Part shown: positions 1 through 64,000 of the stretch, in pieces | How the letters are laid out: every line of letters starts with the position of its first letter | Position numbering within the stretch: the stretch's first letter is position 1 | Assembly: GCA_025716855.1 (NCBI GenBank) | Contig: JAIXMQ010000007.1 | Span: 310,001-374,000 of the forward strand | DNA: 64,000 nt | Direction: 5' to 3' | Origin: Pilaira anomala | Lineage: Eukaryota > Mucoromycota > Mucoromycetes > Mucorales > Mucoraceae | The notes under the pieces: generated by a model | What the model was told of the DNA's origin: nothing | Databases searched by the model: none | Seen by the model: only the letters and a program-made list of their open reading frames with translations | Program-made: the position numbers and the translations under genes

Positions 1-440
1 CATAGCTCGAAAGCGTTCTATATGTATAGAATAATTATTATTTTAAGGAGTAAAAATAATAATTAATAGGAGGAACAAATTGTTTACCTTGTCCAGCCGT
101 ATCCCATATTTGTAATCTTACACTACAATCATTGACGCTCCTATCATCACAAAATTTATTAAGTATCATTTTCAATAAAAAAAAAAAAAACCTTATATAT
201 AAAAAAACTTACAATTTCTTGGTCATAAATGAGGCACCAATAGTAGACGTACCATTGGGAGAGAAAGTATTTTGAACATATCTAACAGCAACTGATGTCT
301 TTCCAACACCTGCAATCACATAAGAACGAGTGTATCAAATTATATTAACTAAGTACATATGAGTGATTTGTGCGTCATATATATAATATATATATATATA
401 TATATAACCTTTTTTCCCCTCTTATACACACACACACACA

Positions 441-472
<32 letters not shown>

Positions 473-653
473 TTTTTTTTTTTTTATATATATATTTAAA
501 TGTATATAAAATATACTCTACTTTTATTATTTATCCAAACGAAAAAAAAAAAATAGAACACATATATAAATAAAAAAAAATGAAAAAATAAAAAAAAATG
601 TTATGCGAACCTGTACTGCCTAGAATAACAACTTTTGCTTCTAAAGTGTTCAT
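1..653 (-). CDS. Rab-family small GTPase, 5' part only (runs off the left edge)
   Basis: Small GTPase of the Rab5/Rab22-like type, expected to act as a GTP switch in endosomal membrane traffic. Exons on the minus strand are 653-611, 309-213, 140-88 and 17 to beyond the edge, joined by GT-AG introns with continuous frame. The spliced product starts MNTLEAKVVILGSTGVGKTS, where the P-loop GSTGVGKT is split by the first intron. It continues with the switch-I region PNGTSTIGASFMTKKL and the switch-II motif WDTAGQERFRAM. The ATG at 653-651 lies a few residues before the first beta strand, as is usual for Rabs. The G4/G5 boxes and the prenylated C-terminus lie outside the window, so the Rab subclass is an inference from TIGASFMTKK. 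It is transcribed away from the DUF2235 gene at 1003. Confidence 0.88.
377..485. repeat. Compound microsatellite inside Rab intron 1
   Basis: A run of AT repeats (about 377-406) is followed by CA repeats (424-441), CT repeats (441-464) and a T-run to about 485. All of it lies within the first intron of the Rab gene (310-610). Open frames here are only translations of simple sequence. Confidence 0.85.
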
Positions 654-1002
654 TTATAAAAATATTAATAATTCCAAAATTTGAAATGAAAAGAAAGAGA
701 TGAAGAAAAAAAAAAAAAAAATTAAAAAGAGAAAATTATGATTTTGTCCTTGTATGGAAACACAAGGCTAAAAAAAGCAAACCACAAAAAAAAAAAAAAG
801 GTCATTTCTTGTGTGCCTTTTTTTTTTTTTTTTGGGTGTCGAGTTTTTACAGTAAACATGCATTACACATTGTTACAATCAATGCTTCTTATATCAGAAT
901 TGACATTCATTCAATCGTATATAAAAAGTGGATTTTCTCTCACTCACTCTTTCTTTATTTTTTTTAAAGAAGAAAAAAAGATAACAAAACTTACTTATAT
1001 AA
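654..1002. other. Divergent intergenic region, Rab / DUF2235 gene
   Basis: About 350 bp between the two divergent start codons. It holds several A- and T-runs and no recognisable gene. It must carry both promoters, but I see no clear TATA box or known operator. Confidence 0.5.
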
Positions 1003-2281
1003 ATGACACTTAATAATAAGCCTCGCCGTATCATTATTTGTTTAGATGGCACCTGGGAAACGCCGCAAGGTTTTTATACATGATAAATAACAACATGTGG
1101 CTAATAATCTAACAAACAAACAAAATCTATTAGAAAAAACCAATGTTTATAAATTTTATACTCGTATTGATGATACTGCTTTTGATCAAGAACAATATGA
1201 ATATAAAACAATTTATTGTTCTGGTCTAGGGACAAATGGTAAGTATCCTTTTCTCGGTGGTTTCTTTGGGTATGGCATTACAAACCAAATTATATCTGCA
1301 TATCAATACATCTCTATCAACTATCGAAACGAAAAGGACCAGATTTGGTTGATTGGTTTTAGTCGTGGAGGTAGATAATATACTTATTGCATGAAATAGT
1401 TAGATTTAAATTTTATTAATACTCATAATTATCAGCTTATACTGCCAGAAGTTTGGCAGGCATGATCTATAATGTAGGTCTATTGTCTGAATCTAATCTG
1501 GAATACTCTAGAGAAGCATATAAACATTATCGCAATCGTAATGACAATACTCGTCCTAATAAACTTCAGTCATCTCAGTTTCGTGAAAAGCATCAATGCA
1601 AAATGCCATCCATTCATTTTCTGGGATGTTTTGATACAGTTGGTGCACTCGGTGTACCCAGATTACCTTGGTATCTTGGGGGTTCTTTATGTAAGTTAAA
1701 CTCACTAGTCAAATCTATACAAACCAACATTTTTTTTTTCTGTAGTGTATGGTTTGTTTTCAGGTCTACATGAATTTCATGATACCAAGCTATCTCCAAT
1801 TATCAAAAATGCTTACCATGCTATCTCAATTCACGAACAACGTGAATGGTTCCGACCTACATTTATGCAATTCCCTCCAACAGAAGAAAAACATAGACTA
1901 GAACAAGTATGGTTTCCTGGTATGCATGGAGATATCGGAGGACAAGAAGAATTAGGAGCCTATAATAATTTAATTTCATATCATTCTTTAAACTGGATGA
2001 TGTCAAAAGCTACACAGAATGGATTAAAGTTTAAACCTTCCGACGATGTCAACAACAAGAAGACTCAGTTTGTGTATCATGATAGTTATCTTAGCTCTTT
2101 TATTTATAAATTGATGCCTCGCGATGATCGAGTAATTCAAGAAGAGGATAATATGTGCTGTACTGTTTCACAGCTATATAAACATGGTCAGTTTGATGAG
2201 TTTATAACACCTGAACAATTAGCAATGTACAAGTCGAAAACATTAAAATCTCTTTACACCCGTATTCAACAAGAAAAATAG
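1003..2281 (+). CDS. DUF2235 domain protein (alpha/beta-hydrolase-like, Tle1-type)
   Basis: Predicted alpha/beta hydrolase of the DUF2235 family, which includes the phospholipase domain of bacterial Tle1 effectors and many fungal proteins of unknown substrate. Exons are 1003-1069, 1134-1370, 1436-1690 and 1746-2281 (364 residues). Intron 1 has a CTAAC branch point. The N-terminus reads RRIIICLDGTWETPQ, the usual DUF2235 opening. The nucleophile elbow GFSRGAYTARSLAGM is created exactly by joining exons 2 and 3 and contains the presumed catalytic Ser. Farther on, HFLGCFDTVGALG and WFPGMHGDIGG match the family's Asp and His regions. No signal peptide or membrane segment is visible, so a cytosolic enzyme is likely. 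AATAAA-like signals lie just past the stop. The family call is firm; the substrate is unknown. Confidence 0.9.
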
Positions 2282-2837
2282 ATTATATGAATAGAAGATT
2301 TAATAAAGCTTATATATAGATGCACATACTTTATTCATTTTTAAAAATGTATTTAGATGATATACTCATGATTAATAAAAATAAAGTATATTTTTTTTTT
2401 TACAAACATAATAATAATCGAGTGATACCTTTTCATTAATAATTGATAATATGCAAGTAATGTAAAAAGACGATCTTGCTATCCGTGGCTTTATTGATAT
2501 CATTACTGCATTAAAAAAATAAAATTAAAATAGATTTACAGCGTAAAAATAGAAAAACAGGTAAATATAGCATCACAAAAAACTGCTGATCACAAAAACA
2601 GCGTTATAAACAACATGTCAAATTTCATATTACAATAAAACGTCATTTATAGTTAAAGTTTTCAAAAATAGTAGTCGAGAATTTTTTGTTTTTTTTTTTA
2701 TCACATGCAAATCGAATGTTTGAGAAGAATCATGAGAGCCTAGATCAATCGATATATTGGTCTATAATTCATACCAATATTTAAAAAAGTAATGGTGTTG
2801 TATTAAGTAAAGTGTTTGACTTTATTCATTTCATAGA

Positions 2838-2872
<35 letters not shown>

Positions 2873-4655
2873 GGTAAATAAGAAGTATATATAAAACATT
2901 TTTAATGTACTGTTTTTTCCCATCTTATCCGAGATTTCTTAAAAGTGTGAATGCAACATTTTTTCAAGTCAATGGGTGTACTCAAGTGCTATTACGATTC
3001 TGGTGTAGGAGCACAGACCTGCTATGTTAGCAGTAAACTTTTTAATATATGACATCATAATAGCCAAAGCCTATTAATTATATATATGCATTGAAGTCTA
3101 TCGGGTTTATATCTGGAAACATATCTTAGATAACAAAGTCGATTTGATCTTAACCTATTCTAAAAACGCATGAAATACAACTCAAGTTAAACAAGAGAAA
3201 AATGCATGCAATTTTCTTTTTACATATAATACGGTAAATGAATAGCAGAAACAATAATATATATATATATATTATTGGTACATCTATACAATACAATATT
3301 AAATAAATTTGATAAATATTAAAATCATAGCACACCAGTTTATGACATGTGTTGAAGAAAAATTAGTGACTTGTTGAAAGTCTAGATTCCTAAATTATTA
3401 TGAAGCATGTATATCATGCAGCATACTTATCTATAGTTGAATAATGTGAAAAGGATTGTGTCATATATTATATATATATATAAAGCATGATTTAAGGCTT
3501 ACTTACAAAAGCTAGTGTTATTATGCTTTAACGTACCTAGATTTTTGAAAGTAGCTGTATACATGATAAAAGGGCCATTTGAAAATTTTTGGTTACGACA
3601 AATAGAATATAACATAAAACACAATTTATTGAACAAAACATGATTTATTTGCACCCTTTCACTCGTGATATTTTTTTTGTTTTGTTTCAGACATGTGAAA
3701 TTCCATTTCTTTGAATAATGCAATAAATACACATTTATTTTTGACTGGTGAATATTCCACACAAGAACTCCTTCGAAAAACATTGCCTTTTTTTATTTAT
3801 TTACTTGCATCAAAAGAGTATTTATCAAACACATCAAAAAATAAAATGAAGAACATTTTACTTTTTTTTCTACTGAATCATATTGATATTAAAATAAAAA
3901 AACATTTGAAAGCTAATATAAGCGTTTGAAAGGTCTATATAACGAACTTACTCAAGAACTCTGAGCGCACAATGCTGTTTATACCAGAAGAGATATTAAT
4001 GTTACACTCTAACAATTTTTTTTTTTCGGCCCATATTTTTGATGCATCTATTTTTTAAAAAACAATTATTAATGAGGGGTTGTGTACGGAGTAACTTTTC
4101 CCCCTTTTTTTTTAAAAAAAAAATTTTGATTTCAGTGAGTTGCCAGGTTTTAACATTAAAATAGTAAAGATAATAATCCCACTCCATGTAATTTTTTTTT
4201 TTTTTTTTTTTTGAAAACTTTAAGCTATATAATTATCTATATCAAATAATAAAATGAGCATAATAACAATGTAAAGAAAAAGTATTACAAATGTATAAAT
4301 TTTATTACTTTAATGATCAGGTAATGCATATTGAAAGCGTGTGATACAAAGATGCGGTAAAGACGGTTTGATCTGTAATGAAACTCATGTATACACACAT
4401 ACATACAAAAAAATAATTGGCAAAATCAATATGTGAATTGAATCCAAACCATTGTAGAAGAATGATAAGAGGTTGAGATTAAATCATTCAAAGAAAATGG
4501 AATGGCTGCTTTGTAAACAAGAAAGATTTGTTTTGTGACAGTAAACAATAAAAGGTAAAAAAAATCCCTTTTATACCGGCCTATCTATTTTGCCGCCCTC
4601 TCTTTTTTGTGCAAGAATAAAAAAAAAACAAAAACAAAAATCTTGTTTTAATACC
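2282..4655. other. Intergenic, no gene recognised
   Basis: About 2.4 kb of AT-rich DNA with long A- and T-runs (for example about 30 A near 2841-2871 and T-runs near 4191-4212). Short open frames at 3150-3335, 3499-3783 and 3711-3929 are low-complexity and match no family I know. The last few hundred bases presumably contain the promoter of the regulator that starts at 4656. Confidence 0.5.
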
Positions 4656-5516
4656 ATGGACAATAATTATTTTGACGTGAAAACTCCCGATTATTCTTCT
4701 GAAACTGATCTTAGTTCTTCTGAAAAGAAGCGGCTACGAATTACTCGTGCTTGGTAAGTCATACTATACACGTATTCGTTACCAGATATACACTTTCTTA
4801 CCAAAAAATATAAATAGTGATTATTGTAGAAAAAAAAAAGTTAAATGTTATTTTTCACCAGGTCAAGCTTGTAATAATTGTGTTTCAAATGGAATTACTT
4901 GTGAATTCAATGATGGGTAACTGCTTAATAAACACAATGGCAAAAAAAAAAAAAAAATAGAGAGATACTAAAAAAAAAGTCAAAACATTTATTCTATTTA
5001 GTGCAAAAAAACGAGGGCCACCAAAAGGGTAAATAGTGATATGTTTAGTTTGTATTTGTAATAACAAAATTCATAGATATATTGATGCTTTAGAAAAACG
5101 AATTCGAAAAATCGAAGCCTCGTTACAAAATCCCAGCACAAATACAGCATCTTCACCTGTATCCCATCATCCATCTCAGCATGAATCACCTCCACCTCGG
5201 CACGATTCAATTCAATCCAATAGTAGCAAAAGACCTCAAGGTGCATCATCTGATAGAGTACAGTACTTGGGTGACATGTCGAGTTTTCAATTATTTTCAA
5301 ATAAAATTCAATTAGATGATAAAAACACAAAATGGAAAGGTCATCATATTCGTAAATTTGGTAATCAAGTTGTATTAGTGGAAGATGGAAAAGAAGAACA
5401 AGAGAAAATGGCTGAAATACCACAATCTCAATTATTACCACATGTAAAGCCAATTCATTACTGGATTTATTCTGTGACGGGTGTAGATAGACATACCAGT
5501 GACAGATTAATAAAAA

Positions 5517-5557
<41 letters not shown>

Positions 5558-7700
5558 CATGAATTTATACATAAAAAACTAAACTTTAAAAAAATCTCTA
5601 GATATTTCGCCAATATTCATCCTGTATTACCTGTAGTGAATAAGACTAGATTTTTACAACAATACAGAGATCAAGCAGATACATATCCACCTTCTGATTT
5701 GTTAAATGCCATGTTTGGTTCTGCAGCCAGATTTGTTGAATGTGAAGCCCTAATTCAAAAATCAAAACCAAATCGATCGCCAGAAGCTGTATGGGATGTA
5801 CCACTCGGCTGGTCAGATCAATTCTTTGATCAAGCTCAAACGATTGTCACTAATTCAGCTGCCACACCGACTATTTCAAAAGTTCAATCTATTATTCTTA
5901 TTCATAACCATAGTGGAAACTTGGATTCAAAATCTTCTGCCTGTTGGCTATTAGGCGGATTAGCTATCAGATTAGCTCAAGGGTTAGGTTTAAATCGAAA
6001 TTGTGAAGAATGGGATATACCAGAAAGTGAAAAACAAACAAGAAAAAGAATTTGGTGGGCGCTTTATGTAGCAGATCGATTTCACTCTGCTTCTTTAGGC
6101 AGACCTATCAGTACGCGGGATGAGGATAATGACGTTGGATATCCTGATTCAACAGCAAGCTGGAAAGAAGTTTTAGATGAGGAAGATACAGATATGTTTG
6201 AACCAGCTACAACAAGATTTCCATCTGCCATGTGTAGACCAAAAAATCCAAACGGAAGAGTAGGCATCTATCAATTGTTTATTGAACTCATTAAATTATC
6301 AGAAATCTTGGGTAGAATTTTACAAGGTTTATATACCCCTAAAGCGAAAAAACTAGGCTTGGAACAAGGAAGTGATGCTATTGTAACTCAGTTAGATCAT
6401 CAACTTACTGAATGGCGATTTGGATTTCCTGAAGCATTACAAAAAGCAGATTTCGAAGATTTTGATGAAAGCAAAGGATATCTTGCTCCTGTCACTGGTA
6501 AATATATATATATATATTTATATGTTTACTCAATGGAATTAACAAGAAATTTTTTTTTTAAGCTTCGGTTTTACTATGCTATTTTAGTTTATTAATTTTA
6601 CTTCACAGACCATTTATTGAAGCAATAGCAAATGGAAAAAAACCTAGGTCTTCTTATTCCTCGTTCAGAATTGGAACCAGTGCAGCTACAAGAGGTATTC
6701 GAATTGCTTCTCAAATGACAATGAGAGATTTCATGATGTTTCCTTATTCGTTCAGTTTATATCCAGTATTACAATGCTGTCTTATTCACATGTACAATAC
6801 AAAGAATCCGGACGCTAGAATATCAGCGCCTGCAAAAGCTGATTTAACAAAAGGTATTGGTTTTATCTCTAGACTTAGATCCATGTCCAGCACAGCACAG
6901 CGATTGTATCGACTCTTAAAGACTATTATGGATAACAAAGAAGTTGAAGTGGCTGTCGCTGCTTCTGATTCAGAAGAGTCCACTAGATCCAGAGACAATA
7001 GTGTTGATGGTGGTTCATCTCTGTCTACACGTATATCAGATGTCGGACGCGGTGGTAATATACGTTCTCATCATCAACAGCCTATTCTATCAGCATCTAT
7101 AAGCGCTTTAACAAACTCGCCTAAAGAACAGCATTATCCTTTTCGACATTTCCAGCAATCTTTATCTGAGGTGATTGCCCCACCTCGTGTAGATGGATCA
7201 GGTATATTATAGTATTAAACTAATTATTGTATGCACATAATTTGGTATTAACAAAAAAAAAAAAAAAAAAAAAAAAAATAGCATCTATTTCGTCAGCTCC
7301 ATCACCAACATCCATGTCTGAAGCGTTTAGTTTAAAACAATTTGGATTTAAGGATACATTAGGCGATCCGAACCAGCTAGATTACACTATGCAAGATGTT
7401 TCAACCTTTTCGGGTATGAGTACGTTACCCCCTATGCCTAATATATATCATCCTGGCGCCATGCCCATTCATCATTCACCTCAATTGATCAACATGAGCA
7501 TCGGCTCATACGTACCTGCTGCATCATCTACGTCTACGTCTATGCAATTACAAGATATTTTAGATAATAGTAACGAAAGATTATTTAAAAATAACCCCAA
7601 TAATCCTTTCTTTGGTATTCCTTCTTCCATGGACTGGACTGAATGGAACGAATGGAGTCAAAGTCATCAAGGAAATACTACTTGGCAACCATCTATTTAA
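4656..7700 (+). CDS. Zn2Cys6 (Gal4-type) fungal transcription factor
   Basis: Nuclear DNA-binding regulator of 872 residues. Exons are 4656-4753, 4818-4916, 5002-5028 (27 nt), 5077-5517, 5602-6497, 6563-7201 and 7282-7700. The binuclear zinc cluster has Cys at residues 33, 36, 43, 51, 54 and 61 (C-x2-C-x6-C-x7-C-x2-C-x6-C) and is assembled across the first intron. The linker KKRGPPKGYIDALEKR and a short coiled coil follow. The fungal-specific middle-homology domain begins near YFANIHPVLPVVNKTRF and includes GLNRNCEEW, KRIWWALYVADRF and LHRPFIEAIANG. The last motif is recovered only by using the acceptor at 6562. The C-terminus is Ser/Pro-rich and likely activating. Introns 4 and 6 contain very long A-runs near the donor. 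Target genes cannot be told from sequence. Confidence 0.92.
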
Positions 7701-8314
7701 TAAAATCATGTGTATACATAGCGCATATATTTTTTATATATATGAGTTGTTAATTTGCAGAAAGAAAAATATTCACTAAAAGATTTCTATGCATATTTTT
7801 TGTGCAATACATTTCTTTAAAATCTGAAGAAGCTCTTTGAGTTATTGCAAATTTCATCAAGAAATAATATATAATAATTACTTTATAGGGTCTCAACATG
7901 TTGGTAATAATATACTCCTTAACACCAAACATACACATGTATTTAAAAGTATATTGCACAATTAAGACAAAGGCTTTAAGAAAAAAGGGTTTAAAAGGAA
8001 TCAATTTATAAAATAATAATCATTAAAGTTTCTATGTAGTAAAAGAAGACAATACATATTCTATTAAAACTTTTTATAGACACTGACGCAGCTAACTAAA
8101 AAAAAAAAAAAAAAGTTACATAATTGGAAGTGTATCTCTTTTGAAGAAAAAGAGATTCAAAAAGATCGGCACAACTCTTAGATCCAATAATGCAATATGT
8201 TAATAAAATAATGAACAAAATAAAAGAAGAGGGATATAAGCATATATCTTCTATAATCACAATTTTCCATTTTTAGAAGAGGAAAAAATTTGCAAAAAAA
8301 ACAAAAAAAAAAAT
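7701..8314. other. Intergenic between the regulator and tRNA-Ala
   Basis: About 600 bp of AT-rich sequence. The T-rich stretch just downstream of the tRNA on the minus strand (plus-strand A-runs at about 8295-8313) is the likely RNA polymerase III terminator. Otherwise nothing is recognised. Confidence 0.55.
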
Positions 8315-8387
8315 TGGAGTAGCTGGGCGTCGATCCCAGTGCCTCTCACATGCTAAGCGAGCGCTCTACCATTTGAGCTACAACCCC
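8315..8387 (-). tRNA. tRNA-Ala(AGC), intact, without intron
   Basis: A full 73-nt cloverleaf on the minus strand. The acceptor strand GGGGTTG pairs with CTACTCC (discriminator A). The D-arm is GCTC-AAATGGTA-GAGC, the anticodon arm CTCGC-TTAGCAT-GTGAG gives anticodon AGC, the variable loop is AGGCA and the T-arm is CTGGG-ATCGACG-CCCAG. A T-run follows the 3' end. Position 54 is A instead of the usual T, giving a B-box of GGATCGACGCC. The 5' end abuts a retrotransposon copy directly, so the natural upstream flank has been replaced while the internal promoter boxes are preserved. Confidence 0.93.
8374..8387. repeat. Target-site sequence, copy A (within the intact tRNA)
   Basis: TGAGCTACAACCCC, the complement of tRNA-Ala nucleotides 1-14. 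This is the copy that belongs to the whole tRNA and is directly followed by element copy 1. Confidence 0.85.
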
Positions 8388-8856
8388 TCCAGCTGAACTG
8401 TTTGACTCTCTCCCGGTTGCTCCTCCTGGTGTGAATAGGCTTGATCATGCGATCTCGTCCCTACCCACTACTGCTAAGGCTGGTCCTCCCAAATTCTGGC
8501 CCGATCTCTTGGCCATCCTTTGGTACATCGACACGCTGTGTCACCCATCAAAATTTATTCCTGAGGATCCATCTCCTGGTTCTTCTTGGTCCGCTCGCCC
8601 TGGTCGAAACGATTAGTCTGTCTAGGTGTCGCGCTACACGGTAACGTACCCGATGTCAAAGCCTTCATCTTCATTCTATTTCTTATTACATCTGTCTCTT
8701 CTTGTTCTCTCTCCTCACCGTTTTATTCCTTCAGCGTTTCTCCTAAGGATTTTTTTAGTTTCTTCACATATCTTTTAGTTAGTTCTTGGAAAATAGGCCA
8801 TGCTATGTATAGCAGCCCATCCATTTTCTTTTATTAATAAAACATACTTCTTAAAC
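8388..8856 (+). mobile_element. LINE copy 1, 5'-truncated 3' end of a site-specific non-LTR element
   Basis: This piece holds only the end of an ORF2 and a 3' UTR. Its frame (about 8393-8616) reads LFDSLPVAPPGVNRLD and later LLAILWYIDTLCHPSK. It aligns with the last ~75 residues of the full-length ORF2 at 14.1 kb but differs at many positions, so it represents another subfamily and is not a piece of its neighbour. The 3' UTR ends TTAATAAAACATACTTCTTAAAC directly before the next 14-bp target copy, with no poly(A) tail. The missing 5' end fits incomplete target-primed reverse transcription. It is inserted immediately upstream of the tRNA gene and points away from it. Confidence 0.82.
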
Positions 8857-8870
8857 TGAGCTACAACCCC
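8857..8870. repeat. Target-site duplication, copy B (between LINE copies 1 and 2)
   Basis: TGAGCTACAACCCC, identical to the first 14 nt of the tRNA-Ala gene in reverse complement. The rest of the tRNA is absent here. Confidence 0.85.
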
Positions 8871-9117
8871 CCCCTTTCTTTCGCTTAAAGAATTTTTCAG
8901 TAAGTTTGCTCAATCCCAATCCGAAAAATTTTTCAATCGATCAATCCGTTACCAAAAACTCGACTTTTCAACTGCATCCAACGGAATTCCGACTAAACCT
9001 TCGTCTGGCTTTCCATTGGTACCAAATTTATTCCGGTCCGACCACTTTTCGACAAGTCCGGTGGTCATTCCTCATTCCAATTCAGAATCAAGATCTGAAA
9101 AAATTTTTTCTCAAAAC

Positions 9118-10764
9118 ATGACTAAGCGTACGCCTGCTTCCGGAGCCTCCAAAGCTTCAAACTCTAGCCCGGCCCCGCCCCTGGTACTCTCTTCGGCCCG
9201 GACAAGAGCAACCGGGAAAATTGAATCTCAGCAAATTGAAATCCCGTCAATTGAAACTCAACAAATTGAAGTCCCGTCAATTGAAACTCAGTCAATTGAA
9301 ACTCCGATATTTCAAACTCAGCAAATTCAAAGTCCGATTTTTCAGGCTCAAAATTTTGAAACTCCGCAAAGTCCCAACATGGATTTTGAAGCTATCCCTG
9401 ACTCTCCTGGCACTAACAACCATGCAGATGTCCTATCTAAAAATCGCAAGCTTAACCGCGTTTATACAGGTCGTACTATTAGTAAAACCTCTATAAATCC
9501 CTTAACTAAAAAACTTTCTATTTTGTCTAGAGAACTCTCCTCCAATACTACCAAGGTAGTTCCCTTGGTTGACTCTTCTGCTATTCAAAATAGTGCATCT
9601 TTTTCCTCTGGTTCTTCTTATTCAGAAAGTTCTGAACTACTCGCTGCCATCGATGCCAGATTCCAGCAATATGAATCGCGTATTGATTCCCGAGTGGAAT
9701 ACTTGGCCCGAGAGAACACCGAGCTTAAGGAAACTGTTGCCACCCAAGCAAGTTTAATCGCTGAACTTCGTGCTCGCTTACTTGCTGGACCATCATCATC
9801 ATCATCAAATCAAGACCATGATCTAGTCGAGGACTATATGCTTGTTGATGTGCCACGTGATCTTAGTTCCAATGGTAGTAAATGGAAAGATGCTCCTCCC
9901 ACTGTTGCCACTGAACCTAAGCCCCGTAAAGCCGCTAAAGTTGTGCAAGTCAAGCCAACTTTGGCCCAAATTGCTGCTGCCTCTGCTGCCAAACCGGTCC
10001 AGAAGAACAAACCCCGTGCCAAAAAGGTTGTATCTTCAGCCCAGTTAGCAAGTGCTGCCCGTCCCTTTGTATCCAACACCGGTCCATCTGGATTCCAGTT
10101 TGTTTACATCGGGCGTTCCCGTAAGATCTCCCGTGGTGACACCCGTGCTCGTCTCAAGAGGTGTGGTATTGACATCAGTCGAGTCTTGGATATCAGTTTC
10201 CCTGCCCATGGTATAATTGGTGTTCTTGTTCACTGTCAGTACGCCCCTACATTCATCTCTACAATGAAAAGAGTGAATGCGGAACTGTTTGAGGATTTCG
10301 ATCCCCTTGATCCCAAGCATATTGCAGACCCTCAATATGAATCCTGTTCCCAAGCAGGTCGTCAAGACCTTGCTGCCCAGCTTCAGTACAAGAGGTGTAT
10401 GAACGCACTCACGTATTTGCAAGCTTCTCGTCCCTATCAAGTTAAACCTGTAGGTTATTCTCTGGTCCAACTTGGATATATCTCTGCTGAGGATGTTACT
10501 TCCTGTGCTTCTACTCCGGCTACTAATCCCAGGGCTAAGGTTAACTCTGACGCTGGTGCTCTTTTCTCTTCTTCGTTGGGTAAGAACAAGGGTAAGGGTA
10601 GAGACACTGTTTCTACTGAAGACTCCTTTATGGGTGAATCTGAAGTAGTAGGTTCTGTTACTGTTGAAGGTGATAATGGTGTAGGTGGAAATGACCAACA
10701 TGCTTGTGTTGACTCTGACGGTGCTATGTCAGAGGTTGAAGAGGATGCTGCTGCATCTCTTTAA
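9118..10764 (+). CDS. LINE ORF1 protein (nucleic-acid-binding, coiled coil)
   Basis: Presumed ribonucleoprotein component of LINE copy 2, 548 residues. The ATG at 9118 is chosen because the upstream in-frame ATG at 9016 lies in the shared 5' UTR. In order: a Ser/Ala/Pro-rich start; a repetitive stretch (about residues 36-85) built from short units such as IETQQIEVPS and QSPIFQAQ; a basic segment; a probable coiled coil (about residues 180-220, around LLAAIDARFQQYESRID); an Ala/Lys-rich linker; a folded block beginning FQFVYIGRSRKISRGDTRARL and running through CGIDISRVLDISFPAHG; and an acidic tail. The folded block recurs in the ORF1-only element. No CCHC knuckle is seen in this ORF. The stop is 2 nt before the ORF2 ATG. 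Confidence 0.85.
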   Translation: MTKRTPASGASKASNSSPAPPLVLSSARTRATGKIESQQIEIPSIETQQIEVPSIETQSIETPIFQTQQIQSPIFQAQNFETPQSPNMDFEAIPDSPGTNNHADVLSKNRKLNRVYTGRTISKTSINPLTKKLSILSRELSSNTTKVVPLVDSSAIQNSASFSSGSSYSESSELLAAIDARFQQYESRIDSRVEYLARENTELKETVATQASLIAELRARLLAGPSSSSSNQDHDLVEDYMLVDVPRDLSSNGSKWKDAPPTVATEPKPRKAAKVVQVKPTLAQIAAASAAKPVQKNKPRAKKVVSSAQLASAARPFVSNTGPSGFQFVYIGRSRKISRGDTRARLKRCGIDISRVLDISFPAHGIIGVLVHCQYAPTFISTMKRVNAELFEDFDPLDPKHIADPQYESCSQAGRQDLAAQLQYKRCMNALTYLQASRPYQVKPVGYSLVQLGYISAEDVTSCASTPATNPRAKVNSDAGALFSSSLGKNKGKGRDTVSTEDSFMGESEVVGSVTVEGDNGVGGNDQHACVDSDGAMSEVEEDAAASL

Positions 10765-10766
10765 TT

Positions 10767-13700
10767 ATGTCGACCCTTCCTTTCATTATCTCTCTTTGGA
10801 ACGCTCGTGGTCTAACTAATACAGTTGTCCACGATGTGTTATCTCATGCCTCCCAATCTTATGTCCTTTTTATAACCGAAACCTGGCTTTACCGTCCTTC
10901 TACTCTCCTTCCTTCAAACTGGCGAGCTTTCCATGCCCTTGGTAAAAAAGTAAGCCGTGCGAATAACCGTGGTGAAGAGGGTATATGTGCTCTTATAAAC
11001 CCTTCCTGTCCCTACCGCGTTGTTCAACTTCCCTCTTTCAGTAACTATGCTCTCTCAATCAAGGTTGGTGAGATTAGATTTCACTGTCTATACCTCCCTC
11101 CTTCTATGCCCGATGATCAAGTCTTCATTATACTTGACTCCATTCCTTTCGTTCCTAATACATTCATTTGTGGTGACTTCAATGCCCGTCTTGGCGAAAT
11201 CATTGGTGATTATAACTCTAATCCTAGGGGTCTCAAGCTCCTCGATTGGGTTAACACCAGGCAACTGGTTATCCTAAACAAGACTCTCTCCTTCGCTGTT
11301 CCTACCTTTACTAGCATCCGTAAGAAGACAAAGCTAGTTGATGGGGTCCCTACCAAGGTTCCTACTAAGATATCCAGCATCATTGATCTTTTTGTAACTG
11401 ATATCTCTACCTCTGATCTCCTGAACTCTTCTATCGAAGTCAAATCCGATCTCTCTCTGGGCTCTGATCACCGTCTCATGACTTTGTCATTTGATATTCG
11501 ATCATCCCTTTTGACTCCTGATACTCGAGAGGACACTAGTATGACTCCCAGGCGACTTTGGAACCTCTCTAGGCTTGACAAACCTGATGTTCTTAAGAAG
11601 CTTAGGTCCTCATACCAAGACCTCGTCAAACCTGTGTTAGAGGAAATCTCTGGGTTGGTCTCTACTCCACCTGTCACCTTCCCTCCTATAGACAGTCTAA
11701 ATGACTCGCTTAATGAGTGTCTATACAAGTCCTTGGATAACTCTATTGGTACTACTCCTGTAAGGCCTGGCCACTGGAAAAAGTACTGGACTGCTGAGTT
11801 ACAAGAAGCTGCTCGTTACCGTGATGATTGCTACCGTCGCTGGCGTCTCTCCCGCCGTGATATTGACAAGATACATTGGTATGGCCAACACAAGATCGCC
11901 AACAAAGCCTTCCGTTCGTTGGTCCAGCAAGCTAAGCGTAAGTCGTGGAAACACTTCTGTGCCGAAGCCGAAGCCAATTTCTCTAAAGCTACCAAGACAC
12001 TATCTAGAATTAAGAAACGTGCATCCTCTTCAGCCTCGTTCTCTCACACCGATGGTCCTACCAAAGCTTTAGAAGTTATGTCTAGCCACCTAGCCTCCGT
12101 CTATAATGGGTCTTTTCTACCAAGTAGTCGTCCATCTGATTTCATTTGGAATGAGCTTCGTCCTTTTGAGGTTCCTCTTGGTATCTTCGATGTGGATGAG
12201 ATCCAGTACGAAATCAAGCGGTTATCTTCTGGTAAGAGTCCTGGCCCCGATCATATCAAAGCCGAAATGCTCAAGCCTCTCAACAGTATCATTAGCCCTG
12301 TTCTCTCTGCTTTCTTTAAGCTATGCTGGCAATGGTCTTATACCCCAATGGATTGGAGAAAAGCTACTGTCTTCCCTATCTTCAAAAAGGGTGACCCCAC
12401 TGATCCTGCTAACTACCGGCCAATCTCACTTACATCTGTCCTTCGTAAGTTGTTTGAGAAGCGCATCTCTGGTCTTGTTGTGTCTGACTCTCCTCCAATT
12501 GATGTTGCTCAAGGCGGATTTCGTGAACAACGTAGCCCTTTGGACCAGTCTCTTTGCCTCCATGATTTGATGTTCGATTTCTTTCGCAAGCATCATCATT
12601 ATCCTCCAGTGGTTTTCCTAGACATTAAATCTGCATATGATACTGTGGATCGTAGGGTGGTTTGGAACTCTTTGGCCAGCTCTTCTACCTTTTCCCGGCC
12701 TCTACTCATGCTCTTGAAGAATCTGTTTGATGATGTCTCTATCTCGGTATTGCTCTCCAATCAGTCTTCTTCTCCCTTTGTGCCGGTTACCGGATTACTA
12801 CAAGGATCTGTCTTATCACCCCACTTGTATTCCGTGTACATCAACTCTCTTCCAGGTGTTCTTCGGTCTATGGCCTCTCCTAGAACTACCTCGGTTACAC
12901 TACCGGACGATATGGTGCCTACACCACTGAACTGCCTCCTTTTTGCGGATGACGTGGCCGTCTTTGGTACTAAAGAAGAAGTCCAAGGTATGCTTGATCT
13001 TGCTGCTGAGCACTCCTTTTCTTTAGGTTATCGCTGGAATCCCAAGAAGTGCGCCGTCTTGAATGCTCCCTCTCCCACTTCGTCCTCTTCCCGTGGCTTT
13101 TCCTTTACCTTATATGGTGAGGCTATTCCTACTGTCCAGCAATTTACCTATCTCGGTATGGAATTTAACCAGAAAGGTTTATATGGTCCTGGTATCCTTG
13201 AGAAGCGGTCCGGTGCTGCTTTATCTACGGTGAATCTACTCACATCCTCTGGTATGAACCGTAACGGATTCTCTCTCTTGTTCTGTTCTCGTCTCTACAC
13301 CTGCTTCATCCGCCCAAAATTTGAATATGGCCTAGCCATTTCAAAGTTATCTGCTCCGGATTTTAAGGCCCTTGAAGACCTCCAAAATAAAGTTGTCTCC
13401 ACTTTCCTGGGCAGTCGCCATACCAATGTTGCTAAGCATATTACTTGCTTACCTATGATGCGATTTCGGTATGACTCCCTGGTTACTCGATTTGTATACC
13501 GTGCTACATACCTCCCAGAGGACTCCTTGGTGCTTCTTCTTCGTGATACTCTCCGTCAGTCCAGGATGGTGGATCTTCTTCAGAAAAATCCGCTGTACCT
13601 ATCCCTGCCCAACCCACTACCGGAAACTCCTCTGCTCCTTAGGAAACACTTTCAGCAGTATTACCAAGACCAACGTGATTCAATTCGTGAAGGCTTTGCT

Positions 13701-14141
13701 CGTTCTGGTAAACAAGTCCTACTTCGTGCCTGTCGCCCAAGTACTTCTAAACCTGACCCTATTCTGTACTTGCCTATGAATAACTACGCCCGTAGTAGAC
13801 TGGTACGCTGGCGTCTAGGCCGCTTCACCTCAATGGCTCGTGTCGAGTGTCCGTGTCAAGATTTTGGTGCCATGATATCCCGGTCCCACTTTCTTCACTG
13901 TCGTGCCATTGACCCTGATCTCTTTCTCTCTCTCCCAGCTGCTCCTCCTGGTGTCAATCAGCTTGATTTTGCTTTAAATCAACTGCCCACGAAAGCTTCG
14001 ATTCATCCTCCCGCCTTCTGGTCTGACCTCTTGGCAATTCTTTGGTATATTGACACGCTGTGTCACCCCTCAAAAACAATTCCACCGGATCCCTCCCCTG
14101 GGGACTCTTGGTTCTCATACCCCCTAGCTGAATTGGCTTAG
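10767..14141 (+). CDS. LINE ORF2: AP-like endonuclease / reverse transcriptase
   Basis: Multifunctional retrotransposition enzyme of 1124 residues. The N-terminal EEP endonuclease shows Asn12 (WNARGL), Glu38 (TETW), GDFNA at 136-140 and Ser-Asp-His at 233-235, the expected catalytic set. The reverse transcriptase spans about residues 500-800, with FKKGDPTDPANYRPISL, the A-motif VVFLDIKSAYDTVD, the B-motif TGLLQGSVLSPHLYSVYIN and the catalytic FADD at 726-729. A C-terminal Cys/His finger (VECPCQDFGAMI followed by HFLHC) lies near 1027-1045, as in L1-like elements. No RNase H domain is evident. The endonuclease presumably chooses the tRNA-Ala site. Translation is probably coupled to ORF1 because stop and start form TAATTATG. 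No frameshift or internal stop is present. Confidence 0.93.
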   Translation: MSTLPFIISLWNARGLTNTVVHDVLSHASQSYVLFITETWLYRPSTLLPSNWRAFHALGKKVSRANNRGEEGICALINPSCPYRVVQLPSFSNYALSIKVGEIRFHCLYLPPSMPDDQVFIILDSIPFVPNTFICGDFNARLGEIIGDYNSNPRGLKLLDWVNTRQLVILNKTLSFAVPTFTSIRKKTKLVDGVPTKVPTKISSIIDLFVTDISTSDLLNSSIEVKSDLSLGSDHRLMTLSFDIRSSLLTPDTREDTSMTPRRLWNLSRLDKPDVLKKLRSSYQDLVKPVLEEISGLVSTPPVTFPPIDSLNDSLNECLYKSLDNSIGTTPVRPGHWKKYWTAELQEAARYRDDCYRRWRLSRRDIDKIHWYGQHKIANKAFRSLVQQAKRKSWKHFCAEAEANFSKATKTLSRIKKRASSSASFSHTDGPTKALEVMSSHLASVYNGSFLPSSRPSDFIWNELRPFEVPLGIFDVDEIQYEIKRLSSGKSPGPDHIKAEMLKPLNSIISPVLSAFFKLCWQWSYTPMDWRKATVFPIFKKGDPTDPANYRPISLTSVLRKLFEKRISGLVVSDSPPIDVAQGGFREQRSPLDQSLCLHDLMFDFFRKHHHYPPVVFLDIKSAYDTVDRRVVWNSLASSSTFSRPLLMLLKNLFDDVSISVLLSNQSSSPFVPVTGLLQGSVLSPHLYSVYINSLPGVLRSMASPRTTSVTLPDDMVPTPLNCLLFADDVAVFGTKEEVQGMLDLAAEHSFSLGYRWNPKKCAVLNAPSPTSSSSRGFSFTLYGEAIPTVQQFTYLGMEFNQKGLYGPGILEKRSGAALSTVNLLTSSGMNRNGFSLLFCSRLYTCFIRPKFEYGLAISKLSAPDFKALEDLQNKVVSTFLGSRHTNVAKHITCLPMMRFRYDSLVTRFVYRATYLPEDSLVLLLRDTLRQSRMVDLLQKNPLYLSLPNPLPETPLLLRKHFQQYYQDQRDSIREGFARSGKQVLLRACRPSTSKPDPILYLPMNNYARSRLVRWRLGRFTSMARVECPCQDFGAMISRSHFLHCRAIDPDLFLSLPAAPPGVNQLDFALNQLPTKASIHPPAFWSDLLAILWYIDTLCHPSKTIPPDPSPGDSWFSYPLAELA

Positions 14142-14429
14142 TAGTGTCTTTTGGTGCGGCCCCTCGGTAGTAAGTACATAAATCAAAGTTCCTCATCGTT
14201 GGCGCGCTCTCCAAATCATAAACCGTCTTAGTAACCTAGTTGGTCTCCTACCCTCCTCTCTTGCCATTTTTTTCCCTTTTATATTTATTTATATTTATAT
14301 TTAGTTAGTCCTACGGAATTTTTTAGTCTTTTCTTTTCCCCTTTTGCCCCTTGGGTGTTCAGGCATACATCATTGGATCAGCCCACCAGCATCCTTTTAA
14401 TATATCATTAATAAAACTTCTATTTCATC

Positions 14430-14443
14430 TGAGCTACAACCCC
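14430..14443. repeat. Target-site duplication, copy C (between elements 2 and 3)
   Basis: TGAGCTACAACCCC, followed by five more C residues that belong to the 5' end of the next element. Confidence 0.85.
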
Positions 14444-16400
14444 CCCCCTTTCTTTCGCTTAAAGAATTTTTCTAGTAAGTTGCATCCAAAAAACTTGAAA
14501 AATTTTTCAATCGATCCATCCGTCATCAAAAAACAATCAATCCGTCCGAATCGAAGTTCGTTTAGTCTCTCCGGCTCTCTGGCTTTCTTCTCGTACCAAA
14601 AACTCCTTTCTCCGGCAAGTCCTTCACTTTCCTCTTTTGGACATTCGCAATCTTGCATTTCAGATCTTGGATCTTGACTCATTCAAGCTAAATGGTAAGA
14701 CCGTCTTCAAAACCAAGTCTCGTTCCGGACCAGGCAAGCCCTACCAGCTCGAGCCGAACCCGCACAAGGCCCCAACCTCATGTCCCGGCCCGGACAAGTT
14801 TTTCTCAAGTTCAAACTCCGCAAGTTCAAGTCTCGTCAATTGAAACTCCGAAAGTTCAAACTCCGTCAATTGAAGCTCCGCCCATTCAAACTCCGAAATC
14901 AATTTTTGAAACTCCGTCGAGTGAAAATTTTGATTTTTCTTATGGTGATAAAAGACCATTTTCCGTTGTCTCTCCTTCCTCCTCCGGTGACACTTCCTCC
15001 AAGAAATCACCCGCCGTATCCCAACATCAACTAAGAGATATCAAGGACCGTTTGAAGCGTTTAGAAGATGCTTACGCTGAAATCTTCACTCTTCGTAACG
15101 CCCTTGAACACTCCGAATCCGCTCGCCGTGCTCTGGAAAGCCAAGTTGTCCAACTGAAAGCTGCTCAACAAGGCCCTCCTACCAAGTCTTCTCCTCCTCC
15201 TCCTTCCGCTGCCAAGTCCTCTGAGGCCGGTACTACCTTCGCTAGCGTTGCTGCCAAGAACGTACCCAAGCCAAAGTCCAAGGCCAAGGCTAAGAAACCT
15301 CCCGCTCCTTCTCCCCGCCGTGCTGCTGCTACCATTGGTCGACTTTTTGGTCCTAAGGCTGGTACTCCTTCCGAATACCACTTTGTCTACTACAAGCAGT
15401 CCATCCGCCGTCCTCTCAAACAACTCCGCGCCTCCCTTAAAAACATCGGTATCAACGTCTCCCGTATCTTAGATATCCAGTACCCTGAAGCCCAGATTGT
15501 CTCCTTTCTCTTACATGCTGACTACATTGCCGAGTTCACCAGCTTAATGAATGAGAAAGGCCGTGGTGCTCTACCTGCTCGTGATTATGACCCGTACCAC
15601 CCGGAATCTCTTAAGGATCCCAAATTCGGCACTCTCTCCTTTGAGCTTCGCGCTCAAAAAGCTCGTGAAATTCAAAACACTAGGTGTCTTCGAAGTCTCT
15701 CTTTTGTCCGTCGTTCTGCCCGTCTCTCTGTTGCCCGTTCCTTCCTTTACTATAACCGAATAAATCAAACCCAGTTTGATGTTATTCTGGCTCAAGAACG
15801 TGCTTCCCGTCCTTCTCCTCCTCTTCCTCCTCCCAAGCTGTCTCCCGAAGAAGTAGTTGAAAAGAAAAAGCACCTAGCTTATCTTGGATACCTTCTCCAC
15901 CTTGACCATGAAGCTGCCCACAGCTTGGCTTACGCTCCTCCCTCGGTAGATGAAACAATGATGTCGGACTAGTCCGTTTCTTTTTTTAATCATCACTGTG
16001 TCTATCCTGTCTCTCCTTTCTCTTTCTCTTCTCTTTCCTTTCGGTTTTGCTTCCTTCTCTCTTTTTCTGCTCCGTGCTCTCCTTTTTCTCTCCTTTTTTG
16101 TGTTTCTGCATTTTGTTTGTGTTCTTTTGTGCCTGTTCGGATTGACTGTCGGGGTTACCCAGTGTACTGCTCCTTTCCCAAGCCTTCTGTATCCATTCCT
16201 TGCCTTTCTCTTTCTGTCTCTCTTCTTCTGTGCTGGTGACTTTTTTAGTATTTTAATTATAATTAACCCTCTGTTCTTCGGAACATTTATTATTTCTTTA
16301 CTTTTTGTTACCTTGTTTCTCGGGGTATTCAGACTACCATCTTTCCAGTCCCTTGCACCCCTTATTAATAATAATTTTAATAAAACCAACTTTCTTAACC
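14444..16400 (+). mobile_element. ORF1-only (half-LINE-like) element at the same tRNA target
   Basis: A 1.96-kb unit flanked by the same 14-bp duplications. Its 5' UTR opens CCCCCTTTCTTTCGCTTAAAG and continues nearly colinear with that of LINE copy 2, including AAAAATTTTTCAATCGAT. It then carries one ORF1-type gene (14692-15972) and goes straight into a pyrimidine-rich 3' UTR ending TTTTAATAAAACCAACTTTC plus TTAACC. There is no endonuclease or reverse transcriptase. The ORF1 differs widely from that of copy 2, so it is not a simple deletion of its neighbour. It probably moves with enzymes supplied by full-length relatives, like mammalian HAL1; that part is inference. Confidence 0.82.
14692..15972 (+). 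CDS. ORF1 protein of the non-autonomous element
   Basis: A 426-residue protein with the same architecture as the LINE ORF1 at 9118: a short basic start, a repetitive stretch (about residues 37-80) with units such as VQTPQVQVSSIET and IQTPKSIFETPS, a coiled coil (about 100-155, around DRLKRLEDAYAEIFTLRNAL), an Ala/Lys/Pro-rich linker, and the folded block EYHFVYYKQSIRRPLKQLRA through NIGINVSRILDIQYPEAQIV. After that it keeps KEIQNTRCLRSL-like sequence but has a different C-terminus. The frame is uninterrupted, which suggests selection on the protein or recent insertion. It ends at TAG 15970-15972 with no following ORF2. It likely binds its own RNA; no enzymatic motif is visible. Confidence 0.82.
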   Translation: MVRPSSKPSLVPDQASPTSSSRTRTRPQPHVPARTSFSQVQTPQVQVSSIETPKVQTPSIEAPPIQTPKSIFETPSSENFDFSYGDKRPFSVVSPSSSGDTSSKKSPAVSQHQLRDIKDRLKRLEDAYAEIFTLRNALEHSESARRALESQVVQLKAAQQGPPTKSSPPPPSAAKSSEAGTTFASVAAKNVPKPKSKAKAKKPPAPSPRRAAATIGRLFGPKAGTPSEYHFVYYKQSIRRPLKQLRASLKNIGINVSRILDIQYPEAQIVSFLLHADYIAEFTSLMNEKGRGALPARDYDPYHPESLKDPKFGTLSFELRAQKAREIQNTRCLRSLSFVRRSARLSVARSFLYYNRINQTQFDVILAQERASRPSPPLPPPKLSPEEVVEKKKHLAYLGYLLHLDHEAAHSLAYAPPSVDETMMSD

Positions 16401-16414
16401 TGAGCTACAACCCC
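16401..16414. repeat. Target-site duplication, copy D (distal end of the array)
   Basis: TGAGCTACAACCCC followed by TTTTCCGATGATTT, which has no element character. This should be the original 5' flank of the tRNA-Ala gene before any insertion. Confidence 0.82.
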
Positions 16415-17899
16415 TTTTCCGATGATTTATGGGATTTAAAAAACAGTGATAACCTGACTAGCCGGACAATAAAAGTCCGGACCGAACTGGTCCGACATTT
16501 TTCGGCTGTGACGTAGTCAGTCCGGTAGATTTAAAAGCCAATTTTTAAAAAACAAGGCACGAAAAAGGAAATTTGTACCACTTGTCAAGAATCATGCAAA
16601 AAAAGAAAAAGGCACCACTTTCCTTTATATTTTATATCACCAGTTTATGATCATCATAACAAATTTTATTCCTAATTCTTTCATTCCGAATATTCTACAG
16701 GTGTTAATTTATTCCAATTATATTACTCATCATGATCGCTTGTTAATTATATATTTATTATTGCCAATATTATTATCTCATTCAAGTATAAAACACTCTG
16801 CTCATATTATTTATAAAATAAAATAAGGAGATAACTATCTAAATTACCTCTGAGAGTTCATTTAGATCAAAAAGAAACTTGCAATGTTTTGAGTTTAAAA
16901 ATGTGATTATAAATGAAAATACTTAAATAGGTACTGCCGACCACGTGAGCGTGCTTGAACTTGGCTCAGATTTTGGCTGTGCTGCTTGTATTTAGTCTTG
17001 TTCTCTGACTGAAGTGTATAATTACCATAAACTGCACGCAGTAATGTGGTAAAAAAAAACATACAAATTTGTATCTAACTCGGTATAAAATTTTGAAAGC
17101 GAAAAATAATCATACTTTTATTTAGTAATTGTGTCGTATTTGCATCATATCTCCCACTCACTTATATAAAAATATATCGGGAGAGGGATATAAAACCGAA
17201 CATAACAATGGTAATAAATTAGGAATTTTATTTCAAAGAGGTATATCATTACCGAGTAAATCTTGATAACAAATAAATTATGTTTCTGTGTAGACTGTAT
17301 ATGTATTGGATAGGGAAGATGTTTCGCCTGAACCCGTTAATAAAGCGAGTAGATTTTAGCTCATAAAATTTGTAATTAAAGTAATATCTAGTTTGAATTT
17401 TTATTTGTCTATATAGAATGATAGCGAAAAAGAAATAAGTACTCAGTCCTAAAGTATTATCAACTTCAAGAGATATCTGGGTATATATTGTTTAAGCTGG
17501 AGAACAAATTACACATTAATGAGAGATTTTTGATTTGACTAAAATTATTAAGCTCATTTATGCACAAGGGCTTATGCTAATACGTTAATGTTAACATGAA
17601 TATTTTTGCATTTTTTGTGTAATAGGGCAATGATGAAGATAAACCTACTGGTGCTAAATGATAGTCAGTGACCCTTGTTTTCTATATCGTGGATCGAGAT
17701 TTTTTTTTTTTTTTTTTTTTTGAAAAATTCAAATGTGATACAGATTGCATAATTTTGTGCTCAGATTGGAGTTACATTGGAGAAGAAGAGGGATTATTAT
17801 TATTCTCATTTGTAATTGAAAGTTGTGAAAGAGATTTTTGTTTATTGCTAAAAAGAAGAGAATTAAAAAATATATCAATTACTACTACTACTGTTTTTA
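16415..17899. other. Intergenic, original upstream flank of tRNA-Ala
   Basis: About 1.5 kb of AT-rich DNA returning to host-like composition after the array. It includes GACTAGCCGGACAATAAAAG and CCACGTGAGCGTGC motifs of unknown meaning and a T-run at 17701-17720. The frame at 17668-17907 is low-complexity. No gene is recognised. Confidence 0.5.
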
Positions 17900-18348
17900 C
17901 TACTTGAAGGCATGAACTATGTATACAAGAATAAATGGGTTTAAAAAATTAAAACGTAATAAAAGGTTCTTTGTAAAGAATATTTTACCAGCTTGATCTT
18001 GTTCAACGAAATCGACATAATCTTTAGCGTCAAATGTTTGAACCAAATCAGAAGGAAGTGACACAATTAAACCGTGCATACCCAAGCTAATTTCGTTCAG
18101 TACTTTTCCTCCAGCCTTTTCGATATCCGCCTTGGCCTTTTTAATTTTATCTTTAGTAACTGGGCTTGATAAGCCAATGATATAATCTGTAAAACCCTCT
18201 AAAATTCATTTTTTTTTTTTTTTTTTTTCAAAAGGTTTAGTCTCTGAAGCAGTGAAAACACGTTTTTAATATTAATTTTTTTACCTTCAGCTGCAAATGT
18301 AAATGAAACAAAGATTAAAGCCAAACAAAACAAGATGATAGAGCGCAT
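17900..18348 (-). CDS. Secreted peptidase-inhibitor I9 domain protein (Pbi2-like)
   Basis: A small protein of 92 residues related to the I9 inhibitor/propeptide domain of subtilisin-like proteases, as in yeast proteinase B inhibitor Pbi2. Exons on the minus strand are 18348-18285, 18186-17989 and 17916-17900. The core reads DYIIGLSSPVTKDKIKKAK, then GGKVLNEISLGMHGLIVSLP and VDFVEQDQAVHAFK, matching the I9 pattern (conserved beta-alpha-beta start and terminal E-x-D-x-x-V). Unlike cytosolic Pbi2 it begins MRSIILFCLALIFVSFTFAA, a convincing signal peptide, so it should enter the secretory pathway. No protease domain follows, so this is a free-standing inhibitor or chaperone, not a zymogen propeptide. 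The target protease is unknown. It lies 366 bp past the 3' end of the G-alpha gene, on the same strand. Confidence 0.85.
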
Positions 18349-18714
18349 TATTTAGATTAAAAATATAAAGAAAAAGAGAGAAAAAGAGAAGAAAAAGATT
18401 ATTAATAAAAAAAGTGGAGATACAAAAGAAATTATTATATGGTACAACCTTACACTCTGTTTACGTGTCAGCAGCCACATGCAATTTTAACCTTTATAAT
18501 TCAGTATATTCATATAAAATTACTTGTGAAAAAAAAGATAAATTAATTTGTTTTTATATATATATATATAATAAAAGAAAGAGAGAGAAAGAGGTAATAA
18601 AGCATACAGAAAAAAAAAAAAAAAGAGTTCGTAGTAATAAAAGTAAATCTTTTAAAAAAAAAACGAAGAAACAGTATATAAAAAGAAGAAGAAGAGGTAT
18701 ATATGTATACAATA

Positions 18715-19760
18715 TTAAATTAAACCAACATCACGCAAGTTCGATTGAAGAATAATATCATTGACAGCGGACATGACAAACTTGACTTGTTCAGTATCCG
18801 TGGCACAAGTCAAATGAGTATAAACTTGTTTATCAGCAGAAGAGTTTAGAGAAGTAAATCTTTGCATAATATAATGACTTGCAGCATCATAATTGTCACC
18901 ACCTTTATAATCTGGGAAATAATCAGCGAGTGGGGAAGTTGGTAATTTCTGTTTGAATAAATCAATCTTGTTTAAGAATAGAATAGTAGAAGTTTTCTCA
19001 AACCATCTGGAATTACAAATTGAATCAAATAAGGTTAAGGCTTCTTGCATTCGGTTTACCGATTCATCTTCAATAAGTACTTGATCGTATTCAGAAATAG
19101 CTACCAAGAAAATAATGGCTGTCACATCTTCAAAGCAATGAATCCATTTCTTACGTTCCGAACGTTGTCCTCCCACATCAAAAATTCTATATGTCAATGT
19201 ACCAAAACTGAATTTGCTTTCAGCGATACCTGTTGTCTTGACACGTGAGTGTAAAACGTCTTGATCGGTTGGTGAAAAGTTTGGGTCACCTATACGGTCA
19301 ATTGAATCAAAGTAACTAAAAGCAGTAATTAAAATCAAGTTTTTAATATTTTACACTATTACTACTACTGCTACTTACTATGAAGCTGAATCATTTAATT
19401 GAAATTCGTTCTTTCGAGAATAAGCTTCTTGAACACCTGAGTCAGTCCATAATGCTCTAATTGCTTTAGTTACTTCTGCAGGCATAGTAAAATGATCACT
19501 TTGTTGAGGTTGATTCAAGATAAAGTCATGATAATTTTGATTACTGCTATCACCTAAATAGATACCTAATGTTTCCATTGCTTCCAGTAAAACGTGAATA
19601 GATTGTATCGCATTATTATAAATAACTTCTTTATAAGCTTCTCTTTCTTCACTAGTGAAACCGCCATCGTAAATGAGCTTCATCTGTTTTAATAAAGTTG
19701 ACTTTCCACTCTCACCAGTACCTTTATAGAAAATTTTTTTTAGATAAATAAACATTTTTG

Positions 19761-19797
<37 letters not shown>

Positions 19798-19924
19798 TAC
19801 CAAGCAATAAAAGTTTCACTTCATTTTGACCGTTCAGTTTTTCCATACGAAGTTGACCATCAATCTCTTCGTTTCTTAATTTTCCAGCATTATCACTTTC
19901 TTCAACAGAGGCACAACAACCCAT
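18715..19924 (-). CDS. Heterotrimeric G-protein alpha subunit
   Basis: Signal-transducing GTPase of 355 residues, near the family's usual 350-360. Exons on the minus strand are 19924-19801, 19721-19379 and 19315-18715. The N-terminus MGCCAS offers Gly2 for myristoylation and Cys3/Cys4 for palmitoylation, so it should sit on the plasma membrane. The P-loop is GTGESGKS (residues 42-49, Thr where most have Ala). Switch I holds Arg180 and Thr183 (RVKTTG), switch II is DVGGQRSERKKW with catalytic Gln206, and NKIDLF and TCATDTEQV give the guanine-specificity boxes. The C-terminus NLRDVGLI lacks the pertussis-toxin Cys. Mucorales carry many G-alpha paralogues, so I give no gene name. Intron 1 contains a T/A homopolymer of about 28 nt. 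Confidence 0.95.
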
Positions 19925-20536
19925 TTTTTTTTAAAATGATATAGTAAAGAGTTTTTTAACAAAAAAAAAAAAAAAAAGAAGAAGAGAAAAAGAGATTAGT
20001 TCATCACAGTTTAATGTCACTCTTTTTTTTTTTTTGCGGAATATCAACAACAAGTTTGAAGCAACACAAGAAATGAAAGTTAGTAGTACAACAACCATGA
20101 TTTTTGATAAGACATACACAAACAATCTCTCCTTAATATTTTTAATTGAAAAGAGAGTCCATGTGAATAAAAAGCACGATTCCGTTGCTTTTTATTGTCA
20201 CGATAGATAAAGTGAGTTCTTCTCTAATAATAGTTTTTTTTAAAAAAAAAAAGTGACAAGTATAAGAATATGTATAATATTGGATCACACCAGATTGGTC
20301 AAATTTTAATCGAATGTTACTGCAAATAACTTTATTTTTTTTCTTCAGTGGTTTTCTTATTACTCCTGTATTCCCTCTCTCTCATTGATGACTTTCCCTG
20401 AATAAAAACGCGAAAATAGTAGTTCGTGATTGAATTTTTTTTTTAGCAGTCCATGGGTCGCGAAAAACAAAGTTATTTTTTTTTTCATCGTCTTTTTTTT
20501 ATATATTTACTCTTACTTGTTTTTATTTGTAATAGC
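19925..20536. other. Divergent intergenic region, G-alpha / RAD18
   Basis: About 600 bp with A/T homopolymers and no gene. The 84 bases before the chosen RAD18 ATG are open and in frame from an ATG at 20453 but encode a Phe/Leu-rich string unlike RAD18, so I treat them as leader. Confidence 0.5.
20408..20416 (+). promoter_or_regulatory. Possible MBF/SBF-type cell-cycle site upstream of RAD18
   Basis: ACGCGAAAA lies about 120 bp before the RAD18 start codon. It contains both the ACGCG core bound by MBF and the CGCGAAA core bound by SBF in yeasts. In this AT-rich spacer a CGCG motif is uncommon, but a single site is weak evidence. Confidence 0.3.
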
Positions 20537-21936
20537 ATGTCCTTTTCAACAAGTGATCATAACGTAGATGATCCAGCCGATTTTGACTCAAAACCACTTC
20601 AAGTGATGGACGAAAATTTTCGGTGTCCTATTTGTAAAGAATTTTACGAAACAGCCATGATATTATCCAGTTGTTCTCACTCGTTTTGTGCACTTTGTAT
20701 TCGAAGAAGTTTAAACTCGGAACAAAAGTGTCCTAAATGTAGAGCAACTGCTTATGAGAACCACCTTATTCATAACTATGACTTGGATCATGTTGTTAAC
20801 TCTTGGCGTAGTGCACGGTATATATAAGTAAAAAAAAGATATTTAAATTTTTTATTCATCCCTTTTTTATTTAGGCAGTTAGTGTTAACAATGGATAAAC
20901 CAAAAAAAGTGGAACCAATACCTGATAAACCTACTAAAAGGAAAACAAAATCAGAACCGATATACCTTGATGCGGACCCTTCAAATGATTTTTTACCCGT
21001 ACCTGTGAAACCTGTCACTAGAAGATCAACTCGATTGAATGTATCCAGTTCTCAAGACACTACTCATTTATCTCAAAACACTAATTTATCATTTGAAGAA
21101 ATGAATACATCTCAAGAAACTATAAATTTACCTCAAGAAACGAATACATCTCAACAAAATAGTATACCCGAAACAGAAGAATTAAAAGGTAAATAATGTC
21201 TTTTTTTTTTTTTAATAGTGTGTGTGTGTGTGTGTGTGTGGGCATCATTATCTTAAATTATATATAGACTCTTCTGTTGTTGAATGTCCAATTTGCTGTC
21301 AATCGATGAAGTATAAAGTTTTAAATACTCATATGGATGGTTGTGCTAATGGAGATTTTTCAATTCCACCCAGTTCACCAACACCACCACCACCAGCACC
21401 ACCACAACGACAAAAAGATTTTAATTATATGAATGGAAGTAGCAGTAGTAGCAGTAATTATCCATTTCAAACGTGAGCGATTTTTTTATTTTTTTATTTT
21501 GGGGGGGACGAGTATTTATCACATATAAGGGATTTCTAACACACACCCACATACAAGTAGTAAACAAAAACCAATTGATTTAGGTAGAAAACCTACTCGA
21601 GTTTTGTACGCAATGCAATCCGATAAACAAATGAGAGAATTATTAAGAGAGTTGGGATTGCCAGAGCATGGGGATAGAGCGCTAAAGATTTGGAGGCATA
21701 AAGAGTACGTGACATTATACAATGCTAATTACGATTCTGATTCACCGGTAAGCGCTAATGTATTGATACAACGATTAGCAAGTATAGAGCAATCCCAAAT
21801 GAATGGGAAATTGAAAAGAAAGCCTACGGATTCAGGCGAACACAAAGAAAAGTATAAAGGTGAATTTGATATGTTGATTGAAAGAGTAAAGAAACAAAAG
21901 TCAGAATCGGAGAGTGATAAAGATAAAGAGACTTGA
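20537..21936 (+). CDS. RAD18: RAD18-type E3 ubiquitin ligase (postreplication repair)
   Basis: Nuclear ubiquitin ligase that with Rad6 monoubiquitinates PCNA at stalled forks. Exons are 20537-20817, 20875-21188, 21268-21472 and 21558-21936 (392 residues). The C3HC4 RING uses Cys30, Cys33, Cys46, His48, Cys51, Cys54, Cys65 and Cys68. The UBZ4 finger VECPICCQSMKYKVLNTHMDGC is described here by its ligands Cys205, Cys208, His220 and Cys224. A SAP DNA-binding motif (about 285-325, MRELLRELGLPEHGDRALKI) and the following WRHKEYVTLYNANYD match RAD18. The C-terminal basic helix may be the Rad6-binding region. I chose the second in-frame ATG because RAD18 starts shortly before its RING. The linker has four repeats of a TSQETxNLPQE-like unit, and intron 2 holds a GT microsatellite. 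Confidence 0.93.
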
Positions 21937-22463
21937 TAAATATTCCCCTCTCTCCCTCTTTTAATTGTAATTATAATAAATGGGTAAAACAATTGTCTTT
22001 TTAATTACGTAATGCATTTATGCGGTTTTTCGAAAAATATTCATTTGAAAATCACACTGCTATCAGTGCTCATTTCCTAACTGAAATATTTGAATTGTAA
22101 ATGAAAATATTTTCTCAGTTCTGACGATCAAATCTTCTTTTTTGAACTGTTTGTTCCACAGAATTTTCTTATTTTAGCAGTCAGATATTGCACACTGCAG
22201 ATAAATTTTTTTATCAGTAAGCTGCTGATATGTCACTTAAAGACTGCATGCATAATAGAAAATGCTCAATGTATATAAAATACCGACAATGCGTTTATAT
22301 TAAATAGATTACTTTTTGTTCAGAAGAAGAGATCAAGTAAAACTGGGTTCCAACCAAAAAAAAAAAGGACTGTGTTTGTTCCTGAAAAAAAGCAGGCACC
22401 AAAAAAAAATTTTTTTTTTTTGCCTCAGTGAATTCGGTATCCGATTCAGTTAAAAAAAAAAAG

Positions 22464-22470
22464 TATAAAA
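22464..22470 (+). promoter_or_regulatory. TATA-like box of the probable U3 gene
   Basis: TATAAAAAGGGA begins 44 bp upstream of the likely U3 5' end. Position and sequence fit a small-RNA promoter; assignment depends on the U3 call. Confidence 0.4.
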
Positions 22471-22507
22471 AGGGACGAAAAGTAAACAATGTATTTTTTT
22501 CTTTAGT

Positions 22508-22718
22508 GACCGTACTCTACAGGATCTGTATGCAGTATGTTTCAATTCTACGTTTTCTAAACTAGATACAATCCCAAAGTTAGTCGATGATTTTAAGTAG
22601 ACCTTCTTTTGAGTGAAGTGTGGCGATCATTGCTCTCTGAGCAGTTTTCGTCAGTTGATGATCTCGCCTGTCTTTATTCCAAGGACACGGCAAGGAAGGA
22701 GCTACAAGTCTGATAACT
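22508..22718 (+). ncRNA. Probable U3 snoRNA (rRNA processing)
   Basis: About 210 nt with the boxes of U3 in order. The 5' region GACCGTACTCTACAGGATC resembles the GAC-TACT-CAGGATC start of U3, where box A pairs with the 18S rRNA 5' pseudoknot region (GATCCT). A C'-like GTCGATGATT is at about 22582. Box B, GAGTGAAG, is at about 22611 and is followed by the hairpin TTGCTC-TCT-GAGCAG. Box C, AGTTGATGATC, is at about 22655 and box D, GTCTGA, at 22708-22713, before a T-run. The length is close to human U3. The box A tail normally read ATTTCTATAGT is TGTATGCAGTA here, which is atypical. U3 guides early pre-rRNA cleavages in the nucleolus. This is judged from box order and local hairpins only. Confidence 0.65.
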
Positions 22719-23101
22719 TATTTTTTTTAAAGAATGAAAATGAAAAATTAACCTTGAAAAGAAAAAAAAACAACCGTCATGATCTTTTTGTGTTAGGGTA
22801 AATGATTTAGTATGTCGTCAATGCCCCCTTTCTTGCCTTGTTTGAAACTTGTTTTTAAATATTTAACTTTTTGTTTGTTGTTTATTGTTTCCCTAACTCG
22901 GAATTTCCAGTTCTTTGCTAACCCGAGTAAAAGAATACTGTTATTTTTAGTCCCTCTCTCATCCCGAGATTCACGCTTTGTTGTTATTCCATTGACTAAA
23001 AATAGAAGATGTCCTTTAGTACTACCTTTGAACATAATATATAAAGTGTCATCATACCTATTTCTTTTTTTTTATTTCCTTCATTACTTTATCAAAAAAA
23101 A

Positions 23102-24434
23102 ATGTTGACATCAAAGTGGTTATTTATTTGTGTACTATTTTCTATACTTGTATTAAATTCAATTCATGCTATGCCTACACCTACTTCTATGGTGAAAAGA
23201 CAAGATGTCATTGAGGAACATAGGCAGCCAGTCTCAAGAAGTACTACGGAAGAACCAACAGAGACCGGTAAACCTGGTAAAGATGATCATAAAGACGACA
23301 ATAAAAATGTAGATAAAAACCAGGATAAAGACGATAAGAATAACAACAGCAATAATAGTGGCAATCAGGCCTCTCCCGAGATCAAGGAATATAAATCGAC
23401 CGAGTGGTATGGTAAGGTTTTATAATTCTAAATCGATTTATTCTTTATTGTTATTAAACACATGAAAATATTATTTTTATAGTGGCTGTATATGGAACCG
23501 AGTCTGGAATCTCTCCTCAAATGGCTAGTTTGGGTGCAATTTTGATTGTTTTGGGCTTGTTCTTGTGTAGTATGGGATTTCGAATGTTCAGACCAATGCT
23601 TTGTGTCATGGGATTGCTAACTTTTGGCTCAATGACTTGGATTGCGTTAGCTAATTTGAAGCCAAGTGGAGGTTATCCAAGGGATGATATCTTGATGATT
23701 GTTGTACCTGCAGGTGTTGGGCTTGTTGGGGCCGGTATATTTTATTTCGTTTGGAATATTGCATTATATCTCGTCAGTGGTAAAGTAGTTTATACCCTGA
23801 TATCTATATTTTTTTTTATATTACTTGAATTGACAATCTTTCCTTTCTTAATAGCATTTGGTGGATTTATCTTTGCTATCTTTGTTCTGAGTTGGAGAGG
23901 TGATTTAGTGATTGTACATGTAAGTATTTTGTTTATATTTTTTTTTTTTTTATACGCACATGGTTTTTAAAAATATACCTTTTTTTTTTTTTTTTTTTTT
24001 TTTTATTTGTATAATGTTATATATAGCTCATCGGAAGATCATGTTTTTTGGGCGGAATGGCGTTAGCAGCGGGAGCCGCAACGTTCTTTGCGTTACGCCC
24101 CATGTTATTCTTTGCAACCTCATTTGTCGGGGCATATATCTTTATGTTTGGCATAGACTGCTTGTCTCGATCCGGATTTATAGCAGGACCTCAGGCGATA
24201 TTGAATCGAAACCGATATAATTTGGTAGAATATGAATTAAACAAGTTTGTTTACGTCATGTTGGCCATGATTATCGTCATGTTCTTGATCTCTATGGCAT
24301 GGCAAATGTTATTTAATGCAGCTCATCATTTAGGTATGCATATCGTGGCTGCTGCCAAAGGAAAACCAGCTCATGAAGAAGCAAAGGAAGAACCAGCCGA
24401 TGGTCGTCCTCCTTCTACTGCACCTACTTCGTGA
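23102..24434 (+). CDS. DUF4203 / TMEM198-like multi-pass membrane protein
   Basis: A membrane protein of 359 residues. Exons are 23102-23411, 23483-23779, 23855-23919 and 24027-24434. It opens with a signal peptide (WLFICVLFSILVLNSIHA), a Lys-Arg processing site at MVKR, and a highly charged Lys/Asp/Asn-rich lumenal linker (about residues 35-100). Seven or so hydrophobic helices follow, for example ASLGAILIVLGLFLCSMGF, ILMIVVPAGVGLVGAGIFYF, AFGGFIFAIFVLSW, MALAAGAATFFALRPMLFF and VYVMLAMIIVMFLISMAW. The glycine-rich repeat pattern and RPML motifs are those of DUF4203 proteins, whose molecular role in fungi is unclear. The tail is charged and cytosolic. A long T-run lies in intron 3. The family call is good; the function is unknown. 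Confidence 0.87.
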
Positions 24435-25825
24435 CTTCCAAAAGTATTGAGTTTAGCACTACTTTATTTCCTTAGAAAAAAGTAAATTTGTCTTTTCTCA
24501 ATACTTCTTCTTAAACAACAAAAGAATATTTATCATTATACATATCGATATTTTTTTTTTCTTCTCTAAGCCATCTTTTTGTTTTTGCATCTCATTATTA
24601 TTATTTTTTTTTTTTTCCTCTTTATAAAATAAAGTTTTTACTCTTTTTTTATTTTCAACTAAAACATTTTTTTTATTGATCTTTTTACTTGGCTCACTTC
24701 AATTAAAGGCATTTTCATCTCTTGTTATTATCTTGAGTGTATGAGAAAAAGAGAACTTAAATTATGCCCATGACATTAGTACCATTAATGATGTGCTCGT
24801 TAGAGACTTTTTTTTTTTTTTTTTTTTTTTTTACAAGTTCTTTATTTTTTCTTCGATTTGCATAAAATTTTTTTCTGAAACGCCCATTTTTTTTTTATCA
24901 ATAAAAAAATTCAGAGGTCTTCTATCGTGTAACTAATATTATCAATTGGCACACAAACATCGCATATCAAATGACAGGAAAAAAAAAAAACGCCTTATTC
25001 TATATCGTCGTTGTGAGGAAGATTATTTGCTAATAAAAGCATGATATTTGTCGCGAATTACACGGATGAATTTTAACTAAATGTAGTGTATAAGACTATA
25101 TATAAGCTGTTACTCAAGATTTTCACGGGGTCGCTAAAAGTCATGTTCAATGAAACATACTAGTCTAGAATAAGAAACTGGTACAGTCTAAATAATAATG
25201 GGTCCAGCTTTTGCATTTAAACAAATGGATAATTGCTTCTTCTTCTTCTTCTTCTTGTGTCTGCTGTCTTTTTAGATTCCTAATTGGATGGCTCAATAAG
25301 AAAAAACCGGAATACTGTATTTAGAGTTGGCGCAGCGACCATACGTTTAGGTGGTCTCGCTATTTATCTATAATCAATGGGCATTGTTTTATCTTCAATA
25401 GCTACTACACGGGGAATAACAATTTTCGTTTATAGTTGGCCACTTGATTATAATGCAAAAAAAACATAAACATTCAGTGTTTCGTACTTGGTAAAAAGTA
25501 GTAACTTCATGATACCCATAGAGCTCTATTTATATCAAGACGGCCAGTAAAAAAAAAAAAAAAAAAGAATTAGAGTATTTACATATAAATTGTTACAGAA
25601 TATTGAATTGATTTTTAAAGGTATTCATATGTTTTTTTTATTCTATAAAGCTCGAAATAAATGAAGTGAATGATACATGTTTTAGAGAGCCTAGTATCTT
25701 AATTAACTAGATGCTATTTAACTCTTCAGATACTCTTGATAGAAAATTTCTGATTAAACTTCATTTTTTTTTTACGATGTTTTTATAAATAATGCCCATC
25801 TTATGGAAAAGATGTTAGTGAGAGA
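24435..25825. other. Intergenic, no gene recognised
   Basis: About 1.4 kb of homopolymer-rich DNA: T-runs at 24545-24560, 24604-24616 and 24810-24832, and a CTT-type repeat at 25237-25257. An imperfect hairpin AGCGACCA...TGGTCTCGCT lies near 25335-25362. No open frame of note. Confidence 0.5.
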
Positions 25826-26330
25826 ATGATTTTTGGATCATGTCATTGGCTTATTATCTTGACAACCACAAATCATCATGTTACTTTCATCGTGTTGCCT
25901 ATGTTCAAGACGTTAAAACTTGAGAGGGACCAAATAGGGAACCGGATATCTAAAGAAGGAGTATGTAGAAAAAAAGGCTTGTTTAAATACGCAAAAGGTT
26001 TTATAAACAAGGTCGGAATTCCACTGCCGAACTGGTGCATTTGACGGCATGTGGTGGACATAATTGGGAAATAGACAATGGAATCTTTAGCTCGAGCGCT
26101 TTCGGATCTAGAGCAACTTGTTATTTTGAAATCTTGGATAGTGAAAGATTTTATAGTTGAGAATATCTTGTTCTTTAAGGAGTATTGACGTTTAATGAAT
26201 GATATAAAAGAAGATAATTTTTGAGAGAGCAAGAGCTTAGAAGAAGAAGTAGTAGAATCTTTAAATCGGATAGAGACAGAAGGAACCGTACAATTGAGTA
26301 CATTGTTCCCTCAAGATGAATTTTTTTTTT
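25826..26330 (+). pseudogene. Decayed gene, possible 7TM/RGS-type protein
   Basis: One reading frame shows protein-like sequence across about 500 bp but is broken by several stops. It reads KKGLFKYAKGFINKVGIPLPNWCI, TGA, HVVDIIGK, TAG, then MESLARALSDLEQLVILKSW and IVKDFIVENILFFKEY, TGA, RLMNDIKEDNF, TGA, and a Glu-rich helix SLEEEVVESLNRIETEGTVQ. The segment FIVENILFFKEY resembles the EENILFW signature of RGS domains, and an upstream segment in another frame (GGHNWEIDNGIF)also looks coding, so a frameshift is likely. Three of the four stops are TGA, as expected from CGA to TGA transitions. I infer a dead gene related to G-protein regulators; the family call is weak. Confidence 0.4.
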
Positions 26331-27312
26331 TTTGAATAAATATATCACTCAATATCACACTAGACATTAGAGCCGATATATAGACTAAATAACACTATAA
26401 CATTATGTTAGTAATAATATAAATAGTCGCATAGTTTAGAAACATGGAGCTCTCAGTTAATTTTGAATAAAGAATAAACCCCCTTCTTTGTTCGTTGTCA
26501 TCATTTAATTTATCGCCTTTTATTTTATTTTTATAAAAAACCCTTCAAACCGAATTCCAACAGTTTTTTCAATTCAACCATACATTGCTGATCATAGTAG
26601 TGTGGTTTACATTGAGGTAATATCGAAAAAATATAGGCTCCTGCGGAGTGAGAGGAGCGATCAATACGTGTTTGGTGTACACGCGTAATATTTGTATTCT
26701 CCTGTTGAGTAGGAGTGATATCGGTATGTATCAAGGAGACGTAGGTTTTATGCTTAGATTTTGGTACGGAGGAAAAGCATGATAATTTTTTGAAGTCTGA
26801 TTTATTTTAACTTTGTTATATATATTTTTTATTGCTTTTATTTCCGTTTGTTCTTCTCTATCACTTCAATAGCTCGAACATCTCAGATAATACCGGCTTA
26901 ATGAGAAAAGACTTAGGTAATTTTTTATTTTAAAATAAAAATGAAAAGAACTCTTCTAAACTAGAATAATAATCATCATCTATATATCCTGAATATCTTG
27001 ATGATTGTGTTTGAAAAGGACCATCTTTTTGATGGGTTTAAATGAATCTATATTACCCAATTCCTCTGCTTTTGAATATAAAACGTTCTATACTCTTTCG
27101 AATTGACCATAAATAATCTTGGATCCTGTCTATCCGACTGGATAACAACCTATGTTCCTGTTCAATGGTACCTTGTAATTATATTACAGGGTTAATTATC
27201 GATCTGGGATCCATTGCTACAGATTTCATTGGTAAATGCTTTTACTTTAATTGACAAAAAAGAACTATTTTTTATTGTACGACCCGGTCAATCCTATTGT
27301 TCTGCTTGGATT
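26331..27312. other. Gene-poor spacer with an unassigned coding-like segment
   Basis: A minus-strand frame at 26531-26734 (67 codons, open further upstream to about 26765) reads HTDITPTQQENTNITRVHQT and ends KKLLEFGLKGFL. Composition is protein-like but I recognise no family and see no start context. The remainder is AT-rich spacer. At about 27130-27300 there is scattered coding-like sequence that may belong to the neighbouring dead gene. Confidence 0.35.
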
Positions 27313-27520
27313 GAAATGGCCATGATCTGAAATATATGCTTTCTTTTAAAATTGATGGTACCAGCCTTTGAGAATGTACATAGTCTATGAAGATCCATAT
27401 TTATTTTTCTATGGTTATATTGGTATGCTTGATTGGTTATACTTCGAAATATACAACCGCCATCAGATCATTCTTAACGACTCCATCCGGACGGTTTTTG
27501 TTTGGACCTGCGTCTACATC
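27313..27520 (-). repeat. Direct repeat, copy 1 (paired with 30799-31000)
   Basis: About 200 bp that reappears in the same orientation 3.5 kb to the right with few substitutions and two 2-nt indels. It covers the catalytic part of the PD-(D/E)xK-like family. Confidence 0.85.
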
Positions 27521-28270
27521 CAAAAAGCAATTCGTGTTTAGCCACTTGAACATAAGCTGATCTTGATCACGGCCGAAGAATTTTTGGAAGCAGGGCTGCA
27601 AGTATCTTGTACAAAGTTCAAATTCTTTTATTTCTTTCTTTTGGTTTGTGAGGGGAAGCAACTCTGCCAACGATTTAACGAATTGTAACAACCGAATCAT
27701 GACTTGATCCGTGTTGTTGATAATCAGTGCTAATATTTCTCTATCTGCTTGAATCCTTGATATTTTACCACGGTTTAAATCATTGGTAATAACCATGGTA
27801 TTGATGTACTCTTTGATATAATGTACATTGAAAAAAAAAAACATTTTATCCTGGATTGCAAAGTTATTTCGACGAGCCTGTAGAGACGATAATGTCATAA
27901 CTTGGCTTTTGGCGGCGCCACATTATAATTTTGGCAAACTGGCGTGAGGTTTAAGCCTAGGCGAATACGTCAAAATATGTATAACACCTTTGGTTTCAGC
28001 CAATTGAATCGCTTTGGCATCCTCAAAACTGATTGTATCAATACTATCTACAGTGGTGGTGGCTGTGGTTACTGAGGAACTAGCATTGTCACTTCCTTGA
28101 GGTTGAGGAAGCGAATTTTCATGGTTCGTTTGGTTCATTTCCAAATTTCTCTCCTTCCAGAAGTCTTTTGCACTTTTTGTCTTGCGCCAATTGTTATAAT
28201 CATCTTTTAACTTCTGCTTCAAGTTCTCATCCTCCACATATTCAATTGTTGATAAGAAGAGTGTTTGCAC
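27313..28270 (-). pseudogene. Broken copy of a PD-(D/E)xK-like multicopy family protein
   Basis: Minus strand. The first part (28270-27923) reads FLSTIEYVEDENLKQKLKDD and on to a stop. A second frame (27898-27437) carries FELCTRYLQPCFQKFFGRDQ, then VDAGPNKNRPDGVVKNDLM, AVVYFEV and a stop. The arrangement RPDGVV...YFEV(K) has the spacing of a PD-(D/E)xK nuclease core, and the same block at 30.9 kb reads GYFEVKPIKHT. Here the Lys codon AAA is TAA, and a 2-nt insertion a few codons later shifts the frame, so this copy is dead. From memory such proteins form an expanded, uncharacterised family in mucoralean fungi; a nuclease function is inference from the motif only. Confidence 0.6.
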
Positions 28271-29444
28271 TCTTCTTGTACCGTACTTTTTGAAAAAGTT
28301 AAAAAAAAAAGTCGATGTGTGTTATCTTGTTGTTGCCGTTTTAAAAACACCTCCAAGTATACGTCCAGCACCAATATGTAGCCGTTTTTTTTTTTCTTTT
28401 TTTAGGATGGAGGTGTTTTTTCATATATGTACATAAATAAATCAATTTATAACTGATTCAGAGTTGGAACCAGAGCAGGAGTTTTACGGAATAAACCGGC
28501 TCCCAGAGGCTTTCTGACGTGTCTTCCTGTGAGCCTGTTGGCACGTGAAGGCATTTCTCCTGCTTAGTTCGTACCAACTACACAAAAAGAAAAAAAAAAA
28601 ATGTAAATAAATAAATACAAATATATTCCTTTTTTCCTGAGTAAAGTTAAGCAGTAAAATGACCCTTTTTCCCAGAGGTGGAGGCATACCTTAAAAATGA
28701 CACTTTTAATAAAAAAAGTGTATAGTTGTAAGTAAAAATAATATATAGTTGAACAACAACACCAAAAAAAAAAAAAAAAAAAAGAAAAGAAAAAAAAAAA
28801 ACGGTGCTGGAGGTGTTTTTTAAATTTTGAACTGGCGGTGTATGAAACAAATTGAAAAATGATACGTCATAAATTTGCATTGGGAGTTGTATTTGGAGGT
28901 GTACCTCTTTACGTTTGTCGTTAAAATTGCTGACAAGATTCTACGTTTGGTAAGCTCTGCTCTTTTCTATAACGTATAATAATTACTAAAAAAAAACACG
29001 CAAGTAGCTTTCAGAGATTACATCAAGTTTATTATTGCTGTAGCACTGTTTCAATTCCGTTTTGGGTTGTGTAAACTTGTTTGAGTTTATAGTAAAGAGG
29101 CACTGTTTAGTGACGCTGAAAGGCTGCCTCGAGTTGCTGTTTAGCTTCTCTTGCTTTTAGCACCTCTTTTGGACAGAGTTTTTTGTATAGATGCAGCAGC
29201 AGTGTCATACAGAAGATGAAAGGCTACAGCTGAATTGTAGACTATAAAGGAAGATAACAGTAATCTTACACCTGGTGGTATGATCTCAATATGTATGTTA
29301 GCGTAATGTAATTAAGATATGCTTGTAGTCTCATGTGCTTGGAGCTTAAAGTTTGAAGATCTTTTTAATCATCAAGGTTTGTCTGTTAACTTCATGTCAA
29401 AAATAAAATAAAAATAGACTAGCATTGACTATTCTCATGAATTA
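28271..29444. other. Spacer with inverted GGAGGTGTTTTTT motifs and small coding remnants
   Basis: AAAAACACCTCC at about 28344-28355 is answered by GGAGGTGTTTTTT at 28409-28421 and again at 28810-28822 (there as GGTGCTGGAGGTGTTTTTT). An ATG frame at 28858 (MIRHKFALGVVFGGVP) is only 19 codons long. On the minus strand near 29145-29090, CPKEVLKAREAKQQLEAAF looks like the end of a coding exon. No complete gene is seen. Confidence 0.4.
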
Positions 29445-29642
29445 TTGCAGGAGATCAAAAAATCCCACGAAAAAAACAAGCAGCTTATGAAGGAACGCCC
29501 TAATGGCCATAACAAAGTCAGAAGATTAGATCGTTTGTTAGCAGATAATGTCGAAGTAAAGTTATCTTCTCGTGTTTCCGAAGCAGATGATATTTATGTT
29601 TATAGTTCACTTCTTCGTCCAGATTCACCTTATAATAAATAA
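29445..29642 (+). CDS. Unassigned small ORF or 3' exon
   Basis: A frame of about 65 codons directly after TTATTGCAG, a good 3' splice site, so it may be the last exon of a gene whose upstream exons I cannot find. It reads QEIKKSHEKNKQLMKERPNG and ends SSLLRPDSPYNK before TAA. The lysine-rich helical start and the RLDRLLADNVEVKLSSRV middle do not match a family I can name. It sits just upstream of a transposase relic and may share its origin. Confidence 0.3.
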   Translation: MQEIKKSHEKNKQLMKERPNGHNKVRRLDRLLADNVEVKLSSRVSEADDIYVYSSLLRPDSPYNK

Positions 29643-29857
29643 TAAAATACAAACAAATACTTATAACTTATCTCTCTTATCAACTAAAGCAATGCAAAAA
29701 GAGGTAAAATAGTACCCAAACATACTTCTTGCCCGAAATTGAAAATATAATTTATTGTATGAAAGTACAGCGTAAATTGAGAATTTGTAAATCCACAAAA
29801 AAAATACGAAGTTGCAAATTGGTACAATAAGCACTGTAAGTTCTGAAAAGTGACCAA

Positions 29858-30303
29858 TTGACGGTACCTCGAAAAGTGGTAGAAGATGCTGCTATTGACA
29901 AAAACAACGAACAGAATGTAAATGCTCGAAAGGAGACTAGTGTATTCGACAGCGAGCATAAAGATAGCATGAAGTTTCTAACGTATAAAGCTTATGGTCC
30001 TGAAAATATTAAGCGATTTATTCAACTTGTTCAGGAAGAAGGTGGATCGATTGTGAAGTACGCAAAGGCTTATGAAATACTTAGACAATGGAATTAAAGC
30101 GACGGAACTGTCATTCCCATCGGTTGCATAAAGAAGCCTTCCAAGATCAATGGAGCCGTAAAAACAGACAATTGTAAGATAACACAGGAACACACTGACT
30201 TTTTCGTAGATTTAGTTGAAAAAAATCCATGTGTTACAGTTAGCATAGCAAGAGAAGAGCTTTGCCTACTGCTTCAAGGCATTGGCATGTTTGAAAGTAG
30301 ATA
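29858..30303 (+). pseudogene. Tc1/mariner-like transposase N-terminal relic
   Basis: One frame, interrupted by a single TAA at 30095, encodes FLTYKAYGPENIKRFIQLVQ, EEGGSIVKYAKAYEI, then after the stop DGTVIPIGCIKKPSK and ITQEHTDFFVDLVEKNPCVT plus VSIAREELC. This is the layout of the paired helix-turn-helix DNA-binding region of Tc1/mariner-type transposases (an IQLVQEEG-S-K-AKAY HTH, a basic linker, then a second HTH beginning LTxEH). The DDE catalytic part is absent, so the element is truncated as well as mutated. The subfamily cannot be assigned. Confidence 0.55.
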
Positions 30304-30667
30304 GAGGAAATATATGAAAAAAAATTAGATTGTCTTATTCTATTTATTAATATATAAATTGAGGTTTTCGTTTTATGTTTTTCTTATTTAATCCCAATTT
30401 ATTTTTATTGTTTGCTTTTGGTTTGTTTTACAGCAAACATATTTGAAGTCAATTGTATCTGCATTTAAATATAGAGTATTTCCTTTAGGTTCAAGATAAT
30501 GATAATGATATACAATGTGAAACATGTATATTATTGTGAAGATATAATAGGTTTTTATTATAATGTTTAATTTATATCCCTGATCTACTTATGTTTTTAT
30601 AAGTAGAGACGGTGCAAATACGACAGCTAGTAAAACATAACCTGTGGATGACGTCTACAACACGGTA

Positions 30668-30992
30668 CTATATTTCAAGGTAGGGTACAAGTTGAGACAA
30701 TTCATCCAAGGAAAGGGGAAAGAGAATACAATCTAATTCTACAACCATTAAAATATCTTCCATGGCCTCGCTGATATTGAATTGAATATTTGTTCCAACG
30801 GCCATGATCTGAAATATATGCTTTCTTTTAAAATTGATGGTACCAGCTTTTGAGAATATACATAGTCTATGAAGATCCATATTTATTTTTCTATGGTTAT
30901 CGGTATGCTTGATTGGTTTTACTTCGAAATATCCAATTGCCATCAGATCATTCTCAACGACTCCATCCGGACGGTTTTTGCTTGGATCTGCG
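30668..30992 (-). pseudogene. PD-(D/E)xK-like family fragment with catalytic Lys kept
   Basis: The minus-strand frame reads DADPSKNRPDGVVENDLMAI, GYFEVKPIKHTDNHRKINMD, LHRLCIFSKAGTINFKRKHI and ends LFPLSLDELSQLVPYLEI with a proper stop. It keeps the Asp (RPDG), Glu and Lys (FEVK) of the presumed active site. The upstream join to the next frame is broken: relative to the copy at 27.4 kb there is a 2-nt insertion (GATATATAGACGC versus GATGTAGACGC) that creates a stop. No N-terminal half of the same protein precedes it, so it is a fragment. Confidence 0.5.
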
Positions 30993-31000
30993 TCTATATA
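30799..31000 (-). repeat. Direct repeat, copy 2 (paired with 27313-27520)
   Basis: Same-orientation partner of the 27.3-27.5 kb block, covering the same protein segment. The two differ by scattered substitutions and by reciprocal 2-nt AT-rich indels. Confidence 0.85.
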
Positions 31001-31470
31001 TCTTGATGATTAAAATAATCCTTCCACATCATATTCGTGATACCCTTGATCTCTTCTTCGGAATCGACATGATTAACAGGTAATACTTCACTTCGTATAC
31101 GGCGAAAAATGTACAGCTCTTTACTTACTAGCCCAAATGACCGAAGACGGATTTTTTTATCATAAGCATGAATAAAGTAAACCTTTAGCTTAAAAAAAAT
31201 ATCAGCATCAGCATATATGTAAGAATATGCTAATCCGTGTAACATTGTCATCATTCCATGTGCTGCTTTCACATGGTCAGTTGTTACACGGGTGATATTT
31301 TTTAAACCAAATGGCCCTGTTGTTTCTAAAAGCGCAAGCTCCATATCACAACTTGTATCAATTAAAATACCGTCTGCATTATAAAAGCTTGAACGTGAAA
31401 GGCCTTGACGCTCCAATTCAAATTTAATTGCTTGAAGGCGAGTTTCACCAGGATCATCTTCTTTATCAGC
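30994..31470 (-). pseudogene. Fragment of a second multicopy-family protein
   Basis: Minus strand, open. It reads RLQAIKFELERQGLSRSSFY, NADGILIDTSCDMELALLET, TGPFGLKNITRVTTDHVKAA, HGMMTMLHGLAYSY and on to VDSEEEIKGITNMMWKDYF. The core NADGI...ELALLETTG followed by a conserved TTDHVKAAHGMMTMLH helix and KIRLRSFG strand fits a large mucoralean family of unknown function that I remember only by pattern. The open frame continues upstream into transposase-derived sequence, so the apparent 236-residue ORF (31704-30994) is a fusion by chance. It has no start of its own. Confidence 0.45.
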
Positions 31471-32205
31471 AGGAAGGTTCAGATGAAGCCTACCAAAAGC
31501 TGCCTGAATGGAACGCATACCACATTTTGCAGCTTGCGTATGCTTGGTTATAATAGCAAACTTCCTTCTGTTTTTCTGGAGCATTAAGTGGGCTATTTTG
31601 TTTTGGTACCTCCAATACCTTGTCAGCAAAGGCAGCTTGACACGGGAAAACAGAATCAGCCAAGATTTTGTACGGGGAAAAACAAAAAGGAGAGGAGAGA
31701 GCAAACAGGTATAATGGGATTGCTATTCTTGCATCATGCCAAGATCCTGGACAGTTACCTCTATTCAAAGAAATCAGATACTATTTAAACCATTTATTTA
31801 CCCTAAAAAAAAAAAATACCTACGAGACAAAGCAAATGCATTCATCAGGCCTGAATACTATTACTTGAGAGCAAGAGCATCCAGATAACCAACCATTGTA
31901 GTGGGCATCATTTTGCTCAAAAAAAAACCAGAGGGCTCATCTATCTTTAGGTTCAAACCATCAACAAATCCAAACACACCATTTAGTACTTTTCTTTTGT
32001 AATCACCTGTTGTGTTGTTCAATATTATTTGGTTGAATGTTTCCATTTCATTGACATTTGGCCATCCGATTTCTCACCTACTATCATTTGAAGTATTTTC
32101 AAAAACTCGGTCCAAAGTAATCAAAGTCACTCTTTTCGATCTACTGATAGTTGCTGCAGGAACACCAAAGATTAAGCACAATGTCTCTTGTTTAATTGTT
32201 CCATG
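31440..32205 (-). pseudogene. PIF/Harbinger-type (DDE_Tnp_4) transposase relic
   Basis: Successive minus-strand frames give CLIFGVPAATISRSKRV, a stop, VFGFVDGLNLKIDEPS, QNDAHYNGWLSGCSCSQVIV, CPGSWHDARIAIPLY, YKILADSVFP and KCGMRSIQAAFGRLHLNLP. In this order these are the landmarks of Harbinger-type transposases: the HTH, FxDG with the first catalytic Asp, QNAYYNGW, NAPGSWHD with the second, LADTAFP, and GMRxIQGxFGRL with the Glu region. Several frameshifts, a stop and an A-run at 31807-31818 show it is dead. It lies between the family fragment at 31.0-31.5 kb and the small gene at 32.4 kb. Confidence 0.72.
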
Positions 32206-32248
32206 GATTTACATAAGTCCCAGAGCCAAAACCGTTTTTTTTTTTTTA

Positions 32249-32276
32249 CAAATCTAACGAGGGGTTGTTAGATTTG
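32249..32276. repeat. Perfect hairpin beside the Harbinger relic
   Basis: CAAATCTAAC and GTTAGATTTG form a perfect 10-bp stem around an 8-nt loop GAGGGGTT. A second, imperfect hairpin (GGGAAGTGAGTA / TACTCGCTCCC) follows at about 32280-32325. Together they may be terminal or subterminal structure of the element. Confidence 0.5.
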
Positions 32277-32423
32277 GCTGGGAAGTGAGTAGATTTTGGG
32301 TAGTTTTACTCGCTCCCCCATTGAGCTTAAATTTGAAATTTATTTAAAAACCCGATCTAATCACATGAATTTTGGAAGTCGTCCAGTTGAAGTACCCAGC
32401 TTACCAAAGCGTTGTAGTGACCA

Positions 32424-33416
32424 TTAAATTTTAAAAAAAACGTCTTGTTGGTCGTTTTCTTTTAGTAACTTGTTGGTGACGTGAACCAATTCTTTGGGAT
32501 ATGTTGCTCTACTTTGATTATTGCCTATATTTTCGCCAACTTGAAACAATTCTAGGCTAAAAAACAAGTTAGCATCATTTATTATCATTGATAAATTTTA
32601 ACTCACCTATAATTATTGATATCTGAACCATCAACTTCCTCTTGAAAAAGCATATTAAGAAAGTCAGTCCAAATCCTCCAGATATTTGTAAGAGTGGTGG
32701 CCGAAGATGATGCTTCAGAACCAGGTGAGCCAGTGGATGATATTCTGGTTTCATCGGCCTTAGATTTACAGATAGATTACTTAAGACGGTAAAAATAAAC
32801 TATTGATGATAAATTCTACTTACGTTTAAGGAGATACGGCGTTTTTTAGCTGTTTCCTCCTCTTTATCAAAAAAACCACGTCTAACACGAGAATTATAAT
32901 TCTTTTCTGAGAGACTCTCCAATATTACACTTTGGTTATATTTTTGTGTCTCGAAAAACACTTCAGCTTGAGTAGAATGGAGAAACTATACTGCAAGTTA
33001 GTTCCTACATACTTGGCCTCTATGTATGAAGACTTACGTTTTGCCATTGTTCTACAAAAGCTTTTATATCGTGTCTACAAACATATAGTTATATAAATTA
33101 TATTTATAAACTATTCAATGAATACGATATTATAGAGCATATTATATGTATGATATTCTAATTTTAAAACAAAAAGAAAGGTTGAAGCTAACTATTTTCA
33201 ACAAATTGTTAATTTTTTTATGTTTGAAATTTTATTTGATTATATAATGCATAAAACAATTTACGGAGATAGAAAAATAAATAAAAAAAAAGATGCACAA
33301 TTTTTTTTTACTCGTATTCTTTGAGTCAAGACCCAAAAGTTACCTTTACGTATATCATCGGGCGCTCCACGGTAATAAAGATCAGGTTCCTTTAAATCAT
33401 TCTCGATACCTTCCAT
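32424..33416 (-). CDS. Small protein of an uncharacterised mucoralean family
   Basis: Five exons on the minus strand: 33416-33344, 33060-33038, 32985-32824, 32758-32607 and 32556-32424, giving 180 residues. It starts MEGIENDLKEPDLYYRG, continues FVEQWQNFLHSTQAEVFFET and KEEETAKKRRISLN, then a Ser/Thr-rich linker, then LTNIWRIWTDFLNMLFQEEV plus DGSDINNY. The pattern (helix with STQAEVFF, basic stretch, IW-x-WTDFL-x-x-LFQ) recalls the N-terminal part of the multicopy family seen at 27-31 kb. The C-terminal part is missing, possibly lost where transposon DNA now lies. Intron 1 (283 nt) is long for this genome; an alternative acceptor 14 nt upstream would break the frame with this exon 1. Function unknown. 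Confidence 0.5.
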
Positions 33417-33890
33417 CACTTTTCTTTTCCCTGTTACATTATTTTAATCCTCCTCTTTATAGCAGTTAATATTAGGTTTACCATAGTATATAATACATGT
33501 AAAAAAAAAACAATTGATTATTTATAGTGTTATAATATATTTTCGATAATTCATTTTTTAAATACTACGTCTATTAAACATATACCTAGGTACAATACGA
33601 CAGTAGCTCTTTATAGGATTTGATACGGTTACTCGAATTAAAGCAAGACAAGTCAAAATTCAGCATTCGAATACGTTTAGCCTTGATGTTTGCTATTATT
33701 ACATGAAAGACATTTACATATGCTCTAACCCAAAAGGTTTCAAATATAATAATATCTCTTTATTAAGATGTACGATATAATTTGTAACAAAGTACATGAG
33801 CAATGTTTTTTTTTATTAGATTTTGAATGAAGTTATTTTCCACAGGCTTATAATTATATTAAACTAAAATATACTTTTTTATATCGTGTT
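33417..33890. other. Intergenic, no gene recognised
   Basis: About 470 bp of AT-rich DNA between the small gene's start and the 3' end of the dehydrogenase gene; no recognisable signals. Confidence 0.5.
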
Positions 33891-35414
33891 TTATGCAGGC
33901 GTGCAAGGTGATTGTTTGTGTTGCCCACCAAAATCGTAACGGGCAAGCGCTTCAGCAAGCATCTGCTTTGTTTCAGGAATGGCTGTTTCCAAGTAGCTTT
34001 CCATCATACTCAACGACTTTTCATCTAATACACCAGCTATTTTTAAAATAATTAGGATCGAACATAATTGCAAGTAATATATTTATATATAGTTACCTGG
34101 CATTGGCTCTGGGATGTGTATCTGAGGTCCATCAGGCAAAATAGCCATTGTTTCAGCTATTGATATTTTGTGTTTTAAAAAAAAAGCTCCACCAAAATAT
34201 GATCATCATAATGTATGTACATACCATTTCTTGATTCTTCAGCTAGGAAAGTAAACACGCCTTGAACAACTTCACTTATTTTTGAGCGAGGAGAGCTCTT
34301 TACCATTTCAGCAAAATAAGCTCCAAAGCCGTTGGATGGTTTAACGCCATCTAATAAGTCAGTATCTAAAAATGATGATGAGATTTGGGTTAAATAAACA
34401 AGAGATGTTTTTTTTTACCAATCCATCCGGGACAAACTAAAAAAAAAAAAAAAAAAAAAAATCAGAATAACATGTCATACAGCTCTTTGTTAAATCTTAC
34501 CTGCATTAACGCGAACATTGCAAACGAGAGGCATAGTAGTACATGATCTCACATAACCAACGACAGCATATTTCGAAGAATGATATGCGCCAAAATCACT
34601 AAATACCAAGAGTTAATAGATAGTTAATTTGGTTTGACATTTTAAAGTACTTACGGGGTACTGTATAATCCCGCGATAGATGCTACACACACAATAGAGC
34701 CACCGCCTCTTTTAGCCATGTGCAACAAGGCAACTTTTGAGCCTATAATAGGAGTTATATTATTTGTTACACTTGTATCATATTGATCCAGACAAAGTTG
34801 ATCTTACCTTTTACTACAGCGATAGAATTTACATTGAATATATCTTCTTCTAATTCGTCTATAATAATAGGGATGTTTAGTTAGACATAATGCTCTCTCT
34901 ATTTTTGGTAACATATATGTAATATAAACCTTCCATAGCTGAAAAGAATGTATTCGAGTTCCTGATAATACCAGCATTCAAAATAGCAATCTATTCATAT
35001 AAACAGTTTGTTTAATATCATCAACATCAAAAGATTTTTTTTTTAAAAAAAACTTACATCAACACCTCCAAATTCAGTTTCTGCAAGTTGAAATAAAGCT
35101 TGATTATCACTATATTTTGTCACGTCTGTACGAATAAATGCAGCCACCTTTTCTCCTGCACTAATAAAAAGAAAAAATGACATAAATATAAAACAAAAAT
35201 CATAATAAGGTTATGTGTAGCATTACATTTCATTATATTCATTCACTACTTGATTTCCCAAACTTTCCAAAATATCACCTATCACTACCTTGGCACCTTT
35301 CTGGATCAATTCGTCTGCAATAGCTTTACCAATACCACGACTTCCACCTGTAACAACAGCTACTTTACCGCTAAGATCTTGTACAGTAGAAAAAGAAATA
35401 GGTTCAAGAGGCAT
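33891..35414 (-). CDS. Short-chain dehydrogenase/reductase (classical SDR)
   Basis: NAD(P)-dependent oxidoreductase of 317 residues. Ten exons on the minus strand: 35414-35227, 35160-35058, 34990-34930, 34858-34808, 34742-34655, 34598-34501, 34436-34419, 34365-34225, 34156-34097 and 34036-33891. Exon 7 is only 18 nt. The Rossmann glycine motif TGGSRGIG lies at 22-29, NAG at 102-104 and the active-site Ser156-Tyr169-x3-Lys173 (YHSSK) is intact. The cofactor loop ends in DI (VVIGDI), which favours NAD over NADP. CPGWIDTDLL after the active site is typical of the family. The overall pattern resembles 15-hydroxyprostaglandin-dehydrogenase-like SDRs, but the substrate cannot be told. No targeting signal is visible. 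Confidence 0.92.
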
Positions 35415-35969
35415 TGCTTTTATATTGTGTTTAGTTAAAAAAAAAAAAATAGTAACTAACTATAAAAAAATATTTTTGACAAGTTCTAATGGTTTTTATA
35501 TGTGTTCTTTTCTTGATACTGGAATTAAAAAAAAACCGGACTATATCACGTTTATGGAAACAAGTGACTTTAAAGAAAGTGTCACAATTATCGCTACGGT
35601 TGATAACTGTGTGAGGGTAATACGTACCAGCCATTGGGATAAAAGTATTCACATGAGTTGATCTCTTTCTCTTTTTTTTTTTTAAAAAAAAAATATGAAA
35701 ATAAGCAAATCAACGCAAATAAGTAGCTACATTAAAAATACAATGGCGTTAAAACTGCGTTTGATCAATCATTAAATTTCAAATAACAAAAGGACACATT
35801 TTTTTTTTTATTTTTTATTCTGTTGTCTCTACTTGTCAAACGTGAAAATACGGAACTTTCCTTTTTAAAAAGAATGAACTTATCTCCTTTTTATTTTTTT
35901 TTACGCATGCGATTTTGTCTAAATGATGTATATGTACAGTTTCTGATATTTTTCCAATTTATGTTTTTA
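35415..35969. other. Spacer between the potassium-channel 3' end and the SDR start
   Basis: About 550 bp holding the SDR promoter and the channel's 3' flank. Frames at 35431-35661 and 35823-36008 are not supported by motifs. Confidence 0.5.
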
Positions 35970-38900
35970 CTACGAGGAAGAAAAATAATTCCAACCAGGA
36001 GAAGCTAAAACATAAATTTTATCAGATCTTTTCATGACCAATGAAGAAACAGGATTTGTATAAACAAAAGACAGCTCATTTCCCATTTGTTCGTCAGGAG
36101 CACGTAAAATACCCAACGGAAGTACACCATGATCCATCACTAAAGATTCAAATAAAAACGAGTAACATTTATCAATCATAGCAGGAGGCATCACAATCAA
36201 CATCATGTGTCTAGAGTTTTTGAAGTTTCTGTTTCTGGTATGTGTACCACACATTAGAATATGTGCTGTATCCTTATCATATAGAGGTCCTGGCATACCA
36301 CAAAGCGCTTTGATAATGGATACAATATCTGGTTTATAGTATGTCTGACTGAGCAATACATTATTCAGTAATCCATCAACAACAACATTGCCAGCTGCAT
36401 ACGCTGGTGTATAAAATACATCTACTTCTTCTGCCACATCTTTTCCTTGTAATAAATGCATGAATCGAATATTCGATTTTTCAACTACAATGACAAATGT
36501 TAACTATTTTATAAATTTTAATTGATTATATTCTTTTTTTTTTACCAAGATTTACAATTCTTGAGGCATCATGAGGCTTATCTTTCAGCAATAAATCAAG
36601 CAAATGACTTGTCATACTATATGAAATATATATATATAAGTTTCATGCAAATGCGCAATGCCTAAATAAAAAAAAGAACTTACATGGCTGGACTATCAGA
36701 GCTTCTTTGATATCTATCAAGACATTCTCTTTCACTATATTAGGGTTAGATTAGTAAAAAGCGGGTCATTTGAGTATTTATTATTTACCTCATCACAACA
36801 ACTTGCTTTGCTTTCATCACACCTGCTTTAATCAAATCTTCAGGATGCTGACAATCACCCACCATGAAATAAACTTTTGGAAAACGACTGATAGAATCAA
36901 ACGTCTTTCCTGATGGTAAAGAAGTACATAAAAATACAATATCTTGTAACTCATTTGGTTTCAATTGAGGTGATCTAATAATAATAATAATAATAATAAT
37001 AAAAGGCAGAAGTAAGTAAAGAGATAAATACGTTGAATTATGAATTTAAATACCTCAAGTTATAAATAAACTTGAAAATGTTAGATACTTTATGGTGCAT
37101 ACAAACCAAGATATGACCTGACAAGAACTCAGTTGATTCAAGTGTAAGTTCCTGTCGAGTAGCTGCTTTTTCCAACAAGTAACACACTGGTGATGATTCA
37201 ATTTCTAATTCAGATTGTTCCAAAGCCGACATTTGACCAAGACGACTGATAAGTTTTCTACTACCAGTCAATAAGGCTAAACGAGGTGTTGGTAATCTTG
37301 AAAGTGTGAAATTTTGACGAGGAGGCGGAGATGTTTGATTTTGATGGCTTTGGTTTGACGAACGATTCGATTCACTTGATACAGAGTGTCGAAGGGCAGT
37401 ACTTGTGACATGTGTGGGAGAAGGAGGTCCGGAGAGAGGTTGGTAAGAGGAACCTGTATCATTTGGTTGTTGTTGTTGAGTTTGTACAGCAGGCGCAAAA
37501 TCTTCTGGTAGAATTGCATTGACTTGATCTGAAATATTCTGTTGTTGTTGTTGTTGCTGCTGTTGTTGTTGTCGTTGAAGCTTTTGAAGTTTAGTATTAT
37601 TTCTAATTGAGTGTAATATTTCATTTCGAAGAGAAGAAGATCTGGACGATGTTGGCATAGGAGCTTCTGAAAGTTTTTTCTGGGATCCTTTTGAGCTTTC
37701 TTCCGTTTTTCTTCGTCTTGCTTTCATGGCCTCTACTTTGTTTCGAATATAAGTATATTCTAACGCATTTACATCCGCAATTTCTCTTGGGCTTTCACAT
37801 AGATAGACACAGAGATCGTCTTCTCCTATTACATAATTGTTCTCAGGATTCAAGAGAATTTCTCGGTGTTCACAATTAGGAAGACGAGCTTTGATACCAA
37901 ATAAAACGACTTGACATTCGATATATACAATCTAATAAAATGTGTTAAATAACTTTATCATACGCTATTTTTTTTTTTTTTTTTTTTTTTTTATACCCAG
38001 GCTGCTTCTTTGAAGGGTAAGCCTATTAAAGCAGGAGGAGGTCTATTCATATAAATTTCGTTACAAGAACCATCATCATACTGAGCTTGCCATGATTCAT
38101 GGTATCTATCCATTGGACGTCTTTGATGTAACAAATTTGTTAACAATGTAGAAGCACCACGACAACGACAATTCATTGCCAATAAATATTGTTTAAATTC
38201 TCGAACACAGATAATTTCTTTAGCCATCTTTTGATAAATAGCAGTTGAAGGAGATAAATTGTATGTGTAGATTTTTACATTATGGCTAACTGTATGACAA
38301 TAGAGAGACCATAATCTGACTGTGTTTCTTTCGTCTTCTTTAGATGGATCGGGTGCATGTTGATCTATATAAAATCAACATTTAGCTTCATTTTTAATTT
38401 TTTTTTTTAATTTAAAAGAAACTAACCAGCAAGTGTAAAAATAGCTGTAGCAGATCTTGCTTGCTATAATATATAAAATTGTTAAATGATCGATTTATCT
38501 ATTGAAATTTATATTTTTGTTACCACACGTTTTAAAGTTTGTTCATCCTATAAAGACAATAAAATGTTTTTAGAATTATATCAACAAATTCAAAATGAGT
38601 AAAAATATTTACCAGTACAGAGCCATGAATAAATTGAATACGATGTCCCCACATTGAATTTCTTTCCAAGAATTTAAGTTCTTCATTGGGTCTATTAATA
38701 TCCAAAAATACAACATTTAAATGTGGTTCGGTATTTTCCTGCATTTTAGAAAAAAATAATAAGAATGATTTGTTTATAGCATTTTCTCCTACTATTTCAA
38801 GTGATCTTACAGTGTTTAAGAAACCATCCAAGATCTCAGTTACTTGTTCAGGTCTAAAAGATCCAACTAATAAAATAAACGGCTTCGAGGCCTCTGAGAC

Positions 38901-40767
38901 GTAGCCTCCCCAGTCTAATAATTGAATAAGTAATGCATTCATATGCAGGCTTCGATAGTATACATGGAATAAATAAATTACCGTTTCTTTTACGAAGTGT
39001 GCTTAATACATCAGTAAGTAAACTAGGAAGTACAGCCAATGAGATGACAATTAAAAGCATCATGACAACTCGACTTCCTTCAGTGTGTGGGGTGATGTCT
39101 AATTAACGAAGATTAGATTCTTGGATTGGTGTAACTAAAGATAAGAATATGATAAACTTACCACCATAACCTACTGTTGATAAAGTAACCATGACTACGT
39201 ATAAAGAATCTAATATAGAGTAATTTATATCACCAAAAGTCACCTCACAGTATTGAAATGCAGACATGCCATTATATAACAATGCAATCAAAGTACCAAC
39301 CAAATAAACAAGCTTGGACTTTAATGGATCGACGGATTTATCTATAAATGAAAGTTTTTATTTAGGGTCATATGATTAGATCTGTAAAAAGAAAAAAAAA
39401 ACTTTACCTGTCATTAAAAGATTTGTTTTTATTTTCAAGACACTTTTAATCCTTAGTAATAAAACCCAACTTCTTAAAAAGTAAGGTACTGATAATCATA
39501 AAAAAAAAAAAAAAAAAAAAAAAACTCGTGTTTAGTATCTATCGTGTGTATGTGTATTTAATTAGATAGTTACCGTAAAGGAATTGTCCGTTCTCAATGA
39601 ACGTGGATATCAAAAAAGGGTATGTTGTAGTCAATTCAATAAAAGATCTAAAGCTTATCATAATACAAACTGGTCTACCGGTTAAAAACATTCGCATCAC
39701 AAATGAGCATAAATTCCATACACTTAATATTGTACAGAACACCCTATTAAAAAAATAATAATAATGATAAATTATGTAAGTGAGGCATTTTTTTTTTTAA
39801 GATTAATTGTTTACCAAAGATCATATGATCTCCATCTAAACATCCAAGGAGGAGTTGCGTGAATATCATCTTCTTGCTTCATTTCGACAAGATAAGCCAA
39901 ACAGAGCAATAGATCCACCAATAAATCCACATAAACCTATATATAGTTTGCATCAATACAATTACCTTGTGTTATTTTTTTTAATTTTATTTTTTACTTA
40001 CAAATAAGATGATACTTTGATTTGCAAATAAAACTCGTTTAGCTTCAGATATGTAAGCTTCATATCGAAATAAGTATTTCACTTTTTCAATACCAGTTAA
40101 AGGTCTACTACCATTTCTAAAAATATATTCATATTAGCAAATTATTATATTTACCCCTTAAACCCATTGAGGCTTTTTTTTTTTGTATACCTTTCGTGAA
40201 TACGACTATCACGGTATTTTTCTCGAATCGTGCTCAAATTAACTTTATGTTTCCTGGGTAGCCAATGATTATCAGGTTTGACCATTGGAGTCGCATACTC
40301 TCTCACTTCTTCAGCGCTATTATAAAATTTTAAAAACAAAGTTTTTAGAAACTTGTTTTTTTTTTTTTTTTTTTTTTTAATGTTTTTTTTTACGTTGGAT
40401 CCAATTCAGGTATGATAAGATCACTCAGAGGCATTTCAATTATGTCATCCATATCATCTTCATCCTCAGACTGTCTTGCACTTCTTACTATATGAGATAA
40501 AGTACTAACTAACTTAGGTCGTGGAGTTTTATGATGCTTTTGAAGACGTTTCTTTTTTCTATTAGCCACTTTAGTTGTACGAGCTTCTTCGCTACTATCA
40601 TGGTCAGAATATATTTCTTCTGAATTTGAGATGAATGAAGAAGTAGAGGTACTAGTTGATTGTGTTGTAATAGGATACCCTGTCGATCCATAATGACTGT
40701 CTCCTTCATGTTCATTCGTGGTATGTATTAATCGACTATTTTCGTCTTTTTTGCTTTCATGAGCCAT
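35970..40767 (-). CDS. BK/Slo-type potassium channel with RCK domains
   Basis: A predicted plasma-membrane K+ channel of 1214 residues. Exons on the minus strand: 40767-40394, 40316-40191, 40116-40002, 39936-39815, 39743-39574, 39488-39408, 39341-39162, 39098-38982, 38914-38811, 38738-38613, 38547-38524 (24 nt), 38463-38427, 38364-37997, 37931-37054, 36974-36789, 36734-36684, 36616-36546 and 36484-35970. An acidic, Ser-rich cytosolic start is followed by six membrane segments. The pore VVMVTLSTVGYGDITPHTEG contains the filter TVGYGD at about 385-390. RCK1 begins PFILLVGSFRPEQVTEILDG with VVFLDINRPNEELKFLE. RCK2 begins GHILVCMHHKVSNIFKFIYN with VYFMVGDCQHPEDLIKAGV. A polyglutamine tract and a Ser-rich insert separate the two RCK domains. 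No clear calcium bowl is seen, so the gating ligand is open. Confidence 0.92.
37541..37577 (-). repeat. CAA/CAG tract coding for polyglutamine in the channel
   Basis: A run of mostly CAA with some CAG codons (TTG/CTG on the plus strand) encodes QRQQQQQQQQQQQ between the two RCK domains. A second, shorter Gln stretch lies at about 37465-37480. Length variation between strains is likely. Confidence 0.8.
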
Positions 40768-41784
40768 TTTATATTGACTGTTTTATATGAAATTTTAAAA
40801 AAAAAACTGTAGGCAGGTATATTTATATGTGTATAGGTAAAATGAAATAAAAAAAGCAAGTTGTGAAAAAACAAAAAAAGAACGCAGGATTAATTCTCGG
40901 CGAACTTTTTATGGTTCTGCAAAAAAAAGACAGAGGGAGGACTGTCAATATTATATAATAGCGCAACTCCGCGGCATTTTCTGAGGCAAATAAAAAGTGT
41001 TGGAACAACTTGTGAAATACTTGATGCGTCTTTATTACTTCTTTAATATACTATTACACCCTAACGCTTTTTGTATAGACCTAGAGGGATCCTTTTCTTA
41101 GCCCCTTTTTAGATCAAATGTGTAGAAATATTTTTTTTTCTTCATTGTTTTTGTTATCGTTGTTGTTTTTTTTTGCTTTTTTGTTCTATATGACCCGAGA
41201 AAGTGTGTACAATGGTATTTAGCAGTTACTTCTACCTAGCGTAACGTCGTACAAACTGATAAATCTCAAGTCATCAGAAACAAGAAAATTCTTGATTTGT
41301 CTGTACTTTTTGCGGGATGGAATTATTATTGAAATTTGACGTTACAGTGATGAAAAAAAAAAAAAAAAAAAAAAAAACTGTCTAAGCCTTTTAGTGAAAC
41401 ATTTCATCTGTCATCTTTTTCTTTTAGTATATTTATTCTATTATGATACTTTTGAGCGTATATGAGCTTATTGTATACTCAATTATCAGCACCCACAGAC
41501 TTTTATTACATAAACAAAACAATGACGATATTTCTTTTTCTTTTTTTGTGGGCCCTCATTTTTTTTTAAAGTTTAGTATTAGGTCAAACTGTATTTAATA
41601 AGTAACGACTAAAGTGAAAGTTTGTTTATTTTTAGTCGGGAATTGGGTGAGTTGCAACGAGGTCTGGTTACATTGCACAAAATCCTTTATTACACGTCCT
41701 AAAAAGGCACACATTAGAAGTTTCAAGTTTATTCGGAATTGGATCTTAAGGGTTTCAAAATAATTGAAACTTTTTGCTGCTTAA

Positions 41785-41848
41785 GCTTTTTAAAATAGCT
41801 AAACTGAAGTTTTATTGCTTTTTAAAATAGCTAAACTGAAGTTTTATT
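41785..41848. repeat. Perfect tandem duplication, 2 x 32 bp
   Basis: The unit GCTTTTTAAAATAGCTAAAC (first 20 of 32 bases) is repeated once without a mismatch. Confidence 0.9.
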
Positions 41849-44510
41849 GCTTTGGACAATGCCATGTAAAAATAGTTGGTCCAAATTACAAAATGAGTAG
41901 ATATATTAAGCGTTCTCTTGTCATTGTTAAGTATGCATGTATTAATTAACATTTTAAGGCGTCCATATTTCATAGAAGTAATTGTGTTTTGTATAGAAGA
42001 AAGTTTTTTGATAATCCCATTTAAGCGATTTAATCATAAATACAAAATTTTATCCTACCTCCAGTCTTTCTTCTCATTTTATAGCTCAGATAACTAATGC
42101 TCCTTAAACATTTGCAATAGACGTTATTACTACATTCAATGATACAGAGATTACAAATTAACTTATAAGGATACAAAGGCATATACACTACATTGCAAGT
42201 GACATGTCCACTTTAGCTTATGGTGATTATGAATGCCAGAAAAGTTGTTCAATTAGTTCACATATATAGGTACTGACATTTTAATCTGTAACATGGGAAA
42301 TTGATCATCTCACTCGGGCCCCTTATAACCTCCTAATACCCCTTAGTATCGTAACCTAATAACTTAACAAAAAAAGAAGGACCCTTTAATTTTTCCCTTA
42401 TCAAAATAATAATACAATGTTAGTGTTTTACTATCAAAATTATTAAAACAGTCTATGAAAGAAAATATTCTTCTTTTATGTCTCTTTTTTAATAAATAAA
42501 GACACTACGCTGCTTTTTTGACTTACTTTCATATGATTCTTGTACTAAGATGTATGATTCGTGTTTTTCTTTTCAAAAAGGAGAATAGAAACAAGTAGAT
42601 CAGTGAAGATTATAATTTTTATTTTTATAATGAGGCGCGTTTTATGTTTGTAGTTATGTCCAAATACACTAAAATGAAAGGCAGATTACTGTCAGTATTA
42701 TCTCTTTCATCATTGTACTTTGAAATCGTATTTTTTCAAAAAGTGAATCACGGTTTTCATTTTTTTTTTTCACTATAAAATATTGCAGTCGTAATGGCGG
42801 TTTTAGAAGTATTACTAATAGAAGCTCAAAGGTATCCATGGCAAAAATTTCTTTTTTTTTGTACGTAGCAAAGAGCCAAATTCGTAAACATTTTAAAAAT
42901 AAATTATAGAACGTCGCCACAATTGTGAGATCAATTTGATTATTGATTCAACAGCAATAGACATATAGATGAACCATAATATCATGATATCGTAAATTAT
43001 TATTTTATTCCATGCTGGAAGGAAGACGAGGTACTGTGATTTAACAAACGAAAGTACCTTACCGATATTGGGTTTAATTTATTACGATGTTACATATTTT
43101 ACATCATTTTATTACAAAAAATCTTTAATTAAATCTATAAGCTCTTTAGAGATAACTATATACATTATTTCTATTTTAATGATGATACTTTAGAGTGTAT
43201 TCTAGTTATCAGTGACAAATGAGTAACTTTTGCCCATGAGATCAGGTTGCTTTGTTTATTCGTATTAAATACCCTTCTGACCGATGTATGACCATTTTCG
43301 ATTTAAATCGCAGGATCTCAAGCCTATTGTATTGTTGTAAGCGTAATGCTTTGGTTATAAAAACTACTAGCAATACTATCATAGTCATCACTTTTTTTTG
43401 CTAATGTTTAATAAGCTGTTAAGGAAATTAATTGTTAATACTCGACATGGCTAGTTATCACCCGTTTGTAACTTCTATTAGGACTGTCGTATCTTTAACA
43501 TTAATACATAGGAAAACTTATGACATTTCAAACATATGATAGCAGTTTTCAGTTGACTAATTCATCAAAAATATTATTGCTGTACGTCATTCTTGTAAAC
43601 GCCATACAGATGCGTGTGTTTGTAATTTGTGTCACTCTCTTAACATGCCATCGATACCGTCTTTCATTAATACATCAGTTTTTACCAAATCCGGTCCACT
43701 GCTTGGTATCTTGTCGGTTTTTATATTTTCCTGAGATTGAGAAGTATTTTTGCTAGCCCTAGTGAAAAGATGACAGAGTCCTGTAATGCTCAGTATGATG
43801 ACCGTGGCTGAGTAAGTTTTTAAATAATTTGTATTCAGTTTACCAGCATTTATATCATGTATAGCCCTCTTTGACACGCGAGGTTGGTTCCAGCTCAGTT
43901 ATTTTGTATCAGAAAATGTTGGAACACGGTCATCAATAGGATTTTACTAATAACTAAAAGCCATTTCGTAATCTTAGCAAGCCATGTTGTTGAAACAATG
44001 CTTTAAGCTTATCTTAACATGTCATTATTGTGATTTTTTTTTGAAAGATGATACCTGTATAACCATTATGTTTTGACCTATCAATCATGTTCTTTATGTA
44101 TTTTTTTTATCAAATTATGCGTTCCTGCTTCAGATCATTATTTTGAACCAATTGATTTCATTTATTGCAAAAGCGACTATCTCACGACATTTTACACGAC
44201 CAGAAGCTTTAAATAAGGTTTGCAATAATTAGCTCAATTTCAAGTTTCTATATTGGAAAATTATGTAACTAACAGCTTTTTTAAACAAATTATGGGTTAT
44301 GATAACGTTATATGTTAAGATTAATTTGATTTTTAAGATCATGCATTCAAAGACGAACATAAACCATTAACTATGTGATAATAAATTTTGCTTGTAACCA
44401 GAATCCAAGTTTATTATCTAGGCTACATAATGAGTTTCTTTTCAAAGGTTGTACAGATGATTTATAAAAATTAAGTGTATCATGCGAAAAAGTAAATAAA
44501 ATAGCTAACC

Positions 44511-44543
<33 letters not shown>

Positions 44544-44746
44544 TCTTTGTATCATTACTCTCTTTAGTAAGTAGTGCCTTTCTGCCTAATTCATTTGTAA
44601 TTGCAATCTGAGCAAATCAGTAACTACTGTCAAATTACGAAAAAAAGAACTTATTTTCTTGATAGGCAAATATTAACAATTTTTTTAGTTACGTTGGTTA
44701 AATTTAATGATATAATACACATATATACCAATTTAGCATTAAGATA

Positions 44747-44905
44747 CCATACCCGCTCTATTTAAGGCTGCAAAAAAAAAATTCAAACTTCTGTGGCCTC
44801 AAATCGTATCATGGCCTTATTTCTGACTTGAGAAAATTAAATATGGCTAAGATTTTCAGAAAATTACGGCCTTAAATCGAACGGCCTTAAATAGAGCGGG
44901 TACAG
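44747..44905. mobile_element. Pogo/Tigger-like MITE, 159 bp
   Basis: The left end CCATACCCGCTCTATTTAAG and the right end, read in reverse complement as CTGTACCCGCTCTATTTAAG, match at 18 of 20 positions and continue GGC. TA dinucleotides flank both ends (44745-44746 and 44906-44907), as expected for target-site duplication by Tc1/mariner/pogo transposases, and the right end has the typical terminal CAG. Subterminal GGCCTTAAAT units repeat inside the right arm. There is no coding capacity. Confidence 0.75.
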
Positions 44906-45762
44906 TATAGGATGAATATATATAAATCATATATAAACTCAACTATTTCGCATGAGATGACATGGATGAACAGAGAAGTCAAAAAGAGATATATGGTGAT
45001 ACTTGTATTATCTAACGCTAATACATAATTGAAAAAGAGAGCCTATATTTTATTTGCTACAGAAGCTATAAATAAACAGTTTAACCGGATGTTTCATGTG
45101 TTAAATTGTGGTGATGTATTAAAAGATAATCAAAGGATCAAAAGAGGACCCTGTAAGTATTATGTAAAGGGCATACATGAAAAAAAAAAGTTGTAAGGGT
45201 TCTTCAATCTTAATATTTTTTCTCAAAACTTTTAATTAGGTAACTTAGGGGGTGTTATCTATAAGGGCTGATAGTTTATTGAGTATGTGTTACGTTTACC
45301 CAGTCAAAAGATCGGATAGAATGCATATATCAGTTGATAGATTGCTTATATCATCACCATATTTTGTGCTTTATTTACACATATTATAACTATGGCGAGA
45401 CACCAGGGAAATAGGATGTAAAAAACTAAAGTCAGAAATATACATATATGGATTAGAATAATAAAAAACAACTTATTTAAACGTACCAAATTCCAGATTC
45501 CTTATGCTCTTTGTAAGCCACTCCTAACCAGTATATTTGTTTATAAAGTGCCTGTACTATAATATAAGCAGAGTGATACAAAAATTTAGAAAGGGTTCAG
45601 GGTCCAATATTCACACATAATTTGTATATATTGCCAACAACTCGTGATAAGATCTTTATGGGAAATATTTATATATAATTGGTTATCTTATATTTCTTTT
45701 TTATCATCTTTTTATCTTGTAAACAGATATATTTATACATTTCACGCAACATACTTAAAAAA

Positions 45763-47373
45763 ATGACTGTTACCAACCTGGTCGATGCCCTGTTTTCTGA
45801 TCTCGAATGCCAATTTATCTTAAACAAAAAGTCTCTGGATCCAATCGTTCACGGTTTTCGAGACGAATTGAAGACTGGATTGACCACTCCATCTACTAAA
45901 TTAGCAACTATGATTCCTTCTTTTGTTACGAAATTGCCTACCGGTAATGAGACCGGCACTTTTTTATCATTAGATATGGGAGGTACTAATCTTCGTATTT
46001 CCGCTGTTGAATTAAAAGGACATGGTGATGTACATGTACTAGAAATAAAGCGTGTCGCCACAAAGGAATTGAAAACAGGTGAAGGTTCTGTATTTTTTGA
46101 CTGGATAGCTGATACTATGAACGAGCTAGTTCATGTTAAGGCTAGGCATCTTTTTAGCCCAGATCAATTAGAGGGAAAGGAAACATTGGCTTTGGGAATC
46201 TGTTGGAGTTTCCCTGTCCAGTAAGTGGGGCAAAATAGAAATTTAATCACAGTATCTTATGAAATATAAATATTTTATGTAAACTTTTTTAGTCAAGTAA
46301 CTGTAAATTGTGGAACACTCTTACGTATGGGTAAAGGGTTTACCTTGAAAAATGCAGAAGGCCGAGACCTGTCAGATTTGCTACACAAAGCATTCGATCG
46401 CAAAGTAAGAAAACTAATACAGAGTATTGTAACTATGATTAATATTTTTGTAATTAAAATAGGGATTGAATGTTAGAGTAAGTGCTATATTGAACGATGC
46501 TGTAGGTACTTTAGTTGCTCATGCTTATGCTAATCCAAGGGCTCGAATTGGTTTTATTTTTGCTACTGGTGTCAATGCTTCTTATCCAGAAAAGATTTCT
46601 GCCTTGAAATCAAAACTCGACTTAGGATATTATTCAAGTCAAGACGTTAACACGGAAATGTTAGTAAATACAGAAATTGACATTTTTGGATCTGAGTCCT
46701 ATCTTCCCTTGACCAAATATGATTTAGCTTTGGATAATGCTCATAATCAACCTAAATTCCAATTGTATGAAAAAATGATGTCTGGTGCCTACATGGGTGA
46801 ACTTACAAGATTAATTGCTCTGGATTTTATCGCAGCAGGTGTATTATTTGAAGGGGTTGTTCCGGGAGGTTTTGAAGAACCGTATTCTTTTCCTACTATG
46901 TATATGAGTGTGTTTGAAAGGTAAGATATATATAGTTTAAGCCGGAAAATGAAATGAGGCTAATCATACGTATATGTATCCCTTTTTTATTTATTAGTGA
47001 TAACACTGCAAACAAAGAAGAAAGCTTCAAGGTCCTTTCAAAGTACCAGACTGTTCAAGATCCTACTTATTCTGATATCACTATTCTCACACGTATTTGT
47101 AGAATTGTGGCTACGCGTAGTGCAGCATTAACATGTGCTTCTATTGCTGCTATGATTGAACAGCAGGAACTTGATACAAAAGAAAATGGACAAGACATTG
47201 TGATTGGCATAAATGGCTCTACATATGAATTCTATCCTTATATGGCTGAAAGGGTTCATCGTGCTCTTCGAAACTGGTTTGGTACTGAGATTTCGGACAA
47301 AATTAGAATGGAGATTGCTAAAGATGGTGGTAGTATTGGTGGTGCCTTAATTGCTATGTTGTGTAACAAATAA
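45763..47373 (+). CDS. Hexokinase-family protein, divergent
   Basis: Sugar kinase of 467 residues that should phosphorylate hexoses with ATP. Exons are 45763-46220, 46293-46404, 46463-46920 and 46998-47373. Kept motifs: phosphate-1 LDMGGTNLRI (about 70-79), SFPVHQVTVNCGTLLRMGKG with the sugar-binding Lys, the catalytic Asp in AILNDAVGTL, NTE (sugar-binding Glu), LPLTKYDLALD, EKMMSGAYMGELTRL, and the adenosine-side KDGGSIGGALIAML. Departures from the family consensus: LGICWSFP for LGFTFSFP, FATGVNASY for GTGxNxxY, NTEIDIFG for NTEWGAFG and VVPGGFEEPYSFPTMYMS in the C-terminal part. The ATG at 45763 is preferred over the in-frame 45679 because the extra residues are hydrophobic and unlike hexokinase. 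It may be a regulatory or substrate-shifted paralogue. Confidence 0.88.
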
Positions 47374-48462
47374 CCGTATCTATTGAATCTAATAAAATAC
47401 CCAATTGAAAAATAAAAAATTTAAATCATGTGTATAGAAAGCATTTTTGAGACTAAAAGGACTAATTATTTTTTTGTTGATGTCAACAAAGTTCATCAAA
47501 ACTCATATTTATGTACGTACAACACATCTTCATAATGACACAAATGTATCATAGACTGAATTAATGTGCAATTACTGTAGCGATCCAATACAATATTTTT
47601 ATTACGCTTTTGATAAAAAAATAAAATAAAAAAAAATAACGACCGTTTTGTTATGGGGATGTATATTCATTTTATTGTTATTTAATAAACCAGTTTGCTC
47701 AGCAATCTAATGAAAGAGAGAGAGAAAGGGCAGTTTAGCAAATAAATATATAGTTAGATTAAGCATTATAGCATCATGAGCTTCGGATTATACTATGTAC
47801 GAGAAACAAAATAATGCTGTAGATATGTATGAATGTTCTTAAGATGCTATTGACATATGTTACAGTTTGACACTACTCACATTTCAAATTTGCCAAATGT
47901 TTCTGAATCAATTTTATATGGTAATATCAGGTGTACTACAGAGACTAGGTTTATTTTTATATTTCTTAAACTATCAACAGACTTTTAGAAGCCTTCAGCA
48001 TGCAGTCATTTTGTACAAGGAGTTACGTCTGATCAAAATCCATAAGATCATCGGTCGTTAGAATATTACAAATATAAACAATAATGGTATTGATAGATAG
48101 TTAAGAAACATGCTTTGATTATACAATTTTTACTCATTTAGGAATATGATTAAAAAAAATACATGATTCAAGTACCTTTAGTTCGAAAGTTATAAGTTTA
48201 TATTGATAAATAATTATTCGAGTCCAAGTATGTCGCTCATCATCATATAAACAGCCATTTTGTTGTCGAGGGTGGCCTTACCTACAACACATAAGTAGCA
48301 TGAGAATACTGGTAGTTTAAGTAACATAATTTGAGTCATAAAGTATCCTCTTCATTTATTAAAAGTAAGGCTGCTGTTTAGGTTTAGCATTCTGGATTAC
48401 TTAACATATGGTGTACATACATAATTTTTATTTTAGAAAAAAAAAAGTAACGAGTTTTATAT
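47374..48462. other. Intergenic between hexokinase and the WD40 gene 3' ends
   Basis: About 1.1 kb between two convergent genes. No convincing frame or RNA signal is seen; the frame at 47867-48061 is unsupported. Confidence 0.5.
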
Positions 48463-50854
48463 CTACTTAAATTTAGAGAAAAAAGAAGAGAAAGGGTTCT
48501 TTTTAGATGATGTGTTTGTAGTTTTTACCGAGGGTGATAAATCTAATGAGGAATGTGAACTATGCAATGTAGGGGTTTTGTGATTAGGTGCTCCCGTGGT
48601 ATAATAGCTACTGTTATTAAGCTCCTCATTGTCATTGTATACACCTGAATCCATGCGCCAAACTTTTATTGCTCCATGTAAATCAGCGGAAATAATGATT
48701 TGACTGTCCGGGTAATCATATTGATCTCGTTCTTCAGGTGTTGCTTCTTCGAATTCGTCTATGAGCGACTGTCGCAGTTCGTTCATATCATTATAAAGTA
48801 GACTTGTAGGTTGACTATGAGAAGAAATGATACTATATCTATGCTCTGATGTAGTATCTTCATATATACTGACATCGTCAAAATCACTATGAACTTCTCT
48901 GTGGGTATATACAGGTGTATTTTCAAAAATAATATCACCTCTCGATTTTGCTAGTTGTAGTCTAGTTTTTGTCGGTGCAAAGACAGCAAAGGTTACAGTA
49001 TGTTGATGAGCCACGAAATGAACATTTCTACTTCTTAATTTATCGATCACAAGCCTTTCACCTTTTTTTAGCCAGCCTGTCATACTAGTTTCTGCCTCCT
49101 CTGAAAAATCGCCATTATTTTGCATAACTGTTTGAAGCAACTGATCACCTAAATGACCTAAAGCAACGGCAGCTTTGATCCTACTTTCTTGTAAATGTTG
49201 AAATGGCGAGAAACTTACTTGGTCAGTACACCATAAATAAACACAGCCATCTTCTGAGCCGCAAATAATATATCGACCGTCATCGCTGAACGAAGCTTTA
49301 ATTTGCATAGAGTTATTTTGAATTCCTTTATATTTATGAACCAAACTTTTATCCTTCATGTTAATGATCCAAATTCTAGAATCGTTGGTAGTTACTAACA
49401 CTCTTTCTTCTCCTAACAGCATATTTGGCATAGGCTCTATACCAGTAATTTTCCTTCCTTTTTTACTATGCTTCTTTTTGACGAGTATTTGCGTATTGTA
49501 TTTTAATCCTTGAGTTTCAAAAAAGAATAGGTCCCCTGTGTTTGCACCCACACACGCTGTTCTTCCATCTAATGTAAACCCAACTGCTGTCACCATATTA
49601 CCTGTTGGTATTTCGTTCCAAAATGCTACTCTTTTTTCTGGAATACTCCATAATCTCACTTTACAATCTAGTGACCCGGACAGAAAAAATCGGTCATCCT
49701 GTTCAATTAGAAAATGAATAAATAAAACCGATGTTGATTTAAAAATAAAGCATTTTTGTTGTTACCTTTGGATGAAATTTTACGCTACTGACGACATCTA
49801 AATGCTTGAATACACAGAGACATACACTTTGAGATATATGCCACAATCTTACAGTCTTATCCATTGAACACGACACAATAAAATTATTCTGGAGATATAC
49901 TTTAAGTGTTTAATCTTTTTCTTGTTTAATTGATTGTAAACACTACCTTTGACCAGCTAATATCCAGAATATCCGCTGTATGTCCCGTATACACTCTTAC
50001 CGGCGTGTCATGAAATACTTTAATTGACGGCTCTTGTGGATTGATATCTTGTACGAACAAGCCATCATCTCTATCCATATCACGAAGTACTTTCCAAATA
50101 GTGAGACTGCATGACTGACCACCTGTTGCCATATATTTCCCATCCTTACTAAACCTACCAGCCCATATTGCACCAGCTGGTTCTTTTGGATTATCACCTT
50201 CTTCATCCTCAATTTGATTTATACCAGAATGAGCGTATACCTCGGCTGAATCTATAGCTAATGTTTGAGCAAGTACGATCCGATTAAACCTTTTATTTGT
50301 TTTGATTTTCGTCTTGATCTAAAAGGCAATTTTATTTTTTAAAAAAAACTGGTTCGTCTTACCAATTGGGATACAATGAAATGCCTTTTTTTTTTTACCT
50401 TAACATTTGGCTTTCCGTGCGGAGCGGTTTCATTGTTAGCTGGATAATATTGATTCTGAATACCAACCAAAAGAGTCTTGTTTAAATCATGACTTTTTCT
50501 TCTTTGCTGCTGTATTGGCTGTACGATATTATCTGACCAACTTTGTGCTCGTGAGTGACGACGAAAATTTTTCTGCGGTGAATTACCATAACTGTATTCT
50601 TCAAAACTAGTACTGTTTGCTCGGGAATGCTTTCCTTCTTTTCTCTTGGCTTGCTTGAGACTTGAAGCATGTTGTCGAGGTGTGGGTAAGCTATCTTCAG
50701 ATAAATTTGAATACGCTATAGTGTTACATTAGAAGGAGGGAGGATAAAAAAAATTAATCCGTAAATACTTGCTTTTATTGTTGGTTATGCTTGGTGTTAT
50801 TCTTTCAATGGCATCATGAAAATCCTCATTCTCTGAATAACTTGATTCAGACAT
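48463..50854 (-). CDS. WDR44/Dgr2-like WD40-repeat protein
   Basis: A scaffold protein of 709 residues. Exons on the minus strand: 50854-50773, 50715-50399, 50318-49947, 49888-49766 and 49698-48463. The N-terminal third is polar and low-complexity (RRHSRAQSWSD, IQQQRRKSHD). WD repeats begin with PAGAIWAGRFSKDGKYMATG, then YTGHTADILDISWSKNNFIV, MDKTVRLWHISQ, DDRFFLSGSLDCKVRLWSIP and DDGRYIICGSEDGCVYLW, and a last repeat SQIIISADLHGAIKVWRMD after a long insert. This distribution and the DILDISWSK motif match animal WDR44 (a Rab11 effector) and yeast Dgr2. A role in endosomal recycling is inference. Intron 1 begins GCAAGT: only this GC donor keeps the frame. The C-terminus is Ser/Lys-rich. Confidence 0.88.
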
Positions 50855-52304
50855 GTCATAAAGTGAGAGAACTCGTAGATAAAAGAGAAGAGGGGAAAAA
50901 AAAAGAACGGTAATTAAACTACGCCTTTATTTTTGGTGCGCAAACGTAAAGTAATGTAAAACTGGTTTCGGGTTAAATGTCGCTAGCGGGATTGCCACAT
51001 ACGTTTGTGTATGGCATTCCGAGTTTGTTTGTGTTTTTTTTTGTAACAGCTGAAAAAAAAAAGATTGGGGTGATGGTATTCTTACGAATGCAATTGCTGA
51101 TTCTTCATACACCACAAATAGGTCAATTTTTCTCACATAGCTTTTCGAAATTATCGTTTTCCTTTAACAAAATAAAAATGTACATTGGCCATATCTTAAA
51201 AGTACTTTGTTGTCATTTAAATTATGGGGCATAAAGTAGTTAATATATGTATATAAAGTGTATTCAATTGCTAGATATTTCAATTACTATATATTTCCAT
51301 TGACCATACATAGCATCATTCTTTAGACCCCTTCTTCCCAAAGATGATTACAGATATTTTTAATTTTGTATCACAGAAGCTTTTTTTAACAATAAACTTG
51401 TTACAACTTAGGAAAGTTTTTTTTATTACAGCGTTTTGTGTTTGAAAATGGAATTTTTGGAAAAACAGCTAACAACTAATAGGGAATTTTGACCATCAGT
51501 AGAGGGATAGTATAATCCAGGAAAGCTCAACAAAGCAACAAGAGTTTCTTCCTTTGGGATATAATTTTATTTTTTTATTTCCAAATCAACACGTTCTTCT
51601 TCCTTCAGACATAAAAATAATGTAGCAGTCAATTCAAATATCTTTACCCGGTTAAAATGATTACTCCAGTTTGTAGGGATAACTGTAGGTCTTAATTCAA
51701 CAAACATTCATAATCGATCTTCCTTCAAGTTCATTTTGGAGAGGGTGGCTGTATTTTTGGTGGGTCACTTGAGAAAATTAAGGGGATATATACGCGCACC
51801 ACATTAGCGCGCATATTTACGCAACACATTTTTTTGCGCACCATTTTTAATCCCAAAGTTGAAAACATAGATCTTTACAGTATCTGATTAAGGGCTGATT
51901 GTCACTTGGTTGTTATTGATTTCTTATTTTATTCCACACGTCACAGAAACAGTTTCATTATAAACCACTTTTTTTTGTTTTTTTCCTTTTCTTTCGTTTT
52001 CTTTTTTATATATATTTCAAAATAAATCTTCCCTACCGTTACAGTTTGAAGCTCTTCTTTGGCCACGTACTCTATCTAGACAAGATATCGTTTCAAAAAT
52101 GAAATAACTTTGAAACATGCATACATAATACATGTTGTCAGTGTTAATATATTTATAGCTCTACTAATAAATTTATCATAAAGAAGTGATTCATTGTCTA
52201 ATAAATCACAATAGCAAATGCTCTTTTTTGTGCAGATTGCATGTATTTAATAGAGAGGGTACCCCGTGCAGACTCGTTAGTGGTAAGGTGGTCGTCAGTG
52301 AGTG
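50855..52304. other. Intergenic with a dispersed repeat
   Basis: About 1.4 kb upstream of the WDR44-like gene. Frames at 50927-51234 are not supported. The part from 51475 to 51784 is a diverged copy of a sequence also found at 55600-55921. Confidence 0.5.
51475..51784 (-). repeat. Dispersed repeat copy, remnant of a gene 3' end
   Basis: Aligns over about 300 bp, in the same orientation, with 55600-55921; shared blocks include AAAGCTCAACAAAGCAACAA, AGAGTTTCTTCCTTTGGGAT, ATAAAAATAATGTAGCA and GGTCACTTGAGAAAATTAA. On the minus strand the partner reads like two exons of a protein; here the frame is more damaged. Confidence 0.7.
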
Positions 52305-52912
52305 AAAAAAAAAATGGTGTGCTTGTCTTTCCTCTTTATGGCCCAACCAAAACTGCCAAACGGAATCTCAAAAACATTATGTGATACCAGAGGCGATAAA
52401 ACAAGAGCTAGAGTTTGGACCGTATATTATTAATGGTCCTGTATGACCCATTGGAACACATTAATGAAATCCCGTCAAAACTCTCTAAACTTGATATTAA
52501 GCACTTTTACAGCAGTTTGATTCAAGGGCTATATTCGCTGTTCACCAGACACAATAATGATGCCAATTTAAATCAAGTCATCAAGAGCAATTTTAAAGAC
52601 GATTGTACATATTATTCCAAAAAAGCTTTTCAAAAAAGTTAATTCTAAAAGCGAATACCGTTTTAAAAGATAATGAAGAGTATTTAAATAACATCAAGAT
52701 AGAAGAATCAAAGAAGAGAACAACATAAGAAGTCGAACTATTAGGTTTAGACATGACATACACTTTTATCAAGCAGTATAGTCAGAAGTAATGATTGATA
52801 CTTCCAATGCTAGGCAAAGTGAGCAAGACACATCACGTAGCTCACGCGAAACAATCGTATCGAGTACTCAACATGAACCAAGTGAAAAACCCATAACTAT
52901 GGAAAAGAATTA
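52305..52912 (+). pseudogene. Decayed multicopy-family gene
   Basis: Coding-like segments in changing plus-strand frames: VFPLYGPTKTAKRNLKNIM, LEFGPYIINGPV, then HINEIPSKLSKLDIKHFYSS, LIQGLYSLFTRHNNDANLNQ, VIKSNFKDDCTYYSKKAFQ, then after a stop LKANTVLKDNEEYLNNIKIE and DMTYTFIKQYSQ. Frameshifts and stops interrupt it at least four times. The segments look like one protein of perhaps 200 residues. I do not recognise a named domain; it may be another of this genome's expanded uncharacterised families. Confidence 0.4.
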
Positions 52913-54216
52913 AAAAAAATATATATTAAATTTAGCATTATCTTGTCTATCTTCATCACATAAACCCAGTATGTCCATTAATTTTAAGTATACAATTATC
53001 GCGCATTGCTCTTATAACCATAACTGTTAGATATGAATTTATTCGAACTTATTTAGAATATAATTAGCTATATATCTAATAGGAATCATTTAATAAAATT
53101 TCTGTGTTTTTCCTAAAACTTTATATATATATGTATATACATTTGAGTGTAGTTAATGAATAGTTATACATTAAAATATTATGTTAACTATAAGCATATC
53201 AGGTATACAAGTTTATTTATATCTGAGACAAGATATATATATATTATACTCAAAGTTTTCGAAGTACATAAATAGAATTATGCGGCTTTTTTTCGCTTCT
53301 GTGTATTTAATTGTACCAAAATAATTAACTAGTAAGATTATATATAAAAATTATGAAAAAACAGATGAAGATACTCACACGATCAGTAACTATTTGTCGG
53401 CTTTATGAGATAGTTAGTATTTATGACAAATAGTTTCACTGTCAAATATGCCTATGCATAAATCTTATAATAACCAATGGATAGTATATAGATATAGCAT
53501 AAACAAAAAACGAAAAAATTTAACTCTAAGAGCTTTAACACTTTACATATAAAGCTTTATCCAAACCTCAAAGGAATAAATTAAAAACTATTATAATCAG
53601 TTTGGTGACCAAATATGGGCTATATAGAGATAAAAGTAATTCAGTGTAAATCACATCATAATCGTCAAATATTGCATGAAGCTAAAAAAAAATAGGGGTA
53701 AAAATTTCCCCATTAAATATGTACGTGCAATAAATTGTTCATTTAAGATTTGTGTAGGTCATGATTAAGTTGCGCCATCACTAGTTTTGAAAACGTGCTT
53801 TGACTATCTGTTAAGTCAGTATTGTAAAACTACTCATGCAGACGAAACTTGCAAAATATTGGGTCTAACCTCTGTATTAAGTATGTGTAACTCGAAATAA
53901 CTTTATAGGAGCTATACGCTTGATTTTTTTTTTTTAAAAAAAAAGTTACACATTGGTAAATCATTTCCCATTATTGCACTTAATCCACTACTGATAAGCT
54001 TAATTGCGCCATATCTAAACGCATTCACAACACTTATTTTTTATGAACTATGGCCGTGATGGGAAAAAATATTTGTTTTTTTTTGCAGAATATTTAGTAT
54101 GGATTACGAATTCAGAAATATACATATCTCATATAAATAGGAAATGATTAAACACACTTTCTGATTTTTAAATATAATTTAATTTATAGCTATAAAAAAA
54201 CAACTCTCTAGTAATA
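52913..54216. other. Intergenic, no gene recognised
   Basis: About 1.3 kb of AT-rich DNA ending at the start of the dioxygenase gene. An A/T palindrome of about 20 nt lies at 53925-53944. Confidence 0.5.
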
Positions 54217-55432
54217 ATGGCTCCTCCTAACGTCGATAATATCATCAAAGAAATCGAAACTCTCAATTTACAGACTCTTGCTCGTAAACAGGGTAGTTAT
54301 TTGGTTTATCCTGATACAAAGGTATTGACATAATTATCATATATATCGTATTTTTCTTTCACTTAAAATTTACAATGTGTTTATAGTATCCTGATCTTGA
54401 ACCTTTCAAGCACAACGATCCTGCAGCTCGAGGCGATCCTACAAAGGCTTCTATTTTCAAGAATGCCGAAAAAATCTTTGATTTAACACCTAATATTGGT
54501 ACCGAAATTCATGGTCTTCAATTATCTGCTTTAACTGATACCCAGAAGGATGATTTGGCTTTACTGGTTGCTGAGCGAGGTGTTGTCTTTTTCAGAGATC
54601 AAGACATTGACATTCAACAAGGCAAGGAGTTTGGAAAATACTTTGGTCCTCTGTAAGTTCATACATTAAGAAAATAATAATCTTTTTAGACACTAAATGT
54701 TATAATAGTCATATTCATAACGTTTTTGGTCACCCTCCTGGTCATCCTGAACTTCATATTGTGTACTTTGATCCCGAAATTGCCAAAACGACCAATTTAT
54801 TTGGTTCCGCTGAACTTGGATCAACAAGATCTGCTGCTGATGGTTGGCATTCAGATGTTACCTATGAAAAGCAACCTCCTGCTTTAACCTTGCTCAAAAT
54901 CGATACTTTACCTCATACTGGTGGAGACACTCTTTGGGCTTCAGGATATGCTGCTTATGATAGACTTTCAGCTCCTATGAAAAAGTTTTTGGAAGGATTA
55001 GAGGCTTTTCACTCTGGTGAACATCAAGTCCATCGAGCACTTGCGGCAGGCCATGTTTCCCGTCGTAATGTCTATACTGCTACACATCCAGTTATTCGTA
55101 CGCATCCTGTTACCGGCTGGAAATCACTCTTTGTTCAAAAAGAATTTACTCGTCGTATCGTAGGCCTTTCCGATCGCGAATCTGAGACAATCTTGAACTA
55201 TTTATTTGATCATATTTCTGGTGGCGTTGATTTTCAAGTTCGTTTTAAGTGGGAAGAAAACAGTGTTGCAGTTTGGGATAATCGTGTTACATGTCACAAT
55301 GCCATCTTTGATTATCTTGATTTTGGTAAGCGTCATGGTTGGAGAGTTACTTCCCAAGGCGAAGCGCCTTATTTTGATCCCAAGAGTAAGTCAAGAAAGC
55401 AAGATTTGCAAGAAAACGCCAAGAGTGTTTAA
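54217..55432 (+). CDS. TauD/TfdA-type Fe(II)/2-oxoglutarate dioxygenase
   Basis: Non-heme iron enzyme of 364 residues; fungal members release sulfite from taurine or other sulfonates, or act on related small acids. Exons are 54217-54321, 54387-54652 and 54709-55432. Iron ligands: His171 and Asp173 in WHSDVTYEKQPPALTLL and the distal His in NRVTCHNAIFDY. The 2-oxoglutarate carboxylate should bind Arg in KRHGWRVT. The fold landmarks GTEIHGLQLSALTD, ERGVVFFRDQDI, GGDTLWASGYAAYDRLS and THPVIRTHPVTGWKSLFV are all present and match yeast Jlp1-like proteins. No targeting peptide is seen. A role in sulfur scavenging is likely but the substrate is inferred from family. Confidence 0.93.
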
Positions 55433-55599
55433 ACTGGCTTAGGCTATTATATAAAAGAGACTATGGATATGACTTAATGTTACATGCCAATAATAATAAT
55501 AATAATAATAAAAAAAGGTTATAACTCTGATTTTTAAGTTTGTTTGAAAATAAAATTTTGAGAAGATAATAATAGACAAAGACTAGTAGAAATTTTTAA

Positions 55600-56294
55600 C
55601 AATAAATAGAAAATTTTGAACATCAATAGAGATAACTAATTGACTTTTATTATAATTCAGAAAAGCTCAACGAAGCAATAAGAGTTTCTTCCTTTGGGAT
55701 AGCTGTTAAACCGGAATTTTCTAAATTAACGCGTTCTTCTTCCTTCAGGCATAAAAATAATGTAGCAAATCAATTCAAATACCTTTACTCAGTTAAAATG
55801 ATTACTCCAGCTTGTAGGGATATCTGCAGATTTCAGTTCAACAAACTTCCATAATCGATCTTCTTTCAACTTCATTTTGGATAGGGTAACTGTATCTTTG
55901 GTCACTTGAGAAAATTAAACATGGCTAAAAATTTCAGAAATTTGCAAATAAGCAAAACAATGATTGCTTGCATCCCAATCAGGTTCACTTTGTGTCTGAG
56001 TCAAAGATTGCGGCGATGTTTTAATAGGACTCGAGTTACATGTAATGGTTGCATTCGTACATTCTAAAGGCGCATTTCCATTTTGGGTTGCTTTCTTCTT
56101 AATCCCCATGTCATATCTTCTTCATCACTACTACTTGTTCTCTTTAATGGCTTACTGTCATTTTTCACTTCGTCTGGTGTAAATTAAACTGTTCCATCGG
56201 ATGAAGGATCGTTTGAGCTTGAACCACATCTCTGTTTAAACGTTGTTCCAGACTGACCAGCTGTAGCTTTAAGAATTGCTTTTTGATCACTCAT
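55600..56294 (-). pseudogene. Decayed gene of an unassigned family (also the repeat partner of 51475-51784)
   Basis: The minus strand opens MSDQKAILKATAGQSGTTFK with QRCGSSSNDPSSDGTV, a TAA, then FTPDEVKNDSKPLKRTSSSD. After a frameshift come IKKKATQNGNAPLECTNATI and DWDASNHCFAYLQISEIFSH, another stop, VTLSKMKLKEDRLWKFVELK with SADIPTSWSNHF and, past an intron-like gap, LKEEERVNLENSGLTAIPKE and ETLIASLSFSEL with a final stop. The order suggests one gene of about 180-200 residues with at least one intron, now inactivated. No domain is recognised. The 3' half is repeated at 51.5 kb. Confidence 0.5.
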
Positions 56295-56705
56295 TTTGTC
56301 TTGTCAACAGTTAACTAGGGGGAGGGGGGAGGCTAAAACTCACAACTTGTCAATTGTATTGGTTTTACCAAATTTAGAGACTCTAAATAAATTTGAATAA
56401 ATGGAAAAGAATTGTAAATACGCACTTGCAGACATGTTTGATGTTACCGAGTCGAATGCAGCGACTTCCACCATAATTCACTCACACAACATTTTTTGTT
56501 AAACTCTCCCCAAGGCCAACGAATCCAAAAAAGAGGAAATCGAACTAAACCGTGCTTTTGTTTGAAATAAAAAAATGTCATTAAAATAACACGCAAATTG
56601 GCACCGTGAGCACGGCAATAGTTTAATATAATATAAAATGTGAATGATGAGATAATTATATATATATATTTTTTAATAAAAGAAAAGAGAGTTTTTAATT
56701 TTTTT
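56295..56705. other. Spacer downstream of gamma-COP
   Basis: About 400 bp holding the gamma-COP 3' flank. The frame at 56444-56752 is a shadow of low-complexity sequence. Confidence 0.5.
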
Positions 56706-59700
56706 TTAAGCAATAGCAGAAAGAACGATTTGAGAAATAGTAGGATCTTCACTTCTCACAGCCATTTCAAAAGCAACACCAGAAGTAGAGTTAAATGTCA
56801 TACGACATCTTGCCAAGACCTTTTCACCAGTCAAGAATGTACCGGCCATAGTCAAAGTATGAACGTTAGGGTTGCGTGGTAAAGCCGTATCATCAAGAGG
56901 TTGCATGCCTAATAAATCTATAATAGCAGTACATGCAGCTTGAAGACTAGGTGCCTTTTCACGATCTAATGCCAATGTCTCTATTGCCTCTCCATCTGCA
57001 TAGCTTGCAAACTCTTCTTCAAAATTAGATACATACGTAGGACGAATATAATCACTGGTTAATAAATCTAAGTCTTCAACTTGGTATTCGTCTTCATAAC
57101 CTTCTTCATCAGGTTCTCCTGTAGTAGGATCACAATCCTTGACAACAAACTTTAATGTATTTGTGAAAGATGCTGTTACAAAAGATATTAGTTCTCTCTC
57201 ACATTATATAAATAAATAAATAAAGAAAAAAGTTTGACTTTACCAATAGGGAAATCATCAACATCTTCACGTTCATAAGCAACATAAATTTGTCCAGGAA
57301 CATCGTATTGTAATTTAGCAGCAGGAATTTCCAAGACACGAACCAAACCCGATTCTTCATCATCAATTTGCATCATCATTTCTACATTTTCTAATAATTG
57401 ATCGTTCAAGGTATTAAGACAATTGAATTGGAATAAAATATGTTTAGCAAAAGTATGTTTGATGCAGTTCACATTATATTCAGTTTCACTTTCAGTGATC
57501 TCAATCTTTGCAGAACTCTTGAACAATGCACCAAATGCTGCAATTTCTGGAATAGCCGAAAGTGCTTCAGCATAAGCTGCTTGTTGATCCAATTGACTGG
57601 TTCCCTTTTTATCTGCTTGAGCTGTACTACCACTTGAGGGAGAAGAAGATGAATTGAGAGAAGGTGATGATACGCTTAAAGTAGCCGTAGTCAAATCTTG
57701 AGGACGGTTACGACGACGTTCTTCTTCTTCTTGTTTCTTACTAATGACGGGTACTGAGCTCAAGTTGAAGGCTTTTTCAGTATTCTCTTGATGGTTCACA
57801 TATTCAACTAATTCGCGTTCCAAAATAGGAAGTGCAAAAGTAGAATCATTCACACAATAAAGTTTAGCTAATTCACCATTGTTCATCATTTCTAAAGCTA
57901 ATGTAGCACGATCACGTACTTCGTCATCCACATCGTCTTGACAACGGGTCAATAATACCTTGACACTTTGCTTTACTGTAGCATCAGGACAGTTTACACC
58001 AAATTTAGCTAATGCACTGACGGCTGCACCACGAATAATAGAGTTTTCAAGAATCACTCGGTTATAAATGTAACGAATATACTTTGTAGGTGTAGGTGTC
58101 TTGGGTCCTTCAGAACCAAGCATATGTAATACACGAACTGAAAGTTTGGTGAATTCACAATCCTCAATAAATTCACATAAATAAGATAAAGCTATATTTA
58201 CACACATATACACATTGGGTTAGTTCTATATCCTTTCTTTCTCTTTCATTCACATTGCTTTTACCTGCATCCTTGGATTCAGGAATATGTCGAACCATAT
58301 CAAAAATAGCTTCCACAACAGCCTTTTTAAACTCATATCCTCCTTCATCACGTAAAACGCTGCTCAAGAAAGTAAGCATGACAGCTTGTTTGTTGGGAAA
58401 CTTCATACAAAGAGAACGAATGGCTTCTACTACAATCACCTTGAACTCATCTGAAATTTCTCCCATAAAGCTAGAGATTTGTTTCATCAAGCGATCTACA
58501 GAGGCTTCATTTCCTGTCTTGAGTAAAGTGGTGATGGCAAATGTAGCAATACTACGGTTTTGATCAGATACCAAATTTTCAATATCCAAATTACATGGTG
58601 ATACTGCAGTAGGCTTAGATAAAGCAAGTGTATTTAAAATACGAATAGCAGCAAAACGTAAAGTAGGTTTAGGAGAAGATAAAAAGAGTTGTAAAACTAA
58701 ATGTACAAAAAAGTTAGCTTATCTAATTTACTAAGAATAAAAAAAACAAGGCTTACCGGAAATAGCAGGATAAAGTTCTTTTGCAGATGCATCCTTCATT
58801 TCACAAATAGCACGAGCTGCTTCCAAATTTACCATATCACTCTTGTGTCTTAAATATCCTTCCAAAAGTTCGTAAATTCGCTTAGTAGATCTATACAAAT
58901 ACGAAAGAATTAGAACATTTTCAAATTCAAAAGTTATTTTTTTTTTTTTTTTACCCAGGTTCATCTTCCATGACTTTACGAGCATATCGAATCAAGATAC
59001 AAACGGCAGCAGGGTTCTTTAAAGTACCACTGTTTCCACCACGACCAGCACCAGAAAAGGTTTGAACTAATTTAGCAATGGCCATGCGATCTTGTTGACG
59101 AATCAAGTACAAGAGACCAATAGCATGGTATTGAGCAATACCACTTGTGGATTGAACAACTTGTGCTTGATTAGCAGAGGATCCTCCACCAAAACTTGTA
59201 ATATAACTAGATGCAACAGATGCAAAACCACCCGATTGTTTCGCGTGAGCTGCTTCTTGTACCTCTGTAGCCCAACGACGTACAATTTCCTTGGATGATC
59301 CAAATAAATGATAAGATGAAACAAGTGCCGCTCCAGAAACAGATGGGTTTTTATCTACAATGGAAGCTTTAATAATACGTTCGATACCTTGAATCATAGA
59401 AGGCTGGATAGTAAAAAAAAAAAAAAAAATTAATATAAATTAGTGTGTACATACAAAAAAAAAAGAAAAAAAAATATAAACTTACGTCGGTAATAAGACA
59501 TAAGGCACGAATAGCATTAGCGCGATAAATGGTTTCTTGCTTGGACTGAATGTCCTTAATTAAAGATTGGGTTACCATGATAACATCTTGAGCGATGCCA
59601 GATAACTCTTTAATAACAAGGTACATCATTTGTCTCAAAGAAGTCTACAAGTAATAATGATAAAAAAAAAAGCAAGATGAATAAAGACAATACTATGTAT

Positions 59701-60041
59701 ATTATTGAAAAGAACTCACATCCTTTGACTGGAAAAGCTTAATGACATTAAAGAAGAGATCGGTTGCTTCTTGCGTATTAAAAGGTTCACCCAAAGAAAG
59801 TAAATAGATGATTTTTGTAAGTAACAATCTACACTTTCGAACATTGATAGGTGAGTCGTTGAAAGCACGAGCTTCTTGAAGTACAGTTGTTTTGTTTATT
59901 TGAGAAAAGACATTAACGTCTCCTACAGAAGAAAAAAAAAAAGATGTTGTGTATGAGTAAATATATTATTTATTTCCCCTTTTTTTTTGCCTTTCATCAA
60001 CTTTTTTTACCTGAATCTTCGTCTCTTTTAGCATAACTCAT
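56706..60041 (-). CDS. SEC21: Coatomer gamma subunit (gamma-COP)
   Basis: Large subunit of the COPI coat that buds vesicles for Golgi-to-ER and intra-Golgi transport; 940 residues. Exons on the minus strand: 60041-60011, 59922-59720, 59644-59486, 59403-58955, 58890-58757, 58696-58265, 58191-57244 and 57172-56706. The adaptin-like HEAT solenoid fills the first ~550 residues, with landmarks [92 protein letters not shown] and [14 protein letters not shown] charged hinge follows, then the appendage ([33 protein letters not shown] region) and the C-terminal platform ending [10 protein letters not shown]. The tiny first exon [10 protein letters not shown] matches the family start. The symbol follows the yeast orthologue. 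Confidence 0.95.
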
Positions 60042-60386
60042 TATTTTATTTTTTATTTTTGGTTTGAAATAAATAAACTTTTTTTAACTTTTTAAAAAAA
60101 AATAAAGTAAAAAGAAGGTTGTTAACCGAGATGAAGTTTATTTAAAATTAAGAGAGAAAGAGACGTGTTCAAGCAGAAAAATTAAAAATAAATAAAAAAT
60201 CCGCTTACATTTGTTTTTTTGAGGACACGTCGAAAAATGTGTTTATCTGAATGGAACCAGAAATAATCCAGAAAGTAATTCCATTTGATTGGTCAATATT
60301 ATTCAACGTCATTTATATACTGTATATATAATTAATTCCCCAAAAAAAAACTTTTTTCTTTTTTTCAACTTCTTTTTCATATCACC
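60042..60386. promoter_or_regulatory. Bidirectional promoter region, gamma-COP / TcdA-like gene
   Basis: 345 bp between two divergent start codons. It includes GGACACGTCGAAAAATGTG and an ATTGGTCAATATTATT segment whose ATTGG core is an inverted CCAAT box (about 60287). No TATA box is clear. Confidence 0.4.
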
Positions 60387-61998
60387 ATGTCATTTATTGA
60401 AAGATTCACAGACTCAGTTGGAAAGTTTTTCGATAAACACCCGCATACACTTCAGTTAACTCTTACAGCCGTTGCAGCTTCTGCTTTAACAGCTACTAGT
60501 TTATTAAGTTATCAAGGCACTCAACGTCGTTTACGTGCAAAGTCACTCAAGGACGAGTTAAGAGAAGCAGAAGAACGTCATATTATCGACCTGACTCCTG
60601 TCGGTACCGTTCACCATGGTTCACATACCATCTTGCCCCCTCCTACCATTTTTGACGATAAATTAATCAGCGAACAACTTTCAAAGAATACAAAGTTCTT
60701 GGGTGAAAACGGTACAAGTAAAATTCGTAACTCGTTTGTGATTGTTGTAGGTGCAGGTGGTGTAGGTTCTTGGACTGCACTCATGTTGATGCGTTCAGGT
60801 GTTCAGCGTATTCGTATTATCGATTTTGATCAAGTCACATTGAGTAGTTTAAATAGACATGCTGTAGCTACTTTGGAAGATGTAGGTACTCCAAAAGTTA
60901 GATGTATCAAGAATCATTTTAGAGAGATTGCTCCCTTTGTAGAGGTAGAGGATTGCATTGATTTGTTAAATGCCGATAATGTGGATGAATTGTTAAGCGG
61001 TAACCCGGATTATGTTGTGGATGCTATCGATAATATCAATACAAAGATTGATTTGATAAAATATTGTTACGAAAAGAAGTTACCTGTCATTAGTTCAATG
61101 GGTGCTGGTGCTAAAGCCGATCCTTCTCGTATTCAAATTGCTGATATTAGCGAAACTTTTGGTAAAGTTTTTAAATATTAGTAGAAAAAAAAAGTTTCTT
61201 AAAATTGACGTTTTCTTTTTATAGAGGATCCTCTTGCTCGTACTGTTCGACGAAAGCTTAAAAAATTAGGTATCCTTGAAGGTATTCCTGTTGCATACTC
61301 GACAGAAAAGCCTCATCACGTCAAACTTTTACCCTTAGGTAAAGTATTTTTTAGGTAAAATTTGTTTTTGAAAAGTATAAACTGATTGTGTTTATTATAT
61401 AGAGGAAGAAAAGATTGAGGATAGAGATGAATTCTCTGCATTACCTGATTTCAGAGCTCGTATTTTACCTGTTTTAGGCACAATTCCCGCCATGTTTGGT
61501 ACATCCATTGCAACCTACATCATTTTGCGTTTATCTGAATACCCTGACTTTGATCCACTTGCAATTAAATTAAGAGATGGATTATATGCTCGTGTTCACC
61601 GTGAATTAATGACAAGAGAAGGAAAGACATTTAAAGAAAAGTAAGTGTTTTTTGATAAAGAAACAAAAGAGGTCTTTTTGTATTAAATTATAAAATTATA
61701 TTATAGGATTTGTCCTTTGGATGCTCGTGATGTTGGATATATTTTCGAAGAAATGTGGCATGGAAAGAGTGTGATTTCAGGTCCTGATGATAAATTAGCA
61801 TTGACACGTTGGGATAAATCAAAGCCTTTGAGTTATTTCAATACTGTTTGTATGACTAGAATGGAGGCAAACACACACGATAAGTTACCTACTGATACTA
61901 ATCTTGAAGATTTCTATGGTAAAGATATTTATAAAAAGGTCATGACTCGTTTTGATAATGAGAGACGAATTCAAAATGTATGGAATGATGTATTGTAA
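60387..61998 (+). CDS. tRNA threonylcarbamoyladenosine dehydratase (Tcd1/Tcd2-like, ThiF/E1 fold)
   Basis: ATP-dependent enzyme that cyclises t6A37 to ct6A in tRNAs; 472 residues. Exons are 60387-61161, 61225-61338, 61403-61640 and 61707-61998. The E1-like nucleotide site is VVGAGGVGSWTALMLMRSGV (121-140) with IIDFDQVTLSSLNRHAV; the DAIDNINTKIDLIKYC strand and ISSMGAGAKADPSRIQIADI follow. The insert PLARTVRRKLKKLGI and the C-terminal extension (FEEMWHGKSVISG, LTRWDKSKPLSYFNTVCMTR) are specific to the eukaryotic Tcd group. An N-terminal hydrophobic helix (about 22-42, LQLTLTAVAASALTATSLL) fits anchorage in the mitochondrial outer membrane, as reported for yeast Tcd proteins. Paralogue identity (1 or 2) is not resolved. 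Confidence 0.92.
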
Positions 61999-62749
61999 AA
62001 GAACTAAAATTACACACCCACATAACAATAGAATCCCTCCTCCCGTCCATTTTTGTAAATAGTATAATAAAATGTTCTTGTCATAGATATAAATATACAT
62101 ATTTTTTATGGAGTACTCGGTACTCGGTTTTTTTTTTCCTTAAACTCAAAATTGCATTAAAACTATTGACTAAGACAAGATATTTATCAAGACGAAACAA
62201 GAAGTTTTATCAATTTTAGCTTCAAAACAAAATGCTTTTACTGACAGGAATAACTACGAGAAGGTAAAGACATATCTAGTCCCAACCTTCAAAGGAAGCT
62301 AATTTAATGGCTAGAAATGTTTACTCCTTCAGTTCCGTATTATTAAACTCTATTCTGGACCCTCAAAGGATGTGCAGCACAAGTTAGCACAACGCCCGAC
62401 TTACATTAAAGTTTATAACTGATAGCCCATTTGTGCTCCGATTTTATACTTTATAAAACGTTTATAATGGATAGTTATCGTGATTTCAAAAAAAAAAATG
62501 AATGCTACAACAAGACGTTGTATTTAGTATATATAAGAGCGCAACGTATCGTTTTTTTACATTCAGTTTAAATATATATATATATATATATACATATTTC
62601 TGCACGACGTGGCTTGGTATCACAAAAAGATGTTGTTTGCATATTATTGTCATCCATCATATTGCACAGCATAAAAAAGGTTTTCTTGAAACTTCATTTT
62701 TTTATTTATTTATTGTTATTTCCCTTTTCCACTTTCTTTAATTATTATT
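61999..62749. other. Intergenic, no gene recognised
   Basis: About 750 bp of AT-rich DNA with an AT microsatellite at 62571-62590. The frame at 62502-62741 is unsupported. Confidence 0.5.
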
Positions 62750-63200
62750 ATGAACAATTCAATCCTCAAGTTAGCAAGAAACTCTAAAAGTTTTGTCACT
62801 CCTAACGGCATTAATACAGTGTCTTTGGTGAATGAAGAACTTGAAAGTTTTATTGGGTCAACTGTCGTCGAGGCCTGTAATTCTGAGGCTGAAGGTTGGT
62901 CTAGCTACCAATCCTTGACCTACGTGATGACAGGAATGCGTGCAGCAACTGCCGATTCGTTCGCTTGGGTCACTAGGTTCCTATTACTTCAATGCTTGGT
63001 ACATTATCATACCTCATGAGTACAGCTTTTTACCGAAGAACTGACCAAATGTTTGACGATCGAACCAGATCATACCGAGTCATGGTGGTTTAATACCGTC
63101 ATGTTTTACCTGGCTGTGGTTTGTTTCGGTAGAGGGATAGTTTAGCGATCTAAATATGGGGACGCCTTTGGAAATCCAGAAATGGAAGGTACATTGTTAA
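62750..63200 (+). pseudogene. Decayed ORF of unknown family
   Basis: A single frame runs for about 150 codons with only two stops: MNNSILKLARNSKSFVTPNG, VNEELESFIGSTVVEACNSE, TADSFAWVTRFLLLQCLVHY, TGA at 63017, VQLFTEELTKCLTIEPDHTE, SWWFNTVMFYLAVVCFGRGI, TAG, then YGDAFGNPEMEG. The sequence is protein-like on both sides of the stops and there is no splice site that would skip them. I know no family for it. The first stop could derive from CGA by one transition. Confidence 0.45.
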
Positions 63201-63643
63201 TAGGCCACCTTTGTTCATATTTGACAATAGTGAGTTCTTAATGTACGACGTCCGAATACTTTCAAACTATCATTTAACGAGCTTTAATTTAACTAAAACT
63301 TTATAAAAGTTTTCCAAAAATGAATAATAGAAATAATTATTGTATTCAAACATTAATTTGCGTGCGTTTATGTGTTTGTGTGTGGTTTACGTTTTTTTTT
63401 TTGTTCATGTGTGTTTTGTGTAGGTAACTCTAAAAGAGCTAAGGGGAGCGTATCAGCTTGGGACTGCCAGTCCAATCCACCAGAAATAGTACATCTAAAG
63501 TGAGATAAATTCCAACATAACTATATGACATTAAACTACTTGTCATTCGAAAAATTAGATCTTGAAAAAAAAAAGAGTAAGTGGGTATCAGTCGCTAAAG
63601 CATGCACAGTTGTGTAGCCAAATTTCTATTGATTTTTCTTTAA
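63201..63643. other. Spacer downstream of the desaturase fragment
   Basis: About 440 bp. A short minus-strand stretch near 63495-63420 (GGLDWQSQADTLPLALLELP) is open but matches nothing I know. Confidence 0.4.
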
Positions 63644-64000
63644 TCAGAACTGATATCCCAGTGGTTTTGCTATTTTAGTTACAGGATCTTTTGCCATATC
63701 GCCAAGACCGATATGGTGTTTAATATGAGAGTGTCTCCAAGAATAATAAGAAGTTAATACAGTGCTATGGATAATAAATCTAACAAAATAATTAATAGTC
63801 TAACGTATATAAAAATAAAAAATGAGTTACTAGATGGTAAGAAATTTTAAAAAAAAATTACCTTGGAAGGACTAAAAGCTAAATGACCACATTCGTGACC
63901 AAGAGTCCAAAGGCCAAAGAAAAAGGTACCTTGGCACATCCAATAAATAGACCAAGCAAGTACACGAGCAGAAGAATAGTTACTCCCTTAAAAAAAATCT
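63644..64000 (-). CDS. Fatty-acid desaturase fragment (delta-12 type), runs off the right edge
   Basis: Minus strand, at least two exons: about 63986-63862 and 63799-63644. It reads [34 protein letters not shown], then [40 protein letters not shown]. These are the first (HECGH) and second (HSHIKHH) histidine boxes of membrane FAD2-type desaturases, which introduce double bonds into acyl chains at the ER. The frame stops with QF-TGA about 20 residues after the second box, whereas a full enzyme continues for some 250 residues to a third box (HVxHH). Either a further intron starts just before the stop (a GTAACT lies at KDP) or the gene is truncated. I could not find a plausible continuation. Confidence 0.6.

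Follow-up and report, generated by a model that had tools for sequence, protein, structure and literature searches.

Non-LTR elements that target tRNA genes are already known, TRE5, Dp_NLTR-A and NeSL-1_TV among them, and it is beside these that the observation reported here, which is a real one, has to be placed. As described, TRE5 of Dictyostelium inserts about 40–54 bp upstream of tRNA genes and is linked to TFIIIB (PMC5911963, PMC5006619), and Dp_NLTR-A of Dictyostelium purpureum, an element with an RNase H domain that is unplaced as to clade, lies 2–6 bp upstream of them (PMC5006619). Among RLE-type elements, NeSL-1_TV, LIN15_SM and LIN25_SM are reported as specific for tRNA-Pro, tRNA-Arg and tRNA-Glu genes, respectively (PMC4640811). 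An earlier reading of the present locus from its DNA alone (the sequence-only reading) had described LINEs known to target tRNA genes as inserting some distance away; Dp_NLTR-A and the three RLE-type elements show that this is not true of all of them (PMC5006619, PMC4640811). Outside the non-LTR elements, Ty3 is described as integrating at the Pol III start site (PMC5911963) and Dada DNA transposons as inserting within tRNA genes, where some families of Perkinsus duplicate TAGCTC (PMC3706591).

Closer in host, Grem-LINE1 of Mucor is L1-like and is described as pericentric, and the word "tRNA" is absent from the main text of that paper (PMC7377519). In the available text of the Rhizopus oryzae genome paper, LINEs are mentioned without tRNA genes (PMC2699053). 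A search of the open-access literature for Pilaira returned no paper with that name, and the same literature, which leaves aside subscription papers and Repbase, yielded no APE-type LINE that lies inside tRNA genes or cuts box A of many isoacceptors.

An array of LINE-type elements at a tRNA-Ala gene

The window examined here is a stretch of 64 kb from the genome of Pilaira anomala. In it, exact copies of the 14-mer TGAGCTACAACCCC stand at positions 8374, 8857, 14430 and 16401. They mark the ends of three LINE-type insertions next to a tRNA-Ala(AGC) gene, and no further match appears even when two mismatches are allowed (0.15 expected from shuffles). The tRNA gene, which is intact and represents the regenerated target, lies at 8315–8387 on the minus strand (ARAGORN; Rfam RF00005, 50.4 bits), and by the ARAGORN placement the first 14-mer (8374–8387, minus strand) is the reverse complement of its nt 14 to 1, i.e. 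the target site and left copy of the duplication. The sequence-only reading had placed this start of tRNA-Ala(AGC) at four element boundaries, and it does stand at exactly these.

All three elements are on the plus strand. Element A (8388–8856) is a 5′-truncated LINE consisting of the end of ORF2 and the 3′ UTR, with the 3′ end AATAAAACATACTTCTTAAAC, and is followed by a solo duplication of the target site (8857–8870). Element B (8871–14429; 5559 bp) is a full-length LINE with an ORF1 of 548 aa counted from the first ATG (9118–10764) and an ORF2 of 1124 aa (10767–14141), and a second solo duplication (14430–14443) separates it from element C (14444–16400; 1957 bp). The latter has only ORF1 (14692–15972; 426 aa), homologous to that of B (35% over 130 aa), is presumably non-autonomous and has copies on contigs C68 and C90 that are 97–98% identical. 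The outermost solo duplication (16401–16414) joins the original upstream flank of the tRNA-Ala gene, now displaced to 16415–16537. This flank aligns with the upstream sequence of tRNA-Ala genes on C50 (86% over 84 bp) and C178 (70% over 139 bp), both alignments beginning in the 14-mer and continuing into the flank, so that the empty site is visible at paralogous genes. As had been claimed, it is the first 14 nt of the tRNA itself that are duplicated; the tRNA is rebuilt and only its upstream flank is exchanged. The order in which the array was assembled is not readable from its structure, as insertion into the tRNA or into a solo 14-mer gives the same outcome.

That the elements are LINEs, as first read, is borne out by ORF2 of B, which combines an N-terminal APE-type endonuclease (Pfam PF14529, 6.5e-8) with a reverse transcriptase containing FADD (PF00078, 7.3e-26). 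Across 47 aligned sequences, endonuclease residues E38, D137, D207 and H235 are invariant and N12 and N139 are present in at least 90%; we take these six to be catalytic. At E 0.01 no RNase H domain was matched in the window ORF2, and ORF1 matches no Pfam family above the curated cut-off. Among proteins of solved structure, R2 and human L1 ORF2 match the ORF2 here about equally well, and named ORF2 relatives from Mucor share 53–61% identity among the better matches at the protein level. ORF2 searches of a viral contig set and a genome contig set found no relatives.

Element ends at tRNA genes across the genome

Searching with ORF2 revealed a genome-wide family, which rules out a single isolated array. 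Nineteen of the 21 readable 3′ ends of ORF2-found copies adjoin tRNA nt 14–1, those on C75 and C46 deviating; about 11 further copies, with 3′ ends that are cut off, degraded or beyond the sequence covered, fall outside this count. Genome-wide, 31 3′ junctions were collected (30 LINE, one SINE-like), partly by searches with tRNA 14-mers or AATAAA..CTGAGC. In these, AATAAA lies 14–18 nt before the element end, which is followed by the complement of tRNA nt 14–1, and the base preceding the tRNA sequence is C in 30 cases and T in the C13 junction. Mammalian L1 elements carry a 3′ poly(A) or A-rich tail; such a tail is absent here, the longest run of A in the last 15 nt of the 31 collected ends being at most 4. 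The initial T of the tRNA sequence is in part a product of the method, the 14-mer library having been designed to end at A14. In the tRNAs for Ala and Trp, nt 15 is A, so that the C there belongs to the element and the nick would fall after A14, as at seven of eight such junctions; where nt 15 is G, nicks after A14 and after nt 15 are indistinguishable.

The tRNAs represented at 3′ junctions are Ala, Lys(TTT), Thr, Leu(AAG), Leu(CAA), His, Phe, Ile, Gly(GCC) and Trp, and further ones are Asp-like, Glu-like and Tyr-like, which rules out specificity for tRNA-Ala. The target proposed in the sequence-only reading thus holds within the window but was drawn too narrowly: copies elsewhere in the genome mostly end at tRNA starts, and these belong to a wide range of tRNA genes and not to tRNA-Ala(AGC) alone. 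Exact TGAGCTACAACCCC occurs at eight places in the genome, namely four tRNA-Ala genes and four LINE 3′ junctions, and the 3′ end of element B, used as a genome query, matched only B. When the starts of six tRNAs were searched genome-wide as exact 14-mers, 22 copies lay outside tRNA genes, 20 of them at LINE 3′ junctions, and 14 of the 31 tRNA genes proved to be occupied; exact solo 14-mers at C190:11178 and C157:143010 are not at LINEs.

On the other side, a LINE lies 0–12 nt from the 5′ end of 18 tRNA genes, one of them degenerate, and the SINE-like element is found likewise at one more; a single element lies 22 nt away, from Lys(CTT) on C143. In the loci read, element and tRNA are oriented away from each other, with the tRNA beside the element's 5′ side. 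The 5′ junction either coincides with the start of the mature tRNA or precedes it by a few nt, and wherever both sides are comparable the duplicated stretch measures 14 to 16 bp. Of the 17 loci read at both ends, four have left and right sides that do not correspond: C90 (Gly left, Ala right), C143 (Lys(CTT) left, Glu-like right), C183 (Met left, with its first ~23 nt replaced by other sequence, and Tyr-like right) and C13 (left side lacking a tRNA). A single tRNA can accumulate several elements, and such arrays occur at C193, C97, C101, C144 and C192.

The pattern AATAAAN{4,20}CTGAGCNNA is weak on its own (49 matches vs 31 for a reversed control), and one match, on C58, is unrelated to LINEs. 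A candidate truncated LINE on C124 was also rejected: its LINE match is limited to the last 26 nt and its start is tRNA-like sequence, in which neither ARAGORN nor Rfam called a tRNA.

Probable insertion inside box A

We consider it very probable that a large APE-type, L1-like LINE family uses target-primed reverse transcription to insert within box A of tRNA genes, judging from the sequence of one P. anomala genome. The 3′ junction at A14/nt 15 and the start-side junction together point to a first nick after A14 of box A, and the tRNA sequence is restored. The ORF2 endonuclease would nick the tRNA sense strand there, the freed 3′ end would prime cDNA synthesis, beginning at the terminal C of the element, and the other strand would be cut ~14 bp away, near the mature tRNA start. 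Because TRGYNNA is common (500 occurrences in the 64-kb window, both strands), recognition must also use more tRNA sequence or bound Pol III factors; the whole of box A (nt 8–19) might be read, for example. ORF1-only elements and the one SINE-like element would presumably be mobilised in trans.

Alternative explanations

The 14-mer might instead be the element's own 3′ terminus, with the tRNA-Ala match incidental or due to a captured tRNA fragment, and the window alone, in which all three element ends bear the same 14-mer, would fit this. However, copies on C1 and C97 that are 99.5% identical over 5 kb end with Lys and Phe tRNA sequence, respectively, the end of element C carries Ala sequence in the window but Thr sequence on C68, and native upstream DNA of the tRNA gene lies beyond the outermost copy. 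Near-identical elements thus carry the first 14 nt of different tRNAs, and this origin, which the sequence-only reading had itself named as fatal to its claim, is almost certainly wrong. The C1 and C97 copies, by their sequence, also suggest recent spread. It is very unlikely, too, that the arrays reflect duplication or unequal crossing-over of a single insertion rather than repeated independent insertion. The existence of arrays, the mismatched sides at some loci, which suggest rearrangement, the resemblance among stacked C101 elements and the similar outer flanks of C101:259988 and C158:306893, which may be one duplicated event, would all suit such an origin, but the window elements are of three kinds (5′-truncated, full-length and ORF1-only) and members of the same family occur at unrelated tRNA genes with different flanks.

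Insertion inside box A is also reflected in the ORF2 tree, where clades sort by box A sequence with three changes on 22 labelled tips (0 of 10,000 shuffles gave as few), GTATA and GTCTA being pooled into one class and five tips being labelled from the 5′ side only. Gene frequency or shared site ancestry, rather than specificity, could produce such an association, given that GCTCA is the commonest class (45 of 83 tRNA genes, in a set enriched for targets), that the three other classes have two tips each and that element C, of the GCTCA class, is flush with tRNA-Gly on C90, its 3′ side there being Ala. Yet the association survives removal of four tandem tips (18 tips, 1 of 10,000 shuffles), and two elements outside the tree fit their class, C217 (Leu) by 5′ UTR similarity and C112 (Asp-like) by the appearance of its 3′ end, so we regard this explanation as improbable. 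Slightly less so, though still unlikely, is targeting that relies on chromatin or Pol III factors only, as proposed for TRE5 and Ty3, box A being struck for its place in the complex and not for its sequence. In its favour, 19 of 21 readable ends of ORF2-found copies are at tRNA starts despite the abundance of TRGYNNA, and TRE5-A ORF1p is reported to bind TFIIIB subunits (PMC5911963); one fixed junction position in the tRNA and clade-specific box A classes are, however, not predicted by factor binding alone.

As an addition to box A insertion, target choice might be inherited via the RNA, beyond the protein alone, which we hold to be a speculative and rather doubtful extension. Read-through transcripts would carry the downstream solo duplication, the complement of box A, and this could base-pair with the 3′ end exposed by nicking box A in another tRNA of the same class. 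If true, such pairing would account for the precise start at the terminal C and the absence of a poly(A) tail, as well as for one box A class per clade with free movement among isoacceptors.

Comparison with known systems

Box A insertion would constitute a new LINE target rule, in which the elements hit one fixed nucleotide of a highly conserved promoter inside tRNA genes and the duplication repairs the gene. With ~30 natural junctions in one 34 Mb genome and clades that differ in box A preference, the junction set makes site choice testable among LINE endonuclease, RNA 3′ end and Pol III factors, and a site-regenerating, safe-harbour LINE would be of interest for targeted DNA insertion.

By description, Grem-LINE1 resembles the elements here as an L1-like Mucoromycotina LINE with two ORFs. 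The TAGCTC duplication of Dada is box A sequence, but Dada families reportedly keep to a family-specific tRNA gene (PMC3706591), and Ty3 and Dada use an integrase or a DDE transposase. TRE5 shares with our elements the APE type, two ORFs and a position upstream of tRNA genes in opposite orientation; in contrast to its spacing of 40–54 bp, the distance here is 0–12 nt (22 nt once), and TRE5, as described, is not at a fixed intra-tRNA nucleotide (PMC5911963, PMC5006619). Dp_NLTR-A likewise lies immediately upstream of tRNA genes, whereas the distance here is mostly 0 bp, box A is cut and RNase H has no match; the available account describes no intra-tRNA duplication for Dp_NLTR-A (PMC5006619). 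NeSL-1_TV, LIN15_SM and LIN25_SM also show target-specific non-LTR insertion at tRNA genes, but these are RLE-type, related to the NeSL clade and described with a single tRNA type each (PMC4640811), whereas the present family is APE-type and occupies at least ten tRNA types.

Array at the tRNA-Ala gene

The four copies of the 14-mer TGAGCTACAACCCC noted in the sequence-only reading are exact and begin, as it had them, at 8374, 8857, 14430 and 16401; beyond these, the window holds nothing within two mismatches of it (shuffle expectation 0.15). The plus-strand order is tRNA-Ala(AGC) (8315-8387, minus strand), element A (8388-8856, 5'-truncated), 14-mer, element B (8871-14429), 14-mer, element C (14444-16400, ORF1-only), 14-mer and flank. 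Element B is full-length, with an ORF1 of 548 aa and an ORF2 of 1124 aa that carries an APE-type endonuclease and a reverse transcriptase. Repeats with a 15-bp period lie at 9218-9344 and 14805-14898, within the N-terminal part of ORF1 in elements B and C, respectively. Farther along the window, a U3 snoRNA gene lies at 22506-22718 (65.2 bits).

The flank past the third solo 14-mer matches DNA upstream of two tRNA-Ala paralogues, at 86% over 84 bp on contig C50 (E 5e-25) and at 70% over 139 bp on C178. Both alignments start within the 14-mer and extend into the flank, indicating that inserted DNA, about 8 kb in all, separates the window's tRNA-Ala from its own upstream flank.

Copies across the genome

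We searched the 34.25-Mb genome assembly, in which the window lies on contig C193, and a protein search found ORF2 matches in 47 pieces. Eighteen tRNA genes have a LINE within 0-12 nt of their 5' end, oriented away from the tRNA: Ala (C193), Lys(TTT) (C1, C84), Leu(AAG) (C35, C217), Leu(CAA) (C157), His (C54), Thr (C59, C68, C192), Gly(GCC) (C90, C144, C156, C171) plus a degenerate Gly gene (C101), Phe (C97), Trp (C158) and Ile (C174). The LINEs on C144, C156 and C171 were identified through their mutually matching 5' ends. Two loci are less clean, Lys(CTT) on C143 with 22 nt between tRNA and LINE, and Met on C183, where the LINE lacks its first 23 nt and has about 28 nt of other sequence instead. 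The range of targets is wider than the tRNA-Ala(AGC) of the sequence-only reading, as Lys, Leu, His, Thr, Gly, Phe, Trp and Ile genes are used too.

Identity is 99.5% over 5 kb between the copies at Lys and Phe tRNAs and 99.3% between the Leu(CAA) and Leu(AAG) copies. Of the two Leu copies, the one at Leu(CAA) retains open ORFs (372 and 1140 aa). Such identity together with open ORFs points to recent activity of the LINE family, as judged from these copies. Among the 120 ORF2 relatives listed of 388, those named are from Mucor, Rhizopus, Phycomyces, Cokeromyces, Dichotomocladium, Umbelopsis, Gilbertella, Phascolomyces and Benjaminiella, with one insect relative far below the fungal ones.

At the degenerate tRNA-Gly (C101:259700-266000, piece L154), three stacked elements of about 1.9 kb each look ORF1-only and belong to a second family; over 143 aa, its ORF1 and that of element C share 36% identity. 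Several Lys-lineage elements break at one place, nt 50-55 of the 5' UTR (C158:130695-132839; C192:96288-98227; C84:17447; C141 before 1044). Two of them are split by inserts of about 2 kb whose ends resemble inverted CACTRG..CYAGTG; the inserts may be a DNA transposon that favours one site in the LINE.

A 549-bp SINE-like element (C124:84524-85072, pieces L071/L132) sits between a tRNA-Ile and its duplicated 14-mer, in the LINE's usual place. It begins with tRNA-like sequence containing stretches similar to an A box and a B box, e.g. GGTTCGAATCC, and its last 26 nt are 92% identical to the 3' end of element C. It is a candidate tRNA-headed SINE using the same target as the LINEs.

Frequency of occupied sites

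Part of the junctions were found via 14-mers, or via AATAAA with a box A complement downstream. Copies found through ORF2 show a tRNA start at 19 of 21 readable 3' ends, the exceptions being C75, which is broken, and C46, which ends in C followed by TGAGC and a remainder unlike any library tRNA. Outside these 21 are about 11 ORF2 copies that were cut by a contig end, degraded or not retrieved (C136, C44, C85, C89, two on C70, C156, and the second copies on C90, C97, C59 and C68).

Exact matches to the first 14 nt of six tRNA types (Ala, Thr, Lys(TTT), Leu(AAG), Leu(CAA), Gly), picked as types already targeted, include 31 tRNA genes, 14 of them with an element, or 13/30 without the C101 tRNA-Gly, which has no ARAGORN call. 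Outside tRNA genes, the same 14-mers adjoin a LINE 3' end in 20/22 cases. Seven-odd mixed sequences matched by degenerate patterns, identical to none of the six, were excluded from these counts. A clean element is present at 4 of the 61 best-scoring Rfam tRNA genes (Trp C158, Lys C1, Lys C84, Phe C97), a list that gives a lower bound and to which the less clean C143 and C183 are additional.

Native tRNA genes (pieces L076-L128) share an upstream layout in which TATA sits around -30 to -34 and CACGTG usually between -60 and -79. In 70 genes not caught by the element motif, at least five of which are in fact occupied, TATA starts number 0.70 per gene at -30 to -34, while no other 5-nt bin exceeds 0.17. 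CACGTG occurs within 80 bp in 54 of these 70 and in 0/13 genes caught by the motif. The Lys-type lineage supplies its own TATAAAAG at about -30.

The 3' junction

We gathered 31 3' junctions (30 LINE, 1 SINE-like), in which the element end is followed by the complement of tRNA nt 14 to 1. AATAAA lies 14 to 18 nt ahead of the element end, and no A-tail was seen at these ends, the longest A run in the last 15 nt being 4. The C97 copy of the 14-mer has a 1-nt deletion. T8 and A14 are present in all 22 distinct tRNA starts of the library; the library was cut at A14, so that a junction start with T is partly by construction. The preceding base is C in 30/31 junctions (T in C13, an old copy); at tRNAs with G15, a nick after nt 15 would give the same picture. 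In Ala and Trp, nt 15 is A, so the C there must be the element's own, and the nick falls after A14 in 7/8 Ala/Trp junctions. Left and right copies mostly diverge at the mature tRNA start or 1-2 bases ahead of it, so that the duplication measures 14 to 16 bp.

Box A class and ORF2 clade

For the ORF2 tree, 29 copies were assembled on the window ORF2 and three short ones dropped, leaving 26. Classes of box A (nt 10-14) were compared on 22 tips, five of which took their label from the 5' side alone, with C136, C44, C85 and C75 omitted for want of a tRNA label. The classes were GCTCA (16 tips; Ala, Lys, Thr, Phe, Trp, Ile, Tyr-like), GCCGA (2; Leu), GTATA/GTCTA, which we pooled (2; His, Glu-like), and GTTAA (2; Gly). 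Class changes three times on the tree, the minimum for four classes; shuffled labels gave a mean of 5.9 changes and reached three in 0 of 10,000 shuffles, or in 1 of 10,000 without the four tandem tips. At the three loci with differing left and right tRNAs, the class of the element's clade is that of the tRNA on the 3' side, in line with the prediction from target-primed reverse transcription.

Elements joining two different tRNA genes lie at C90:540509-542491 (Gly/Ala), C143:86980-92381 (Lys(CTT)/Glu-like) and C183:111352-116298 (Met/Tyr-like). Rearrangements mediated by LINEs at tRNA genes would give this pattern, and so would assembly joins.

Mechanism and known systems

At the level of sequence, these comparisons establish the position and length of the duplication, the orientation of the elements, the restoration of the tRNA, the arrays and the clade preference. 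We infer that the ORF2 endonuclease would make the cut and that reverse transcription would be primed from A14; the ORF1-only and SINE-like elements would be mobilised in trans. Counting both strands, TRGYNNA occurs 500 times and TRGCTCA 18 times in the 64-kb window. The heptamer cannot therefore suffice as the signal, and there must be a contribution from the full box A or from Pol III factors.

Searches of open-access literature listed no APE-type family with box A cutting across many isoacceptors. Targeting of tRNA genes by non-LTR elements is already known. It is described in Dictyostelium and relatives for TRE5, TRE3, NLTR-A and NLTR-B (PMC5006619, PMC5911963), and RLE-type elements are described as targeting single tRNA types (PMC4640811).
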